Part shown: in pieces, positions 1 through 64,000 of the stretch
Layout of the letters: each line of letters starts with the position of its first letter
How positions within the stretch are numbered: position 1 is the stretch's first letter
Assembly: GCF_022014595.1 (NCBI RefSeq)
Contig: NZ_CP091740.1
Coordinates: 2,344,200 to 2,408,199, forward strand
Direction of reading: 5' to 3'
DNA length: 64,000 nt
From: Solitalea lacus
GTDB lineage: Bacteria; Bacteroidota; Bacteroidia; Sphingobacteriales; Sphingobacteriaceae
The notes under the pieces: generated by a model
What the model saw: only the letters and a program-made list of their open reading frames with translations
Databases searched by the model: none
What the model was told of the DNA's origin: nothing
Program-made: the position numbers and the translations under genes

Positions 1-1090
1 AAAAGGAGGTATTGAAGCCGCAAAACAAGGACATCAAGTTATTATGACACCTGATGGTTATTGCTATTTCGATCATTATCAGTCTGATGATCCTGCTGAA
101 CCGGCCGCTTTCGGTGGTTTATCAACTTTGGCAAAGGTGTACAATTATAAACCGATTCCGGCTGAATTATCTGCAGAAGAAGGAAAATTGATTTATGGTG
201 CTCAAGGTAATTTATGGACTGAATATGTGCCTAACTATAAACAAGCTGAATACATGTTTTTCCCACGTTCTATTGCCCTGGCCGAAGTTATCTGGTCAGC
301 CAATAAACAACCCTATGACCAGTTTTTAAGTAGATTGTTAGCGCATCTTAAACGTTTGGATAAACATTCGGTTAACTACTCAAGACATTTGTTTGATATT
401 AAAGTAAATGCCTATACTGATTCTGTTTCAGGTACGTTAATGGCTTCAGTAAATGGAATTCCGAGTGGTTATGATGTGTTTTACACTACAGATGGTTCTA
501 ATCCCACAAAAAAATCAACACCATATAGGGGGCCAATTAACATTACAAAAAGTTCCCAGCTAATAGTTGGAGTTATTTATAATGATCGATTGGTTGATAA
601 GGTGCAACGGACCTTCTTATTAACCAAGTCTACTGGTAAACCCTCAATGCTTACAAATCAGGCAAGTGCAAATTACAATAAAGGTGGTGAACACGCTTGG
701 AATAATGGCATCTTGGGTAGTCAAAGCAGGTTTAATGATGATGAGTGGCTTGGATGGAGTGGGCAAAACTTTGAAGGTACTATTGATTTTATGAAGAAAG
801 AGACCATAAATAAAGTATTTGTGCGTGTTTTCAGTAAGCCGTCAAGTTGGATTTATATGCCTTCTAGCATATCAGTTTTAGCCTCAGACAATGGTGTCGA
901 TTTTGTAAAAATTGGGGAACAAAAGGATTTCAAAATACCAAATGATGGAGAGCAATTGATTTCTTTAAATGTTAGCGGGTCTGCCCGATTCCTTAAAGTG
1001 ATCGCTTCGAACTATGGCCCTATTCCCAAAGGAAATGCTGGTGAAGGAAGCCCTGCTTGGTTGTTTGTTAATGAAGTTATTGTAGAATAA
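1..1090 (+). CDS. Beta-N-acetylhexosaminidase, GH20 family, C-terminal part
   Basis: The reading frame is open from the first base, so the N-terminus lies outside the window. The visible part begins near the end of the GH20 catalytic barrel: a stretch reading PDGYCYFDHYQ and the segment GNLWTEYVP with its conserved Trp-Glu are typical of exo-hexosaminidases that remove terminal GlcNAc or GalNAc. About nt 440-615 resembles the chitobiase/hexosaminidase C-terminal domain (YTTDGSNPT). About nt 640-1085 looks like an F5/8-type C (CBM32-like) sugar-binding domain. It is 26 nt upstream of the FAH hydrolase and probably the same operon. In the context of fucosidases and a PNGase F-like enzyme it would trim GlcNAc from N-glycans. 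Family call is firm; linkage specificity is inferred. Confidence 0.9.
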   Translation, partial: KGGIEAAKQGHQVIMTPDGYCYFDHYQSDDPAEPAAFGGLSTLAKVYNYKPIPAELSAEEGKLIYGAQGNLWTEYVPNYKQAEYMFFPRSIALAEVIWSANKQPYDQFLSRLLAHLKRLDKHSVNYSRHLFDIKVNAYTDSVSGTLMASVNGIPSGYDVFYTTDGSNPTKKSTPYRGPINITKSSQLIVGVIYNDRLVDKVQRTFLLTKSTGKPSMLTNQASANYNKGGEHAWNNGILGSQSRFNDDEWLGWSGQNFEGTIDFMKKETINKVFVRVFSKPSSWIYMPSSISVLASDNGVDFVKIGEQKDFKIPNDGEQLISLNVSGSARFLKVIASNYGPIPKGNAGEGSPAWLFVNEVIVE

Positions 1091-1116
1091 TATTAAGCTT
1101 AAGAAAAATAATATAA

Positions 1117-1971
1117 ATGAAACTTATTCGATTTGGAGAAGCCGGTAAGGAGAAAACCGGAGTGTTTATCAATGATAAATATTACGATACGTCTGCTTTT
1201 GGAGAAGATTACAATGAACAGTTTTTTGAAACTGATGGCGTAAATAGATTAGCTGAGTTTATTAAGTTAAATGATGGTAATTTACCTGTTATTGGCGCTA
1301 ATGAACGATTGGGATCGCCAATTGGACGTCCTTCAAAAATTGTTTGTATCGGTTTAAACTATGTAGATCATGCTAAAGAAACTGGTGCAACTCCGCCTAA
1401 AGAACCTGTGGTGTTTATGAAATCAACAACTGCCTTATGCGGACCGTTTGATAATATAATGATTCCTAAAAATTCAGTGAAAACAGATTGGGAAGTTGAG
1501 TTAGCAATTGTAATTGGAAAAAAAGCCAGTTATGTAGATGAAGCAGATGCAATGGATTACGTTGCAGGATATTGTTTACATAATGATGTGAGTGAGCGTG
1601 AGTTTCAAATTGAAAGGGGAGGTACCTGGGATAAAGGAAAGGGCTGCGATACTTTTGCTCCTTTGGGGCCATGGATGGTTACTAAAGATGAAGTTAGCGA
1701 TCCACACAAATTAAGCTTATGGTTAAAGGTAAATGGAAAAATGATGCAGAATGGAACGACTGCTAATTTTATTTTCAATATACCTTCGGTGATCTCCTAT
1801 GTTAGCCAATTTATGACTTTGTTGCCTGGTGATGTAATTTCAACTGGGACACCGGCAGGTGTTGGACTTGGATTCAATCCTCCTGTTTATTTAAATCCCG
1901 GAGATGTAGTTGAATTAGGAATAGATGGCTTGGGCACTTCAAAACAAGAAGTGGTTGCTTTTTCTAATTAA
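1117..1971 (+). CDS. Fumarylacetoacetate hydrolase family protein, likely 2,4-diketo-3-deoxy-L-fuconate hydrolase
   Basis: This 284-residue protein has the FAH fold signatures: KIVCIGLNYVDHAKE around residue 75, the metal-binding segment WEVELAIVIG around residue 125, and GDVISTGTPAGVG around residue 240. FAH enzymes cleave C-C bonds of beta-diketo acids using a bound divalent metal. In the non-phosphorylating L-fucose pathway a family member splits 2,4-diketo-3-deoxy-L-fuconate into pyruvate and L-lactate. The next two genes match two other steps of that pathway and fucosidases flank them, which makes this substrate the best guess. 2-keto-3-deoxy sugar acids of other series remain possible. 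No signal peptide is seen, so it is cytoplasmic. Confidence 0.85.
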   Translation: MKLIRFGEAGKEKTGVFINDKYYDTSAFGEDYNEQFFETDGVNRLAEFIKLNDGNLPVIGANERLGSPIGRPSKIVCIGLNYVDHAKETGATPPKEPVVFMKSTTALCGPFDNIMIPKNSVKTDWEVELAIVIGKKASYVDEADAMDYVAGYCLHNDVSEREFQIERGGTWDKGKGCDTFAPLGPWMVTKDEVSDPHKLSLWLKVNGKMMQNGTTANFIFNIPSVISYVSQFMTLLPGDVISTGTPAGVGLGFNPPVYLNPGDVVELGIDGLGTSKQEVVAFSN

Positions 1972-1992
1972 CAGCAATTTAAATCTCAACTC

Positions 1993-2826
1993 ATGATTAT
2001 CGACTCCCATCAACACTTTTGGAAATATAATACTAAAAATCATGCTTGGATAACAGATGAAATGTCTGTTATTAAGCGTGATTTTATGCCTGACGATTTG
2101 ATTCCACTGCTAGCTGCTAATATGATTGACGGCTGTGTGGCTGTTCAAGCAGATCAGACAGAAGATGAAACACATTTTTTGTTGAATCTAGCCGAAGAAC
2201 ATAAGTTTATTAAAGGGGTAGTAGGCTGGGTTGATTTTCGATCTGAGGATATTGATGCGCGTTTGGAGTATTTCTCCAACTTTAAAAAGCTAAAAGGTTT
2301 TAGACATATAGTTCAGGCAGAACCACAGGAGGATTTTTTGCTTGGTAAAGCTTTTTGCAATGGAATAGGTTCACTTAAGAAATATAGGTTTACATATGAT
2401 CTTTTAGTGTTCCCGAAGCAATTGCCTTATGTTTTAAGTTTTGTCAAACTGTATCCAGACCAGTTATTTGTGGTTGACCATTTAGCAAAACCCTATATAA
2501 AATCAGGAAAGATTGATGAGTGGAGGAAAGATATTATAGCGCTTGCCCAGTTTTCCAATGTGCATTGCAAATTATCAGGTATGGTAACTGAAGCAAATTG
2601 GAGCAACTGGAAGACCATTGATTTTAAACCTTATGTTGATGTGGTACTTGAAAGTTTTGGAATAGATAGGGTTATGTTTGGAAGCGACTGGCCAGTGAGT
2701 TTACTAGCTGCTTCTTATGATCAATGTTATGAGTTACTTCATAATTTAACACATCATTTGTCTTCGAATGAAAAAGATAAATTATGGGGTACTAATGCAA
2801 CTCAATTTTATAACTTATTACCTTAA
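1993..2826 (+). CDS. Amidohydrolase family protein, likely L-fuconolactonase
   Basis: A 277-residue TIM-barrel amidohydrolase of the COG3618 type. The metal-ligand motif HQHFW is at residues 6-10, DHLAKP follows mid-protein, KLSGM comes later and FGSDWP sits near residue 230. Relatives open sugar lactones such as L-fucono-1,5-lactone or L-rhamnono-lactone. It starts 21 nt after the FAH gene and ends 2 nt before the SDR gene, so the three are surely co-transcribed. The operon supports the L-fucose role. The dehydrogenase and dehydratase that would complete the pathway are not in the window and may lie upstream. Cytoplasmic; no odd features. Confidence 0.85.
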   Translation: MIIDSHQHFWKYNTKNHAWITDEMSVIKRDFMPDDLIPLLAANMIDGCVAVQADQTEDETHFLLNLAEEHKFIKGVVGWVDFRSEDIDARLEYFSNFKKLKGFRHIVQAEPQEDFLLGKAFCNGIGSLKKYRFTYDLLVFPKQLPYVLSFVKLYPDQLFVVDHLAKPYIKSGKIDEWRKDIIALAQFSNVHCKLSGMVTEANWSNWKTIDFKPYVDVVLESFGIDRVMFGSDWPVSLLAASYDQCYELLHNLTHHLSSNEKDKLWGTNATQFYNLLP

Positions 2827-2828
2827 GA

Positions 2829-3611
2829 ATGGATTTAAAACTAAATGATAAAATAATTATTGTAACCGGTGGGGCAAAAGGTATTGGTGAAGGTATCGTC
2901 AGGGTATTAACCAATGAAGGAGCGATTCCGGTAATTATTGGCAGAAATGAGACGGATAATCAATCATTGGTTAATGAAATATCGTCTCTGGGAGGTAAAG
3001 CTTTTCAGGTTACTGCGGAATTGACCACTCCTGAAAATTGCGAACAAGCTGTAAAAGAAGTTGTTTCAAAATTTGGGCGCATTGACGGATTGGTAAATAA
3101 TGCCGGAGTTAACGACGGAGTAGGCCTTGAATCGGGTAACTATGAGTTGTTTATGGACTCATTGCATAAAAATGTTGTTCATTACTATTTAATGGCCCAT
3201 TTTGCTTTGCCACACCTTAAAAAATCGAAAGGTAGCATTGTTAATATTGGTTCCAAAACAGCTGAAACAGGGCAGGGTGGGACGTCTGGATATGCAGCGG
3301 CCAATGGTGGAAGAAATGCTTTAACTCGTGAGTGGGCTGTAGAATTGTTGAAATATGGTATCAGGGTGAATGCAGTTATCGTGGCAGAATGCTTTACTCC
3401 ATTGTATCAGAAATGGATTCAAACCCTATCTAATCCGGAAGAAAAATTGGCACATATTCAGAATAAAATTCCGTTTGAAAAACGAATGACTACTATGGAG
3501 GAAATTGCCAACATGACCGCTTTTTTATTGTCAGAAAAATCAAGTCATACTACCGGTCAATTAATACATGTAGATGGTGGCTATGTTCACCTGGACCGTG
3601 CAATTGAATAA
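2829..3611 (+). CDS. SDR-family oxidoreductase, likely 2-keto-3-deoxy-L-fuconate dehydrogenase, with Asn in place of catalytic Lys
   Basis: A 260-residue classical short-chain dehydrogenase fold: the cofactor loop TGGAKGIGEGI is near residue 14, NNAG near residue 90, and the catalytic Ser and Tyr are at about residues 142 and 155. The usual YxxxK motif reads YAAAN, so the lysine at position 159 is asparagine (codon AAT at 3303-3305). In the L-fucose pathway an SDR oxidises 2-keto-3-deoxy-L-fuconate to the 2,4-diketo acid with NAD. The 2-nt gap from the lactonase supports that. The lysine loss may alter chemistry or may be a trait of this subfamily. Start is the first ATG after the upstream stop. 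Confidence 0.85.
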   Translation: MDLKLNDKIIIVTGGAKGIGEGIVRVLTNEGAIPVIIGRNETDNQSLVNEISSLGGKAFQVTAELTTPENCEQAVKEVVSKFGRIDGLVNNAGVNDGVGLESGNYELFMDSLHKNVVHYYLMAHFALPHLKKSKGSIVNIGSKTAETGQGGTSGYAAANGGRNALTREWAVELLKYGIRVNAVIVAECFTPLYQKWIQTLSNPEEKLAHIQNKIPFEKRMTTMEEIANMTAFLLSEKSSHTTGQLIHVDGGYVHLDRAIE

Positions 3612-3629
3612 TTGTTAATCAGAAATTAT

Positions 3630-4961
3630 ATGAAGAAAATAGTACTCTTAATATGCTTTTTTTGCCTTGTAATCTTACAGGGTAATGCTCAACAAAAAAC
3701 TCATCCCGATTCGATTCGTCATAAAATGCAATGGTTTGCTGATGCTAAATTGGGTATTTTTATTCACTGGGGTATTTATGCAGTAAATGGAATTGACGAG
3801 AGCTGGAGTTTTCATAATAAAAAAATCAGTTACGCCGATTATATGAAGCAATTAAAAGGCTTTACGGCTAAAAACTATAATCCACAACAATGGGCTGATT
3901 TAATTAATGAAAGCGGTGCTCGTTATGCAGTAATTACTACCAAGCACCATGATGGAGTAGCGCTTTGGCCAACTAAGGAAAAACATTATAGTGTAGTGAA
4001 AAATACTCCCGCTAAAAAAGATTTACTTAAACCTTTTTATGAATCTTTAGATAAATACGGTATTAAACGTGGAGCATATTTTTCATTAATTGATTGGAGT
4101 TATCCTGATTATCCCGGTTTTCTGAAAGACAGCAGTCGCTACAAAGTTGCTGACGATCCTCAACGATGGCATCGTTTCCAACGCTTTTATCAGGCACAAA
4201 TAAATGAATTGAATAAAGCGTATAAACCTGACTTATGGTGGTTTGATGGTGATTGGGAACACAGTGCTGATGAATGGCAAAGCCAAAAAGTTAGAACTGA
4301 TATTTTGAGCTTGAAACCTGGGGCAATATTGAACGGTCGTTTGCAGGGTTATGGCGACTATGATACACCTGAACAAAATTTTCCTGTAAGCAGGCCTAAA
4401 TTTAATTGGTGGGAATTATGTATGACAACCAATAACAGCTGGGGATATCAACCAAATGATAAAAATTATAAAACGCCATTTGAAATAATAACGATTTTCG
4501 TTGATGCTGTTAGTAATGGTGGTAATCTGCTATTGGATATTGGCCCAATGGAAGATGGAACCATTCCTCCAGAGCAAGTGAACATCCTTAAAGAATTGGG
4601 TAAATGGAATAAAAAGCATGGAGAAGCAATCTTTGGTACTGTAGCAGGTTTGCCACAGGGACATTTTTACGGAGCTTCTACGTTATCAAAAGATTCAACT
4701 ACGGTTTATCTGTTTCTATCAGGACAAACTACCGGCAATGTTATGATTAAAGGGTTGGATAATGCGATAAAAGATATTCAGGTTGTTGGAACTTCGGAAC
4801 ATTTACAGCATAAAGTTGTAGGTAAAATTTCATGGAGTCCGATACCGGGTTTAGTGTTTATTGATGTACCAGAAAAAATGAAAGATCCTTACATGACTGT
4901 TTTAAAATTAAAGCTGGATAAGCCTTTAAAGCTATATCGTGGTCAGGGGGGATTGAATTAA
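3630..4961 (+). CDS. Alpha-L-fucosidase, GH29 family (first copy)
   Basis: About 443 residues with a signal peptide (MKKIVLLICFFCLVILQGNA, cut near residue 20). The GH29 barrel is recognisable by FIHWGIYAV, TKHHDGVALW, the nucleophile segment LWWFDGDW, and NGGNLLLDIGP near the end of the catalytic domain. The enzyme releases L-fucose from glycans by a retaining mechanism, probably in the periplasm or at the surface. The ATG at 3630 was chosen over the in-frame TTG at 3612 because it directly begins the signal peptide. It is the last gene of the fucose operon, 18 nt after the SDR gene, and is followed by a strong hairpin. Confidence 0.93.
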   Translation: MKKIVLLICFFCLVILQGNAQQKTHPDSIRHKMQWFADAKLGIFIHWGIYAVNGIDESWSFHNKKISYADYMKQLKGFTAKNYNPQQWADLINESGARYAVITTKHHDGVALWPTKEKHYSVVKNTPAKKDLLKPFYESLDKYGIKRGAYFSLIDWSYPDYPGFLKDSSRYKVADDPQRWHRFQRFYQAQINELNKAYKPDLWWFDGDWEHSADEWQSQKVRTDILSLKPGAILNGRLQGYGDYDTPEQNFPVSRPKFNWWELCMTTNNSWGYQPNDKNYKTPFEIITIFVDAVSNGGNLLLDIGPMEDGTIPPEQVNILKELGKWNKKHGEAIFGTVAGLPQGHFYGASTLSKDSTTVYLFLSGQTTGNVMIKGLDNAIKDIQVVGTSEHLQHKVVGKISWSPIPGLVFIDVPEKMKDPYMTVLKLKLDKPLKLYRGQGGLN

Positions 4962-4968
4962 TTATATA

Positions 4969-4998
4969 TTAGCTGCATAGAAACTCCTATGCAGCTAA
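4969..4998. terminator. Bidirectional terminator-like hairpin between the first fucosidase and the ROK gene
   Basis: Twelve-base perfect arms (TTAGCTGCATAG and its complement) surround a 6-nt loop, and a T-rich tract follows on the plus strand. It separates two convergent genes and could stop transcription from both. Confidence 0.8.
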
Positions 4999-5010
4999 CT
5001 ATTTTATTTT

Positions 5011-6249
5011 TTAGGAGATTAAAGCTCCTTTGGGAACTGTTGCTGACTTTAACTTTGCTGGAGTTTTATCTAGATTTTCAATCACCAGAGAAGCTGCACC
5101 AATAATTTCAGCTTCAAAACCAAGGTTTGAAACACATAATTCAGTGCTCTCAGCAAGCCTAGGAATGGTATATTTATGCAAAGCCTGTTGAATAGATGCT
5201 AAAAGTATTTTTCCAACAACCGCCCCTCTGCCACTAAGTATGATTACTTCTGGATTAATAATATGAATAAGAATAGATACACCTCTTCCTAAAGCATAAC
5301 CTGCATCTAAGATAAGTTCAACAGCATATTGATCACCTTTATTAGCAGCCTCCATAATCGCAGATACAACTTCTCTCGGAGATAAGTTACTTATATCTCC
5401 CAAACTCGAAACTGTCCCCTGTTTATACTCTTCTAAGGCTTTATTGGCAACTAATAGCATGGAAGCTTCAGTTTCCAGGCATCCTCGTTTACCGCAACTA
5501 CATAGGTTGTCGTTATCAGAGGTAGGAATATGACTGAATTCGCCTGCAAAACCGCTATGACCACGAAATAATTGTCCGTTTAATATCAGCCCTAAGCCAA
5601 TGCCCCATCCTACATTTATGACAAGTGCGGTATCTTTTGATTTAGCCAGTCCAAACTTAAATTCGGCTAAAGCAATTAAACTAGAATCGTTATCAATATA
5701 TACAGGCAATGATAAAGCAGTACTTAAATGTTTTTGTAAGCTTTGATCCCCTGCGTTTAAAAAGGTATAGTTAGCACCTTCTTCTGTATTAATAAACCCA
5801 GGCATACCTATGCCGACTCCAACAATTTGCTCTTTTCTAATTCCTGAATTTTCTATATGGAGGCTAATAAATTCTATTAGCTGAGAAAGAGCACTTGTGT
5901 TGTTGTACAAGGGGAGCTCCAAACTACTAACTGGGGTAATATAATTAGTTGAAGAGTCAATAATAGTAATGCGTGTAATCAACTGATCCATTGCCACTGA
6001 AACCACATACATTTTATCTGGTTTTAATGTATACATTAATGGTCTTCTGCCTCCGCTTGAAGGTGCATATCCTTGCTCAATTACCATGTCATCTTCAATC
6101 ATTTCATGAATTGCTTTGGTAACAAATGGAATGCTCTTATTTATCAATTCACTTAAATCGAGGCATGAAAGTGATTTGTTAAAAAATAACTGCTTTAAAA
6201 TTTTATTTTTTAATCCAACATCCTTCGAATTTTTAATTTTCGCCTTCAT
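5011..6249 (-). CDS. ROK-family transcriptional regulator
   Basis: A 412-residue protein with an N-terminal winged helix-turn-helix of about 75 residues (NILKQLFFNKSLS-type helix, then SGGRRP in the wing) and a C-terminal sugar-kinase-like ROK domain. The ROK zinc motif is present as CSCGKRGCLE around residue 250, and the sugar/phosphate loop GVGIGMPG precedes it. NagC/XylR-type members repress sugar genes until an inducer binds. It sits alone on the minus strand between the fucose operon and SusC, with a 279-bp divergent intergenic region to SusC. It is the only regulator in the locus, so it probably controls both sides in response to fucose or a GlcNAc-containing ligand. That inducer is inferred. 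Confidence 0.88.
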   Translation of the reverse strand: MKAKIKNSKDVGLKNKILKQLFFNKSLSCLDLSELINKSIPFVTKAIHEMIEDDMVIEQGYAPSSGGRRPLMYTLKPDKMYVVSVAMDQLITRITIIDSSTNYITPVSSLELPLYNNTSALSQLIEFISLHIENSGIRKEQIVGVGIGMPGFINTEEGANYTFLNAGDQSLQKHLSTALSLPVYIDNDSSLIALAEFKFGLAKSKDTALVINVGWGIGLGLILNGQLFRGHSGFAGEFSHIPTSDNDNLCSCGKRGCLETEASMLLVANKALEEYKQGTVSSLGDISNLSPREVVSAIMEAANKGDQYAVELILDAGYALGRGVSILIHIINPEVIILSGRGAVVGKILLASIQQALHKYTIPRLAESTELCVSNLGFEAEIIGAASLVIENLDKTPAKLKSATVPKGALIS

Positions 6250-6279
6250 TTAATTAAATAATTAGGTAAACATAAAAAA

Positions 6280-6340
6280 GTAAAATAAATGTTAACAAAA
6301 CTTTTTTAAATAATTAAAAAGTGTTTTATTTGTTTTACAA
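6280..6340. promoter_or_regulatory. AT-rich imperfect dyad between the ROK gene and susC
   Basis: Within the 279-bp divergent spacer there is an imperfect inverted repeat: a GTAAAA start near 6280 is mirrored by GTTTTAC near 6332-6338, and ACTTTTTTAA (6299-6308) faces TTAAAAAGT (6314-6322). NagC-like ROK proteins bind AT-rich palindromes, so this is a candidate operator. AT-rich DNA makes such patterns by chance, so support is weak. Confidence 0.3.
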
Positions 6341-6528
6341 AAATACTGAAAGTGAGCTTTTGTTAATAGATAAATTTTATTTCACCATCATAAATCAAAA
6401 TAAAATTCTTTGTTAGTCAATTTCAGATTCAGCATCAAAACAAAACTTTAACTGTTATGCATTAAATAATCATTTAAACACCTGCTAAATCGATTTATCA
6501 TTCAATTTTTATCATCTAATTTTTAATT

Positions 6529-9500
6529 ATGAGATCAATCTTTACTTTAAAAAATGGCTTTTCGCTTTTGACGTTGCTGCTGTTCTCAGTGGTAACTATG
6601 GCTCAAAGCAAAGTAACCGGAACGGTTACAGCCGCAATTGACGGGCTAGGTATGCCAGGAGTTGTCGTAAGTATTAAGAACTCAAACCAGGCAGCATCCA
6701 CAGATGTTGATGGAAAGTATACTTTAAACAATGTACCGGCTAAAGCAACATTAGTATTTCATTTTTTGGGATATAAAACCAAAGAAGTAACCTATACGGG
6801 GCAGACAACTATTAATGTCGCACTTGAATCAGATGCTAAAGACTTAGGTGAAGTTGTTATTACCGCTATGGGCATAAAGAGAGAACAAAAGGCCTTAGGT
6901 TATGCAGCATCAACGATTAAGTCTGACCAAATTACTCGTGCAGGCTCACCTAACTTTGCAGGAGCATTGTACGGTAAAGCCCCAGGTGTTCGTATAGCTA
7001 CAACCCCAGGTGGAGCAACCAGTGCATCCAATATAACAATCCGTGGTGTTAATACTATTACAGGGAAAAATCAACCATTGATCATAATGGACGGAGTTCC
7101 AATTCGTGATGGTGAAGTTAATAACGGTAATTATTGGGATGATCAACGCCTTAGAGGTAATGGTTTATTAGATATTAACCCTGAGGATATTGATAATATT
7201 TCAATTTTAAAAGGAGCATCTGCAGCTGCACTTTATGGTTCGGAAGCTGTAAATGGAGTGGTATTAATTACAACTAAAAGCGGTAAAGGAAAAAAAGGAA
7301 TGAGTGTTGATTTTAGTGCTAATTATAGCTCTGATAACGTTGCTTTTTTACCTAGATATCAAAACGTAAGAGGCCCTGGTGCACCTCTAAATGTAAGCAA
7401 TGGTGGACAGGATGAAACGGGCTTTATTTATCAGGACCTTGATGGAAATGGAACTAAGGAAACCAGAGGTGTTCTTGGCTATTCTATTAACTTCGGGCCT
7501 AAATTCGACGGTAAACCTACTGTAGCTTGGGATGGTCAAATTAGACCATACGAAGCTCAAATTGATAACTACAAGGGTTTATTCAGATCAGCAAATAATT
7601 CAAATGTTAACGTTGCTATCTCACAGGCATTTGATAATGCCAGTCTGCGTTTTTCTTTGACTCGTCAAGATAATCAGGGAGTGAGTTTAGGTGCTAATAA
7701 TGTTAAAAATATTGCCAATCTTAATAGTAGCTTTAAACTTAGCAAGAACTTTACAACTGATGTTCTTGTAAATTATATCAACCAAAATACCCATAATCGC
7801 CCTTATTCAATTGATCGTATGATCAACAACTTTACAGGTATGATGGGACGATTTGATAATGCAGCATGGTACCTTAATAAATATAAAACAAGTCAAGGGT
7901 ATCGTTTTGTTACCGGATCAAATCAAAGTACTACACCTAGTGAAAATATTAAGTATCCTGGATTCAAAGCTGATATAGGTGATTATGTTTGGAGAGTAAA
8001 CGAACACAATTCAGATGAATTAAGCAATCGTGTAATTGCAAGTATGACCAATAATTGGCAAATCATTAATGATTTAAAATTACGTGCACGTATTTCAACT
8101 GATTTTACATCTCAAAAAACAGAAAATAAACAAGCAACAGAGCAACCATTATCATTTGGTAATTCAGGTGGATTCGGTTTAAATACGTTTGAGAATTCAA
8201 TCATTTATGGTGATGTGCTTTTAACGTATGCTAAAAAATTAACCTCTAATTTGGAAGTGAGTGTAATGGGAGGTTATACTGCATCAAAAGAAAGGGGCAC
8301 AACTACTGGAATTTCAACTAATGGTGGATTGAGCGTTGAAAATTGGTTTGATATTGCAGCTTCTGTTAACCCTATAAACGGTGCAACAACTATTAGAAAT
8401 GCGATTGTAAAAGACGCATACATTGGTACTGTAAATGCTAACTATAAAGGTTATTTGTTTGTAGAGGGAACTGTTAGAAATGACAGAACATCAACCATGC
8501 ATCCAGATCATAATAGTTTCTTCTACCCTTCATTAAATTCAAGTTTTGTGTTTACTGAAGCATTCCAATTACCTAATTTCATTAATTATGGTAAGGTGCG
8601 TGCCTCTTGGGGGATAGTTGGTAACTATGCAGATATGTATTCAGCAAACATTGCCTATCAACAAAATAATTTAGGGGTTCAGCAAACTGGAGGAAACTCT
8701 GTTTTATACACTAACTTACCTGTTAATTTTGGTAATGATAAAATTAAGCCAGAAGAAAAACATGAGTATGAGTTGGGTTTAGAGACTAAATTCTTGCAGA
8801 ACCGTCTTGGGTTTGAAATTTCTTATTACAATGCTCAAATCAGAGATCAGATTTTACCTTTAACTCTTCCAGCCACCTCAGGTGCTACATCAGTATTAAC
8901 TAACATTGGAACCTTGAGAAATAAAGGTGTTGAAGTTGCTATTACTGGTACTCCAATCAAAACATCTAGCTTTAAGTGGGATGCAGCGATTAACTTCTCG
9001 CAGAATAAAAATAAAGTTGAAAAATTGGCGAACGGTTCATCAGAATTATTACATGCTGATTTTGATGGAAACGCTGCTCAGTTGAAATCAGTTGTTGGAC
9101 AGCCAATGGGTGATTTTTATGCCCATCCAATTGCAACTGATTCCAAAGGAAATAAAATTGTTGACGGTGATGGTTTGTATAAGTTAGATGCAGACAAGAT
9201 GGTGAAGGTTGGTAATGCAATGCCAAAAGTAATTGGTGGTTTATCGAATAGCTTTAGCTACAAAGGATTTACTTTAGATGCTATGTTGGATTTCCGTTTC
9301 GGAGGTTACGTTATGCCAACTGGTATCAACTGGATGGTTAGCCGTGGTCTTTTGGAAGAAAGTTTGAAATACATGGATAAAGAACATGGTGGCTTAAGCT
9401 ATTACGTTAATTCTGAAGGAAAAGGTGTTCAGACAAATGCTGCTCAAGGTCCAAACGGAGAAAAAGTGTATAATGACGGTATGTTGATGGATGGAGTTAC

Positions 9501-9864
9501 TGCTGATGGTCAGAAAAACACAAATGTAATGTCACAGGCTTATTATTATTGGAATACTTATAACTGGGGTGGCCCTCAATATAGTGCTTCTCGTTATGAA
9601 CTGTACATTCAGAAAAATAGCTATGTGAAGTTTAGAGAAGTTTCTTTAGGCTATAACATTCCTTCTAAGATTGCCGGCAGAATCGGAGCTAAAAATCTTA
9701 CAGCTTCAGTGTTTGGACGTAACTTATTCTACTTGTACAGAACATTGAAAGATATGGATGCAGAGCAAACTACTGCTGGTTCAAGATGGTCGCAAACTTT
9801 AACAAACGCAGGTACAAATCCATCGACCAGAACATTTGGTATCATGTTGAGAGCTAGTTTCTAA
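6529..9864 (+). CDS. SusC/RagA-family TonB-dependent outer-membrane transporter
   Basis: A 1111-residue outer-membrane glycan importer. A signal peptide ends near residue 25. A carboxypeptidase-D-like regulatory domain covers about 27-105, then a TonB-dependent plug (from VVITAMGIKR, about 110-245) and a 22-strand barrel. The C-terminus ends in Phe (MLRASF), as expected for BAM-dependent barrels. There is no STN domain, so it is not of the ECF-sigma-signalling type. That fits control by the adjacent ROK protein. SusD follows after 32 nt. It should import oligosaccharides set free by the extracellular enzymes of this locus; the exact ligand cannot be read from sequence. Confidence 0.95.
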   Translation: MRSIFTLKNGFSLLTLLLFSVVTMAQSKVTGTVTAAIDGLGMPGVVVSIKNSNQAASTDVDGKYTLNNVPAKATLVFHFLGYKTKEVTYTGQTTINVALESDAKDLGEVVITAMGIKREQKALGYAASTIKSDQITRAGSPNFAGALYGKAPGVRIATTPGGATSASNITIRGVNTITGKNQPLIIMDGVPIRDGEVNNGNYWDDQRLRGNGLLDINPEDIDNISILKGASAAALYGSEAVNGVVLITTKSGKGKKGMSVDFSANYSSDNVAFLPRYQNVRGPGAPLNVSNGGQDETGFIYQDLDGNGTKETRGVLGYSINFGPKFDGKPTVAWDGQIRPYEAQIDNYKGLFRSANNSNVNVAISQAFDNASLRFSLTRQDNQGVSLGANNVKNIANLNSSFKLSKNFTTDVLVNYINQNTHNRPYSIDRMINNFTGMMGRFDNAAWYLNKYKTSQGYRFVTGSNQSTTPSENIKYPGFKADIGDYVWRVNEHNSDELSNRVIASMTNNWQIINDLKLRARISTDFTSQKTENKQATEQPLSFGNSGGFGLNTFENSIIYGDVLLTYAKKLTSNLEVSVMGGYTASKERGTTTGISTNGGLSVENWFDIAASVNPINGATTIRNAIVKDAYIGTVNANYKGYLFVEGTVRNDRTSTMHPDHNSFFYPSLNSSFVFTEAFQLPNFINYGKVRASWGIVGNYADMYSANIAYQQNNLGVQQTGGNSVLYTNLPVNFGNDKIKPEEKHEYELGLETKFLQNRLGFEISYYNAQIRDQILPLTLPATSGATSVLTNIGTLRNKGVEVAITGTPIKTSSFKWDAAINFSQNKNKVEKLANGSSELLHADFDGNAAQLKSVVGQPMGDFYAHPIATDSKGNKIVDGDGLYKLDADKMVKVGNAMPKVIGGLSNSFSYKGFTLDAMLDFRFGGYVMPTGINWMVSRGLLEESLKYMDKEHGGLSYYVNSEGKGVQTNAAQGPNGEKVYNDGMLMDGVTADGQKNTNVMSQAYYYWNTYNWGGPQYSASRYELYIQKNSYVKFREVSLGYNIPSKIAGRIGAKNLTASVFGRNLFYLYRTLKDMDAEQTTAGSRWSQTLTNAGTNPSTRTFGIMLRASF

Positions 9865-9896
9865 TGTATTTTTATTTCAATTAAAAAAAGATTATT

Positions 9897-11480
9897 ATGA
9901 AAAAAATAGTATATACACTGGCTGTGTTATTAGCTGTGGGATCCACTGCTTGTAATAAGGCTGATTTTGAAGAGAGTTATGCTAATCCTTCAAAAGTTTC
10001 AACTTCTTCAGTTGAAAAGCAATTTGCAGGTTTTGTGGTAACCAATCGCGAATACGTATTACCTAGTTACTGGAATTATTTTGTAGTCTTAAGACCAACA
10101 CTTACACATTATACACAAGCAGTAGGTTGGGTTAACGCACCTAATCAATATGTTCCGGGAGCGGCAAGTATTGGTGATCGCTGGAATAACTACTATAATT
10201 TTTTGGCTCAATTTAGAGAGTTTCAAAATCTTTATAATAAGCAGTCTGCAAACGATCAAGCAGCTAAACGCATTTACATGATTGCTTCTACAATTTATTT
10301 CTATGATCATACCCAAAAAGTAGTTGATTTACATGGAGATATTCCATGGTCAGAAGCAGGAAGAATGAGCGCTAACGGGGGAAATTATAATCTTTCATTG
10401 CCTAAGTATGATAATGCTGAAACCATCTATACTAAAATGTTAGATGATTTAAAAGGCTTTGCAGAAGAATTGAATACTATCAACGTTTCTGCTGCTGTTC
10501 AAGCTGGTTTTAAAAATCAAGATTTGGTTAATAAAGGAGATTTAGTTCTTTGGAAAAAGTATTGTAATTCTTTACGCTTAAGACTACTTTCTAGAGTTTC
10601 GGATGTTGCATCTTTAAAAGCTAGAGCTGCATCAGAAATTGCAGCCATTTTAGCTAATTCTGCTACTTACCCTGTAATTGCAGATAATACACAAAACATT
10701 CAGATTAGTGTTAAAGATCTGAGTAGTCCTCTTAATTCAACAGGTTTCAAATCAGGTTTAGAAGATTGGAATGGTAATTTAGCTGGTAAAGCAATGATTA
10801 ATCATATGACAACTAACTCTGATCCTCGTTTGAGAGTTATGTTTGAGCCAGGTGCAAATGCAGGTGGGGTGTACACCGGTTTGGATCCAATGCTTAGTTC
10901 TTCAGCCCAAACTACCTTGGTTGATGGAGGTAAGATTGCCATCTATAATCGTTCTACACTAAGCCGTAATGAGTATTTCCCTGGTGTATTGATGAATGCT
11001 GCCGAAGTAAGCTTCATTGCTTGTGAAGCATACTTGAAAGCAGGTAATAATGCTGCTGCCAAAACTGCATACAATGATGGTATTGCTAAATCTATCAAAT
11101 TCTACTATGATTTGAGAGCACTTAGTAATAATAATGTAGCAGGTACTCTTACCCCAACTAATGATGCTGAAATTGCTGCTTATGCGGCTAAACCAGCAGT
11201 GAATTGGGACCTAGCCCTTACCGATAATGCTAAATTGCAATTAATTGCCACTCAAAAATGGATACATTATAGTGTTGTTCAACCGATTGAAAGCTGGTCT
11301 GAGATCAGACGATTGAATGGGCCAGTATTTAGTTTTGAAATGGATAACTCTAGCGCTCAAAAGCAACCTCCTTACAGATGGTTGTATGCAGCTAGTGAAC
11401 AAACTTACAATACTGAAAACTACTCAACTGTAAGAGCAAAAGATAATTTAACAACCAAAATTTTCTGGGACGTTAATTAA
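9897..11480 (+). CDS. SusD/RagB-family outer-membrane lipoprotein
   Basis: A 527-residue surface lipoprotein. The signal ends in a lipobox (GSTACNK) with Cys19, followed by acidic residues, which favours surface export in Bacteroidota. The body has the alpha-helical TPR-like pattern of SusD-like proteins (for example WKKYCNSLRLRLLSR and AEVSFIACEAYLKAG). It acts as a lid and binding subunit on the SusC barrel encoded just upstream. Closer to the SusD-like group 2 pattern than to starch SusD, by overall feel. Co-transcribed with susC and followed by two hairpins. Confidence 0.93.
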   Translation: MKKIVYTLAVLLAVGSTACNKADFEESYANPSKVSTSSVEKQFAGFVVTNREYVLPSYWNYFVVLRPTLTHYTQAVGWVNAPNQYVPGAASIGDRWNNYYNFLAQFREFQNLYNKQSANDQAAKRIYMIASTIYFYDHTQKVVDLHGDIPWSEAGRMSANGGNYNLSLPKYDNAETIYTKMLDDLKGFAEELNTINVSAAVQAGFKNQDLVNKGDLVLWKKYCNSLRLRLLSRVSDVASLKARAASEIAAILANSATYPVIADNTQNIQISVKDLSSPLNSTGFKSGLEDWNGNLAGKAMINHMTTNSDPRLRVMFEPGANAGGVYTGLDPMLSSSAQTTLVDGGKIAIYNRSTLSRNEYFPGVLMNAAEVSFIACEAYLKAGNNAAAKTAYNDGIAKSIKFYYDLRALSNNNVAGTLTPTNDAEIAAYAAKPAVNWDLALTDNAKLQLIATQKWIHYSVVQPIESWSEIRRLNGPVFSFEMDNSSAQKQPPYRWLYAASEQTYNTENYSTVRAKDNLTTKIFWDVN

Positions 11481-11518
11481 AATTGCGAAAAGCTTCACAA
11501 ACAATAATGGGTGTTAGT

Positions 11519-11542
11519 ATACCTCCATGAAAATGGAGGTAT
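11519..11542 (+). terminator. Hairpin with GAAA tetraloop after susD
   Basis: Ten-base perfect arms (ATACCTCCAT and its complement) close a GAAA tetraloop, a very stable GNRA-type loop. No T-run follows, so it may be an mRNA-stabilising or processing element rather than a classical terminator. Confidence 0.6.
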
Positions 11543-11562
11543 TGCTTGCTCAAAGATTTTAT

Positions 11563-11616
11563 TTTAAAACTAAGCTGGCTTGTAATATGTCAATTACAAG
11601 CCAGCTTAGTTTTAAA
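11563..11616 (+). terminator. Long 24-bp hairpin between susD and the GH3 gene
   Basis: Perfect 24-base arms (11563-11586 and 11593-11616) flank a 6-nt loop. The outer part is A/T-rich and ends in TTTTAAA. It likely ends or attenuates the susCD transcript before the GH3 gene. Confidence 0.75.
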
Positions 11617-11682
11617 TAAGAATTATTAGAACATATTAATTCATGTTATGATTCTTGAGGGATTAACTAATATTATTTTATA

Positions 11683-14379
11683 ATGAAATTTCTAAATGCA
11701 TTTATAATCAATAAAAAAAACATCTCCATTTTAATTGCATTCTCATTTATATCACTTTCCGGTTCTGCTCAAAGTCAATTTCCTTATAAGAATCCCAAGC
11801 TTTCCATTGATCAAAGAGTAAAAGACTTAATTTCCAGAATGACCGTTCAAGAGAAGTTTTGGCAATTATTTATGATTCCTGGTGATTTGGAGGAAGGAAA
11901 TGAAAAATATAAGGCGGGTATTTTTGGATTTCAGGTAAGTACCAAAGGTAATAGTGATGCCGCTGGGCAGTTATTAAGTTATAGTTCTTCAGCAACAGCA
12001 CTTGAAACAGCAAAAAAAATTAATTCTATTCAAAAATATTTTGTTGAAGAAACACGGTTAGGTATTCCAATTATAGCATTTGATGAAACATTGCATGGTT
12101 TGGTAAGGGAAGGAGCAACATCATTCCCTCAGTCTATTGCGCTTTCATCTACTTGGGATATAAAATTGATGGGGCAGGTGGCAACCGCCATTGCAAGAGA
12201 AACAAAAAGCCGAGGTATCAGGCAAATACTTTCACCTGTGGTTAATGTTGCTACTGATGTTCGCTGGGGGAGAGTGGAAGAGACTTATGGTGAAGATCCT
12301 TTTCTTTCGTCTGAGATGGGAGTAGCTTTTGTAACTCCGTTTGAAAAAATGGATGTAGTGACAACACCAAAGCATTTCTTAGCAAACAGTGGTGACGGAG
12401 GTCGTGATAGTTACCCAATTGATATTAATGAACGTTTATTGGAAGAAATTTATCTTCCTCCGTTTAAGGCTTGTTTCCAAAGAGGTGGTTCGCGTAGTGT
12501 GATGACTTCATATAACTCTTTAAACGGTAGTCCTTGCACTGCCAATAATTGGTTGTTAAATACCAAGCTAAAGCAACAAATGAATTTTAGTGGATTTATT
12601 ATTTCTGATGCTTCAGCGGTAGGAGGAGCCAATGTTTTACATTTTACGGCTAAAGATTATCCAGAAGCTTCAGCCAACGCAATAAATAATGGACTAGATG
12701 TAATATTTCAAACAGCATATGATCATTACCAATTATTTATTCCACCCTTTTTAGATGGTCGAATAAATGAGAAAATTATTGATGAAGCCGTAAAGAGAGT
12801 ATTGACTGTAAAGTTTCAATTAGGGCTTTTTGAACATCCATATGTCGATGAAAAGGAGGTTAGTAAATGGAATGGGAATCCACTTCACAAAGCTTTGTCA
12901 AAAGAAGCTGCATTGAAGTCTATTGTGTTGTTAAAAAATGAAAACAATCTTTTGCCATTACAAAAATCAACAAAGAAACTAGCTGTTATCGGCGTTGACG
13001 CAGTTGAAGCTCGGCTAGGAGGATATAGCGGTCCAGGTAATAGGAAAGTTAATATGCTTGACGGTATTAAAAATAAACTGGGAAAATCCGCTATGGTAAC
13101 TTATGCTCCGGGATGTGGACGTTCGTCGGTTGAATGGGTTACAATACCTTCTGAAAATTTATCAGTAACTGTAAACGGGAAAAAGGAAAATGGTTTGTTG
13201 GGGGAATATTTTAATAACGTTAACATGACTGGTAAACCTGCTGTTACACGAATTGATAAGGAAATGAACTTCAGATGGACGTTGTATTCCCCACATCCTG
13301 ATATTAATTATGATTTCTATTCTGTTAAATGGACAGGTAAATTAAAAGCTCCTGCTTCAGGTAAATTTAAAATTGGCCTAGATGGTAATGATGGCTATCG
13401 TCTTTATCTTAACGGAAAATTAGTAATAGATAATTGGAAAAATCAATCTTATCACACTCAATTAGTTGATTATTATTTTGAAGAAGGAAAAGAGTATGAT
13501 ATTAAGGTGGATTTTTTTGAGTCTTCAGGCTCTGTCTGGTTTAAACTTGTTTGGAATGTTGGCGTTGACAATGATTGGCAAAAGAAAATTGATGATGCAG
13601 TAACTGTAGCTAAAAACGCTGAAGCATCAGTTGTTGTCGTAGGTATTGAAGAAGGAGAATCTCTTGACAGAGCTTATTTAAGTTTACCTGGTCACCAGGA
13701 AGAAATGATAAATCAAATTGCTGCTACAGGAAAACCAGTCGCGGTGGTTTTAGTTGGTGGTAGTGCCATAACAATGACAAAATGGATTAATAATGTATCC
13801 TCTGTTATTGATGCATGGTATCCTGGTGAAGAAGGTGGAAATGCCATCGCGGATGTTTTATTTGGTGATTACAATCCTGCAGGACGTTTACCTATAACGT
13901 TTCCTATTGAGGAGGCCCAATTACCGTTAGTGTATAACCATAAGCCAACAGGTCGGACTGATGATTATCTAAACCTTACTGGGCAACCTCTTTTTCCATT
14001 TGGTTATGGGTTAAGTTATACCAAGTTTGAATATGGAAATTTAAAGTTTGATACAAAGAATATAGCTAAAGGCGAATCAACAAAAGTTCACTGTACCATT
14101 AAAAATATAGGATCACAAGCAGGTGATGAAGTAGTTCAATTATACGTTCGTGATTTGATCTCTTCAGTTGCGCGTCCAATAAAAGAATTAAAAGGATTTC
14201 AACGTATTTATCTAAAACCTGGCGAAGAAAAAGAGGTTTCATTTCAAATTACACCTGATTTATTGAAAATGCTAAATGAACATATGCAATGGGTAGTTGA
14301 ACCCGGTGAGTTTAGAATTATGATTGGGGCCTCTTCAAAAGATATTAGGTTAAGAGATGTCATTACAGTTGTTAAGTAA
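11683..14379 (+). CDS. GH3-family beta-glycosidase with inserted PA14 domain
   Basis: An 898-residue exported enzyme (signal peptide cut near residue 30 after SGSA). The GH3 N-terminal barrel covers about 35-390, with KHFLANSGDGG and the nucleophile segment GFIISDASA. The GH3 C-terminal domain is interrupted by a PA14 domain at about 503-625 (GLLGEYFNN start; NDGYRLYLNG inside). A fibronectin III-like domain closes the protein (GDEVVQLYVRD). Family members hydrolyse terminal beta-glucose, xylose or GlcNAc; PA14 inserts often shape the active-site rim. Its substrate here is unclear: an N-glycan locus does not obviously need a beta-glucosidase. Preceded by the two hairpins after susD, so it may have its own promoter. 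Confidence 0.9.
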   Translation: MKFLNAFIINKKNISILIAFSFISLSGSAQSQFPYKNPKLSIDQRVKDLISRMTVQEKFWQLFMIPGDLEEGNEKYKAGIFGFQVSTKGNSDAAGQLLSYSSSATALETAKKINSIQKYFVEETRLGIPIIAFDETLHGLVREGATSFPQSIALSSTWDIKLMGQVATAIARETKSRGIRQILSPVVNVATDVRWGRVEETYGEDPFLSSEMGVAFVTPFEKMDVVTTPKHFLANSGDGGRDSYPIDINERLLEEIYLPPFKACFQRGGSRSVMTSYNSLNGSPCTANNWLLNTKLKQQMNFSGFIISDASAVGGANVLHFTAKDYPEASANAINNGLDVIFQTAYDHYQLFIPPFLDGRINEKIIDEAVKRVLTVKFQLGLFEHPYVDEKEVSKWNGNPLHKALSKEAALKSIVLLKNENNLLPLQKSTKKLAVIGVDAVEARLGGYSGPGNRKVNMLDGIKNKLGKSAMVTYAPGCGRSSVEWVTIPSENLSVTVNGKKENGLLGEYFNNVNMTGKPAVTRIDKEMNFRWTLYSPHPDINYDFYSVKWTGKLKAPASGKFKIGLDGNDGYRLYLNGKLVIDNWKNQSYHTQLVDYYFEEGKEYDIKVDFFESSGSVWFKLVWNVGVDNDWQKKIDDAVTVAKNAEASVVVVGIEEGESLDRAYLSLPGHQEEMINQIAATGKPVAVVLVGGSAITMTKWINNVSSVIDAWYPGEEGGNAIADVLFGDYNPAGRLPITFPIEEAQLPLVYNHKPTGRTDDYLNLTGQPLFPFGYGLSYTKFEYGNLKFDTKNIAKGESTKVHCTIKNIGSQAGDEVVQLYVRDLISSVARPIKELKGFQRIYLKPGEEKEVSFQITPDLLKMLNEHMQWVVEPGEFRIMIGASSKDIRLRDVITVVK

Positions 14380-14568
14380 ACTGAATTGATTCTAATGAAA
14401 ATGAACTCTTAGTCAATTAAATATACACACTTGATAATGTTTTTATTTGTTCATGTGTTAAAATAGCTTATTAATTAGGCAATCTGACAAAATTTATATT
14501 GGTCAATTCAACTTTCTTTGTAATAGTCAATTACTTAGAAAAAATGATTTAATCTTATTTAAAAATAT

Positions 14569-16038
14569 ATGAAGAAAAGTATACTGAGAATAGTGCTTTT
14601 GGCAATATTGATTTTGGCATCATCGAGTTCATTTGCTCAGGAAAAAGAATTTCCTTACAAATGGCCGGCTGATCCGTTAGTGAATAAAAACTTAAAGCAA
14701 TGGCAGGATTGGAAGTTTGGAGTTATCATTCATTGGGGGCCATATAGTCAGTGGGGTGTAGTAGAAAGTTGGAGCCTTTGCCCTGAAGATGAGGATTGGT
14801 GTATTCGTAGGGGGCCTCATGCTCAAAGTTATGAGGAATATAAAAAGGCTTATGAGAATATCCGGACAGTTTTCAATCCTGTTCAGTTTAATCCCCAAAA
14901 ATGGGCTGCTGCAGCAAAAAATGCCGGGATGAAATATGTGGTTTTTACCACAAAGCATCATGATGGTTTTTGCATGTACGACTCTAAATATACAGATTAT
15001 AAGATAACCGATAAGGGAAGTGTATTTAGTAAGAACCCTAAAAGCAACATTGCCAAAGAAGTATTTACTGCATTCAGAAATCAGGGATTAGGAGTAGGTG
15101 CTTATTTCTCAAAACCCGATTGGCATAGTGAAAACTATTGGTGGCCATACTTCCCTCCATTAGATCGTAATGTGAATTATGATCCTGCAAAATATCCTGA
15201 TCGATGGAAAAATTTCCAGCAATATACCTACAATCAGCTAGAAGAATTGACTTTGGATTATGGCAAATTGGATATTCTTTGGTTGGATGGGGGACAGGTG
15301 CGTCCTGCTGAATCATTAACAGAAGAAACAAAAGCTTGGTTAGGAAAAAAGCGCTGGATTCAAGATGTTAATATGAAGCGTATTGCTGAAATGGCTCGTA
15401 AAAATCAGCCGGGAATATTAATGGTCGACAGAACAGTTCATGGAGATTTTGAAAACTACCGTACACCAGAACAACAAATTCCGACTATCGTTCCAGCTTA
15501 TCCTTGGGAAAGTTGCATCACTTTGGGAGACAGTTGGTACAGCACCGGGCCTAATGAGCGATACAAATCAGTTAACTGGGCCATTCACACTTTAATTGAA
15601 ATAGTTGCTAAGGGCGGCAATCTATTATTGGGTGTTGGACCTGACAAATCAGGAGATTTAGTGCCAGAAGTTTATGAACGTTTAAAAGGTATAGGTGCAT
15701 GGATGGAAATCAATAATGAGGGTATTTATGCTACAGAGCCAATTAGTCCTTATCAAGTTGATAAATGGAGATTCACAAAAAGTAAGCAGAATAACTATGC
15801 ATATGCATTTTATTTAGCAGATGAAAAAGAATCGACAATTCCTACAGAAATCAACTTGCCTGCTATACAACCTTCTAATAATAGTGCAATCCATTTGTTA
15901 GGATATGATAAGCCTTTGAAATGGAAAAAGGGAACAAAAGGTACTTTGATTACAGTACCTACACAGGCAATTGCCAAACTTAAAGGACAACCGGCCTGGA
16001 CATTCCGAGTTACCGTTAATGCAACAAAACAGAACTAA
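14569..16038 (+). CDS. Alpha-L-fucosidase, GH29 family (second copy)
   Basis: A 489-residue protein with a signal peptide (to SSSSFA, about residue 23). GH29 marks are IIHWGPYSQWG, TKHHDGFCMY, the nucleophile segment ILWLDGG and KGGNLLLGVGP. It is clearly different in sequence from the fucosidase at 3630, so the two may split linkages, for example core alpha-1,6 versus antennary alpha-1,2/1,3. Only 6 nt separate its stop from the PNGase F-like gene, which strongly suggests one transcript and joint action on fucosylated N-glycans. Linkage assignment is inference. Confidence 0.92.
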   Translation: MKKSILRIVLLAILILASSSSFAQEKEFPYKWPADPLVNKNLKQWQDWKFGVIIHWGPYSQWGVVESWSLCPEDEDWCIRRGPHAQSYEEYKKAYENIRTVFNPVQFNPQKWAAAAKNAGMKYVVFTTKHHDGFCMYDSKYTDYKITDKGSVFSKNPKSNIAKEVFTAFRNQGLGVGAYFSKPDWHSENYWWPYFPPLDRNVNYDPAKYPDRWKNFQQYTYNQLEELTLDYGKLDILWLDGGQVRPAESLTEETKAWLGKKRWIQDVNMKRIAEMARKNQPGILMVDRTVHGDFENYRTPEQQIPTIVPAYPWESCITLGDSWYSTGPNERYKSVNWAIHTLIEIVAKGGNLLLGVGPDKSGDLVPEVYERLKGIGAWMEINNEGIYATEPISPYQVDKWRFTKSKQNNYAYAFYLADEKESTIPTEINLPAIQPSNNSAIHLLGYDKPLKWKKGTKGTLITVPTQAIAKLKGQPAWTFRVTVNATKQN

Positions 16039-16044
16039 TTGTTA

Positions 16045-17976
16045 ATGAGGAAATTTATTACATCGTTGCTTGTTGTACTATTTGCCAGCATAACTACACT
16101 ATTGTTTGCCAAGTCAGCGGACACTCTCCATGTAGTTACGCATAATAAAACAACAATAGTAACTGACCCAGCAAAAGGGTTTAAACCATATAGAAAATGG
16201 GGAGTCTTCCCAGCCGCAGAGTTGCCCATTAGAAAAATAACAATGCATGTAAGATTTGGCTGTCCCGATAGTTTGCGATGTGCTGATTGGGACTATATGG
16301 ATCGTATAAGTATAGTTCGTAAAGGTGGTAAAAAAGGAGAGGAGCTGGATTTCGAAATTGGGCGAATGCTTACGCCATATGGTGGGGCGTTTGGGAAGGA
16401 TTGGACGTTTAGCTGGGAAGTTGACGTTACAGATTTTAGCTTATTTTTACGTGATAGTGTTGAAGTAGAATATAAACACACCGGTTATGAGCCTAACAAT
16501 GACAGAGGATGGGCAGTAACTATCGACTTTGAGATTGTAAAGGGGAAGCCGGTTTTAGAGCCAATTTCTATTCAGAAGATTTACGATGATTCATTCAGCT
16601 ATGGAGATGCAAATAATCCAATAAATAAGGCATTAAAACCAGTGTCATTCACTGCTAATGAAAATGCTGCTTTTGCCCGTTTGAGAATTGTTCAAACCGG
16701 CCATGGTATGGATGAACCTGATAACTGTGCGGAGTTTTGCAATAAATACCGGGAGTTGTGGTTCGATGGTAAATTGATTGATAAGCGCTCAATCTGGAAA
16801 AAATGCGGTGATAACCCTTTGTATCCCCAAGCTGGCACATGGGTAATTGATAGGGCTTATTGGTGTCCTGGTAACCTTATGCAACCAGATTTGTTTGATC
16901 TGATTGTTCATCCAGGTAGCCAACATACTGTTAAAGCAAGTATGCAAAACTATATTTCGTCAAAACCTAGTGCCAATGAGGTAATTAGTGCTTATTTGAT
17001 TCAATACAAAAAGCCAAGTATACAAAACGATATTGCCTTAGAAGATGTAATAGCTCCATCTTCTAAAGCAATTTATAAACGTCAAAATCCGGTAGGAGCA
17101 AACCCTCAAATAGTTGTTAAAAATGTTGGATCGAATAAAATTGAAAGTTTGCTGATTCAATATGGTACAGTTGGTTTTTCTAAAAAACAGTTTGAATGGA
17201 AAGGCGCTATTGCCCCAGGAAAAATGGAAACCATAACTCTGCCTGGCTTAATTGAGTCTCAAAACGGAGCAAATCAATTTAAAGCAGAAGTGGTTAAAAC
17301 CAACGGTAAAAAAGATGGATATGTTGCAGACAATAGCCTGAAGGTGCCTTTTAATGGGGTGCCTGTTCATGATAATTCCGTAGTATTTTATTTTTTAACG
17401 AATAATCAGCCCGAGCATAATGCCTATATTTTATTCAACAGTGAAGGTAAAACTGTTAAGGAGCGAAAGCTGGGGACATTAAAAGCTAATACAATTTATA
17501 GAGATACTATAAAGTTGGCTGAAGGTGCATATACCTTAGCCCTTATTGATACAGCAGGTGATGGCTTGGAGTTTTGGTTTAATGGCAAAGGAGGCTGGGG
17601 AGTTGCTCGTTTGATGAATTTAAAAGATGAAATGCTAAAAGCATTTGAATCTGATTGCGGATCGGGTTGGTTATATAATTTTAAGGTTGGATCTAACCCT
17701 GATGCTATTAACACTGATCAAGCTACAATTGGCTTGTATCCAACCAGAACTAAAGATAAAACTACACTTGACTACTTTGCAAACAAAGCAGATGACGTAT
17801 TAGTGCAATTATTGACTGATCCTGAAGGCAAAATTGTAGAGGAACACCGTTATCAACAGTTTAAAGAAGGTTTATTTAATTATGATTTAAGTAGATATCC
17901 TAAAGGGAGATTTTATCTTAAGGTAATTGTAAATGGACAAGAACGGTTTAAAAAACGTGTTCGTTTAAAGGAATAA
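16045..17976 (+). CDS. PNGase F-like peptide-N4-(N-acetyl-beta-glucosaminyl)asparagine amidase with type IX sorting domain
   Basis: About 643 residues with an N-terminal signal peptide. The PNGase F fold is recognisable in both halves: CADWDYMDRI matches the CDEWDRY region holding the catalytic Asp of Elizabethkingia PNGase F, and NCAEFCNK matches CAEWC with its catalytic Glu. The run around DRAYWCPG matches DRAGWCPG. PNGase F cuts the amide between Asn and the first GlcNAc and accepts core alpha-1,6-fucose. A middle beta-sandwich region follows, and the last ~82 residues (from LYPTRTKDKTTL) look like a type-A T9SS C-terminal domain, so the enzyme would be secreted or surface-anchored. The ATG at 16045 was chosen over the TTG at 16039. 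Confidence 0.88.
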   Translation: MRKFITSLLVVLFASITTLLFAKSADTLHVVTHNKTTIVTDPAKGFKPYRKWGVFPAAELPIRKITMHVRFGCPDSLRCADWDYMDRISIVRKGGKKGEELDFEIGRMLTPYGGAFGKDWTFSWEVDVTDFSLFLRDSVEVEYKHTGYEPNNDRGWAVTIDFEIVKGKPVLEPISIQKIYDDSFSYGDANNPINKALKPVSFTANENAAFARLRIVQTGHGMDEPDNCAEFCNKYRELWFDGKLIDKRSIWKKCGDNPLYPQAGTWVIDRAYWCPGNLMQPDLFDLIVHPGSQHTVKASMQNYISSKPSANEVISAYLIQYKKPSIQNDIALEDVIAPSSKAIYKRQNPVGANPQIVVKNVGSNKIESLLIQYGTVGFSKKQFEWKGAIAPGKMETITLPGLIESQNGANQFKAEVVKTNGKKDGYVADNSLKVPFNGVPVHDNSVVFYFLTNNQPEHNAYILFNSEGKTVKERKLGTLKANTIYRDTIKLAEGAYTLALIDTAGDGLEFWFNGKGGWGVARLMNLKDEMLKAFESDCGSGWLYNFKVGSNPDAINTDQATIGLYPTRTKDKTTLDYFANKADDVLVQLLTDPEGKIVEEHRYQQFKEGLFNYDLSRYPKGRFYLKVIVNGQERFKKRVRLKE

Positions 17977-18000
17977 GTTTTTTATCATAAAAAAGGAAAA

Positions 18001-18026
18001 GGCTGCTTTATAAATGTAGAGCAGCC
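18001..18026. terminator. Hairpin between the PNGase-like gene and smc
   Basis: Seven-base GC-rich arms (GGCTGCT and complement) with a 12-nt loop, an A-rich flank on the left and a T-rich flank on the right. It lies between convergent genes, so it may act in both directions. Confidence 0.65.
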
Positions 18027-18054
18027 CTTTGCTATTTATTAGCTCATTTTGTTC

Positions 18055-21000
18055 TTACGCTACATTTTCAACGCTACGCAAGTCTACAGGAACAACTCTT
18101 GAAATACCTTGTTCAACCATGGTTACTCCATAAATAATATCGGTGCTGGCAATTGTGCGTTTATTATGTGAAACAATTATGAATTGCGACTGATCTGAAA
18201 ATTTACGAATGATATTATTGAATTTATCAATGTTGGTATCATCCAATGGCGCGTCAACCTCATCGAAAATACAGAAAGGCGCAGGTTTTAACAGATAAAG
18301 AGAAAACAGAATGGCCGTGGCCGTAAGTGTTTTTTCCCCTCCCGATAATTGGTTAATTGTTAATGGACGTTTTCCCTTAGGACGTGCAATAATGTCGATG
18401 TCAGACTCCAAAGGATCATTAGGATCTACCAATACCAAATCACAAGAATCTTCTTCATTAAATAAAGAGCGGAAAACCTTTTGGAAATTATCTCGGATTT
18501 GAGTAAAAGCTTCAAAGAACTGTGTTTTTGCTGTTCCGTCAATTTCATTGATGGTATCCATTAGCGAATTTTTAGCATCCAATAAATCTTGCTTTTGAGT
18601 AATAATGAACAAATAACGTTCATTCATTTCATTGTATGCCTCCATCGCCATTGGGTTAATGGTACCGAAATTATCTAGTTGGTTTTTAATTTTGTCAGTT
18701 TTCTGTTTCAGCTCATCTTCGGTTTCTTCAGGGAGCGCTTGTTCCATCAAATCATCAATTTCAATATTGAATTCAACAGACAAGCGTTCTTTAAGAGCAT
18801 TCATGTCAATCATTAAATGCGTTTTCTTATCACGTAATTGATTAACCAAAGCTTCTGTATTATCTTTTTTTCGTCGAAGCTCATTTAATAATGATTCTAG
18901 GTCGTTAATCTTGCCCTTTGATTTATAATATTCTTCTTCTGCTTCAGTCAAGGCTTTTTCCAAAGCATCTTTCTGCTCATACATAGCCAAAAGATTCTCA
19001 TCTCCTTCATCTGTATTTTGCAGTAGTTCGGAAATTTTAAGTTTAGCCTCAGCTAATTCAGTTTGGTTTTTCTCAATACGTTCGCTAGCGACCTTTGATT
19101 GACTGTTTTTATATTCAATATCTTTCAGAATTACTGAAAGCTTGTTTTGTTGTTGATGGAATGCAATGTTTTGGTTATTGAAATTGCTAGAATATTTGGT
19201 TACACTTTCAGAAATGATGTTGAATTCATATTGAAGGGTATTTAAGCGTTTTAAAGTTTCTTCTTTTTGAACAGTTAACTCTTCAACTTGCGGATTTATT
19301 TCTGCCAATTGCTTACGGTAACTGTTAATTTTCTGTTCAATATCTTCTTTTCGAAGGTTGGAGTTACTGATGAAATTTTTATGTTGCTCCTGGCGAGCTT
19401 CAAGTGTAACAAGTTCATTGTTCAGCTTATTCAGCTCTTGTCTTAATTGTGCTATTACAGCTGATTTGGTACTTGCTTTAAAACGTTGTAAATCTTCAGT
19501 CAGCAACTCGGTTTTGCCTTTTAATTCTGTAATCAGTGCCTGAAGTTTGGTAATTTCCTTTTGAAGTACTTCAAGGTTTTTAGCTCGGCCGATACGTTTT
19601 CCTTCAAACAGTCCAACGGACCCTCCAGCCATGCTAAAGCGAGTTTTAGAATACTTACCAGATTTGCTCAGAATAACATACTCACTATTAGCATTTGTCT
19701 TTATGGTATTTTCTTCATCCTTTTCAGCCAAGAAAACATTGTTCAGTAAAAAAGTACAAAGCTTTTGGTACTTTTCTTCTGATTCAATGATAGAAAGTGC
19801 TGAAAGGCAGTTTTCAGGTGTAAAAAGGTTTTCATTAGCGTCAAAGCTGTTGAATGAATCCAGGATGAAGAAGTTTGCACGACCTCTTGCTGCATCACTT
19901 AATAATTTAATTGCAGCCAAAGCCTCATCATGGTTCTGTACCACATAATAATTCATATAAGGCTCCAAATAATTCTCAATGGCAATACGATAATCTTCCT
20001 TACAAAAGAAAACATCGGACAACAACGGAGCATTTTTAGCCCAACTTGCATTTTTACGCAAAAACTTGATAGATTCAGGGTAACCTTCCAGGTTATCAAC
20101 CAAACTTTTGGTTAGATTGTATTCGTTTTGCTTGGCATCTAAAGTACGACCCTCCTGTGAGATCTTATCCTTTGTTGTCTGCAGTTCTGCTTCTGTTTCA
20201 ACAATACGTTGCTGCAAAGCTTCTTCTTCCGCTATGGCTTTATTCAGTTCTTCTTCTTTTCCAACGTAAGCCTCATTGGTTCGTTTTATAGCAGCGTTAA
20301 ACTCATCAAGCTCTTGCTGTTTTTGCTGGGTTTCACCTTCGTTGCGATTTAATTCCTGTTGAAGAGATTCGAATTGAATTTCTAGGATATCCCGCTCTTT
20401 TTCAATCTTATAAATATCGTCTTGTAAGCCTCTGCTTTTAGTGGTTAGACTATCAACTTGGGTTTTTAATTCTGTTTGTTCAGTTTTTTTATCTTCAAGT
20501 TCAAATTTTAAATCTTCCAAAATCCGTTGAATGGTATTAAGACTTTCTTGTTCAGTAGCCCTGCTTTCCTCCAACTGCATTAAGATTTCTTTTGCTCCTT
20601 CCAACCAGTTTTTATCGTTAACCAATTCAGCTGATAAACGACCTTCTTTTTCCTGTAGGTATTTAAGTTGCTCGTTTTTAACTTTCTTTTCGTTTTCGTA
20701 TTGTCGGATGCCGTTTATATAATCATTGGTCGCTTTTTGTTGAACTGAAAGGTTTTTCTCTTTTACTAAAGTTTCCGTTTTTTCAGCCTGAACAACTGCT
20801 TCCACCTTATCGCTTTCTGCTTGAAAGGCCATACGTTGATCATTATGACTGATTTCTTGCCGTTCAATTTCTTCAAGCGATGATTTAAATGATTGGATGC
20901 GGAAGGTGGCCAATTGTGTGCTAACCTCCTTGTATTGATCCTTTAGGCGATAATATCGCTCGGTTTTTTTTGCCTGAGTTTCTAGTGTTTTTAATTGTTT

Positions 21001-21597
21001 TTCAATTTCAAATAAGATATCCTCTACCCGGTTTAAGTCTGCCTCTGTATCTTTTAGTTTATTGAAAGTCTGTTTTTTACGGATTTTATATTTAGAAATA
21101 CCTGAAGCTTCTTCAAATAAGTTACGACGAGATCCATCCTTATTATTCAGCATCTCTTCAATCATCTTTAACTCAATAATTGAATAAGAGTCAGGACCGA
21201 TGCCTGTATCCAAAAATAAATCAGTAATATCTTTTAAACGGCAGGTTACATCGTTTAAACGATACTCACTTTCGCCGGTACGATACAGTTTTCGTGTTAT
21301 GGTTACTGTACTGAAATCCGTGGGAAGGATATTTTTAGTATTATCAAACGTCAACGATACCTCAGCTAAATTGCTTGGTTTACGAGTACGTGAGCCATTG
21401 AAAATAATATTCTCCATTTTGTCTGATCGCAGGTATTTGGCACTTTGTTCACCTAATACCCAACGAATGGCATCCACTACGTTTGATTTTCCACAACCAT
21501 TAGGTCCTACAATGGCTGTTACACCTTCGTCGAAATTGATTGTTATTTTATCTCCAAAACTCTTAAATCCCCGTACTTCAAGCTTGGTTAACTTCAT
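18055..21597 (-). CDS. smc: Chromosome segregation protein SMC
   Basis: An 1180-residue ATPase of normal SMC length. Walker A (GPNGCGKSN) is at residues 31-39. A long coiled coil follows, then a hinge at roughly 500-690 (GYPESIKFL through GGSVGLFEGKRIGR), a second coiled coil, the ABC signature LSGGEKT near 1085 and Walker B FCIFDEVDAPLD near 1110. It forms the ring-shaped dimer that organises and helps segregate the chromosome, usually with ScpA/ScpB, which are not in the window. Monocistronic as far as can be seen, with a convergent neighbour downstream and a divergent hypothetical gene upstream. Confidence 0.97.
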   Translation of the reverse strand: MKLTKLEVRGFKSFGDKITINFDEGVTAIVGPNGCGKSNVVDAIRWVLGEQSAKYLRSDKMENIIFNGSRTRKPSNLAEVSLTFDNTKNILPTDFSTVTITRKLYRTGESEYRLNDVTCRLKDITDLFLDTGIGPDSYSIIELKMIEEMLNNKDGSRRNLFEEASGISKYKIRKKQTFNKLKDTEADLNRVEDILFEIEKQLKTLETQAKKTERYYRLKDQYKEVSTQLATFRIQSFKSSLEEIERQEISHNDQRMAFQAESDKVEAVVQAEKTETLVKEKNLSVQQKATNDYINGIRQYENEKKVKNEQLKYLQEKEGRLSAELVNDKNWLEGAKEILMQLEESRATEQESLNTIQRILEDLKFELEDKKTEQTELKTQVDSLTTKSRGLQDDIYKIEKERDILEIQFESLQQELNRNEGETQQKQQELDEFNAAIKRTNEAYVGKEEELNKAIAEEEALQQRIVETEAELQTTKDKISQEGRTLDAKQNEYNLTKSLVDNLEGYPESIKFLRKNASWAKNAPLLSDVFFCKEDYRIAIENYLEPYMNYYVVQNHDEALAAIKLLSDAARGRANFFILDSFNSFDANENLFTPENCLSALSIIESEEKYQKLCTFLLNNVFLAEKDEENTIKTNANSEYVILSKSGKYSKTRFSMAGGSVGLFEGKRIGRAKNLEVLQKEITKLQALITELKGKTELLTEDLQRFKASTKSAVIAQLRQELNKLNNELVTLEARQEQHKNFISNSNLRKEDIEQKINSYRKQLAEINPQVEELTVQKEETLKRLNTLQYEFNIISESVTKYSSNFNNQNIAFHQQQNKLSVILKDIEYKNSQSKVASERIEKNQTELAEAKLKISELLQNTDEGDENLLAMYEQKDALEKALTEAEEEYYKSKGKINDLESLLNELRRKKDNTEALVNQLRDKKTHLMIDMNALKERLSVEFNIEIDDLMEQALPEETEDELKQKTDKIKNQLDNFGTINPMAMEAYNEMNERYLFIITQKQDLLDAKNSLMDTINEIDGTAKTQFFEAFTQIRDNFQKVFRSLFNEEDSCDLVLVDPNDPLESDIDIIARPKGKRPLTINQLSGGEKTLTATAILFSLYLLKPAPFCIFDEVDAPLDDTNIDKFNNIIRKFSDQSQFIIVSHNKRTIASTDIIYGVTMVEQGISRVVPVDLRSVENVA

Positions 21598-21801
21598 GCA
21601 AATTTTATCGTTTAATAGCTAGTTGTGAGTGACTAACGGCTAATATTTTGATAGATAGTTTGTTGTATCTTTCAATTAATTGTTGTCGAACACTGAAAAC
21701 TAAATTGAGGTGCGAATTTAACATAATGTTTTTGTGCACTCAAAGGGTTTAAATATATTTACTAAATCATTTTTAGTAGAATTTTTTTATACACATCACT
21801 A

Positions 21802-22368
21802 ATGGATCAGTTCAAGGAGTTTTTACCATTTGTTGTTTTTGCCGTTATAGCTTTATTGCGTGTTTGGAATGAGTTTAATAAAAACAAAAAAAAGGAACAA
21901 ACAATCACTCAGTCAGCACCTACCAAACAAAGTAAAACTACTTGGTCTAGTCCTTCTGGACAACCTTCCAATAAACAAACCTCTTCAAATCCTTCTCAAA
22001 CAGTTGGCCCGCCGCCTTTAAAGAGATCTCCATTTGAAGTAATAATGAAAGAGTTTATAGATATGCCTCAACCTAGAATGGAACAACCTGTTGAGCCCAA
22101 ACATAAGCAAGAGTATAGAGAGCCAAAGCATCAAAAACCAGTTATAAAAGTTGAAACAGGAGAAGTGGCACCATTAAAAGTCCGTACCACTGATCTTAGG
22201 AACGTTGAAGATATGCCTGAAGAGGTGCTTCGTGCTAAAGCCGTTCACGAAAAGCATCTGCATAAGTTTGAACGTTTTGAAAACTACCTTGAACATGAGG
22301 ATTCAATTGACTTTGACCTTAGAGATGCCGTTATTAAATCAACAATTTTAGAGCGCTATCATTACTAA
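21802..22368 (+). CDS. Hypothetical membrane-anchored protein with disordered proline-rich middle
   Basis: A 188-residue protein of unknown function. Residues about 6-23 form a single hydrophobic helix (FLPFVVFAVIALLRVW), followed at once by a lysine-rich stretch, which predicts an N-out, C-in anchor. Residues 30-130 are rich in Pro, Ser, Thr, Gln and Lys and likely disordered. The C-terminal 45 residues are charged and end in a more ordered-looking stretch (IDFDLRDAVIKSTILERYHY). It is divergent from smc with a 204-bp spacer. I do not recognise a family. It resembles small lineage-specific proteins common in Sphingobacteriales. Confidence 0.75.
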   Translation: MDQFKEFLPFVVFAVIALLRVWNEFNKNKKKEQTITQSAPTKQSKTTWSSPSGQPSNKQTSSNPSQTVGPPPLKRSPFEVIMKEFIDMPQPRMEQPVEPKHKQEYREPKHQKPVIKVETGEVAPLKVRTTDLRNVEDMPEEVLRAKAVHEKHLHKFERFENYLEHEDSIDFDLRDAVIKSTILERYHY

Positions 22369-22525
22369 TGGTGCTTAGTTTCAACTTTAGCACTCTACAC
22401 AAAATACCAGACTTGGTATTAAAACAACTGTAAACTCTTTGCGTTTATACTTCATTTGTAGTTCGGAAGACTTATTTAAGTAAATTGAACTATGAAATAG
22501 ATTCATTTTTCTAATCAAAAAATAC

Positions 22526-23509
22526 ATGGAGTACAAAAAACTAGGAAAATCAGGTTTACAGGTAAGTGCATTATCGTTTGGTACCTGGATTACTTTTGGA
22601 AAACAAATTGAAGATAAAACAGCTGATTCATTGATCAGTACAGCCTATGAAAACGGTATAAATTTTTTTGACGGTGCTGAAATTTATGCTCGTGGAAAAG
22701 CAGAAGAGGTATTGGGAAGAATCTTAAAATCAAAGAGCTGGCCTCGTAGTTCCTATCTTGTTTCGAGTAAGGTTTTCTTTGGCTGGGAACAAGATTTACC
22801 CAATCAACGAGGATTGTCCCGTAAACATATTTTTGAAGCCTGTGAGGCAGCACTGAAACGGTTACAGGTTGATTATCTGGATTTATTTTTTTGTCACCGT
22901 CCTGATAAAAATACTCCTATAGAAGAAACCGTCCTGGCTATGAATACATTGATACAGCAGGGGAAGATATTATATTGGGGAACATCAGAATGGAGTGGTG
23001 TTGAAATTGCTTTAGCGCATTATTACGCGGCTAAAAATGGTTTAATAGGTCCTTTAATGGAACAACCACAGTACAACATGTTTGAGCGAGAGAAAATGGA
23101 AAAAGAATATCAGTTGTTGTTCCGTGATTTTGGTATGGGCACTACCATTTGGTCTCCACTAGCATCAGGTTTGTTATCGGGAAAATATAATAATGAAAAT
23201 CCTCAGGATACCCGTTTGTTTATTGAAGGTTTAGATTGGCTGAAAAATCGCACATTGGCGAAGGAGCGGGTAGAAAAAGTTAAGCGTTTAAGCCAGCTAG
23301 CTAAAAAGCTTGATATTCCAATGGCTCAACTTGGATTGGCTTGGTGTTTGAAAAATCCTAATGTCAGCACGGTTATACTTGGAGCATCAAAAGTAGAGCA
23401 GTTAAAACAAAATTTAGGAGCCTTGGAAGTTGTTCCTAAACTGACAGAGAAGGTTATGAATAGTATCGAGAATATTTTAAGAAATAAGCCTGTTCTGTCA
23501 GAATATTAA
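22526..23509 (+). CDS. Aldo/keto reductase of the potassium-channel beta-subunit-like group
   Basis: A 327-residue TIM-barrel oxidoreductase. The catalytic tetrad is visible as Asp and Tyr in FDGAEIYARG (about residues 48-55), Lys in VSSKVFFGW and His in FFCHRPD. NADPH-binding features come near the end (ILGASKVEQLKQN). This subgroup (Kv-beta/YghZ-like) reduces aldehydes or methylglyoxal-type carbonyls in the cytoplasm. No operon partner: a hairpin follows and a convergent gene lies downstream. Substrate cannot be set from sequence. Confidence 0.92.
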   Translation: MEYKKLGKSGLQVSALSFGTWITFGKQIEDKTADSLISTAYENGINFFDGAEIYARGKAEEVLGRILKSKSWPRSSYLVSSKVFFGWEQDLPNQRGLSRKHIFEACEAALKRLQVDYLDLFFCHRPDKNTPIEETVLAMNTLIQQGKILYWGTSEWSGVEIALAHYYAAKNGLIGPLMEQPQYNMFEREKMEKEYQLLFRDFGMGTTIWSPLASGLLSGKYNNENPQDTRLFIEGLDWLKNRTLAKERVEKVKRLSQLAKKLDIPMAQLGLAWCLKNPNVSTVILGASKVEQLKQNLGALEVVPKLTEKVMNSIENILRNKPVLSEY

Positions 23510-23531
23510 TCAATTTATAATAGGATTCTAG

Positions 23532-23567
23532 AACTAACTTTCAATTTCAAATTGTTGAAAGTTAGTT
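23532..23567. terminator. Bidirectional hairpin after the aldo/keto reductase
   Basis: Thirteen-base arms (AACTAACTTTCAA at 23532-23544 and its complement at 23555-23567) with a 10-nt loop and a T-run on the plus strand. It separates convergent genes. Confidence 0.75.
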
Positions 23568-23577
23568 TTTAAGATGG

Positions 23578-24750
23578 TTATTTTATTAACTCGAAAACCA
23601 AAAATTGTGTTTTTTGAATAGTGCTAAAATTATTGTCAGAAACCAATAAAATTGTTTTATTTCCGTTGGGTAAGTTGGGACCGAAACAAATTCCTTCCAC
23701 ATTATCTACTTCAGATTTAAGTTTCGATAGATTATAAACGAGCTGTTTTGCTACAGGTTTAAATTGTGCATTTGCCAGTGAAGGCATATTGATGACATTT
23801 GTCGCATTTTGTAAATCAACCTCAAATACTCTGATTGAGTTTGATGGAGTTGCACCAATTGCAAATGATCGTTCCATTACATATAACTTGTTTTCTGAAA
23901 TAGCTAATAATTCAGCTACTCCATTAATTTTAAAGCCATTAGGATTTAAAGGAGCAGCATGAACCTTATCTAATTTATAAGCATATTGGGCTAAGATTTC
24001 TTTGGTTGTACGCTTTATTTTGGTAATACGAACATAAGATTCAGTCTCATTAAAATCTGCTGGCGGTCCATCCTGAAAAAGAGGTTCCTCATTGACAATA
24101 TAAATAAACTGTTCATCCGGGGTTAACGCTAAACTTTCAACTGATCCATTTTGCCGCATTCCCAATTCCTTTTTTTGCATATTATAGTTTTCCGGAATAG
24201 GTAAATCAGATAGATAATTCCCATCTGTTTTCGTCTCTCTTAACCAAGGATTTATTAATAAAGTATCATCTTCGTCTATTTTTCGATCTCCCTCACTTGT
24301 CCAAAGTAGTGTGTTTGTTGCATTTACATAGCGAATTGATTCGGGGTCAGGTACATTGGTTTTGTCTTGATTCTTACTTGGGTACAAATTTCCATTAGGC
24401 TGTCTTAAATAGGAAACTCCGTTAATTTTGACACTATCAAATGAATTTGCAGTAAAATGAAGTTTAAAAGTATAAAATCGTGCAGGAGCCAGTTCTGATC
24501 TATCATCAGAAATTACATAGTATTGATTAGTTAAAGGATTAAAGTCTATACCTGATAGTCCGCCAACAGGGGTACTTTGAAACATGAAATCGGTAGGCAG
24601 AATTTGCTCACCAATAAAGCGCCAGTTTTGAAATGAACTATCCGAAGTAGCCATAGCTCCGGTATAAATATTTTTTTTACATGAGGCTAAAAGGCCTATA
24701 AAACTAATGAAAATAAAGGTTAACAGAATTAAACCAGTGTTTTTTTTCAT
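23578..24750 (-). CDS. Phytase-like esterase-domain lipoprotein
   Basis: A 390-residue protein with a lipoprotein signal (lipobox LASC, Cys24). The body looks like the esterase-like activity of phytase domain: a beta-propeller with GLSGIDFNPLTNQYYVISDD at the start, then DPESIRY and NVEGICFGP blocks. Members are periplasmic or surface lipoproteins, often annotated as phytase-like, with poorly defined substrates. It is divergent from the thioesterase, with a 169-bp spacer that contains a FadR-like dyad. I see no further link between the two genes. Function beyond the domain is unknown. Confidence 0.82.
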   Translation of the reverse strand: MKKNTGLILLTFIFISFIGLLASCKKNIYTGAMATSDSSFQNWRFIGEQILPTDFMFQSTPVGGLSGIDFNPLTNQYYVISDDRSELAPARFYTFKLHFTANSFDSVKINGVSYLRQPNGNLYPSKNQDKTNVPDPESIRYVNATNTLLWTSEGDRKIDEDDTLLINPWLRETKTDGNYLSDLPIPENYNMQKKELGMRQNGSVESLALTPDEQFIYIVNEEPLFQDGPPADFNETESYVRITKIKRTTKEILAQYAYKLDKVHAAPLNPNGFKINGVAELLAISENKLYVMERSFAIGATPSNSIRVFEVDLQNATNVINMPSLANAQFKPVAKQLVYNLSKLKSEVDNVEGICFGPNLPNGNKTILLVSDNNFSTIQKTQFLVFELIK

Positions 24751-24860
24751 GAATAAGAGTCATATTGTCTATTGATTACAGTACGTAAAAATACATGACT
24801 GTTTCATTAGAATATACAAATAATTGTTAAGATTAAGTTGTTTGCTTTAAACAAAAAATA

Positions 24861-24878
24861 CGAATGAATGTTCATTCA
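24861..24878 (+). promoter_or_regulatory. FadR/TetR-like operator upstream of the thioesterase gene
   Basis: An 18-bp dyad with arms GAATGA and TCATTC around ATGT, and a trailing A. It closely fits the Bacillus FadR box TGAATGAnTAnTCATTCA, differing at the first base and in the centre. It lies about 13 nt upstream of the -7 box at 24892, overlapping the promoter region where a repressor would act. Confidence 0.5.
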
Positions 24879-24891
24879 ATTGTAGATAAAT

Positions 24892-24899
24892 TAAATTTG
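24892..24899 (+). promoter_or_regulatory. Bacteroidota -7 promoter box (TAAATTTG) for the thioesterase gene
   Basis: Exact match to TAnnTTTG, 20 nt before the ATG at 24920. No clear -33 TTTG was seen. Confidence 0.45.
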
Positions 24900-24919
24900 A
24901 CAAGCTTTAATTATACTTT

Positions 24920-25357
24920 ATGACAGAATATTCGATACCCATTAGTGTTCGTTGGGCTGACTTAGACCCAAATTTACATGTGAGACATTCTGTATATTAC
25001 GATTTCGGAGCACAGGTTCGTACTTATTTCCTCTCTGAAAATGGAGTGACCCCACTTGTAATGATTCAGAATAATTTTGGACCGGTTCTATTTAGAGAAG
25101 AAGCTGTATTTAAAAGAGAAATACGTTTTGGAGATCAACTTTTAATTAATATAAAATTATTAAAGTTGAAAAGAGATTTTTCTAGGTATTCCATCTTACA
25201 TGAATTAGTAAAAGATGATGGGAAGGTGTGTGCTACAATTGTGGTTGATGGGGCATGGATGGATACTAAAATACGAAAATTGATAACTCCACCGGCAATT
25301 GCCACAAATATGATTGATGTTATGCCTAAAGCTGAAAACTTTGAGTGGATGGATTAA
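24920..25357 (+). CDS. Acyl-CoA thioesterase family protein (hotdog fold)
   Basis: A 145-residue protein of the 4-hydroxybenzoyl-CoA thioesterase-like hotdog superfamily. The catalytic-acid segment is RWADLDPNLHVRHSVYYDF near residues 10-28, with the expected Asp followed by Asn. It probably hydrolyses acyl-CoA thioesters in the cytoplasm. The upstream FadR-like dyad suggests regulation by fatty acids or acyl-CoA. A strong convergent hairpin follows. Substrate chain length is not readable. Confidence 0.85.
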   Translation: MTEYSIPISVRWADLDPNLHVRHSVYYDFGAQVRTYFLSENGVTPLVMIQNNFGPVLFREEAVFKREIRFGDQLLINIKLLKLKRDFSRYSILHELVKDDGKVCATIVVDGAWMDTKIRKLITPPAIATNMIDVMPKAENFEWMD

Positions 25358-25400
25358 TTGAAAGCGTTTTTAAATAGCTGTTATCAGATAGCAAAAAGTC

Positions 25401-25437
25401 AAAAGCGGAATTGATGACACTTACCAATTCCGCTTTT
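25401..25437. terminator. Bidirectional terminator between the thioesterase and lgt
   Basis: Perfect 13-base arms (AAAAGCGGAATTG and its complement) around an 11-nt loop, with A-tract and T-tract at the outer ends, as expected for an intrinsic terminator working both ways. Confidence 0.85.
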
Positions 25438-25457
25438 CCATTTTCTATATATCTGCT

Positions 25458-26291
25458 TTACGCAGTTGGCTTTTGTGGATCTGTAACCAGGTAATTATGA
25501 GGCTGTGTTTTACTTTGCTTAATCAATAATAAAATACCCACAATCACAAACGGAACGCTTAGCCATTGTCCCATGTTTAAAGACATTCCTTTTTCAAACT
25601 CAACTTGTTCAGCTTTGAGGTATTCGATAAAGAAGCGGAATGCAAATAAGAAGATAAGGAAATAGGAAAAAATAATTCCGGTCTTAAGTTGGGTTACATA
25701 TTTGTTGTAATACCAAAGAAGAAACAGAAACAATGCTATACAAAACAATGCTTCATAAATTTGTGTCGGATGACGAGGGGCTGCATTGGGACCGTCAGCC
25801 ATAACAAAACGGAAAGCCCAGGGTACATCTGTAACCTTACCGTAAATCTCTGAATTGAATAAATTTCCCAATCGAATACAAGCGCCTCCTAATGCAACAA
25901 CAATTACAATTCGGTCTAAAATCCATAAGTAAGGGCGTTTTGAGACATTTTTTGAAAAGAAATAAAGTCCAAGCAATATACCGATTGCCGCTCCATGGCT
26001 AGCCAATCCGCCTTCCCAAATCATTAAAATTTTAAGAGGATGTTTTAAATAATATTCAGGCTCATAAAATAAACAATGTCCTAAACGAGCTCCCAGTACT
26101 GTTGAAACCACCATATACATGGTTAATCGATCAAGTACCTCATCCTTAATTCCTTCTTTTCTGAATATCTTTTGCATGATGAAATAGCCTATTGCAAAGC
26201 CAGATGCAAACAATAAACCATACCAACGCAATACAATAGGGCCAATTGAGAATATCTCTCTGCTTACATCCCAAGTTATGAAATTCAACAT
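25458..26291 (-). CDS. lgt: Prolipoprotein diacylglyceryl transferase
   Basis: A 277-residue polytopic inner-membrane enzyme that moves diacylglycerol from phosphatidylglycerol to the lipobox cysteine of prolipoproteins. It is the first lipoprotein maturation step and would serve the SusD and other lipoproteins here. The conserved segments RWYGLLFASGF, ASHGAAIGILLG and CIRLGNLFNSEIYG (equivalent to the RxGN motif) are present, together with about seven hydrophobic helices. The His-Gly motif reads HGAA where E. coli has HGGL; I treat this as normal variation. Monocistronic, convergent with the thioesterase. Confidence 0.95.
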   Translation of the reverse strand: MLNFITWDVSREIFSIGPIVLRWYGLLFASGFAIGYFIMQKIFRKEGIKDEVLDRLTMYMVVSTVLGARLGHCLFYEPEYYLKHPLKILMIWEGGLASHGAAIGILLGLYFFSKNVSKRPYLWILDRIVIVVALGGACIRLGNLFNSEIYGKVTDVPWAFRFVMADGPNAAPRHPTQIYEALFCIALFLFLLWYYNKYVTQLKTGIIFSYFLIFLFAFRFFIEYLKAEQVEFEKGMSLNMGQWLSVPFVIVGILLLIKQSKTQPHNYLVTDPQKPTA

Positions 26292-26482
26292 TAATGCAGT
26301 TTTTAAAATTCGGCCTAAATTATAAAAAATTAGAGAGTATCATTCTTTCTGGGTATCAAAATAAAGTCTAAAGAATTTCAAATGAAGTTTAGGCTACTGT
26401 TTATGAGTTGAATAAGCAGCATATAAGGGTAATTTTTCCGTTACCTCTCAATAATCCATTATATCAAGTGTTAAATTGGTGT

Positions 26483-26965
26483 ATGAAATCAGTTTTGGTC
26501 ACCTTCATTATATTGCTTCAAACCTGTTTTGCTTCAGCTCAACAAGTAAAACCTGTCAAAGTCAACGAACTAAATCAAAGGATTTCCGGGGGTAAGGACA
26601 CTACTTTTGTTATTAATTTTTGGGCTACCTGGTGCGCACCCTGCGTTAAAGAAATTCCGCATTTCGCTGAATTACAAAAAGAGTTTAAAACAGAAAAATT
26701 GAAAGTGATTTTGGTAAGCATGGACTTTAAATCGAAGCTTGAATCAATAGTGATTCCTTTTGTTCAGCAAAAAAATATTCCACTTGAAATTTTTTTGCTT
26801 GACGAAAAGGATCAGGGGGTAGCAATTGATAAAATAGATCCAACCTGGTCAGGAGCATTACCGGCCACCTTAATTGTTAACAATAGCAAGTCGGTTCGTA
26901 ATTTCTATGAGCGTGACTTTACTTATGATGAATTAAAGCATACTTATCTCACCATTAAAAATTAA
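26483..26965 (+). CDS. TlpA-like thiol-disulfide oxidoreductase
   Basis: About 160 residues with a signal peptide (MKSVLVTFIILLQTCFASA) and a thioredoxin fold with the active site WCAPC in NFWATWCAPCVKE. The cis-Pro segment is GALPATLIV. It is probably a periplasmic reductant for protein disulfides or cytochrome c maturation. The ATG at 26483 is preferred over the TTG at 26408, because it starts the signal peptide directly. The next gene is 4 nt downstream and also thioredoxin-like, so they are likely one operon. Confidence 0.9.
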   Translation: MKSVLVTFIILLQTCFASAQQVKPVKVNELNQRISGGKDTTFVINFWATWCAPCVKEIPHFAELQKEFKTEKLKVILVSMDFKSKLESIVIPFVQQKNIPLEIFLLDEKDQGVAIDKIDPTWSGALPATLIVNNSKSVRNFYERDFTYDELKHTYLTIKN

Positions 26966-26969
26966 GATC

Positions 26970-27572
26970 ATGAAAAAACTGATTATTCTAACCTGTATAG
27001 CATTATTCAGCTTTACTGCTTTTGCTCAAGGCTACAAGGTTGGCGACAAAGCCACTGATTTCAAATTAAAAAATGTAAATGGGAAAACGGTATCTATGGC
27101 TGATTATAAATCAGCTAAAGGCTTTATTGTAGTGTTTACTTGTAATCATTGTCCATATGCAAAAGCTTATGAAGCCAGAATTATTGAGCTGGATAAAAAA
27201 TTTGCTTCTAAAGGGTATCCGGTGATAGCAATCAATCCAAATGATGCAACGGCTTATCCTGAAGATTCATTTGATAATATGAAGAAGCGTTCAACTGAAA
27301 AGAAATATACTTTTCCTTATCTCTTAGACGATTCTCAGGCAATTGCCAGAGCTTATGGTGCAACCAAAACACCTCATGTTTTTGTTTTAAGCAAAACATC
27401 AGGTGGTGGTATAGTTGAATACATTGGTGCAATAGACAATGATACTGAGGGTTCTGACGAATCAAAAGTTAAGTATGTTGAAAATGCTGTTAACGCTTTA
27501 TTAACTAATAAAAAACCAGAAACTACACTTACTAAAGCTGTTGGCTGCGGTATAAAATGGAAATCGATTTAG
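26970..27572 (+). CDS. Thioredoxin-fold redoxin (AhpC/TSA-like) exported protein
   Basis: A 200-residue protein with a signal peptide ending at FAQG (about residue 20). The fold is peroxiredoxin/thioredoxin-like, with the pair CNHCPYAKAYEARI near residue 53, an unusual CxxC (Cys-Asn-His-Cys). The C-terminal part has the ATKTPHVFVL cis-Pro region. It starts 4 nt after the TlpA-like gene. Relatives are annotated as thioredoxin family proteins of unclear partner. Likely a periplasmic thiol exchange enzyme. Confidence 0.88.
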   Translation: MKKLIILTCIALFSFTAFAQGYKVGDKATDFKLKNVNGKTVSMADYKSAKGFIVVFTCNHCPYAKAYEARIIELDKKFASKGYPVIAINPNDATAYPEDSFDNMKKRSTEKKYTFPYLLDDSQAIARAYGATKTPHVFVLSKTSGGGIVEYIGAIDNDTEGSDESKVKYVENAVNALLTNKKPETTLTKAVGCGIKWKSI

Positions 27573-27625
27573 TTTATATGTTAATTAAACTATCCGTTTC
27601 AAACTAGTAAACCTGAAAAAAGTTT

Positions 27626-27633
27626 TATCTTTG
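27626..27633 (+). promoter_or_regulatory. Bacteroidota -7 box (TATCTTTG) for the exonuclease gene
   Basis: Exact TAnnTTTG match. The predicted start of transcription would be around 27637-27640, inside the hairpin at 27636-27662. Confidence 0.45.
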
Positions 27634-27635
27634 GG

Positions 27636-27662
27636 TCCCGGACAAACCGGGATCTTTTTTTT
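27636..27662 (+). terminator. Intrinsic terminator-like hairpin after the redoxin gene
   Basis: Six-base GC arms (TCCCGG and complement at 27647-27652), loop ACAAA, followed by TC and a run of eight T. Classical Rho-independent shape. It lies 63 nt after the redoxin stop and right after a -7 box. Confidence 0.8.
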
Positions 27663-27699
27663 CTTCAAGTCCATTAATAGCACGTCTTTTTCTGTTACA

Positions 27700-28515
27700 A
27701 TGAATTTAAAATTAAAACGTCCTCTCGCTTTCTTTGATCTTGAAACCACTGGAGTAAATGTTGCATCCGATCGCATTGTAGAAATTGCAATTTTGAAGGT
27801 GATGCCAAATGGCTCTATTGAAATGAAAACTCGGAGAGTTAACCCTGAAATGACAATTCCAATAGAATCTTCGCTAATTCATGGAATTTATGATGAGGAT
27901 GTTAAAGATGAACCAACATTTAAGCAGGTTGCTAAAAGTTTAGCTCAATTTTTAGAAAACGCCGATTTAGGCGGTTATAATTCTAATAAGTTTGATGTTC
28001 CGCTTTTAATGGAAGAGTTTTTACGGGCAGGAGTGGAGTTTGATATTGAAGGGCGTAAGCTGGTAGATGTTCAGAACATTTTTCACCAAATGGAGCAGCG
28101 AACCTTAAAGGCTGCTTATAAATTCTATTGTGGTAAGGAAATAGAGAATCATCATTCCGCCGAAGCTGACATTAAAGCTACCTATGAGGTTCTTTTGGCT
28201 CAGCTTGTGAAATATAAAGATGTAGAATATGAAGATAAAGCGGGAAATAAATCTATTCCTGTAGTTAACGATGTTGATGCACTACACAAATTTACATATG
28301 TGCGTGATGTGGTTGACTTTGCTGGAAGAATGATTTATGATGAGCAAGGAAAAGAAGTATTCAATTTTGGGAAACATAAAGGCAAACGTGTAGATGATGT
28401 CTTCTCGTTTGAACCTACTTATTATGATTGGATGATGAATGGAGATTTTCCGTTGTACACCAAGAAAAAACTTACTGAGATACGACTGAGAAACGCATTT
28501 AAGAAAAATAAATAG
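27700..28515 (+). CDS. DnaQ-like 3'-5' exonuclease (DEDDh)
   Basis: About 271 residues. The three exonuclease motifs are FFDLETTG at residues 12-19, NSNKFDVPLL, and HSAEADIKAT with the DEDDh histidine. The C-terminal part (FNFGKHKGKRVDDV, then YYDWMMNGDFP) resembles the ExoX-like C-terminal domain. It trims 3' ends of DNA, possibly in repair. The ATG at 27700 was chosen over the upstream TTG because the family motif starts about 12 residues from it and the upstream part contains the hairpin. Followed by a terminator. Confidence 0.9.
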   Translation: MNLKLKRPLAFFDLETTGVNVASDRIVEIAILKVMPNGSIEMKTRRVNPEMTIPIESSLIHGIYDEDVKDEPTFKQVAKSLAQFLENADLGGYNSNKFDVPLLMEEFLRAGVEFDIEGRKLVDVQNIFHQMEQRTLKAAYKFYCGKEIENHHSAEADIKATYEVLLAQLVKYKDVEYEDKAGNKSIPVVNDVDALHKFTYVRDVVDFAGRMIYDEQGKEVFNFGKHKGKRVDDVFSFEPTYYDWMMNGDFPLYTKKKLTEIRLRNAFKKNK

Positions 28516-28521
28516 TTAAAG

Positions 28522-28556
28522 CAAAAGGCTCATTGTAACACACTTTGAGCCTTTTG
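28522..28556. terminator. Bidirectional terminator after the exonuclease gene
   Basis: Eleven-base arms (CAAAAGGCTCA and complement), 13-nt loop, T-rich tail. It lies between convergent genes. Confidence 0.8.
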
Positions 28557-28583
28557 TTTTATGTAGTAATTAATTTCTAAAGG

Positions 28584-28988
28584 TTAATTAGGAAGCTTTT
28601 CAAAAATATTCATAATTAGTTCTTCATTGATTGGCTTAATGTAAAAGCCTGCAACATCTGAATATTGCTTGGCCTTTATCTGATCTTCTTCTTGTATTGA
28701 AGATGTTATCAGGAAAATTGGGATTTTTTTGTTAATCCAAGGGCTTAATTTTTGGAATTCATCTAAAAAACTCCATCCATCCATTATTGGCATATTAATA
28801 TCAAGCATAATTAAATCGGGGAGTTGCCCGCTGTCATCGGTAGAATTTTTTAAGTATTCTAAGGCTGTATTGGCATCAGCGAATATTTGGGTGTTTTTAG
28901 CCAGAGAACGGGCCTTAGCATAAGTTTTTATGATAAATTGGCAAATTCTGTCGTCGTCAATGATGCATAAGTTGTCAATGATTTTCAT
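28584..28988 (-). CDS. Single-domain response regulator
   Basis: A 134-residue receiver domain with no output domain. The acidic pair is in LCIIDDDR, the phospho-acceptor Asp in IMLDINMPIMDG, and the conserved Lys in YIKPI. The gene overlaps the end of the histidine kinase gene by 14 nt (28975-28988), so translation is likely coupled and the two are cognate. It may act by protein contact or in a phosphorelay. Target unknown. Confidence 0.92.
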   Translation of the reverse strand: MKIIDNLCIIDDDRICQFIIKTYAKARSLAKNTQIFADANTALEYLKNSTDDSGQLPDLIMLDINMPIMDGWSFLDEFQKLSPWINKKIPIFLITSSIQEEDQIKAKQYSDVAGFYIKPINEELIMNIFEKLPN

Positions 28989-30117
28989 GGTAATTAAAGA
29001 TGAGCGTGAATTTTATTCCGAAAGTTTCATTACTTTCTGCAAATATTTTACCACCCATTGCTTCAACATGTTTTTTAGTTAGAAATAACCCTACTCCTTT
29101 GGCATCTTTATTTTCATGAAATGTCTTGTGAAGACCAAATAAATTCCTCGAGTTACGTTCAAGATTTATCCCTTTTCCATTGTCAGAAATCTCCATAATT
29201 TCCAGATTATCACGTGAGTAAGTTCTTAATTTAATTATTAATTTTCGTTCATCGGAGCGATATTTTAATGAATTGGACAGCAAGTTTTGTAAGATACTTT
29301 TCATGTAAGAACCTGAATATTCAATCTCTTCTAGCTCGAAATCGGTGGTTAAATCAAAATCAAAATCCTTCACTTTTCCCAAAAGATTCACTAAAACTGC
29401 ATTGAAAATTTCCCTAAATCGAATCCGTTCTTTTTTTAATTCTGATCTTTCTTTTATATCCAGTGCTGTTCCAATAGTATTAATGGTATCTAAAAGACTA
29501 TACGTTAAATTTCTAAATTGTTCTGAAAATACATCAATTTGTTCTTTTGAATCAACAACACCTGAATCATTTAATTCGAGCAATCCGATCATGCTGCCAA
29601 CGGGAGCCCGCAAGTTATGTGAAATTAAATAAGCGAATTCATTTAGTTGCTCGTTTTGATATTTGAGTTTGGAGATCAGGTTCTCCTTAATTTTTATCTG
29701 TTCCTCCAGTTCTGAGAGTGCTTTTTTCTGGGAGTCAATATTTCTAACCAGGACTAGGTAATATTCAAATACATCATCTTCATTGAATTTAGCTTGTGAT
29801 GCTATCTCTACCCAGATTCTTGTTCCATTCTTTTGCAATAGCTCTTTTTCATAGGTAAAGTGGGATTTTTCCTTGTTTAGCAATTTTTCATAGTGGCTTA
29901 TTGTTAGTTCTTTATATTCAGGAGCCGAAAACTCCTCCCAATAAGTACCCACCAATTCCCGACGAGTGTATCCTAGTATATCAGCAAATTGTTGATTTAA
30001 TTCAAGCAAATAGCCATGTCGAGAGAAGGCAACACCTATTAATTGGGTGTTAAATAATGTATTTAACTTATTGTCTTCCCAGACCGATTTGTTAAAAAGA
30101 GCTTTAGATGACTTCAT
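28975..30117 (-). CDS. PAS-domain sensor histidine kinase
   Basis: A 380-residue soluble kinase. The N-terminal part is a PAS domain (GVAFSRHGYLLELNQQFADI start, about 25-140) followed by a short coiled coil. The His box is SHNLRAP near residue 170. The ATPase domain has N box NLLSNSLKYR and G box DNGKGI. No membrane segments were seen, so it senses a cytoplasmic cue. The downstream receiver overlaps by 14 nt. The PAS ligand is not evident. Confidence 0.92.
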   Translation of the reverse strand: MKSSKALFNKSVWEDNKLNTLFNTQLIGVAFSRHGYLLELNQQFADILGYTRRELVGTYWEEFSAPEYKELTISHYEKLLNKEKSHFTYEKELLQKNGTRIWVEIASQAKFNEDDVFEYYLVLVRNIDSQKKALSELEEQIKIKENLISKLKYQNEQLNEFAYLISHNLRAPVGSMIGLLELNDSGVVDSKEQIDVFSEQFRNLTYSLLDTINTIGTALDIKERSELKKERIRFREIFNAVLVNLLGKVKDFDFDLTTDFELEEIEYSGSYMKSILQNLLSNSLKYRSDERKLIIKLRTYSRDNLEIMEISDNGKGINLERNSRNLFGLHKTFHENKDAKGVGLFLTKKHVEAMGGKIFAESNETFGIKFTLIFNYHENH

Positions 30118-30259
30118 GTTTCCAATAAATTAGTTTCAATTTAGTCAAACTAAAGCAATAAGTATACAAAATTAGTAGAGTATTGTTGATAAAAACGTTT
30201 ATGTGTATTAATTGCTGTAAATCAATGTATTAAATTTTTAAAAAAACTAGTTGGATGGG

Positions 30260-31195
30260 TTATTCTTGGTAGTTGGTTAGAAAGTCTATATTCCGTTGTA
30301 AACCTGAAAGTTTGGTGCGTTTTACTGCTGATTTTTTAAATACTTTTTTAAAAAGCTCATCAGTAATTTCAAGCCAATCATTTTTTTTTAGACCTAAAAG
30401 ATCAGGATGAGGATTAAATGCTGGTTCACTGTGAGTTACTGAAAATCTGTTCCATGGACACACATCTTGGCAAACATCGCAACCGAACATCCAATTATCC
30501 ATCTTTCCTTTAAATTCAGAAGGAATTTCATTCTTAAGCTCGATTGTTAGGTATGAAATACATTTACTACCATCTACAATATACGAAGAAGTTATGGCCT
30601 GAGTAGGGCAAGCATCAATGCATCGGGTACACCGCCCACAATGATCGGCAATAGGATGGTCATATTCAAAATCAAGGTCAACAACGAGTTCAGCCAAAAA
30701 GAAAAAGGAACCGCGCTTTTTGCTTAAGATATTACTGTGTTTTCCCATCCAGCCTAAGCCGGCTTTTTGAGCCCAAGCTTTATCCATTATAGGCGCTGAG
30801 TCAACAAAAGCTCGTCCATTTACTTCCCCTATGTTTTCGTTTATAAAGTGAAGTAGCTCTTTCAATTTATCTTTAATTACAAAATGATAATCAGTGCCAT
30901 ATGCATATTTAGAGATTTTAGGAGCTTCAAGATCCGTTTGTGCCGTATCATTAAAATAATTGAGAGAGAGGGAAATGACCGATTTGGCGCCTTCAACAAG
31001 CTTTCTAGGGTCAAGTCGCATGTCAAAATAGTTTTCCATATATTTCATTTCGCCATGTTTGCCCTGACTTAGCCAGGCCTCTAACCGAGGAGCCTCGGTC
31101 TCCAGAAATTCGGCCTTGGCCATACCGCAATGCAAAAAGCCCAAACGTTTCGCCTCAGCTTTTATTAATTGCGTATATTTTTCCTTCAATGTCAT
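30260..31195 (-). CDS. queG: Epoxyqueuosine reductase
   Basis: A 311-residue cobalamin- and iron-sulfur-dependent enzyme. It reduces epoxyqueuosine to queuosine, the last step of queuosine tRNA modification. Two ferredoxin-like clusters are clear: [16 protein letters not shown] and [13 protein letters not shown]. The N-terminal part is the family's DUF1730 region. Its need for cobalamin fits the PduO-type adenosyltransferase elsewhere in the window only loosely. A -7 box lies 7 nt upstream of the start. Divergent from the tRNA gene. Confidence 0.95.
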
Positions 31196-31202
31196 TTCTG
31201 CA

Positions 31203-31210
31203 CAAAAATA
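31203..31210 (-). promoter_or_regulatory. queG: -7 box (TATTTTTG, minus strand) for queG
   Basis: Exact TAnnTTTG on the minus strand, only 7 nt from the ATG at 31195, so the 5' leader would be very short. Confidence 0.4.
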
Positions 31211-31340
31211 ATGATGTTTTATAAACCGCCCTCAAAACTTTTGCACGAGAAATGAAAAATAGTTTGAAAATGATTTTTTTAGTTTTTATATTTTCATTGT
31301 AATTGTAATTAGGGAGGAGGGAGGTGTATAGAAACATCAG

Positions 31341-31413
31341 GCCGATTTAGCTCAGCAGGTAGAGCGTCTCATTCGTAACGAGAAGGTCGCAGGTTCGAAA
31401 CCCGTAATCGGCT
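31341..31413 (+). tRNA. tRNA-Thr, anticodon CGT
   Basis: A 73-nt cloverleaf: 7-bp acceptor stem (GCCGATT with AATCGGC), D arm GCTC/GAGC, anticodon loop TTCGTAA giving CGT (reads ACG), T loop TTCGAAA, discriminator T. CCA is not encoded. Two stems carry an A.C mismatch: TCTCA/CGAGA in the anticodon arm and GCAGG/CCCGT in the T arm. The last base coincides with the stop codon of the convergent barrel-protein gene. Confidence 0.93.
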
Positions 31414-32552
31414 CAAAAAGCTTCATTTAAAGAAATGTAAAAACCGGAAGATCGTTTTTCTCCCATGTTTTTATTTCCAACACCGTAATCAAACCTTAGG
31501 GTCATACGCGAGTGCGGTTCAAACATGTACCTAAAACCTCCGCCATAATTGGGTTTGAAATCATTAAAACTAAAATCACCGTTATCAAATACTAAGCCTG
31601 TTCCAATAAATCCGGCAAAGCTCAAACGTGATAACGAAAACCAACCATGGTCTTTTTGTTTCCCCCATGGTCTATATCGAAACTCTCCCTGGGTGGCAAG
31701 CATGTTTTTATCTCGAAATCTACCCGTATAATATCCGCGTAAGATCTGATCTCCACCAATATATGGCAAATAATAAAATGGAGCTTCATCTCCTTGGGTG
31801 GTTTGATAAACTAAATGAAAGCCTAAAACTTTGGTTTTATCCAAGCTAATGAGATGTCTTGCATCTAAATTAATCATGCTAAAATGGTATCCGCTAACAC
31901 CCAAACTTGTCCATCCAACTAGCTGTAAAAAGCTCCCTTGAGTCGTTGAGTTTTCATAGTTTCTATCATCATAAGCGCCACCAATGCCAATTGACATACT
32001 TGTACCTCCTTGTTTACCATTGAAATCTCCAGTAGTAAATATTCCTGTCGTATCATCGGGTTTGTAAGTATCATCCTGAAGCCAAAGCCCGATACCTCCA
32101 TACAGATTTTTACGAAGCTTATGTTTAGCCATACCAGTAAACTTATACCTTGTTGACACAATTAGGTCTTCATCGCTTTGCTTTGTGTCGTTTCCAATTC
32201 CGTAGAAAAAAAATGGAAAGTCAGTATAACTAGCAAAACTATTAATATTCAACTTGTTTAGTTTTGTCCAAATACTACCCTGCAAAATTATTTGTGTCTG
32301 TTTTTTAGCAGTCCACATGTTAAAACTGTAAGCATAAGAATTACGTGTGGTAGTTGGATCAGGGGCTAGAAAAAAGGTATATATGACGCCTACCCCGTAT
32401 TGAAATCCTGTTTCTGGTGCGTTGCCAATAACCGGAAAAGGAACCAATTGATTTTTGGGTTTTCCAATACTATCAACTTGTTGAGAAAATGCTGGCCCAA
32501 CAAGCATGCTAAAAAATAAACAATGAAAGCAAGCTTGATAAATGTGTCTCAT
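31413..32552 (-). CDS. BamA/TamA-family surface-antigen-like outer-membrane protein (no POTRA)
   Basis: A 379-residue exported protein (signal ends at AFSQ). It has the Omp85/D15 barrel style: repeated amphipathic strands, the L6-type motif LRGYYTGRFRD (equivalent of VRGF) near residue 270, and a terminal aromatic (NEAF). No POTRA repeats are present, since the barrel begins soon after the signal. It is probably a 16-strand barrel, possibly linked to lipid or protein export. Its stop codon (TGA at 31413-31415 on the minus strand) overlaps the tRNA end by one base. Confidence 0.85.
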   Translation of the reverse strand: MRHIYQACFHCLFFSMLVGPAFSQQVDSIGKPKNQLVPFPVIGNAPETGFQYGVGVIYTFFLAPDPTTTRNSYAYSFNMWTAKKQTQIILQGSIWTKLNKLNINSFASYTDFPFFFYGIGNDTKQSDEDLIVSTRYKFTGMAKHKLRKNLYGGIGLWLQDDTYKPDDTTGIFTTGDFNGKQGGTSMSIGIGGAYDDRNYENSTTQGSFLQLVGWTSLGVSGYHFSMINLDARHLISLDKTKVLGFHLVYQTTQGDEAPFYYLPYIGGDQILRGYYTGRFRDKNMLATQGEFRYRPWGKQKDHGWFSLSRLSFAGFIGTGLVFDNGDFSFNDFKPNYGGGFRYMFEPHSRMTLRFDYGVGNKNMGEKRSSGFYISLNEAF

Positions 32553-32612
32553 CAGATCTTATGTTATCATAAGATAAGTTTTTTAACACAAAAATCAGAA
32601 GCGGGAGCAAAA

Positions 32613-33098
32613 TTACCTTGTTAGTATACTCTCTTGTCTAATTTTTTTCTGCAGTTCTATAATGCCGCCTATTAATGCTTCCGGACGTGGAGGGCAACCT
32701 TGAACATATACATCAACAGGGATAATGCGGTCAACGCCTTTTACCACGTGATATCCATGCTCCCAATAGGGCCCGCCACAATTTGAACATGAGCCCATTG
32801 AAATTACATAACGTGGTTCCGGCATTTGTTCATAGAGGCGCTTTATTCGCTCGGCCATTTTAAAAGTTACCGTTCCGGCAACTATCATAACATCGGCTTG
32901 GCGTGGAGAGGGACGGGGAAAAACCCCTAAGCGATCCAAATCATAATTGGCAGCCATCGAACCCATCATTTCAATAGCGCAACAAGCTAAACCAAAACTA
33001 ACTGGCCATAGCGAAGACAAACGAGCCCAATTAAGCAAATCATCGAGCTTGGTTATAACAACACCATTACTTTCAACCTTATTTATTAATTGTTCCAT
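32613..33098 (-). CDS. nuoB: NADH-quinone oxidoreductase subunit B
   Basis: A 161-residue subunit of respiratory complex I that carries cluster N2. The cluster ligands are the tandem Cys in CCAIEMM, the Cys in [11 protein letters not shown] and the Cys in GCPPRPEA. It is 17 nt downstream of nuoA. The usual nuoC, nuoD and later genes do not follow; the next gene is a barrel protein. So nuoAB stand alone here, and the rest of the complex must be elsewhere. Confidence 0.96.
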
Positions 33099-33115
33099 TA
33101 GTGTTAACGCTATTC

Positions 33116-34387
33116 TTATTCTTTGGGTTGATCTTCAGTTTTATTAATTAAAGCTGCTTTAAAGCGAGGTTTGTACCCTGTGGCAGGTTTAACTTCATTT
33201 TGTTTTTCTTCCTTTTCGGCAATTTCTGAAGAAAGATCTTTCTTTATTTTTGGTAAATCATCCTTAGTTGAGGTGGTTGAATCAGAAGCATCATTTTCCG
33301 CTGCTTTTATTACAAGCTGTGGTTTAAATTTGGGTTTATATGGTGCCGCATTTACAACTTCTTCATTGTTTGCCGAAGATTCATCCTTTGCATTGGTACT
33401 ACTTTCCCTATTTTCTTCAGTTTGTTCTTTTTTTAATAACTGAGGCTTGAACTTGGGTTTATAAGCAACTTTCTCCTTTTCAGTTTCATTAGTCGCCATT
33501 TCATTATCGGTATTACCTTGTTCATTGGTTACTTCATCAGGTTCTTTAGCAACAACTCTTGGTTTAAATTTAGGTGTATAAGCAGGCTTAGCTTCAACAT
33601 TAGCAGATTGCCCATCATTTGAAGTGTTGGTGTCTTCTACTGATTTCTTTGCCAGTTGTGGTTTAAATTTAGGTTTGTACGCTTCTTTTTCCTCTATTGG
33701 TGAATCTTTAAATTCACTTATAAGATTCAAATTTTCAGTTTCATTGTTTGCTGACGTAGCTGTTTTAGGTTTGAATTTAGGTTTATAGGAACCTATGCCA
33801 TTTTCTGAAGATTCTGCTACAGTAGCTTCCTTTGCCTGTTTTTCTTCTACAGCCAGTTTGTTCAGTACATTTTCTTCCGTATCAATTAAATTCCACTTAA
33901 AAGGTTTTACCTTGTAAGCTTGGTTGTTTATATTTTGATATAGTTGTATGGGTACTTTTGACTCAACAACAGGGATGATGGGTTCAGGTTTAATCCATTC
34001 CAAGTCTCCTTTTTTCCATACATAAACCAATCCAACCAATAAAATGGCAATAAAAATAGCCATTTCAAAAAAGCTTAGCCAACCCCATGCCGGTACTGCA
34101 GCTATTAATTCTTTATTTCCGAATACTGTAGCCCATGGAAAGAGGAATATCATTTCAACATCAAAAAGCAAAAACACCAGTGCTATAACATAAAATCGCA
34201 TATTAAATTGTATCCACGAATTCCCTGTTGGGTTTTCGCCACATTCGTAAGTAGTTAACTTTTCCGGATTAGGTTTATTAGGACTTATTAACTTTGACAT
34301 GAAAAGAGTCACCAAAACGAATCCTGTTCCTAAAAGTAGGAATAGTAAAATCGAACCGAATGCTGATATTTGTGTGCTTTGATGCAT
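33116..34387 (-). CDS. nuoA: NADH-quinone oxidoreductase subunit A with long repetitive C-terminal extension
   Basis: A 423-residue protein. Residues 1-132 are an ordinary NuoA: three hydrophobic helices (about 10-31, 64-86, 104-124), YECGENP loop near 47 and [10 protein letters not shown]. NuoA is usually about 120-180 residues, so some 290 residues are extra. The tail is hydrophilic and likely disordered, and holds six copies of a YKPKFKP-type motif at about residues 201, 237, 270, 309, 350 and 405, separated by acidic Ser/Thr/Asn-rich linkers. The frame is continuous with no sign of sequencing error. A -7 box sits 4 nt before the ATG. Role of the tail is unknown. Confidence 0.92.
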
Positions 34388-34391
34388 AAAA

Positions 34392-34399
34392 CAAAGTTA
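34392..34399 (-). promoter_or_regulatory. nuoA: -7 box (TAACTTTG, minus strand) for nuoA
   Basis: Exact TAnnTTTG on the minus strand with 4 nt between it and the ATG at 34387. That places the transcript start at or next to the start codon. Confidence 0.45.
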
Positions 34400-34523
34400 A
34401 GGTATAAACCTGAGAAAAACAGCTTGTGTTTTAATAAAACCATTTTAAATGATGGTTTAAGTAGATTACTAATGCTGTTTTAATATTAATATTAATTAAA
34501 TAACTGATTATTAGATAGTTTAT

Positions 34524-35747
34524 ATGTCGGTAAATTCGACTTTAATTTATAACAACCTTGATGCCGTTATTTTGGGAGCAGGGGCTTGCGGATTGATGTG
34601 TGCCGTACAAGCAGGATATTTAGGAAAAAAGGTGCTAGTTCTGGAGAAAAATGCAAAAGTTGGCGCAAAAATTTTAATATCAGGAGGAGGAAGGTGTAAT
34701 TACACTAACTTGTATGCCTCAAATCAAAATTTTATTTCTGAAAATGAACATTTTAGTAAATCGGCCTTTGCGCAATGGACTGTTCAGGATACAATTGGTT
34801 TCTTTGAAACATATGGCATTTATGGACAGGAGAAAACATTAGGTCAATTATTTCCAACTACCAATAATGCGCGAGATGTTGTAAAAGTATTTACCGATTT
34901 ATGTGCTGATTTTGGTCAGGATATTTTATGCAATGCAGAAGTGCAAAGTATTAATCGCAATGAATCTGGGTTTATTGTTGAATTTAAAGACCTTATAACT
35001 AACCGAATTCATTTTCTTAATGCACCAAAGGTAGTTGTGGCTACTGGTGGATTACCAATTCCCAAAATGGGAGCTACTGATTTTGCGCTAAGACTGGCCC
35101 GCCAGTTTGATGTAAAACTTACTTCCACTGCACCTGCCTTAGTTCCTCTTACTGTTACAGGAAAAGATCATGAATGGTATCAGCAACTTTCCGGTACAAG
35201 TATATTTAGCAGAGTATCTAACGATAAAATAAGTTTTGAAGAAAATATTTTGTTTACCCATTGGGGGCTAAGCGGTCCAGCAATCCTTCAAATTTCATCT
35301 TATTGGCGTGCAGGGGAACGAATTAATATTGACTTGTTGCCAAGTGCCAACATCCTTGAATTACTTGATGAAGAACGCTTACTTTCTGGTAAGAAACTTT
35401 TGGCTTCTTTTCTTGAAAAATACTATTCTCGGAAGTTTGTTGAGGCAATGAAAAAATATTTGCCTATTGAAAAAAATCTTGCTTCCTTATCTAAAAATGA
35501 TCTTTCTTTAGTTGAACAACTGATTCATAATTTTACAATTAAACCTGCTGGTGACAAGGGTTATGATAAAGCGGAAGTGATGCGGGGAGGAATTGACACT
35601 GCCGAGCTTTCATCAAAAACACTTGAATGCAAAAAAGTTGAAGGCTTGTTTTTTGGGGGTGAGTGTATAGATGTAACTGGTTGGTTAGGAGGGTATAATT
35701 TTCAGTGGGCATGGGCTTCGGGTTATGTTATTGCACAAAATATTTAA
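34524..35747 (+). CDS. HI0933/BaiN-like FAD-dependent oxidoreductase
   Basis: A 407-residue flavoprotein of the HI0933 (YhiN/BaiN) family. The FAD dinucleotide motif GAGACGLMCAVQAG is near residue 17. SGGGRCNYTN is the family mark near residue 50. VATGGLPIPKMG comes mid-protein, and GGECIDVTGWLGGYNFQWAWASGYV lies at the C-terminus as expected for FAD ribityl contacts. Members are flavin reductases of uncertain physiological substrate. The TatD gene starts 15 nt later, so they are probably co-transcribed with TcdA after it. Confidence 0.92.
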   Translation: MSVNSTLIYNNLDAVILGAGACGLMCAVQAGYLGKKVLVLEKNAKVGAKILISGGGRCNYTNLYASNQNFISENEHFSKSAFAQWTVQDTIGFFETYGIYGQEKTLGQLFPTTNNARDVVKVFTDLCADFGQDILCNAEVQSINRNESGFIVEFKDLITNRIHFLNAPKVVVATGGLPIPKMGATDFALRLARQFDVKLTSTAPALVPLTVTGKDHEWYQQLSGTSIFSRVSNDKISFEENILFTHWGLSGPAILQISSYWRAGERINIDLLPSANILELLDEERLLSGKKLLASFLEKYYSRKFVEAMKKYLPIEKNLASLSKNDLSLVEQLIHNFTIKPAGDKGYDKAEVMRGGIDTAELSSKTLECKKVEGLFFGGECIDVTGWLGGYNFQWAWASGYVIAQNI

Positions 35748-35762
35748 TGCTTTGGGAATGCT

Positions 35763-36458
35763 ATGTTTCGTCCGAATAAAACAGATTTTATAAATATTCA
35801 CTCGCATTTTAAACCAAGAGAAGGGGAATGGGTGTTGCGAAATGCCTTTCAAAAGCTAATGCCAGATATAATTAGGCAGTTACCCTATGCTGTTTCTGTT
35901 GGTGTTCACCCATGGCATGTAGAACAAAAAAATTGGGATGGAGTCTTCTTCAGGCTAAATCAATGCTTAAAGCTTCCCAATGTTTTAGCACTGGGTGAAA
36001 TTGGTTTGGATCGTTCATCAAAAGTACCCTTTGGTATTCAACGGCATTATTTCGAATCACAATTAGCTTTTGCAGAAAGATTTAAAAAGCCTGTTATAAT
36101 TCATGCAGTTAGAACTTACACAGAGTTTGTTCCATATCTTAAAGAAACTAGTCTGCCATTTATATTTCATCATTTTACAGGAAATCACCATGAGTTGGAG
36201 CAATTGTTAAAGTATAATTGTTGGTTTTCTTTGGGTAAATCACTGATCTATCCCCAACAGAAATCTTTAGAAGTGTGCAAATTAGTTCCAACCGAGAAGT
36301 TTTTTTTAGAAACTGATACAGTGAATATTTCAATTTCAACTGTATATGAAAGAGCTGCAGAAGTAAAGAATATTAGTATGATAGAGTTAAAAGAGAATGT
36401 TTTTCATAATTTTGCCGCCGTTTTTGGAACGTCGGATGAAATCGGCGTAACCGTTTAA
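35763..36458 (+). CDS. TatD-family metal-dependent hydrolase
   Basis: A 231-residue protein of the TatD DNase family, somewhat shorter than the usual 260. Metal ligands are suggested by NIHSHFKP near the start (in place of the usual DTHCHL), LGEIGLD and IHAVRTY, with FLETDT near the end. Members act as 3'-5' nucleases or on other phosphodiesters. Between the flavoprotein and TcdA in a likely operon. The short form is common in Bacteroidota, I believe. Confidence 0.88.
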   Translation: MFRPNKTDFINIHSHFKPREGEWVLRNAFQKLMPDIIRQLPYAVSVGVHPWHVEQKNWDGVFFRLNQCLKLPNVLALGEIGLDRSSKVPFGIQRHYFESQLAFAERFKKPVIIHAVRTYTEFVPYLKETSLPFIFHHFTGNHHELEQLLKYNCWFSLGKSLIYPQQKSLEVCKLVPTEKFFLETDTVNISISTVYERAAEVKNISMIELKENVFHNFAAVFGTSDEIGVTV

Positions 36459-36476
36459 ATCAGTATTTGTACAAAA

Positions 36477-37199
36477 ATGGAAGTACCTTATTGGATGAGT
36501 CGCACCAACTTACTATTGGGCGAAGAAAAGATTGAGAAATTAGTTAACGCTCATGTGTTAGTTGTTGGTTTGGGTGGCGTTGGAGGAATTTGCGCAGAAA
36601 TGATTGCACGTTCAGGCGTTGGAAAAATGACAATTGTAGATGCCGATATAGTTGATCCGAGTAATCGTAACCGTCAGATTCCGGCTACTAAAAGTACCGA
36701 AGGTAAATTGAAAGCCGAGGTTTTAGCTGATCGTATTCGCGATATCAATCCTGAAATAGATTTAACAGTACTTTGTGAATATTTGCGTGATGAACGTATG
36801 TTTGAAGTACTTGATAGCGTCAATTTTGATTATGCAGTTGATTGTATAGATACACTTGCTCCTAAACTCTTTTTTATTAAAGGTTGCAAAGAGCGTAATA
36901 TTCCGTTAGTAAGCTCAATGGGAGCTGGTGGGAAAGTTGACCCAACCCGAGTTAGAGTAGTTGACTTGTTTGAAACCTATAATTGTACACTTTCAAAACA
37001 TGTTCGTAAACGCTTACGCCAGATGGGGGTAAAAGAAAACGTAAAAGTGGTTTGGTCTTCTGAGGATATTGATCCAAGTCGCGTGATACCAACCCAGGGA
37101 ACCAACAAAAGTTCAATAATTGGTACAATCTCTTATATGCCGGCCGTTTTTGGATGTACCGTAGCGTCAGTTGTAATCAGAGATCTGTACAATAAATAA
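36477..37199 (+). CDS. tcdA: tRNA threonylcarbamoyladenosine dehydratase
   Basis: A 240-residue ThiF/MoeB-like E1-fold enzyme. The nucleotide loop is GLGGVGGICAE near residue 32, followed by VDADIVDPSNRNRQ. It cyclises t6A37 in tRNAs to ct6A using ATP. The length and the RNRQIPAT block match TcdA rather than ThiF. It has no Cys-Cys zinc motif as in ThiF/MoeB. Part of the likely operon with the flavoprotein and TatD. Confidence 0.9.
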   Translation: MEVPYWMSRTNLLLGEEKIEKLVNAHVLVVGLGGVGGICAEMIARSGVGKMTIVDADIVDPSNRNRQIPATKSTEGKLKAEVLADRIRDINPEIDLTVLCEYLRDERMFEVLDSVNFDYAVDCIDTLAPKLFFIKGCKERNIPLVSSMGAGGKVDPTRVRVVDLFETYNCTLSKHVRKRLRQMGVKENVKVVWSSEDIDPSRVIPTQGTNKSSIIGTISYMPAVFGCTVASVVIRDLYNK

Positions 37200-37248
37200 A
37201 TATAACACATTCAATGTTTTATATTTATCAACAAAAGCAATAATTGAT

Positions 37249-37611
37249 ATGGCTACTGTAATTAAACAACCTTCTGTTATTGAGGCAGCTGGTAATAAAC
37301 CTAAAATTATAAAAGAATTTATTGGTAAGGTCAACTCCAATACTGATTCACTGAGTATTGCCAAAATGGAAAGTCCTTCTGGTTGGGTTGAGCCTGGTCA
37401 AACTCCAGATTTTGATGAATATACATTGGTTTTAAAAGGGATGCTTAGGATTTCCACCAAAAATGGAGTTTATGATGTAAATGCTGGTGAGGCCATCATT
37501 ACTCATAAAGGAGAATGGGTTCAATATAGTACTCCTGGTACAGAAGGAGCGGAATACATTGCCGTTTGCTTACCAGCATTTTCAATGAATACAGTCAACA
37601 GAGATAAATAA
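37249..37611 (+). CDS. Small cupin-domain protein
   Basis: A 120-residue single-domain cupin. The two cupin motifs are weak: GWVEPGQTPDFDEYTLVLKG and GEAIITHKGEWVQYS. The pattern resembles EutQ-like cupins. It may bind a metal or small acid; no reliable function. It has its own short leader (49 nt after tcdA), and a terminator-like hairpin follows. Confidence 0.8.
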   Translation: MATVIKQPSVIEAAGNKPKIIKEFIGKVNSNTDSLSIAKMESPSGWVEPGQTPDFDEYTLVLKGMLRISTKNGVYDVNAGEAIITHKGEWVQYSTPGTEGAEYIAVCLPAFSMNTVNRDK

Positions 37612-37663
37612 ATACTAATTAAATACAGTTTCTGTTTTTATTCTTTAGTTGTTGATTTTTTTT

Positions 37664-37720
37664 AACCGCAGATTAACTGATTAATCGGATGTAAAACCGC
37701 TTAATTAGATCTCTGCGGTT
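37664..37720 (+). terminator. Hairpin with T-run after the cupin gene
   Basis: Nine-base arms (AACCGCAGA at 37664 and complement at 37712-37720) with a 39-nt loop and a T-rich tail. The loop is long, so strength is uncertain. Confidence 0.55.
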
Positions 37721-37737
37721 TTCTTTTTTGATATTCT

Positions 37738-37745
37738 TATCTTCG
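37738..37745 (+). promoter_or_regulatory. Possible -7 box (TATCTTCG) for the S9 peptidase gene
   Basis: One mismatch to TAnnTTTG, 20 nt before the ATG at 37766. Confidence 0.3.
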
Positions 37746-37765
37746 CTCAAATCTTTTTAAATCTT

Positions 37766-39802
37766 ATGAAGAAATTTTTTGTAGCTGTGGCGTTATTGGC
37801 TTCCTCGCAAATGATGGCGCAGAACCGTTTGACTCCAGAACTTTTAATGAAACTTGGCCGTGTGTCGGAGCCACGAGTATCTCCCGATGGTAAATCAGTG
37901 ATTTATAATGTCAGAAATATGGATATTGCTGCTAATAAGGGTAATTCTGACATTTTCATTGTAGATATAAATGGTCAAAACGCACATCCTATTGCCAACG
38001 AGCCAGCTAATGAGGTGAGTGCTAAATGGCGTCCCGATGGAAAGAAAGTTGGTTACATTAAAGATGGACAGGTTTGGGAAATGAGCCCGGATGGATCAGG
38101 AAAAACACAAATTACCAGTGTGGAAACAGGAATATCAGGATTTGGATATTCTCCAAAAATGGGGTTCCTTTGGTTTACTTCCGATGTTAAACTTGATAAA
38201 AATCCTGCTGAACTTTATCCTGATTTGCCGAAGGTTGATGGCGCACGTATTATTGATGGTTTATTCTATCGTCATTGGACCGAGTGGCATGATTATGCAT
38301 ACAGCCATGTTTTTGTTGCCAATTACGCCGACGGGAAGGTTAGCAATATAAAAGATGTAATGGCCACTGAGCGATTTGATGCTCCTTTACAGCCTAATGG
38401 TGGTGAAGAACAATTTGCATTTAGTGCTGATGATAAAAAACTAGCTTATACTTGCCGAAAACTTAATGGCACTGCCGAGGCATTAAGTACAAATTCAGAT
38501 ATTTATATTTATGATTTAACCTCTGGTACTACTGATGATGTAAGTGCTTTTAATAAAGGTTATGACATCAATCCTCGTTTCTCGCCTGATGGAAAAAAAA
38601 TACTGTGGTTAAGTATGGAGCGTGATGGATATGAGGCCGATAAAAATCGCATTTTGGTTTACGATATTACCACTAAAAATTACACTGACGTAACTAAACA
38701 TTTTGACAATAGTGCTTCAAAGGCCGAGTGGGATATGGATAGCCAGCGTATTTATTTTATTGCCGGTATTGAAGCTACAGAACAAATCATGTTGTTCGAT
38801 CCTAAATTAAGATCGATGAGTCAGATTGTGCCACTAACAAATGTCGTTGCAGACATAACCGACTTCGACTTTACTTATGTGAATAAAAAGCCGGTGATGG
38901 TTACAGCCATGATGAACATTTCTTTACCTACCGAAGTGTTTACACTAGAACTTGGTAAAAAGCAATTAACACAAATTACCAATACTAATTCAACTGCTCT
39001 TTCTGCTATAAAATTGGGTAAAGTAGAAAAACGCATGGTAAAAACTACCGACGGAAAAGACATGCTGGTTTGGGTAATTTTACCTCCTGACTTTGATCCG
39101 AATAAGAAATATCCAGCATTATTATATTGCCAAGGTGGACCGCAGAGCACAGTAAGTCAGTTTTTCTCGTATCGTTGGAACTTTCAGCTTATGGCTGCAA
39201 ATGACTACATTATAGTTGCGCCAAACCGTCGTGGATTGCCATCTTTCGGTCAGGCTTGGAATGAGGAGATTTCCGGCGATTGGGGTGGTCAGTGTATGCG
39301 CGATTATTTAAGTGCAATTGATGATGTTGCCAAAGAATCATATATCGATAAAAACCGGTTGGGTGCGGTCGGTGCTAGTTTTGGCGGTTATTCAGTATAC
39401 TGGTTGGCTGGTCATCACCAAAAGAGGTTTAAAGCATTTATTGCGCATTGCGGAGTGTTTAACCTTGAATCTATGTATGGAACTACAGAAGAAACCTGGT
39501 TCCCTAACTTTGATTTAGGCGGTGCATATTGGAAGAATCCTCAGCCTAAAGCGTATTCACAGTTCTCACCGCATAAATTTGTACAAAATTGGGATACACC
39601 AATTTTAGTAATCCATAATGAAAAGGATTTACGGGTCCCTTTGGGACAAGGAATGGAGGCCTTCTCAGCAGCTCAGCTACAAAATATTCCAAGTAGATTT
39701 TTGTATTTTCCTGATGAAGGACACTGGATTACCAAACCACAAAACAGCATACTGTGGAATAGGATATTTTTTGATTGGCTTGATAAATATTTGAAGAAAT
39801 AG
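37766..39802 (+). CDS. S9-family prolyl oligopeptidase / dipeptidyl aminopeptidase
   Basis: A 678-residue exported peptidase (signal ends near QMMAQN). An N-terminal beta-propeller of about 400 residues has WD/TolB-like SPDGK repeats. The C-terminal alpha/beta hydrolase has catalytic Ser in GASFGGYS, Asp in HNEKDLRVP and His in DEGHWI. It degrades proline-containing or short peptides in the periplasm. Together with the M13 peptidase that follows after an own terminator, this gives peptide use capacity, but they look like separate units. Confidence 0.93.
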   Translation: MKKFFVAVALLASSQMMAQNRLTPELLMKLGRVSEPRVSPDGKSVIYNVRNMDIAANKGNSDIFIVDINGQNAHPIANEPANEVSAKWRPDGKKVGYIKDGQVWEMSPDGSGKTQITSVETGISGFGYSPKMGFLWFTSDVKLDKNPAELYPDLPKVDGARIIDGLFYRHWTEWHDYAYSHVFVANYADGKVSNIKDVMATERFDAPLQPNGGEEQFAFSADDKKLAYTCRKLNGTAEALSTNSDIYIYDLTSGTTDDVSAFNKGYDINPRFSPDGKKILWLSMERDGYEADKNRILVYDITTKNYTDVTKHFDNSASKAEWDMDSQRIYFIAGIEATEQIMLFDPKLRSMSQIVPLTNVVADITDFDFTYVNKKPVMVTAMMNISLPTEVFTLELGKKQLTQITNTNSTALSAIKLGKVEKRMVKTTDGKDMLVWVILPPDFDPNKKYPALLYCQGGPQSTVSQFFSYRWNFQLMAANDYIIVAPNRRGLPSFGQAWNEEISGDWGGQCMRDYLSAIDDVAKESYIDKNRLGAVGASFGGYSVYWLAGHHQKRFKAFIAHCGVFNLESMYGTTEETWFPNFDLGGAYWKNPQPKAYSQFSPHKFVQNWDTPILVIHNEKDLRVPLGQGMEAFSAAQLQNIPSRFLYFPDEGHWITKPQNSILWNRIFFDWLDKYLKK

Positions 39803-39820
39803 ACTGTAAGATTATAGAAT

Positions 39821-39851
39821 AAAAGCTCCAGGCATATCGTCCGGAGCTTTT
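39821..39851 (+). terminator. Terminator after the S9 peptidase gene
   Basis: Nine-base arms (AAAAGCTCC and complement), 13-nt loop, T-run after the right arm. Confidence 0.8.
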
Positions 39852-39976
39852 TGCTTCACAATGGGCTATAACAAATAAATACATAACAATTAGGTCCTTA
39901 AAATTGGTTGATTGTATTTGAACTTAGAATTATAATATTGATATATTAGTTAAATTTTTTGTACTAAATAGTTTTT

Positions 39977-42001
39977 ATGAAGAGACCTCTACTTGGCTTG
40001 TTAACACTGGCTTTTGCAACCAGTGGTGCATTTGCACAATCTCCTTCCTTTAAGTTTATTGATAAGTCCAACATGGACACACTCGTTCGACCAGGTGATA
40101 ATTTTTATCAATACGCAAATGGAGGATGGCTGAAGAATAATCCAATTCCTTCAACAGAAACTCGTTGGGGAAGCTTTAATCAGCTTATAAAAAAAACGAA
40201 TGATAACCTGAAAACGTTGCTTGCTGAAGCTGCAGTAAAGAACGCAAGTTATGGTAGTAATAGTCAGCTTGGCGGTGATTTCTATGCAAGTGGGATGGAT
40301 TCAGTGGAAATTGAAAATGCAGGCATTACACCAATTGCCAAACAACTGGAAGCTATTGCCGGTATTAGCAATGCAAAAGAGCTATTGACCGTAATATCCG
40401 ATATGCATAAAATGGGTTATTCACCGGTATATACTTTTTTTATCTATCAAGATGATAAAAACAGTTCACAGGTAATATCTCAATTATCTCAGGGTGGCTT
40501 GGGTTTGCCTGACAAAGATTACTATTTTAATGCAGATGATAGAAGCAAAACCATTCGTTCAGAATATCTTAAACATTTAGTGAATATGTTTAAGATTTTG
40601 GGTGACGATAATAAAACTGCCTCTAAAAATGCCGAAGCGATAATGAAGATTGAAACTACATTAGCTGGAGCATCGATGACCCGTGTTGAACAACGTGACC
40701 CCAATAAAATCTATCATAAAATGAGTCTTAAAGATCTTCAGGCTTTAACTCCAATGTCTAATTGGAAGGAGATACTGAATGATTATACGGGGAAGGAGAT
40801 TTCAGAAGTGCTGGTTCGTCAACCTAATTTCTTTAAAGAATTTGACACTCAGCTTATAGCTACATCTTTAAACGATTGGAAAGCCTATTTAAGATGGAAT
40901 GTCATTCATTCTGCAGCTCCTTATTTACACACTAAAGCAGTAAATGAAAACTTTAATTTTTATGGGAAAGTTTTGACTGGTCAGAAAGTAATGAAACCAA
41001 GGGAAGATAGGGTAGCTATAGTGGTTGACGGTTCAATAGGTGAGGTATTAGGTCGTTTATATGTTTCAAAATATTTTAAACCACAAGCCAAAGAGCGGAT
41101 GCTTGCCTTAATAAATAACCTTGCATCAACTTATGAAGATCGAATTAAACGATTGGATTGGATGGGTGAGCAAACAAAGCAAAAGGCGTTGGTAAAACTG
41201 AATGCTTTTATTCGCAAAATTGGTTATCCTGATAACTGGAAAGATTATTCACAGGTTCATATAAGTCGTACTGCTTTTTATGCTAACGTGGTTGAATGTA
41301 ATAAGTATGATTTTAAAACGATGGTTGAAAAGCTGGGCAAACCGGTAGATAAGAATGAGTGGATGATGTCTCCGCCAACAATTAATGCATATTATAATCC
41401 TACAGTTAATGAAATTGTGTTTCCTGCTGGAATTTTACAGTTTCCTTTCTTTGATTTCGGAGCAGATGATGCGGTAAACTATGGAGGAATAGGTGCTGTA
41501 ATTGGTCATGAAATGACACATGGGTTTGATGATGAAGGCCGTCAATATGATGCTGAAGGTAATTTAAAAGATTGGTGGACTCAGGAGGATGCTGATAAAT
41601 TTAAGGAACGAGCAAACAGGGTAGTTGAACAGTACAATGGCTATACAGTTTTGAATGGAATGAATGTTAACGGGCAACTTACTTTAGGTGAAAACCTTGC
41701 CGATCTGGGAGGCTTAAATATAGCCTATGAAGCTTTTAAAAAGACTCCTCAAGGAAAAAGTACTGAATTAATTGACGGATTTACGGCTGATCAACGATTC
41801 TTCTTATCGTGGGCTCAAATATGGCGTTCAAATATTAGAGATGAAGCCCTCGCTCAACGTATAGTGACGGATCCTCATTCTCCGGGTATATATAGGTGCA
41901 ATGGACCTTTAATAAACATGAAAGAGTTTTTTACTGCTTTTGGAATTAAAGAAGGTGATTCTATGTGGAAGGCCGAAGCAGAAAGAATCAAAATATGGTG
42001 A
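39977..42001 (+). CDS. M13-family zinc metallopeptidase (neprilysin/PepO-like)
   Basis: A 674-residue exported protein (signal cut near FAQS). The zinc motif is HEMTH within VIGHEMTHGFDDEG near residue 512, and the third ligand is in ENLADLGG. NAYYNP lies upstream as the substrate-binding segment. The C-terminus ends in IW. M13 enzymes cut short peptides and are periplasmic or surface. Length is typical for the bacterial family. Confidence 0.95.
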   Translation: MKRPLLGLLTLAFATSGAFAQSPSFKFIDKSNMDTLVRPGDNFYQYANGGWLKNNPIPSTETRWGSFNQLIKKTNDNLKTLLAEAAVKNASYGSNSQLGGDFYASGMDSVEIENAGITPIAKQLEAIAGISNAKELLTVISDMHKMGYSPVYTFFIYQDDKNSSQVISQLSQGGLGLPDKDYYFNADDRSKTIRSEYLKHLVNMFKILGDDNKTASKNAEAIMKIETTLAGASMTRVEQRDPNKIYHKMSLKDLQALTPMSNWKEILNDYTGKEISEVLVRQPNFFKEFDTQLIATSLNDWKAYLRWNVIHSAAPYLHTKAVNENFNFYGKVLTGQKVMKPREDRVAIVVDGSIGEVLGRLYVSKYFKPQAKERMLALINNLASTYEDRIKRLDWMGEQTKQKALVKLNAFIRKIGYPDNWKDYSQVHISRTAFYANVVECNKYDFKTMVEKLGKPVDKNEWMMSPPTINAYYNPTVNEIVFPAGILQFPFFDFGADDAVNYGGIGAVIGHEMTHGFDDEGRQYDAEGNLKDWWTQEDADKFKERANRVVEQYNGYTVLNGMNVNGQLTLGENLADLGGLNIAYEAFKKTPQGKSTELIDGFTADQRFFLSWAQIWRSNIRDEALAQRIVTDPHSPGIYRCNGPLINMKEFFTAFGIKEGDSMWKAEAERIKIW

Positions 42002-42106
42002 TTTTAATAATGAAGAGGGATGGGTAACCATCCTTTCTTTTTATAAAATTTAATTGAGTTTGTTTATAATTAATTACCTTACAGCTTAATATTTACACTT
42101 TTTATT

Positions 42107-42598
42107 ATGAAAACACAATTGCTTTTATTAGGATTTAGCTCTATTTTATTAATTTCATGTGGTAGTAATAAGTCAAAAACAGCAACAGATGCTGATTCAA
42201 CAATGCATGATCACATGCATCATGAGTCAACAGAGGCAAAAGTGGATACAACTGTAATCAAAGCAGGTCAGGAAGTTTATTTTGTTAATTTAACTGATGG
42301 TCAAAAGGTAAATAATCCGATTAAAGTTGAAATGGGAGTGAAAGGGATGACTGTTGAGCCAATTGGTGCTGTTAACGCCGACAAGGGACACCATCATCTT
42401 ATAATTGATGGTTCATATACTCCCGCTGGCACCACTGTTTCTGCTGATTCAACTCATATTCATTTTGGTAAAGGCCAAACGGAAACTGAGCTTACTTTAA
42501 GCCCAGGTAAACATACACTTACATTGCAGTTTGCAAATGGAATGCATGCATCTTATGGCCAAAGAATGAGTAAGACCATTACTGTTGAAGTCAAATAG
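42107..42598 (+). CDS. DUF4399-type lipoprotein with histidine-rich N-terminal stretch
   Basis: A 163-residue lipoprotein (lipobox LLISCGSN, Cys18). After a short linker comes a His-rich segment (MHDHMHHES) at about 32-42. The DUF4399-like domain follows: DGQKVNNPIKVEMGVKGM, then KGHHHLIIDG and HIHFGKGQTE. Relatives bind metals or are of unknown role in the periplasm. A long bidirectional terminator follows. The clustered His suggest metal binding (inferred). Confidence 0.85.
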   Translation: MKTQLLLLGFSSILLISCGSNKSKTATDADSTMHDHMHHESTEAKVDTTVIKAGQEVYFVNLTDGQKVNNPIKVEMGVKGMTVEPIGAVNADKGHHHLIIDGSYTPAGTTVSADSTHIHFGKGQTETELTLSPGKHTLTLQFANGMHASYGQRMSKTITVEVK

Positions 42599-42619
42599 GT
42601 TTATATTTATTATTATTCT

Positions 42620-42662
42620 TTAAAATATACAAGGCCGTTTACAACGGCCTTGTATATTTTAA
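42620..42662. terminator. Strong bidirectional terminator (20-bp stem)
   Basis: A perfect 20-base stem with a 3-nt loop (TAC). The core is CAAGGCCGTT/AACGGCCTTG, with A/T-rich outer pairs. It lies between convergent genes. Confidence 0.9.
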
Positions 42663-43715
42663 TTAAGCTTCTTCTTTAAAGAACAACTTATAGTAATTTA
42701 ATCCGCTAACTTCATCAAAACCTTTTTCAATCATATCTGCACGCCCATGAATGTATACGTGAAAATTTTTATCAAGCTTTAAAATACTTTTGAAAACTTT
42801 AGCCTGCTTTTTAAAAGCTTGGTTCGAAATATCAAATGAATCAGGTAGTGTCATTTCATAATTCGTTTCAAACTGTTGCTTATATTCTTTAAATGACTCT
42901 ATTACAGCTGGTTGTGTGATGATTTCTTCCGTAAACTCATCAAAATCAAATGTCTCCTTCTCCTTAAAATAATTCGCCGATTTATTCAATAATTCAATTT
43001 GATCAGCTCGGCTAACTTCAAAATTTTCTGTTAACTTTTTATTAATGAAAGAAGTGCAGAGATCCACATAGTTTTCAGTTTGCAAGTATGAATCTTCACG
43101 TCGCTTTACCTTGAGGAAATCGTCTTTCCAATAAACAGCCTCATTTTGCTTACTTAATGTATCAATAATACTTACCCGATAACCATGTTCTTTATCGATA
43201 TTAAAGATCAAACAGCCCTTATCAAGTTTACTAATATTAATACCGTCTTCATAGTTGACTTCATAGTTCTCATCATTCAAGTAAACTTTTAAGTAAGTTT
43301 CCTTTGTTTCAGACTTAAAAATACCGATCGCTTCCACTTCTTCACCATCAATTAAGCATTTATTGAAGTAAGCTATATATAATTCACCACCTTTAATCTT
43401 GGGGTGAGTGGAGTTATCGTAAAGATGCTTGGCAATATGAAAAGATTGTTCTTGAAAAGTGCTTTGATCTTCAAAAATGCGAGAGATATAAACATAAATA
43501 TCGTTGAGGGCTAGTTCAACGGCATGATATAAGTGATAATATTCGGCATTATTTGTAAATGGTTGAATAAAATAACTGATTAAAAGTCTGCTTATATCTT
43601 CATTACTTAAATCAATTGGTGCTTTTGAAAATACTAAAGGCTCATCTTTGCTAGGATTTCCAACTTTATGGATGGTAAGGTATTGCAGGTCATTTACGTC
43701 GGCAACGTGTATCAT
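42663..43715 (-). CDS. NdpA/YejK-like nucleoid-associated protein
   Basis: A 350-residue protein of the NdpA (PF04245-like) family. Recognisable segments are NAEYYHLYHAVELALNDIYVYIS, YIAYFNKCLIDGEEVEAIGIFKS and IDKEHGYRVSI. Family members bind double-stranded DNA on the nucleoid. It has its own -7 box at 43740-43747. It runs convergent with the DUF4399 gene. Confidence 0.85.
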   Translation of the reverse strand: MIHVADVNDLQYLTIHKVGNPSKDEPLVFSKAPIDLSNEDISRLLISYFIQPFTNNAEYYHLYHAVELALNDIYVYISRIFEDQSTFQEQSFHIAKHLYDNSTHPKIKGGELYIAYFNKCLIDGEEVEAIGIFKSETKETYLKVYLNDENYEVNYEDGINISKLDKGCLIFNIDKEHGYRVSIIDTLSKQNEAVYWKDDFLKVKRREDSYLQTENYVDLCTSFINKKLTENFEVSRADQIELLNKSANYFKEKETFDFDEFTEEIITQPAVIESFKEYKQQFETNYEMTLPDSFDISNQAFKKQAKVFKSILKLDKNFHVYIHGRADMIEKGFDEVSGLNYYKLFFKEEA

Positions 43716-43739
43716 TAATAATTACAGTTTTAAGATCTG

Positions 43740-43747
43740 CAAAGTTA
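43740..43747 (-). promoter_or_regulatory. -7 box (TAACTTTG, minus strand) for the NdpA-like gene
   Basis: Exact TAnnTTTG on the minus strand, 24 nt from the ATG at 43715. Confidence 0.45.
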
Positions 43748-43774
43748 GAATTGTATCTTTCAAAATTACATCTC

Positions 43775-44230
43775 CTAAGGGTTTCTTGAAAAAACAATGA
43801 AATCAGTTATTGGCAATGGTTCCACTACTCCTTTTAACGAATCAATAATTTGTCCTCGGTGATAGCTGCTATGATTAATTAAGTGGGTAAGAATATCTAT
43901 CATAGGCGTGTTAAATTCTTCACCTTTTGAGTTTTTATATTGAAAAGAAACATCCAAGTCATTTTCTCCGATTGTTAAAAAGAAGTGACTCCAATCGTTA
44001 TTGTTTTGGTTATATAGTTTTTCGCATTGCTGCAAACTAAATAGCTCCCAAAACTTATTTGTGGTTTCTTTTTTAATAATTCTGTTTAACCACTCACGTT
44101 GGGCAATAAGCAAATGACCGAAGAGAAGCAATGTGCGTTCAGGAGGATTTTTACATGTTTTTAACGTTGAGATGATTCTTCCGTTTGCCCATTTTTCATA
44201 TTCATATAACCTGTGGAAATAGGATTTCAT
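43775..44230 (-). CDS. DinB-family protein
   Basis: A 151-residue four-helix bundle of the DinB type. The metal-site histidines are probably LLFGHLLIAQREWL and HLINHSSYHRGQI. Members are thiol-transferases or damage-inducible proteins; this one has no partner gene that would decide. Starts 60 nt before the left end of the IS21 element. Confidence 0.85.
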   Translation of the reverse strand: MKSYFHRLYEYEKWANGRIISTLKTCKNPPERTLLLFGHLLIAQREWLNRIIKKETTNKFWELFSLQQCEKLYNQNNNDWSHFFLTIGENDLDVSFQYKNSKGEEFNTPMIDILTHLINHSSYHRGQIIDSLKGVVEPLPITDFIVFSRNP

Positions 44231-44285
44231 ATAGATATTAAAAGATTATTAGCTTAAATATAATCATCAGAAAGATAAAAATAAA

Positions 44286-44290
44286 CTAAT
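44286..44290 (+). repeat. Left copy of 5-bp target duplication (CTAAT) of the IS21-family element
   Basis: The same five bases occur at 46905-46909 directly after the element. Confidence 0.85.
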
Positions 44291-44297
44291 TGTCAAT

Positions 44298-44375
44298 GGA
44301 AAGTAGCAATGTACCAATAGTGGAAAATAAGGATGTACCACTGTTTTTAACAGATCGGAAAACAAGGATGTACGA
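44298..44375. repeat. Left-end repeat cluster of IS21
   Basis: Three copies at 44298-44316, 44322-44340 and 44357-44375. The third is enclosed by CAGATC and GATCTG. Confidence 0.85.
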
Positions 44376-44395
44376 TCTGCACCAAATATAAGAGG

Positions 44396-45151
44396 CTATT
44401 CTGAAGTTTCAAAGATTGATTTTCTGTTCTGCATGCGGTAGCTCTGGCCTCCGAGCTGGATGATCTCACAACGGTAAAGTAAGCGGTCCAAGAGTGCTGT
44501 AGTGATCACTTCATCACCCAATACTTCCACCCATTGTTTAGGCGATTTATTGGTGGTAATCACAAAAGATGTCTTTTCATGCAGAGCATTTATGAAGTGG
44601 AAGAAAGCGTTCGCTTCGACTTTGGTTTCGGAAATGATCATGATGTCATCAATCACAATGAGCTGCGCTTTTGATAACCGCCTGTACTCTGCTTTAGCCA
44701 GGGTGGAGATGTCTTTATTCCTTAACATGGTCATGAGCTGTTCCATCGTTCTGAAATAAGCCCGGTACCCATTTTTAAGGGCATGATGACATAATCCGGC
44801 CGAGAGAAAAGTTTTCCCGGTTCCACTTGGCCCCATTAGGATGATGTTATAGTTTTGATCCAGCCAGCTCAGTTCTTTGAGCTGCTCCAGGCGCACTTTA
44901 GGTAAGCTTTCAGCTGACGTACTGTCATAAAGTTCGAGTTGATGGCGGGAAGGCAATTTCGCTGCTTTTTCCCTTCGTTCCATATCGCGCAGCTTTCTGT
45001 TATCTAGTTCCAACTCAAGCAGCTTCCTGGCAAATTCCAGGTAGCTGATTCCCTCGACAGCGGCACGGTCTGCCAGCTGTTCTACGCCCGGAGTTACTGC
45101 GCCCAGGCGCAGTAACTGACATTGTTTTTTAATGGTTTCTATCGTATTCAT
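44396..45151 (-). CDS. istB: IS21-family helper ATPase IstB
   Basis: A 251-residue AAA+ ATPase related to DnaC. Walker A is GPSGTGKTFLS near residue 107, and Walker B is LIVIDDIMI. The sensor region TTNKSPKQW follows. IstB stimulates transposition by IstA and steers target choice. It starts 6 nt after istA ends, the normal istAB order. Intact length. Confidence 0.95.
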   Translation of the reverse strand: MNTIETIKKQCQLLRLGAVTPGVEQLADRAAVEGISYLEFARKLLELELDNRKLRDMERREKAAKLPSRHQLELYDSTSAESLPKVRLEQLKELSWLDQNYNIILMGPSGTGKTFLSAGLCHHALKNGYRAYFRTMEQLMTMLRNKDISTLAKAEYRRLSKAQLIVIDDIMIISETKVEANAFFHFINALHEKTSFVITTNKSPKQWVEVLGDEVITTALLDRLLYRCEIIQLGGQSYRMQNRKSIFETSE

Positions 45152-45157
45152 TGCTTA

Positions 45158-46717
45158 TTAGGGTTTATTGTTAAAAAGGGATTCATACAGGTTGATGTCG
45201 CTGGAAGCTGGCCTGGTTTCTGCTTTTTGCAAATGGGATGGATCCAACAGCTTGATGATCGCTTGTGGTGCAGCCATGTCCGCAGAAGACTTAGCATGTT
45301 TTTTTAGTACCTGTTTAAACGTGCCGGCATCAAAAAATGCATTACCCATGCATTCTTCTATGGCTGATTCTATAGTTGCCGGATTGGTTTCTCTTACCGC
45401 ATCACGAATCGATAAAAGCTGATCACGGACGTACCGCGGCTTGAGTTCTTTTACTTTTAACAGGTAGCGCTCCGCTTTATCTGTATCTGGAAACAGTGCC
45501 GCAGTTTGGATGATTAGCTCACTAATTTTACCCGACTTGTCCCGCTTATGATCTGTATTTATAATCAGGTTGCCTTTGTTAAACGGCACCTTATGCCTGC
45601 AAAGCAGCTCTTCATTCGGACTGTAAACCTGTAGCATATCATCATCCAGACGAAGCTTCACATAATTTGCCTTTTTGCCAGTATAGGTTCCCAAGGGAAG
45701 TGAATAGGTATTCCCACAATAATTGAAGGTGTTGTTTTTCAGTACACTGCTCATCAGCCAGTCCGGCAGCAGGCTTACAGGTGCCCAGCTGGAAAGATGC
45801 GGTTTTTCGATCTGCCATTCCTTTTCCGGGACTTTTCCTGTGGCACCATGAACCATTGCATTGCCGGTCCGCGCCAGCCAGGATATGGCCTGTAACTGCA
45901 GGGTTTGGATATCATGGTAAACTCTGCCATACAGAAAGTTCTTTTTGATATAGCCGATAACATTCTCAATCTTCCCCTTGCTTTCAGGATCACTTTTCCG
46001 GCAAAAATACAACCGGTAATCCCGCTCCGTTACATAGGTCTTAAACTCCCTGGTCAAAAGCAGGTTCCCCAGGTTTTCATCGACTAGAAACAACCGGTCC
46101 TGATCATAAACCAGTTCCAGGGGAATACCCTCAAAGAATTTGAAAGCGGCTTCATGGGCCTCTACTGCTGTTTTGGTGGTAAAGGAACGGTCGGAAAAGT
46201 AAACAAACTTGTATCGGCTGCGCGATAGCACCATACTGAAGAAATACACTTTTTTTCTGCCCTGGTCGCACCTGAGGGTATACTGACCAAAATCAACCTG
46301 GCCTTGAGCCCCATAAGGTAGTTCTTCAACAGGAAAATAATCCCTGAGTTTAGGCTCCTGTAGAATGTGGTATTTTTGCCGTACCCAAATCACGAAGTTA
46401 TATACGGTGCGAGAGCCAGTCTGGGGGAAATCAGGGTGGTGTTCTTTTAACCAGTCATGCAGTTGAGCGGCACTGGCAGAGGGAACCTGCAGCAGTTTCT
46501 CCTTTACAAAGGATTCATAGGGTGTTAGCAGCTTACGACGCTCCTCCTTCTGGCACAGGAAGGCCTCGTACTCCTGTTCGTTCATTTCTGCATATTTCCT
46601 GATCGTCCTGCGGTCCAGGCCGGTGAAGGTAGAAATCTGCCTGAGGGAAGATCCCTCGATTAGCATTTTGTGAATTTGGTGATACATGATCCAGTTAGTA
46701 ATGGTTTTTTTATCCAT
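45158..46717 (-). CDS. istA: IS21-family transposase IstA
   Basis: A 519-residue transposase. An N-terminal helix-turn-helix (GSSLRQISTFTGLDRRTIRKY) comes first. The DDE core has GQVDFGQYTLRC for the first Asp, LVYDQDRLFL for the second and SDPESKGKIENVIGYIKKNF for the Glu. It binds the repeated ends and catalyses cut and join. No frameshift is seen. Confidence 0.95.
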   Translation of the reverse strand: MDKKTITNWIMYHQIHKMLIEGSSLRQISTFTGLDRRTIRKYAEMNEQEYEAFLCQKEERRKLLTPYESFVKEKLLQVPSASAAQLHDWLKEHHPDFPQTGSRTVYNFVIWVRQKYHILQEPKLRDYFPVEELPYGAQGQVDFGQYTLRCDQGRKKVYFFSMVLSRSRYKFVYFSDRSFTTKTAVEAHEAAFKFFEGIPLELVYDQDRLFLVDENLGNLLLTREFKTYVTERDYRLYFCRKSDPESKGKIENVIGYIKKNFLYGRVYHDIQTLQLQAISWLARTGNAMVHGATGKVPEKEWQIEKPHLSSWAPVSLLPDWLMSSVLKNNTFNYCGNTYSLPLGTYTGKKANYVKLRLDDDMLQVYSPNEELLCRHKVPFNKGNLIINTDHKRDKSGKISELIIQTAALFPDTDKAERYLLKVKELKPRYVRDQLLSIRDAVRETNPATIESAIEECMGNAFFDAGTFKQVLKKHAKSSADMAAPQAIIKLLDPSHLQKAETRPASSDINLYESLFNNKP

Positions 46718-46763
46718 CTTTGGTCAGCTAAATTGTTGTTAAACCTGACCGTAATTTGGCACT

Positions 46764-46795
46764 TTTTCAATGCGGGGCATGCCCCGCATTGAAAA
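46764..46795. repeat. Perfect 32-bp palindrome in the IS21 upstream region
   Basis: Perfectly self-complementary with no spacer. The core is GCGGGGCA/TGCCCCGC, flanked by TTTTCAAT and its complement. It lies between the istA start and the right-end repeats. T precedes and A follows the stem on both strands, so it is not a typical terminator. It might be an operator for istA. Confidence 0.8.
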
Positions 46796-46800
46796 TTGAT

Positions 46801-46898
46801 CATACATCCTTATTTTCCGAATTCACGGAAATGGTACATTCTTATTTTCCTTTTTGGTGCATTGCTATTTTCCGAAACTGGTACATTGTTATTTTCCG
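46801..46898. repeat. Right-end repeat cluster of IS21
   Basis: Four copies of TGGTACATtnTTATTTTCC-type repeats at about 46801, 46832, 46855 and 46879, inverted relative to the left ones. Confidence 0.85.
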
Positions 46899-46904
46899 AT
46901 TACA

Positions 46905-46909
46905 CTAAT
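46905..46909 (+). repeat. Right copy of 5-bp target duplication (CTAAT)
   Basis: Matches 44286-44290. Confidence 0.85.
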
Positions 46910-47208
46910 TCCGCTTCGGAAATGCTTTATGTACCTTCATGGATATTATTTAAATATTAAAGGGCTATTCTGCATCAAATCTATTTATAAGTAAAAAAAA
47001 TGTTTACACGATGGTACTATGAAGGATCTTATTCGTTTTATGGTCGGTTTATCGGTGTTAAAATTGCATTGATTTATGTCAAAATAGCATAATTTATTTG
47101 TGAAGAAATATTGTCATCTTACGAGTCGCTTTGTTTAGAGATAAACCGAAAACGAAAAATTTATTTATAAACCAATTTATTTAGGATCCCAAAAACTGTA
47201 TTCAATTC
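46905..47208. other. Intergenic region before the symporter gene
   Basis: A 304-bp AT-rich spacer. I see no ORF, RNA gene or clear promoter. It contains a 10-bp inverted repeat, TCGGTTTATC at 47044 and its complement at 47140, 86 bp apart. Confidence 0.6.
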
Positions 47209-48966
47209 ATGAAAACACTCGAAACTAAGGATTACATTGTATTTCTTGTTTACTTCCTTATCATTGCCACTTATGGCTTCTGGGTTTACCGTCGGAAAAA
47301 AACAGAAAACGCAAGCTCAAAAGATTATTTTCTGGCCGAAGGCTCATTAACCTGGTGGGCTATTGGAGCCTCATTAATAGCTTCCAATATCTCTGCCGAA
47401 CAATTTATCGGCATGAGTGGTTCAGGCTTTAAATTAGGCTTAGCTATTGCCACTTATGAATGGATGGCCGCTGTTACTTTGATAGTAGTAGCAGTGTTTT
47501 TTATTCCCGTGTATCTTAAGAATAAGATTTACACCATGCCACAATTCCTCAATCAGCGATATAATTCTACTGTGAGTATGATTATGGCGGTGTTTTGGTT
47601 ATTGCTATATGTTGTTGTTAATCTTACGTCAATCCTGTATTTAGGAGCATTGGCTATTAATAGCATCTCTGGTATTAATCTTAATATCTGTATGATTGCT
47701 TTGGCTGTATTTGCTGTGATTATTACGCTGGGAGGGATGAAAGTTATTGGATATACCGATGTGATTCAGGTTTTCTTTCTCATTTTAGGAGGTTTGGCAA
47801 CCACTTACCTGGCGTTAAACATGGTTGCAGAACATTATGGTTCTACAGGCATTATGAGCGGCTTTAGTAAGTTGACCCAAAATGCTGGGGAACACTTCCA
47901 TATGATCTTTAAAAAGGATAATCCTAATTACATGGATTTACCAGGGCTTTCTGTATTAATTGGTGGTATGATTATCGTTAACCTTAACTATTGGGGATGT
48001 AATCAGTACATTACTCAAAGAGCGTTAGGTGCGGATTTAAAAACTGCTCGAAGCGGAATTTTATTTGCCGCCTTTTTAAAAATGTTAATGCCTATTATTG
48101 TTGTGCTTCCTGGTATTGCTGCCTATTTGTTGTACAAAGAAGGTGGTTTCCAAGCTGAGATGTTGCAGAATGGAGAGGTTAATCCTGATAGAGCATATCC
48201 TGTGCTTTTAAATTTACTTCCTGCAGGATTAAAGGGTTTGTCGTTTGCGGCTTTAACAGCAGCTGTTGTAGCTTCTCTTGCGGGTAAGGCTAATAGTATC
48301 GCTACCATATTTACACTTGACATTTATAAAAAAGTTTTAAATACCGGTGCTGATGAAAAGAAACTGGTTTGGATAGGAAAATTAACCGTTATTATTGCTA
48401 TGGTTCTTGCAATTATTATTGCTCCAAACTTAGGAATAGATAAAAAGGGAGGTTTCCAATACATACAAGAATATACTGGTTTCGTTTCGCCGGGAATTTT
48501 TGCAATGTTTATTCTAGGCTTTTTCTGGAAAAAGACTACTTCAAATGCTGCACTTTTCGCAACTATTGGAGGATTCATGCTTTCGGTGTTCTTTAAATTT
48601 TTACCCAATTTCGCCAACTTATCATTTTTGGAATCAATAGGATTTTCGAAAGACAATGGGAATGGCGTTTATGAAATTCCATTTTTAGATCGAATGGGAT
48701 TTGTATTCATAATTTGTGTTATAGTGATGTATGTTATAAGTGTTATTGAGAATAAAAAGAAGACTGCTGAAGAGGAATGGGCTGAAGATGCTGAACTAGC
48801 GTCTTACGGTAATGGAGATACCGTTGCAGTGGCTGCTGATAAAAAATTAAAGAAGTCACAAGGATTGGAAGTTGATACGAGTATGTTTAAAACTACTCCT
48901 GGTTTTGCTGTTGGGGCTTTAATTATTTGTGGCTTATTGGTAGCATTGTACACCTTGTTCTGGTAA
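47209..48966 (+). CDS. Sodium/sugar symporter, SSS family
   Basis: A 585-residue membrane protein with about 14 transmembrane helices and the LeuT-like SSS core. Landmarks: EGSLTWWAIGASLIASNISAEQFIGMSGSG near the N-terminus with the typical sodium-site Ser/Asn, NYWGCNQYITQRALG mid-protein and LPAGLKGLSFAALTAAVVASLAGKANS. Members import glucose, galactose or other sugars with sodium. A link to the fucose/GlcNAc released at the 5' locus is possible but 30 kb away. The IS21 element lies 304 bp upstream, so its promoter is likely intact. Followed by a terminator. Confidence 0.92.
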   Translation: MKTLETKDYIVFLVYFLIIATYGFWVYRRKKTENASSKDYFLAEGSLTWWAIGASLIASNISAEQFIGMSGSGFKLGLAIATYEWMAAVTLIVVAVFFIPVYLKNKIYTMPQFLNQRYNSTVSMIMAVFWLLLYVVVNLTSILYLGALAINSISGINLNICMIALAVFAVIITLGGMKVIGYTDVIQVFFLILGGLATTYLALNMVAEHYGSTGIMSGFSKLTQNAGEHFHMIFKKDNPNYMDLPGLSVLIGGMIIVNLNYWGCNQYITQRALGADLKTARSGILFAAFLKMLMPIIVVLPGIAAYLLYKEGGFQAEMLQNGEVNPDRAYPVLLNLLPAGLKGLSFAALTAAVVASLAGKANSIATIFTLDIYKKVLNTGADEKKLVWIGKLTVIIAMVLAIIIAPNLGIDKKGGFQYIQEYTGFVSPGIFAMFILGFFWKKTTSNAALFATIGGFMLSVFFKFLPNFANLSFLESIGFSKDNGNGVYEIPFLDRMGFVFIICVIVMYVISVIENKKKTAEEEWAEDAELASYGNGDTVAVAADKKLKKSQGLEVDTSMFKTTPGFAVGALIICGLLVALYTLFW

Positions 48967-49002
48967 ACATGATCGTGATGATCCTAAACTAATAGGAATT
49001 GC

Positions 49003-49037
49003 AAACTGCCCGATAAATAAAGATTATCGGGCAGTTT
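49003..49037 (+). terminator. Terminator after the symporter gene
   Basis: Perfect 14-base arms (AAACTGCCCGATAA and complement), 7-nt loop, T-run following. Confidence 0.88.
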
Positions 49038-49182
49038 TATTTTTTATAATAGCCTATTGTATACCAAAATTACTTGTTTTATTTCCTTATTTTCTTTTTA
49101 AATTATTAATATCTAACTTAAATCTTTAGTAAAAAATAGTTAGTGCTAATTAATAACATTCTACAAACACAGTAATTATTTT

Positions 49183-51759
49183 ATGAAAATTTCCAGAAGT
49201 ATTATTTGGCTGCTAGTGCCCGCACTATTATGCAGCGTTGAACTTTCTGCCCAAAAGAAAAAAGACAACAAAGGTGTTCCAGTCGTTGATTCAGTAAAAA
49301 AAGCTCAACCTAAAGTTGGTATTACTGAAAAGATCAAAGGAAGTATTAAAAACGAAGGTCTATTTACGATCTATCAGGATTCCACCAAAGGTACTGTTCA
49401 ATTGTATATTAAAAAAGATCAATTGGGTAAAGAGTATATTTATCAGAGTTTCTCTATGGGAGGCCCAACCTCTTTGTTCCTTAACCGAAACATGATTCGT
49501 GCCACTTGGGTATTTAAGGTTCAGAAAGCCTTTGATAAATTGGAATTTGCTCAGGTTAATACAAATTTTTGGTATGATCCGCAAAACCCGGTAAGTAAAG
49601 CAGCGAACGTTGACGTAGCTGAGTCTATTTTCTATTCAGATAAAATTGTAGCAGAAGATGCAGGCGGTTATTTGGTAGCTGTTGACGGGTTGTTCTTAAG
49701 TGATAAGCTTGATCAAGTTAAACCAATATTACCTCCATCCATTCCTCAAGGTTTAATTTTCAACTTGGGTAGTTTGAATCCATCAAAATCGAAGTACACA
49801 AAGATTCGTTCATATCCTAACAATACTGATGTAGTGGTTGATTTGGCCTATGATAATCCAATGCCATTAAATGATGGAGGAAGAGATATTACGGATGCGC
49901 GATATACTCGTGTAAGTATGCAGCATAGTTTCCTTGAAATTCCTAAGAATGATTATCGTCCACGTTTTGATGATCCTCGCATTGGATATTTTACTCAAGA
50001 AGTTGATAATCTTACAACCATTAAAGTAGCTGATTATAAAGATGTAATCAATCGCTGGCATTTAGTGAAGAAAGATCCGTCGGCAGTAATGAGTGAGCCC
50101 GTGGAGCCAATTGTTTGGTGGGTTGAAAATACAACGCCAGTTGAATATCGTCAGACCATTGTAGAAGCAGGATTAAAATGGAATGAAGCGTTTGAAAAAG
50201 CTGGTTTTAAAAATGCTGTAGTCATGAAAATTATGCCTGATACAGCAACTTGGGACCCAGCAGATATACGTTACAATGTTATCAGATGGGTTTCTTCGGC
50301 TTATCCTCAATATGGTGCTATCGGCCCAAGCTTTGTAAATCCTAAAACTGGTCAAATTTTGGGAGCAGATATTACTGTTGAATGGCGTTCAGGAAGTATG
50401 ACTCCTGTATATGAGGATTTGTTTAATTCAGATGCATTTACTGGGCAAACAGAACAATCAACAACTAATATAAAGGGCTGCGGTAAACACTGTTCAATGG
50501 CACATGAGCTGAAAGCGCAATTTGGCGCCGGTATTAGCATGGCTGAAATGCTTGGTGCTGGTGAAAGTGATATCAAAGAAATGCATAAGCAATTTTTATA
50601 TTACTTAATTATGCACGAAATGGGTCATACCATGGGACTAAACCACAATATGAAGGCAAGTACTATGTTAAGCCCTTCAGAAGTGAATAACACAGAAATC
50701 ACTCGCAAAATAGGGTTACAAGGTTCTGTAATGGATTATCCTGCAATTAACATTGCAAATGATCGCAGTAAACAGGGTGATTATTATACAACAAAAGCCG
50801 GTCCTTATGATATTTGGGCAATACAATTTGGTTATACTCAATTTACTCCGTTTGAAGAAACTGCAGGCTTAAACAAGATCTTAAGCAGAAGTACAGATCC
50901 GCAGTTAACATTTGGTAACGATGCTGATGATATGCGATCTCCTGGTAATGGTATCGATCCACGAGTGATGATCAATGATATGAGTAGTGATATGATCACC
51001 TATGCTAAAGATCGTTTTGAATTAGTAAATACGATGATGAGTAAATTGAAAACTAAGTATAGTAAATCAGGACAATCATACGCCGAACTACGTAGTCGTT
51101 ATGGGTTACTAGTTAACCAACGCTTTGGAATGGCTGCTTCATTAAGCCGTTATATTGGTGGGGTGTATGTTGATAGAAGTTTTGTGGGGCAGTCAACTTC
51201 AAATAAGCCATTTACTGTTGTTCCAAAAGAAAAGCAGAAAAAGGCAATGGAGGTATTGAGTACTTATGTATTTGCGCCAAATGCCTATACTGCGGATAGC
51301 TACTTGTTTCCTTACATGCAGATGCAACGTCGAGGTTTTAATTTCTTCGGAAACACAGAAGATTATAAACCACAAAATACAGCATTGGCGATGCATCAAT
51401 CTGTATTATACCAATTTATGCACCCAACTACTTTATCGCGTATCAATAATTCTGGCTTATATGGAAACAGTTATTCAGTGGCTGAAGTAATGAATGATTT
51501 AACTAAAGCAATTTTCAGTGCTGATATGGGTGGTTCTGTAAATTTATATCGCCAAAACTTGCAAACTGAGTTTGTTAAAGGATTGGCCGGTATTGCCAGT
51601 GCCCCAATGGGTTATGATAATGCTTCAAAAGCTGCTGCCTATAGCACTTTAAAGAAAATTAAGACTGCATTGGCGGGTGCCGTCTCACCTGATGAGCAAA
51701 CCAAAGCTCATCGAGCATACTTAAACTTTATGATTGATAAAGCCGTAGCTGTAAAATAA
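49183..51759 (+). CDS. Zinc-dependent metalloprotease (metzincin-like, DUF5117/DUF4953 type)
   Basis: An 858-residue exported protein (signal ends at ELSA-QK). An N-terminal DUF5118/DUF5117-like beta-rich region spans to about 300. The metzincin motif HEMGHTMGLNH lies at about residues 477-487, followed by a Met-turn-like SVMDYP. The C-terminal part is the large DUF4953-like domain. Members are periplasmic or secreted proteases conserved in Bacteroidota, often of unknown target. Ends before a strong hairpin. Confidence 0.88.
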   Translation: MKISRSIIWLLVPALLCSVELSAQKKKDNKGVPVVDSVKKAQPKVGITEKIKGSIKNEGLFTIYQDSTKGTVQLYIKKDQLGKEYIYQSFSMGGPTSLFLNRNMIRATWVFKVQKAFDKLEFAQVNTNFWYDPQNPVSKAANVDVAESIFYSDKIVAEDAGGYLVAVDGLFLSDKLDQVKPILPPSIPQGLIFNLGSLNPSKSKYTKIRSYPNNTDVVVDLAYDNPMPLNDGGRDITDARYTRVSMQHSFLEIPKNDYRPRFDDPRIGYFTQEVDNLTTIKVADYKDVINRWHLVKKDPSAVMSEPVEPIVWWVENTTPVEYRQTIVEAGLKWNEAFEKAGFKNAVVMKIMPDTATWDPADIRYNVIRWVSSAYPQYGAIGPSFVNPKTGQILGADITVEWRSGSMTPVYEDLFNSDAFTGQTEQSTTNIKGCGKHCSMAHELKAQFGAGISMAEMLGAGESDIKEMHKQFLYYLIMHEMGHTMGLNHNMKASTMLSPSEVNNTEITRKIGLQGSVMDYPAINIANDRSKQGDYYTTKAGPYDIWAIQFGYTQFTPFEETAGLNKILSRSTDPQLTFGNDADDMRSPGNGIDPRVMINDMSSDMITYAKDRFELVNTMMSKLKTKYSKSGQSYAELRSRYGLLVNQRFGMAASLSRYIGGVYVDRSFVGQSTSNKPFTVVPKEKQKKAMEVLSTYVFAPNAYTADSYLFPYMQMQRRGFNFFGNTEDYKPQNTALAMHQSVLYQFMHPTTLSRINNSGLYGNSYSVAEVMNDLTKAIFSADMGGSVNLYRQNLQTEFVKGLAGIASAPMGYDNASKAAAYSTLKKIKTALAGAVSPDEQTKAHRAYLNFMIDKAVAVK

Positions 51760-51774
51760 TTCGGGAGGCTAAAT

Positions 51775-51819
51775 AAATAATAAACCCCAATCGGATTTAT
51801 CGATTGGGGTTTATTATTT
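51775..51819. terminator. Bidirectional terminator after the metalloprotease gene
   Basis: Perfect 19-base arms with a 7-nt loop. The core is ACCCCAATCG with A/T-rich outer pairs. It lies between convergent genes. Confidence 0.9.
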
Positions 51820-51832
51820 AAATTATAACAAT

Positions 51833-52453
51833 TTAGAACTTAAATAATCCGTGAAACTCTTTTTCAATATTATTGATGATTAAGCCTAAATCTTCAGGAT
51901 TACCGGTGAAATCAACCTTATCTTTATCAATAATCATCAATTTTCCTTCGGTATAGTTGCCAATCCATCTTTCGTATTTTTCGTTAAGTTTACTCAAATA
52001 ATCCAAACGAATACCGGCTTCATACTGGCGGCCACGCTGCTGAATATTACTCACCAATGTAGGGACCGAAGCACGCAAGTAAATCAATAAATCAGGTGCC
52101 TTGATAAACTGTTTAATTGAGTCAAAGATTGATAAGTAGTTTTGAAAATCCCGAGAAGTCATCAGACTCATATCATGCAAATTGTCCGCAAAAATGTATG
52201 CATCCTCATAAATCGTACGGTCCTGGACTACAAAACGTTTATTGCGTTCAATTTCAAGAACTTGAATAAAGCGACTGTTAAGAAAATAGATTTGAAGGTT
52301 GAACGACCAACGTTTCATGTCGTTATAAAAATCTTCTAAATAGGGATTGTCATCTACCGTTTCAAACAAGGCTTCACAATTGTAATGTTTAGCTAGTAGT
52401 TCTGTCAATGTGGTTTTTCCTGCCCCAATATTTCCAACAATTGCTATGTGCAT
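51833..52453 (-). CDS. Deoxynucleoside kinase
   Basis: About 206 residues of the dNK/dGK family. The start MHIAIVGNIGAGKTTL at 52453 fits the family and falls 10 nt after the trpS stop; an in-frame ATG at 52483 would overlap trpS. The P-loop is GNIGAGKTT. The DRT-like segment is VVQDRTIYEDAYIF and LRASVPTLVSNIQQRGR follows. It salvages deoxynucleosides by phosphorylation. Likely co-transcribed with trpS. Confidence 0.88.
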   Translation of the reverse strand: MHIAIVGNIGAGKTTLTELLAKHYNCEALFETVDDNPYLEDFYNDMKRWSFNLQIYFLNSRFIQVLEIERNKRFVVQDRTIYEDAYIFADNLHDMSLMTSRDFQNYLSIFDSIKQFIKAPDLLIYLRASVPTLVSNIQQRGRQYEAGIRLDYLSKLNEKYERWIGNYTEGKLMIIDKDKVDFTGNPEDLGLIINNIEKEFHGLFKF

Positions 52454-52463
52454 AGGTAATGAT

Positions 52464-53459
52464 TTAGAATCGTTTAATACCAATAAGCTCTCTTACATCT
52501 TGAATAGTTTTTTGTGCGCTTTCACGAGCCTTTGCTGCTCCATGACGGGCGACCTGGCGTAAATAGGTTTCATTTGCTGCAATGTCCTCAATTTTTTCAC
52601 GCACAGGAGTAAGGAAAGTGATCATGTCTTCCGCTAATTGTTTTTTTAGGTCTCCATAGCGGATAGAGCAATTTTTCCAAGAATCGTCAAAATGTTTGAT
52701 TGTATCTTTGGTTGAAACCAATTTCATCAAATCAAACAGGTTTTGAATATAATCAGGTTTTTTTGAATTTGGTTCAGCCGGTCCATTATCGGTTAATGCG
52801 CGCATTACTTTTTTACGAATCACTTCTGGTTTGTCTGCAAGGAAAATAGCGTTGCCTTCACCTTCAGATTTACCCATTTTTCCTTTACCATCAAGTCCTG
52901 GAACTTTAACTAGTTTTGATCCAAAATTGAAAGCAAAAGCTTCTGGGAAATATTCAGTTCCATACATCGTATTAAAGCGATTACCAAATGTACGGGTCAT
53001 TTCTAAGTGTTGTTCTTGGTCTTTACCTACCGGGACTTTAGTTGCACGGTGCAATAAAATATCGGCTGCCATTAAGGTAGGGTAGGTTAACAAGCCGGCA
53101 TTAACGTTATTTGGATTTGCTCGTACTTTATCTTTAAATGAAGTTGCTCGTTGTAATTCGCCAAGGTACGCATTCATGTTTAGCAGTAAATATAATTCCG
53201 TAACCTCAGGAACATCTGATTGAATATAGATAGTACTTTTTTCAGGATCGATACCTGCCGCTAAATACTCAACCAAAACCTGACGAACACTAGCATGTAG
53301 GTTTGCCGGATTGGGGTGAGTTGTTAATGAATGATAATCAGCTATAAAAAAGAAGCAATTGTACTCGTTCTGCATCTGAACGAAGTTTTTCACAGCTCCA
53401 AAATAATTTCCTAAATGTAAATTTCCGGTAGAACGAATACCACTTACTACTGTTTCCAT
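52464..53459 (-). CDS. trpS: Tryptophanyl-tRNA synthetase
   Basis: A 331-residue class I aminoacyl-tRNA synthetase. The HIGH-like segment is GNLHLGNYFGA near residue 14, and the KMSKS loop is KMGKSEGEGN near residue 197. It charges tRNA-Trp. Essential gene, normal length. The IS4 element sits 107 bp upstream of its start, which may affect its promoter. Confidence 0.97.
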   Translation of the reverse strand: METVVSGIRSTGNLHLGNYFGAVKNFVQMQNEYNCFFFIADYHSLTTHPNPANLHASVRQVLVEYLAAGIDPEKSTIYIQSDVPEVTELYLLLNMNAYLGELQRATSFKDKVRANPNNVNAGLLTYPTLMAADILLHRATKVPVGKDQEQHLEMTRTFGNRFNTMYGTEYFPEAFAFNFGSKLVKVPGLDGKGKMGKSEGEGNAIFLADKPEVIRKKVMRALTDNGPAEPNSKKPDYIQNLFDLMKLVSTKDTIKHFDDSWKNCSIRYGDLKKQLAEDMITFLTPVREKIEDIAANETYLRQVARHGAAKARESAQKTIQDVRELIGIKRF

Positions 53460-53557
53460 TGCACGAAAGTAAAAAAAGTGTTTGAAAAATAAAGTTGCCT
53501 GACATTGAATTATCAGGAAATGAAGATTGTTTAGATACTATTTAACAGAACGGGTAT

Positions 53558-53566
53558 AAAAATTAT
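53558..53566 (+). repeat. Left 9-bp target duplication of the IS4-family element
   Basis: Reads AAAAATTAT, matched exactly at 54976-54984. Confidence 0.75.
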
Positions 53567-54975
53567 CACAACTATCCGAAAGTCCAAAATTAAAAAAGGC
53601 GAAAAAAGTCCAAATTTGAGGTGACCAAACTTCAAAAGATGAGCCTTTTTCGCCGCACCAAAAATAATGATAAACCTTTAATCCGCCAGATAATTGATTT
53701 AATTCCTCGTTATCTACTGAATCAATCCATTAAGAAATATCATAGTGATAAATACTGCCATAAATACAAGACTTACGACCATTTAGTCGCGCTTTTGTTC
53801 GGACAGCTGTGTAAATGCAGCACTTTGGAGGATATTTCGGTGGGCATCGGAGTATCCGAAACCTTCATTAAAGACCTCGGATTGCAGCAAAGCCCCGCCA
53901 AAAGCACCATGAGCGATGGAAATAAAAAACGCAACTGGCAAGTGTTTGACCATCTTTATACGGCCCTGTTGAAGCATTACGGCAGCAGCCTGAGTAAATA
54001 CTCCAATCAGCAAATTGTGGAGGAAGTCAAAGACAAAACCCTGTTGATTCGAGATAGCAGCACGATTAGCGTTTGTTTAAGCATGTTTGACTGGGCAAAG
54101 TTTCGGACAGCTAAAGGAGGTCTTAAAATCCACACCCAATGGGATGAAAGCATGATGTTGCCCAACCTGGTCAACATCAGCCAGGCCCAAACGCATGACA
54201 GCAAAGGTTTCGAACAAACTATCTTTCCAAAGGATACCATCATCCTGGAAGACAAGGGCTATTGGGATTATGAGGTAATCCTGGCCAGCATAAAAGCTCA
54301 AAACACCTTTGTCACCCGCATAAAGGACAATACGGTATATGAAGTGATCGAAGAACTGGAGCTGCCTGAGCAGGAAGACCAACACATACTAAAGGACGAA
54401 TTGATTCATTTAACCGGCACGAAAGCAAAAGCCAACAGGCTATCGCTAGAGATTCTGCGAAGAGTGGTGGTGTTTGATCAGGAAAACAATCTGCAGCTGG
54501 AAATCATCACCAATAATACTACCTGGAAGGCTGCCACCATTGCCGCCCTTTACAAACGCCGCTGGGATATTGAAATATTTTTCAAACAACTCAAACAAAA
54601 CCTGAATGTTAAAACATTCATCGGCACGAGTGAAAACGCCGTTAAATCGCAAATCTTTGTAGCCCTGATCACCTACCTGCTGTTGGAACTGCTCAGAAGA
54701 GTGAAAGCCAAAGGCAGAACCGCCTTTTCCAACTTTGTAGAGAAAATCCGTATCTGCCTGTGCTATTACCTGACCCTTGATTATGTGATTGAACGAATAC
54801 AGCCCCTCGTCCGAAGTATCCGTCCGGTACAGGCTACCATGAAAAATGAACGGGAGCATACGCTTTTTGCCACCTGATTCCCTACTTGTTTTCTGCCGTT
54901 TTCATAGCAAAACCCCTGTATTCATTCGCTAAGCCCTTAAATTTAGACGAAATGGAAAAAGTTCGGATGAGTGTG
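53567..54975 (+). mobile_element. IS4-family insertion sequence, complete
   Basis: About 1.4 kb. The ends are CACA...ATCCGAA on the left and its mirror (inverted) on the right, with partial matching between. A 9-bp duplication AAAAATTAT occurs at 53558-53566 and 54976-54984. A single intact transposase gene fills it. It is GC-richer than the host. It inserted between the divergent trpS and plsC genes and broke no coding sequence. Confidence 0.85.
53621..54877 (+). CDS. IS4-family DDE transposase
   Basis: A 418-residue transposase with an N-terminal DUF4372-like domain (FRRTKNNDKPLIRQIIDLIP to about residue 75). The DDE core has the first Asp in LLIRDSSTIS, the second in IILEDKGYWDYEV, and the Glu in RRWDIEIFFKQLKQN (YREK-like region). 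The start may be GTG at 53621 or ATG at 53639. Intact, so potentially active. Several antisense frames inside it are shadows. Confidence 0.93.
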   Translation: MTKLQKMSLFRRTKNNDKPLIRQIIDLIPRYLLNQSIKKYHSDKYCHKYKTYDHLVALLFGQLCKCSTLEDISVGIGVSETFIKDLGLQQSPAKSTMSDGNKKRNWQVFDHLYTALLKHYGSSLSKYSNQQIVEEVKDKTLLIRDSSTISVCLSMFDWAKFRTAKGGLKIHTQWDESMMLPNLVNISQAQTHDSKGFEQTIFPKDTIILEDKGYWDYEVILASIKAQNTFVTRIKDNTVYEVIEELELPEQEDQHILKDELIHLTGTKAKANRLSLEILRRVVVFDQENNLQLEIITNNTTWKAATIAALYKRRWDIEIFFKQLKQNLNVKTFIGTSENAVKSQIFVALITYLLLELLRRVKAKGRTAFSNFVEKIRICLCYYLTLDYVIERIQPLVRSIRPVQATMKNEREHTLFAT

Positions 54976-54984
54976 AAAAATTAT
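54976..54984 (+). repeat. Right 9-bp target duplication of the IS4-family element
   Basis: Reads AAAAATTAT. Confidence 0.75.
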
Positions 54985-55076
54985 AACTAAAACCAGGTAT
55001 AAATAATGAGGATTTAGCTTGAAAACGTATGCAAGTAAAAATTGAGCAAAAGGTTTACACCTAAAGAGCAAAACTA

Positions 55077-55084
55077 TAAATTTG
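55077..55084 (+). promoter_or_regulatory. -7 box (TAAATTTG) for plsC
   Basis: Exact TAnnTTTG ending 4 nt before the GTG start codon at 55089, so the transcript would begin at or near the start codon. Confidence 0.45.
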
Positions 55085-55088
55085 AACC

Positions 55089-55874
55089 GTGATAACATTT
55101 TTAAGAAAACTGCATCTTTACTATTATTTTTTGCTTACAGCTATCGTGTTTTATTTGTTTTATCCTTTTTTTTATTACACATCACGAAAGCCGGACCGTT
55201 ATCAAGCATTGAATTTTTTTAGAAAGATTAATGCGGCATTACCTCTGTTGCTATCAGGTATCTTTTGGCGAATCAAATCTGACACTCCAATAAAAAAAGA
55301 TGCCGTTTATATTTTTTGTCCTAATCATACCTCTTTTTTAGACATACCTATTTTATTGTTGATAGGTAAAGGAAATCATCATTTTATTGGGAAAGCAGAG
55401 CTAAAAGAAAATCCTGTTTTTAAGATATTCTTTGAAACAATAGATATCACAGTTAAAAGGGAAAGTAAGTTGTCGTCATACCGGGCCTTCAAAAAAGCTG
55501 CTGAAAATATTAAAAGGGGCATGAGTCTGATAATTTTTCCAGAAGGTGGAATACTTGATCGTTATCCTCCTCAATTACATCATTTTAAAAGTGGAGCATT
55601 TAGATTGGCAATAGAACAACAAGCACCCATCATTCCTGTAACAATTGCAAATGCATGGCAAGTATTCTTTGATGATGGGAAATTATTTGGTTCTCGTCCG
55701 GGGGTAATTGATATATTTGTACATCAGCCAATTGAAACTGTTGGATTGAAGCCTGAGGAGGATGAATTATTAAAAAACAAAGTTCATCATTTAATAAATA
55801 ACAAATTAAGCGAATATGAAGATCGACAGAAGCGTAGTAGAAAAGATAGCTCACTTAGCCCGGCTAGACGTTGA
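55089..55874 (+). CDS. plsC: 1-acyl-sn-glycerol-3-phosphate acyltransferase
   Basis: A 261-residue membrane-bound acyltransferase. The N-terminus has hydrophobic helices. The HxxxxD motif is NHTSFLD near residue 78, and the FPEGG motif is present (LIIFPEGGILD). It makes phosphatidic acid from lysophosphatidic acid. Start is a GTG, as no other suitable start is near. The last 59 nt overlap the start of gatC in another frame. Confidence 0.93.
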   Translation: MITFLRKLHLYYYFLLTAIVFYLFYPFFYYTSRKPDRYQALNFFRKINAALPLLLSGIFWRIKSDTPIKKDAVYIFCPNHTSFLDIPILLLIGKGNHHFIGKAELKENPVFKIFFETIDITVKRESKLSSYRAFKKAAENIKRGMSLIIFPEGGILDRYPPQLHHFKSGAFRLAIEQQAPIIPVTIANAWQVFFDDGKLFGSRPGVIDIFVHQPIETVGLKPEEDELLKNKVHHLINNKLSEYEDRQKRSRKDSSLSPARR

Positions 55875-56100
55875 AAACGTGGATGAAAGTGTTGCCGATA
55901 TGAATAAGATTTTGACGTTTATGGAGAAATTGAATGAGTTAGACACTTCAAATGTTGAACCTCTTGTTTATTTGACTGATGATGTAAACGCTTTCCGTCA
56001 GGATATAATCAAACAAGAAATTACACATGAGGAGGCTTTAAAGAATGCCCCAAATGCTGATGAAGATTATTTTAAAGTGGCTAAAGTTATTGAGCAATAA
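55816..56100 (+). CDS. gatC: Asp-tRNA(Asn)/Glu-tRNA(Gln) amidotransferase subunit C
   Basis: A 94-residue small subunit of the GatCAB amidotransferase, which converts misacylated tRNAs. The pattern VVEKIAHLARLDVEN at the start and LEPLVYLTDDVN-like (VEPLVYLTDD) mid-protein fit GatC. It overlaps plsC by 59 nt, so translation may be coupled. gatA and gatB are not in the window. Confidence 0.92.
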   Translation: MKIDRSVVEKIAHLARLDVENVDESVADMNKILTFMEKLNELDTSNVEPLVYLTDDVNAFRQDIIKQEITHEEALKNAPNADEDYFKVAKVIEQ

Positions 56101-56210
56101 ACTAAAGTTTGAAATTTAAAGAGACATTCTGGCTAATTGTAATTTTATTCATACAAATATCCAAAGCATTACTTTTAGTTTAGATTTGATATTGAACAGC
56201 TAAGAAAAAT

Positions 56211-56942
56211 ATGTCGGCCCTAATTTCAATTTCAGATATTGGAAAAAAATATGTTATCGGTTCAGAAGTAATTCATGCTTTGAACTCAGTAACGATGACC
56301 ATTAATAAAGGCGAATTTGTAGCTTTAATGGGGCCATCTGGTTCAGGAAAGTCAACACTTATGAATATCCTGGGTTGCTTGGATACACCATCAAAAGGCC
56401 AATATGTTTTGAATGGAACAGACGTTAGTCGCATGACGGATGATGAACTGGCAGAAGTACGGAATAAGGAAATTGGTTTTGTCTTTCAAACTTTTAACCT
56501 TTTACCTCGCTCTTCTTCTTTAGATAACGTTGCATTACCTCTTGTATATGCGGGAGTAAAAAAAGAAGAGCGTATAGCTCGTGCTCAAAAAGCTTTGGAA
56601 GATGTTGGATTGGGGAATCGTGTTAGTCATAAACCCAATGAACTTTCAGGAGGTCAACGTCAACGCGTAGCTGTGGCTAGAGCGTTGGTGAATAATCCGT
56701 CTATTATCCTTGCAGATGAGCCAACAGGAAACCTCGATACCAAAACTTCGATTGAAATTATGGGACTTATGGAGGAAATTCACAAAAAGGGGAATACCAT
56801 TATTCTGGTTACACACGAGGAGGATATTGCTAAGCATGCTCATCGAATTATTCGTTTACGTGATGGCTTAATTGAAGATGATTATTTAAATACCAATATC
56901 AGAAGTGCGTTGAAGGAAGCTACTGAAATGATTCAGGAATAA
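56211..56942 (+). CDS. ABC transporter ATP-binding protein (LolD/MacB/FtsE-like)
   Basis: A 243-residue ATPase. Walker [10 protein letters not shown] is near residue 43, signature [10 protein letters not shown] near 146, Walker [10 protein letters not shown] near 167. It matches the MacB/LolD group, which exports lipoproteins or small molecules with a permease partner. No permease gene follows here, so it may pair with one elsewhere. Confidence 0.92.
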
Positions 56943-57032
56943 ACTTTATTACATTTTTTTTATATTTTGGTTAGGTTTGAGTTTACCTCTAAATGTAAAA
57001 TCAGACCTAATTTTATTTATAAAGTGTGAGTT

Positions 57033-57581
57033 ATGAAAATATATACTAAAACCGGAGATAAGGGTACAACAGCATTAATTGGCGGAACCCGTGTTGCAAA
57101 ACATCATTTGAGAATTGATTCTTATGGAACGGTTGATGAATTGAATTCATACATAGGGCTAATTAGGGATCAACAGATAAGCGAAGCTTATAAATCGATA
57201 TTAAAGGAGATTCAGGATCGGTTATTTACAGTAGGTGCTTCCCTGGCTTCGGATCCGAATAAGTCAAAAATGATAATTCCTGATTTACATGAATCAGATA
57301 TTACGTTACTTGAGAAGGAAATGGATGAAATGAATAGTCAATTGCCAGAATTAAGACATTTTGTGCTTCCTGGCGGCCATACCACTGTTTCTTTTTGCCA
57401 TTTGGCACGTACTGTTTGTCGTAGAGCTGAGCGCTTAGTAGTTGAGTTAGCTGAAGATGGTACAGTAAATGAGTTGGTAATCAAGTATCTAAATCGATTA
57501 TCAGATTATTTGTTTGTGTTAGCTAGAAAGCTGGCAAAAGATTTGAAGGCTGATGAGTATATTTGGATACCTAGAGTTTAA
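57033..57581 (+). CDS. Cob(I)yrinic acid a,c-diamide adenosyltransferase, PduO type
   Basis: A 182-residue enzyme. The start KIYTKTGDKGTTALIGG holds the ATP-binding segment, SYGTVDELNSYIGL follows, and CRRAERLVVEL is the family mark near residue 130. It adds adenosine to cob(I)alamin to make coenzyme B12. No cobalamin riboswitch is seen upstream. Alone in its unit. Confidence 0.94.
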   Translation: MKIYTKTGDKGTTALIGGTRVAKHHLRIDSYGTVDELNSYIGLIRDQQISEAYKSILKEIQDRLFTVGASLASDPNKSKMIIPDLHESDITLLEKEMDEMNSQLPELRHFVLPGGHTTVSFCHLARTVCRRAERLVVELAEDGTVNELVIKYLNRLSDYLFVLARKLAKDLKADEYIWIPRV

Positions 57582-57665
57582 ATTGATGGGGAATAATTAA
57601 AATTTTCTCCTAATAATTTAATTGTTATAAAAAAAACTTTTTTATCCGAATAATCGTTTTTATTT

Positions 57666-57673
57666 TATATTCG
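57666..57673 (+). promoter_or_regulatory. Possible -7 box (TATATTCG) for the DUF2795 gene
   Basis: One mismatch to TAnnTTTG, 48 nt before the ATG at 57722. Confidence 0.3.
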
Positions 57674-57721
57674 CAAAAAATTAGAAAAATTTCTGTTAAA
57701 CCATATTAAAATCTATTGCCT

Positions 57722-57943
57722 ATGTACTGGACACTAGAATTAGCTTCGCACCTGGAAGATGCACCATGGCCTGCAACCAAAGATGAACTGATTGATTATG
57801 CTATCCGTTCAGGAGCACCTGTTGAGGTAATTGAAAATTTACAGGCACTGGAAGATGACGGCGAACCTTATGAAACTATTGAGGAAGTTTGGCCTGATTA
57901 TCCAACCAAAGACGACTTCTTGTTTAACGAAGACGAATACTAA
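57722..57943 (+). CDS. DUF2795 domain protein
   Basis: About 73 residues, acidic. Matches the small DUF2795 domain: MYWTLELASHLEDAPW, TKDELIDYAIRSGAP and ENLQALEDDGEPYE. Start chosen at the ATG rather than the upstream TTG at 57716. Function unknown. Followed by a terminator. Confidence 0.88.
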   Translation: MYWTLELASHLEDAPWPATKDELIDYAIRSGAPVEVIENLQALEDDGEPYETIEEVWPDYPTKDDFLFNEDEY

Positions 57944-57947
57944 AAAT

Positions 57948-57980
57948 AAAATCCCTGCCTAATAACTGAGCAGGGATTTT
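57948..57980 (+). terminator. Terminator after the DUF2795 gene
   Basis: Eleven-base arms (AAAATCCCTGC and complement), 11-nt loop, then a run of T. Confidence 0.88.
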
Positions 57981-58051
57981 TTTTCAAGCTGCCTGATAGG
58001 CTAATATTATATATTGGGATTATTCTTTGCATTAACTCCCTATGTTTTGTT

Positions 58052-58654
58052 ATGAGTTATACACCTCCACAAATTGATTTCTACGCTTCAAACACTAATT
58101 TCGACAAGCTATATCCACCTAAAATGCAGCAGCTTTCAGGTAAGCATTTTACCCCAATGGCAGTAGCCGTTAAAGCAGCAACTTATTTAGTTGAAGGATC
58201 AGGAGTGAAAATATTGGATATTGGGTCTGGTGTGGGTAAATTTTGTTTAATTGCCGCTAATCGATTTCCTGAAATTCAATTTTACGGTGTTGAAAACAGA
58301 AAGGATTTAATAGATTATGCGGAGGAAGCAAAAGAAACGCTGATGGTAAAAAACGCTCATTTCATACTTAGTGATTTTGCCAAAATCAATTTCTCTAATT
58401 TCGACCATTTCTACTTTTATAATTCGTTTTTTGAAAATTTGGTTGAAGATGAAGATCATCTTTTTGAGGGTTCATTAGGATTATCAGGTGCTTTATATGA
58501 ACGTTATACCAATGTATTGCATACAATTTTTAAGAATAGACCATTAGGTACAAAAATTGTCACTTATCAAAGTTCACATCATGAAATTCCTTCAAATTAT
58601 CAACTAGTTGAATCTCATTTCAATTCCAAGCTTAATTTTTGGGTAAAAGGGTAG
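58052..58654 (+). CDS. Class I SAM-dependent methyltransferase
   Basis: A 200-residue protein. SAM motif I is VKILDIGSGVGKFCLIA near residue 52; motif II FYGVENRKDLI follows. No domain shows the substrate. Its stop is 1 nt from the stop of the convergent reductase gene. Confidence 0.85.
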   Translation: MSYTPPQIDFYASNTNFDKLYPPKMQQLSGKHFTPMAVAVKAATYLVEGSGVKILDIGSGVGKFCLIAANRFPEIQFYGVENRKDLIDYAEEAKETLMVKNAHFILSDFAKINFSNFDHFYFYNSFFENLVEDEDHLFEGSLGLSGALYERYTNVLHTIFKNRPLGTKIVTYQSSHHEIPSNYQLVESHFNSKLNFWVKG

Positions 58655-58655
58655 T

Positions 58656-59711
58656 CTATTGATAGCTGATTTCTATATTATTTTGTGTAGGATGTCCTAC
58701 GCAAAGTAATACTTTTCCCTTGGCTACTTCTTCATCTGTCAAAACTTCATTATAATCCATTTTTACAATACCATTTGTGCAATTAGCCATGCATGTACTA
58801 CACATGCCTGCTCTACAGCTATAGGGTAAATCTAAATGGTTTGCTAGTGCGACATCTAATATAGTTTTGTTGTAGGGAATGCTTAGTACATATTGTTGGG
58901 CTCTAAACTGCAATTTAACCGTATAGGTATTAATGTCTTTAGGAGTGTTTTCACTTTCATCATCATCATCACCTTCTTCGTTAGTTATAAAAAAGGTTTC
59001 GCGTTTAATTTGCGATTTATCAAAACCCATTCCCAATAAGGTTAGTCGACATATATCCATATAGCTCATTGGACCGCAAGTATAAAATAAGGCTTTAGCA
59101 CGTTCATATTCTAAATGTTTTTGAACCAGTTCTTGAATAAGTTGTTTATTTAATCTTGCGCTTAGGAGATTTTGTGATTGACTAAATAGGTTCAGGATTG
59201 TTAAACGATTGGGATATTTCTCACCCCATTTTATCAATTCATCATGAAATAATGCTAATTGATAATGTTTGTTGCTGTAAATTAATACAACTTTTGACTT
59301 ATTTTCGGCAACCAATGCTGTTTTAAGAATTGAAAAAAGTGGTGTAATACCAACGCCTGCTGCAAATAAAAATAGGGTTCGTTCTCTATTGTTCTCCGGC
59401 TGATAAATAAACTGTCCACCAGGGGCAAGAGTTGTGATGAAATCTCCAGTTTTGATCCTATTATAAACCCACCTCGAAAGCTCACCGTTTTCTATCCTTT
59501 TAATCACAATTTTTAAAGGTTCATCAATAAATGGTGAACTGCAAATTGAATAGGAACGTCTGATTTCTCGATTATGCTCCATCCTAATTATTGAAAGAAA
59601 CTGTCCGGATTTGTAATCAGGTATTTTACCTGAAATAGGGGTTAAGGTTAGTTCTACTGCTTCTGCTTCATGTCTTTTTATATCAGAAATCCTAAACTTT
59701 AATTTTGTCAT
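58656..59711 (-). CDS. Ferredoxin reductase-like flavoprotein with C-terminal 2Fe-2S domain (PaaE-like)
   Basis: About 351 residues. FAD domain with RRSYSICSSP; NAD domain with GVGITPLFSI; a C-terminal plant-type 2Fe-2S domain with CRAGMCSTCMANC plus a later Cys. An acidic stretch (EEGDDDDESENTPK) links the reductase and ferredoxin parts. PaaE-like proteins pass electrons from NAD(P)H to oxygenases or desaturases, but no partner is adjacent. The start may be 59720 or 59711 (MTKLKF). Confidence 0.9.
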   Translation of the reverse strand: MTKLKFRISDIKRHEAEAVELTLTPISGKIPDYKSGQFLSIIRMEHNREIRRSYSICSSPFIDEPLKIVIKRIENGELSRWVYNRIKTGDFITTLAPGGQFIYQPENNRERTLFLFAAGVGITPLFSILKTALVAENKSKVVLIYSNKHYQLALFHDELIKWGEKYPNRLTILNLFSQSQNLLSARLNKQLIQELVQKHLEYERAKALFYTCGPMSYMDICRLTLLGMGFDKSQIKRETFFITNEEGDDDDESENTPKDINTYTVKLQFRAQQYVLSIPYNKTILDVALANHLDLPYSCRAGMCSTCMANCTNGIVKMDYNEVLTDEEVAKGKVLLCVGHPTQNNIEISYQ

Positions 59712-59866
59712 ACTATTCAATTTGCTCCTTAACTTTAGCTATTAAATTAACGTTCTTCTTTTTAAAAACATATTTTAAAAACTACTGTTTAAGATTTCAT
59801 CCTCAATATTTACAATATTTTGTTACCTTAAACAATTACGGCGGTGTTTTACTTTATAATCCAACA

Positions 59867-61009
59867 ATGATATCAGAACCAAGTTACCTTGCAGCACGAA
59901 TTGCAGCACCATATATAGAAAAACATTTTGAAAATCATCAGTCAGAAGCACTCATTTCGAATCAAAGTCATTTGGTTGTCGCGCCCTCATCCCAAATGAT
60001 TGAAACAGTCATTGATACTTCTTTTTGGGCCAGCTTACGACATGAAGAAGGAATTCCTCCTAAATTTTCCATTGTCTTATTGCCTCCTGAGTTAGTCGAT
60101 AACCCAATAGTTTTTGAGCATAAGATACGTCTGACTCCCAAAAACATTACCAAATTAGCACCGGCTCTTGAAGGTCCGGGTATTCATTTGGGAGTTTGGT
60201 TTGAAGATAATGAGATGTTTATTTGGGGAACAGTATTTACCATTTCTTTACTATGCTTAGTGCTGGAAGTAATTGAACCGGGATTATTAGTTATTAAGCA
60301 TAAACGATTAGACGGTTTCGGTAAGTTTGTAAACGTTGTAGTTCTCAAAGGCGATGATATTAAAATGGTGGATGAAGAAAGCTTAAGTCTTACCGATTGC
60401 CCTGCCATAATCAACTCACTGAGTGGCATGCCCTTACCGAAATCACAAAATGACGCTGTAAATGTGTTAATAGAATTAGCTGCAAGTATGCGGACTCATA
60501 AAAGGGGAGGGTTACTTTTGGTGGTTCCTGTAAATTCAGAGGAGTGGCGAAATTCTATCGTTCATCCGATTTCTTATCCGATGATAACTGCTCATAATTC
60601 AATTTCATCATTAATGGAACAAGAATCCGAAGCCAGGACAGATACACATTGGCAGGATTCATTCAAGAGGGCGGTTGAAGTAATTGGGGGCATCACGGCA
60701 GTGGACGGAGCAACAATTTTAAATGAAAATTATGAGCTACTTGCTTTTGGAGCAAAGGTGACGAGAGCAGAAAATAGTTTAACAGTTAATGAGGTAATTA
60801 TTACCGAACCCATAGTCGGAGGAGGAGCAGTGCGTATTCATCCTTCACAAAACGGAGGCACACGTCATTTGGCTGCTGCTCAATTTGTTTATGACCAACG
60901 TAATGCAATGGCGTTGGTGGCATCTCAAGATGGCCGTTTTACCATTCTTACATGGTCTGATGAGCTGAACATGGTTCATGCCCATCGTATTGATACTTTA
61001 TTGCTATAA
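59867..61009 (+). CDS. DisA_N-superfamily sensor-like protein (DACNV-like)
   Basis: About 380 residues. The C-terminal ~130 residues resemble the diadenylate cyclase (DisA_N) fold: a DGA motif in AVDGATILN near residue 280 and GGTRHLAAAQFVYD near residue 330. True cyclases have GTRHR, but here the second Arg is Leu, so catalysis is doubtful. The rest (about 1-250) has no known domain, though a hydrophobic stretch TVFTISLLCLVLEVI is present near 125. I recall DisA_N-like DACNV proteins predicted as nucleotide sensors. The ATG at 59867 was chosen, since upstream in-frame codons include non-protein-like text and lie in a divergent spacer with the reductase. Confidence 0.65.
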   Translation: MISEPSYLAARIAAPYIEKHFENHQSEALISNQSHLVVAPSSQMIETVIDTSFWASLRHEEGIPPKFSIVLLPPELVDNPIVFEHKIRLTPKNITKLAPALEGPGIHLGVWFEDNEMFIWGTVFTISLLCLVLEVIEPGLLVIKHKRLDGFGKFVNVVVLKGDDIKMVDEESLSLTDCPAIINSLSGMPLPKSQNDAVNVLIELAASMRTHKRGGLLLVVPVNSEEWRNSIVHPISYPMITAHNSISSLMEQESEARTDTHWQDSFKRAVEVIGGITAVDGATILNENYELLAFGAKVTRAENSLTVNEVIITEPIVGGGAVRIHPSQNGGTRHLAAAQFVYDQRNAMALVASQDGRFTILTWSDELNMVHAHRIDTLLL

Positions 61010-61029
61010 AAGTTATAGTCTAAAAATCA

Positions 61030-61052
61030 AAAAGGCCCTTTGTGGGCCTTTT
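61030..61052. terminator. Bidirectional terminator between the DisA_N-like and histone-like genes
   Basis: Nine-base arms AAAAGGCCC and complement, loop TTTGT, with A-tract left and T-tract right. Confidence 0.88.
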
Positions 61053-61053
61053 C

Positions 61054-61233
61054 TTATTTTTCTTTGTTCTTTACCTCAGTAACTAGATTACGGACTTCCT
61101 GTGCTGCATTTTTAATATCCATCATCGCTTTTCTTAAGCGTGTTCCGGCAGCGCCATTTCCTTTGTCAAAAAATTTGCTTGCATCGTCTTCCGCAGCAGC
61201 AATTAGCTCTTTAAGGTGTTTGAATTTTTCCAT
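61054..61233 (-). CDS. Histone H1-like small protein
   Basis: A 59-residue protein starting MEKFKHLKELIAAAEDDA and ending in EVKNKEK. It matches the short basic histone-H1-like (Hc1-type) proteins often annotated in Bacteroidota, with the AAGTRLRKAMMDIK segment. It would bind DNA and compact the nucleoid. Lysine-rich but not as extreme as chlamydial Hc1. Confidence 0.75.
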   Translation of the reverse strand: MEKFKHLKELIAAAEDDASKFFDKGNGAAGTRLRKAMMDIKNAAQEVRNLVTEVKNKEK

Positions 61234-61578
61234 AAATAATATATGTAAGTTTAAACTGTGTTTGATTGTAAATGTAAGATATAAAATCTCAAATAAAAGT
61301 ATTTAATTATACTTTTTTGTTTTTATTATCTCCTATTAGTTCGTTCCAATCGTTATCAATAACTAAAATACAACGATTTTTTGTAAGATAAAACTGTTAG
61401 TTGTTTTAGGGTTTAATTTTTAAATGGAATATTAAAAAATGAATAAAAAAAGCTTTGTTTTACTCATAATTTATTAAATTATACGGTTGATAATAAGTCA
61501 ATTAAGCATGTTAACAAATTCCGTAATTGATTCTATATTATAGTATTAAGATCATAATTATTATTTAATAAAACTTCC

Positions 61579-61602
61579 AAAACATGATATAGGTCATGTT
61601 TT
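61579..61602 (+). promoter_or_regulatory. CRP/FNR-like operator upstream of ccoS
   Basis: Perfect inverted repeat, arms AAAACATGA and TCATGTTTT, with the 6-bp spacer TATAGG. It has the same geometry as CRP sites (TGTGA-N6-TCACA). It ends 17 nt before the -7 box, so it covers the -33 region, as for a class II activator. An FNR-type oxygen-responsive regulator would fit a cbb3 oxidase. Confidence 0.6.
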
Positions 61603-61619
61603 ATCTTTCAGTACACTAA

Positions 61620-61627
61620 TACTTTTG
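61620..61627 (+). promoter_or_regulatory. -7 box (TACTTTTG) for the cco operon
   Basis: Exact TAnnTTTG, 18 nt before the ccoS ATG. Confidence 0.5.
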
Positions 61628-61645
61628 TGACAATCAGTTGACAAA

Positions 61646-61813
61646 ATGAGCGCGTTAATTATTCTATTGATTATTAGTCTTTTAGTTGCAGTTGGCTTTC
61701 TGATAGCGTTTATTTTCTCCGTTAGAAGTGGTCAGTTTGACGATGATTATACTCCCTCAGTACGCATTCTATTTGATGATACGGAACCAATAAATGAAGA
61801 AAATTTAAATTAA
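61646..61813 (+). CDS. ccoS: Cbb3-type cytochrome oxidase assembly protein CcoS
   Basis: A 55-residue membrane protein. One transmembrane helix (LIILLIISLLVAVGFLIAFI) is followed by FSVRSGQFDD, the CcoS mark, and an acidic tail. CcoS is needed for heme/copper insertion in cbb3 oxidase. It begins the cco operon, 37 nt before ccoNO. Confidence 0.9.
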   Translation: MSALIILLIISLLVAVGFLIAFIFSVRSGQFDDDYTPSVRILFDDTEPINEENLN

Positions 61814-61850
61814 TTATATATAGACACAATTAACTACGCAACAATACAAT

Positions 61851-63983
61851 ATGGAAATTGAAAAGTTCTCATACGACAATCGGATTGTTAAACAGTTTGC
61901 CAATGCAACCATTTTTTGGGGAATTGTTGGCATGACAGCAGGTCTTTATGCTGCTCTGCAACTCGTTTTTCCTCAACTTAATCTTGGGCTTGAATACACT
62001 ACTTTCGGAAGAGTAAGACCTGTGCACACAAATGCAGTAATTTTTGCATTTGTGGGAAATGCTATTTTCACGGGTGTTTACTATTCATTGCAGCGTCTTT
62101 GTAAGGCACGAATGTTTAGCGATTTTCTAAGCAAACTCCATTTTTGGGGATGGCAATCCATCATAGTCCTTGCAGCAGTCACTCTTCTACTAGGATACAC
62201 TACTGGTAAAGAATATGCTGAATTAGAATGGCCACTTGATATTGCTATCACTTTAATTTGGGTTGTTTTTGGTGTAAATATGTTTGGTACCATCCTTAAG
62301 CGAAGGGAAAAGCATATTTATGTAGCCATTTGGTTCTATATTGCCACTTTGGTTACCATTGCGGTTTTACACATCGTGAACTCTATTGAATTGCCAGTTA
62401 CAGCTTTAAAAAGCTATTCGGCTTACGCAGGAGTACAAGACGCCCTTGTGCAATGGTGGTATGGACATAATGCGGTTGCATTTTTCCTTACTACACCTTA
62501 TTTGGGACTCATGTACTACTTTTTGCCTAAAGCTGCTAATCGTCCCGTTTATTCTTACAAACTTTCAATTGTTCACTTTTGGGCACTCATATTCTTGTAT
62601 ATCTGGGCAGGTCCTCACCACTTGCTTTATACAGCATTGCCTGACTGGGCTCAATCATTAGGAACTGTTTTCTCTGTTATGCTTTTAGCTCCATCATGGG
62701 GAGGTATGCTTAATGGGCTTTTAACTTTGCGTGGGGCTTGGGATAGAGTTAGAGAAGAGCCAGTGCTCAAATTCTTTGTGGTTGCGTTAACAGCATATGG
62801 TATGGCCACTTTTGAAGGCCCGATGCTTTCGCTGAAAAATATTAACGCAATAAGCCATTTTACTGATTGGACGGTGGCACACGTACACGTTGGTGCTTTG
62901 GGATTTAATGGTTTCTTAACCTTTGCAGTTCTTTACTGGTTATTCCCGAAATTATTTAAAACAGAACTATATTCTAAGAAATTGGCCAATTGGCATTTCT
63001 GGTTAGGAACATTAGGAATTATCTTTTATGCTGTTCCTTTGTACTGGGCCGGATTTACACAGAGTTTAATGTGGAAAGAGTTTACAGAAGAAGGATTGTT
63101 GAAATATCCAAACTTCCTTGAAACTGTGCAGCAGGTTCTTCCAATGTATGCAATGCGTGCTCTAGGTGGTAGTATATATTTGACAGGTGTTATTGTAATG
63201 ACCTACAACCTTATTAAAACAGCTAGATCGGGTTCGTTTGTTGCTAATGAACCAGCTGAAGCTCCTGCATTAGAACATGAAGCATCACATACTGGAGAAT
63301 TTTGGCATCGTGTGCTTGAACGTAAACCTACCTTAATGCTTGTAGGAAGCTTAATTGTGATATTAATCGGTGGATTAGTTGAAATGATTCCAACATTTCT
63401 GGTTAAATCAAATATTCCTACGTTAAGTAGTGTTAAACCATATACTCCACTTGAATTGCAAGGACGAGACATCTATCTGCGTGAAGGATGTTACAATTGC
63501 CACTCACAAATGATCAGACCTTTCCGTGATGAAACTGTACGTTACGGAGAATATTCTAAAGCAGGAGAATTTGTTTATGATCATCCGTTCCAATGGGGGT
63601 CAAAACGTACAGGACCTGATTTGCAAAGGATTGGTGGTAAGTATCCTGATTCTTGGCACTTTAACCACATGTTTGATCCACCATCAATGGCACCGGGTTC
63701 AATTATGCCGCCATATCCATTCTTGTTGGACAAGCAACTTGACATTAGTACAACTCCAGCCAAAATTAGGGCTATGCAAACTTTAGGAGTACCTTATTCT
63801 GCAGGGTATGATCAAAAAGCAAATGAAGATCTTAAAAAGCAAGCCTTAGCAATAACAGCCAGTTTGAAAAAGGATGGTATTGATACTAAGAGTGATCGTG
63901 AAATTATTGCATTAATTGCTTATCTGCAACGTATGGGTACTGATATTAAAGGACAAAATAAAATGACTCAAACTAATAAATAA
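61851..63983 (+). CDS. ccoN: Fused cbb3-type cytochrome c oxidase subunits I and II (CcoN-CcoO)
   Basis: A 710-residue fusion typical of Bacteroidota. The first ~475 residues form the 12-helix CcoN with heme- and copper-binding His, for example WWYGHNAVAFFLTTPY, GPHHLLYTALPDW and TVAHVHVGALGFNG. After a linker and one helix, the CcoO part has the c-type heme motif CYNCHSQ near residue 547 and GPDLQRIGGKYPD, with Met in SIMPPYPF. The enzyme reduces oxygen at low tension and pumps protons. Confidence 0.97.
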   Translation: MEIEKFSYDNRIVKQFANATIFWGIVGMTAGLYAALQLVFPQLNLGLEYTTFGRVRPVHTNAVIFAFVGNAIFTGVYYSLQRLCKARMFSDFLSKLHFWGWQSIIVLAAVTLLLGYTTGKEYAELEWPLDIAITLIWVVFGVNMFGTILKRREKHIYVAIWFYIATLVTIAVLHIVNSIELPVTALKSYSAYAGVQDALVQWWYGHNAVAFFLTTPYLGLMYYFLPKAANRPVYSYKLSIVHFWALIFLYIWAGPHHLLYTALPDWAQSLGTVFSVMLLAPSWGGMLNGLLTLRGAWDRVREEPVLKFFVVALTAYGMATFEGPMLSLKNINAISHFTDWTVAHVHVGALGFNGFLTFAVLYWLFPKLFKTELYSKKLANWHFWLGTLGIIFYAVPLYWAGFTQSLMWKEFTEEGLLKYPNFLETVQQVLPMYAMRALGGSIYLTGVIVMTYNLIKTARSGSFVANEPAEAPALEHEASHTGEFWHRVLERKPTLMLVGSLIVILIGGLVEMIPTFLVKSNIPTLSSVKPYTPLELQGRDIYLREGCYNCHSQMIRPFRDETVRYGEYSKAGEFVYDHPFQWGSKRTGPDLQRIGGKYPDSWHFNHMFDPPSMAPGSIMPPYPFLLDKQLDISTTPAKIRAMQTLGVPYSAGYDQKANEDLKKQALAITASLKKDGIDTKSDREIIALIAYLQRMGTDIKGQNKMTQTNK

Positions 63984-63991
63984 GTTAGATC

Positions 63992-64000
63992 ATGAAATTT
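63992..64000 (+). CDS. Start of next gene, possibly ccoQ (partial)
   Basis: Only ATG and two codons (M-K-F) are visible, 8 nt after the ccoNO stop. Position suggests ccoQ or ccoP; sequence is insufficient. Confidence 0.3.

Follow-up and report, generated by a model that had tools for sequence, protein, structure and literature searches.

A motif-repeat tail on the NuoA of a scattered complex I in Solitalea, a candidate docking tether

The window, a 64-kb stretch of the Solitalea lacus genome, holds a nuoA gene whose product continues far beyond the end of an otherwise ordinary NuoA, into a tail carrying six copies of a short basic motif. The features of the locus are as follows.

33116..34387 (-): nuoA (423 residues), belonging to the third complex I, the scattered one (open reading frame and Pfam)
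33995..34387 (-): NuoA core, residues 1-131, with three modelled membrane helices (9-34, 63-89, 100-125), the YECGE loop and a WKKGDLEW end
33119..33994 (-): complete C-terminal tail, 292 residues (132-423), following the conserved WKKGDLEW
33893..33994 (-): juxtamembrane element, residues 132-165, KPxxxPxxxxxxPxxxYxxxNNxxYxVxxF, common to most family rows
33767..33787 (-): motif copy 1, YKPKFKP, residues 201-207
33659..33679 (-): motif copy 2, YKPKFKP, residues 237-243
33560..33580 (-): motif copy 3, YTPKFKP, residues 270-276
33443..33463 (-): motif copy 4, YKPKFKP, residues 309-315
33320..33340 (-): motif copy 5, YKPKFKP, residues 350-356
33155..33175 (-): motif copy 6, YKPRFKA, residues 405-411
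32613..33098 (-): nuoB, 161 residues, immediately downstream of nuoA (open reading frame and Pfam)

The first 131 residues match an ordinary NuoA/ND3 (PF00507) in their three modelled helices, YECGE loop and adjacent nuoB. Oxidored_q4 (Pfam PF00507) covers residues 25-131 with 126.6 bits (cut-off 23.3), the NCBIfam NuoA models match with scores under their curated cut-offs, and the loop residues Y47, E48, C49, G50 and E51 are invariant across the 19 aligned rows of alignment A1 (the sequences of A1 and of the 17-sequence alignment A2 were chosen from the window and the 28 NuoA frames of L015-L042). Unlike an ordinary NuoA, the protein of the window carries a 292-residue tail; we regard its core as ordinary, and both the tail and the way in which it arose as unusual. 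Core and tail share one reading frame, and 17 bases separate the end of the tail from the nuoB start; a frameshift or run-on origin was rejected, as all four Solitalea genomes share this anatomy, with nuoB next. These lengths bear out the original prediction of a normal NuoA of about 130 residues followed by a tail of about 290 residues with six motifs, in both coordinates and counts.

The motifs, four YKPKFKP with one YTPKFKP and one YKPRFKA, are composed and spaced as had been predicted: the six matches to Y[KT]P[KR]FK start at tail positions 70, 106, 139, 178, 219 and 274 (spacings 36, 33, 39, 41 and 55), with the anticipated acidic linkers at a net charge of -2 to -7 and the motif stretches at +4 to +5. 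When the tail was shuffled 20000 times, 19997 shuffles held no such motif, three held one and none held more, against the six observed. Across the four Solitalea tails, the net charge is +2 to +5 in the motif stretches, most of which hold two aromatics, and negative in the linkers. All four species have R as the fourth letter of the last motif (YKPRFK or YKPRFS); this R-bearing copy may be the ancestral terminal motif. Tandem Repeats Finder returned 0 rows for a DNA tandem array in the window tail, which indicates that only the protein motif has been kept. Searches of the four Solitalea genomes with the tail at E<=10, a setting in which low-complexity sequence limits sensitivity, recovered only these nuoA genes and no second tail-bearing protein that might be a partner. 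Two further matches were taken as chance: a motif match at 3.93 Mb on the strand opposite a 592-residue open reading frame, presumably that of an acyl-CoA ligase (2 hits in the backwards-read control versus 5), and a triosephosphate isomerase (E 0.038), the sole match in a search for solved-structure relatives of the tail.

Codon comparisons among the motif copies of each gene suggest that the repeats have a history of constraint. Motif codons gave pS of 0.52-0.81 and pN of 0.088-0.174, with pN/pS of 0.12, 0.21, 0.22 and 0.24 in the four genes, values that are partly built in, since the recognition pattern fixes P, F and K/R and the linkers are aligned by offset only. On the same non-independent copy comparisons, pN/pS was 1.15, 1.22, 1.28 and 1.13 for linker codons 14-20 past the motif start, 0.35-0.93 for the seven codons immediately downstream of the motif and 0.82-0.94 immediately upstream. 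Judging from this sequence comparison, in which motif codons differ mostly synonymously, translation of the tail and selection on its motif are both probable. The turnover of synonymous sites also indicates that the copies are not simply young, with the exception of S. longa (G003), in which four units are identical around the motif.

We sampled 151 genomes of the family, and the counts given here rest on the 112 that matched the tailed NuoA at E<=1e-30, all of whose tails (112 of 112) could be extracted by BLAST-anchored reading; L015 (S. agri) and L016 (S. longa) duplicate the contigs of G001 and G003 and lie outside the 112 and inside A1. The four Solitalea genomes examined have tails of 292, 338, 421 and 304 residues with 6, 6, 8 and 6 motifs by a relaxed pattern; the second of them (G001) also bears a degenerate seventh copy in which E replaces Y. 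In the remaining 108 genomes the NuoA tail is 35-92 residues long. A single [FY][^DE]P[^DE]F[^DE] occurs in 90 of these 108 tails, its start 7-15 residues before the C-terminus and a median of 55 residues past the core, and no tail of the 108 contains two; by shuffling, the chance of a motif within the last 22 residues is 0.5%. In the motif logo, F/Y, P and F are set by the search pattern, which leaves the remaining positions as the informative ones. The 18 tails outside the pattern, sorted by eye, comprise seven near variants one or two letters off (FKPKLK, FRPRILKK, LRPQFK, FKLRIK and the like), eight basic ends of the form R[RK]xP[FI], one part-deleted end and two motif-less tails (part of the motif is lost in L125, and it is missing altogether from L123 and L210). 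A NuoA tree built on the core and the first 32 tail residues, and midpoint-rooted only, unites the multi-copy rows in a single clade (100/98), next to which stands a group of ten rows with no motif. From the family distribution and this Solitalea clade, the single terminal motif is likely, though not proven, to be the older form, and the copy number appears to have changed from one to many. The motif is thus not the sporadic expansion of one strain that had been raised as a possible refutation. An older terminal motif seems to have been multiplied later, a point missing from the original prediction.

Among the matches listed, the order-level search only re-sampled the same family. A class-level sample (247 genomes, 155 with a matching NuoA at E<=1e-15) yielded 15 fetched relatives from outside the family, and the motif was absent from all 15, as from the Prevotella NuoAs and other outside-family relatives fetched: nine have the juxtamembrane element only, three stop at the core and three end in KAPI[RK]RKPIIKK. 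For the other class-level NuoAs among the matches listed, most frame lengths, which count residues ahead of the start as well, give no sign of a long tail. The motif is also absent from L042, a Bacteroidetes contig with nuoA-B-C-D-H-I-J-K-L and no E-G. Judging from this contig and the 15 outside relatives, the motif does not seem to be needed by the NuoEFG-less type of complex I. The KAPI[RK]RKPIIKK ends belong to L253-L255 (f40, outside the family) and may be a distant form of the motif or the same idea.

An AlphaFold2 single-chain model of NuoA was poor overall (mean pLDDT 53.9). Within the modelled tail, a short helix at residues 147-155 (block means 75-77) and a helix at 172-185 are followed, beyond about residue 186, by a stretch with no secondary structure, where block means are 38-58 past residue 190, and on this model the tail is predicted to be disordered. 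In the general three-helix topology of NuoA, the YECG loop that links helix 1 to helix 2 is turned towards the peripheral arm. Because the third helix brings the C-terminus to the side that this loop faces, the tail would, by analogy, lie on the cytosolic side.

The genome (4.40 Mb, a single contig) encodes 3 NuoA, 3 NuoD, 3 NuoH and 2 NuoF, the last three in equal counts across all four Solitalea genomes. Set 1 (L073, at 202 kb) runs from A to L within the stretch read, with an untailed NuoA and a NuoF, and set 2 (L074, at 3.87 Mb) has A, B, a fused CD, E, F and G within the stretch read, again with an untailed NuoA; these other two NuoAs have 124 and 139 residues and no such tail. Set 3 is scattered, with an isolated nuoAB in the window (no further nuo gene was recognised in the open reading frame list of the 64 kb), nuoCD at 2.789 Mb and nuoH-N at 1.625 Mb. 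It encodes all 11 subunits: A and B in the window, C, D, H-J and L-N on L109 and L110, and K on L110, with D and H assigned by Pfam and C, I, J and L-N recognised by sequence and order. In the stretches read around nuoAB, nuoCD and nuoH-N we recognised no neighbouring NuoE, NuoF or NuoG, and both NuoF sit in full clusters. Since both NuoF and the untailed NuoAs belong to sets 1 and 2, and nuoAB, nuoCD and nuoH-N lie apart from them, the tailed NuoA is a member of the scattered set 3, which has no NuoF of its own. Neither this membership nor the lack of a tail on the genome's other two NuoAs was part of the original prediction.

The same arrangement recurs in the family. In all six of G018, G110, G052, G077, G065 and G107, the sole NuoF and an untailed NuoA (123-133 residues) share a set-1 cluster and the tailed NuoA lies elsewhere; in G038, G084 and G108 (completeness 99, 87 and 100) a tailed NuoA is present and NuoF was not found. 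Set 3 may borrow NuoEFG from set 1 or 2. The nuoCD genes at 2.789 Mb adjoin genes that, by their sequences, look pdxH-, yqgE-, purK- and purE-like, and nuoAB, purKE and nuoCD are still joined in G108, L020 and L041, which suggests that Solitalea split an older cluster. Among side observations on these clusters, set 1 has a short NuoG of 319 residues, in which Pfam recognises iron-sulphur domains alone; within 11033-11863 and 13667-14575, L074 has two small open reading frames without a Pfam family above its cut-off between nuoB and the fused nuoCD and one, hydrolase-like by eye, between nuoCD and nuoE; and upstream of nuoH-N, positions 1280-7014 of L110 hold only short, unconvincing open reading frames and are perhaps an rRNA operon.

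In gene content, set 3 resembles the 11-subunit, NuoEFG-less complex I of B. fragilis (PMC7002350) and Desulfitobacterium (PMC11238625), which, in the available parts of those papers, likewise comprises A-D and H-N and lacks its own NuoF; it differs in being spread over three places and in having a tailed NuoA. Among the entries listed from larger result sets, the open-access literature held no description of a NuoA with such a tail, in agreement with the original prediction, which knew of no described complex I subunit of this form, and a YKPKFKP-type string occurred only in an unrelated nanofluid text.

We tentatively propose, with confidence just short of even, that the tail of NuoA is translated and serves as a disordered tether in the cytosol, and that the linear docking motif it carries was multiplied in Solitalea. 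The tail would be a flexible tether on the NuoA of the NuoEFG-less set (AB / CD / HIJKLMN), and its working unit would be a linear motif for docking, a short sequence close to [FY][KR]P[KRT]F[KR][KP]. Most of the family would carry one unit at the very C-terminus, about 55 residues past the core; in Solitalea, 6-8 copies separated by acidic spacers would form a multivalent docking line, keeping a soluble or peripheral partner close to the electron-input side of the complex. Docking by the motif is suggested by analogy, because a conserved short motif on a disordered tether, found on a single subunit and retaining its residues from copy to copy, has the usual anatomy of linear docking motifs. 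The original prediction that the motif arrays could bind a partner, membrane lipids or another complex is supported in part: the basic and acidic pattern recurs in all four Solitalea genomes, looks selected and fits binding.

As partner, we favour an electron-input-side protein over lipid, or else the complex's own peripheral arm. A partner at the electron input is attractive because the set lacks NuoEFG, because the electron donor of the corresponding B. fragilis NUO is given as unknown in the part of PMC7002350 available, and because Moparthi and Hagerhall, cited in the available part of PMC11238625, proposed that the 11-subunit complex I serves several donors as a platform for docking. From the same parts of these two papers, the electron feed of NuoEFG-less complex I is an open question in print. 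In a more specific version of the docking proposal, which we think doubtful, the tail would be a recruitment arm of the NuoEFG-less complex I of Sphingobacteriaceae on which each [FY]KPxFK binds an electron-input protein or module replacing NuoEFG, with the arm multivalent in Solitalea and several donors held on one proton pump. Ferredoxin reduced by 2-oxoacid oxidoreductases is disfavoured as the donor, because POR_N (2-oxoacid:ferredoxin oxidoreductase) was found in 0 of the 4 Solitalea genomes; it was found in 35 of the 151 family genomes, 23 of them above cut-off. Whatever the partner, a conserved motif that was found on one subunit only and is naturally amplified 6-8-fold offers a ready bait for a partner pull-down in soil and water bacteria that can be cultured. 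The tail is also an example of a core complex I membrane subunit lengthened by a repeat array.

The alternative that survives best, although we consider it unlikely, is an internal brace, in which the tail would climb its own peripheral arm (NuoB, C, D and I) and the terminal motif would clamp it, replacing contacts of NuoEFG or supernumerary subunits, with the Solitalea copies merely raising local concentration. The precedent lies in E. coli, where, according to the available part of PMC8357420, ordered, extended and lineage-specific C-terminal tails of 22-45 residues on NuoB, NuoI and NuoF line and stabilise the peripheral arm. The Solitalea tail is likewise a lineage-specific C-terminal extension with little secondary structure, but it is repeated, modelled as disordered and borne by the membrane subunit NuoA, whereas the E. 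coli tails are ordered and borne by peripheral subunits. A lone terminal motif, a median of 55 residues past the core in the 90 single-copy tails, would fit one site per complex; one site, however, leaves 6-8 copies, each keeping the motif, unexplained. For set 3, the window genome encodes NuoB, C and D proteins of 161, 166 and 393 residues, nearly the sizes in the single-copy G108 (160, 165 and 393), so that no matching length change is seen there. A single copy fits either a brace or recruitment, and 6-8 copies fit recruitment or clustering better.

It is improbable, in our view, that the terminal motif alone matters and that the inner Solitalea copies are tolerated duplications of the terminal segment. 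The four alike units of S. longa and the species-variable copy number are signs of ongoing expansion, as such drift would predict, but in the window species the linkers have diverged, no DNA tandem repeat was detected and the inner motifs are kept (pS 0.75, pN 0.088).

Still less probable is that the basic motifs catch an acidic one-electron carrier, ferredoxin or flavodoxin, in the manner of the NdhI/NdhH/NdhV/NdhO surfaces of cyanobacterial NDH-1. Like set 3, cyanobacterial and chloroplast NDH-1 lacks the NADH module, and ferredoxin-dependent NDH-1 chains are the first solved hits of the family NuoA profile and of set-3 NuoD and NuoH; NuoI also matches such chains, right behind its first hits. 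Those first hits, however, are formylmethanofuran dehydrogenase polyferredoxins, NuoB is nearer to mitochondrial chains, NuoD favours its first hit by a tiny margin and a chloroplast chain is the first hit of the untailed set-1 NuoA too, so that nearness to NDH-1 is weak evidence. In the available part of PMC7021789, the NDH-1 ferredoxin sits in a highly positive pocket, which would suit basic motifs, but it does so on folded subunits and with no repeat tail. That POR_N was found in none of the four Solitalea genomes also speaks against this reading.

Least probable of all is an anchor to the membrane or another anionic surface, with YKPKFKP binding acidic lipids and the tail lying flat on the inner membrane: the positive, mostly two-aromatic motif stretches between negative linkers in the four Solitalea tails would suit it, but NuoA is already embedded in the membrane, and the kept prolines and the order F/Y-x-P-x-F-K exceed what an anchor needs (P and F being fixed by the pattern, though).

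The surroundings of nuoAB in the window offer some further observations. On the side after nuoB, positions 31413-32552 (-) encode a 379-residue open reading frame without a Pfam match and outer-membrane-like by eye; it adjoins nuoB in all four Solitalea genomes and occupies the place that purK takes after nuoB in most of the relatives listed. On the other side, an HI0933-like flavoprotein gene at 34524-35747 (+) is divergent from nuoA, and a like neighbour is kept in L017 and L041, which suggests that Solitalea rearranged mainly the side after nuoB. Farther along the window lie an IS21-type istAB pair (IstB_IS21, rve) at 44396-46717 (-) and a DDE transposase with DUF4372 at 53621-54877 (+).
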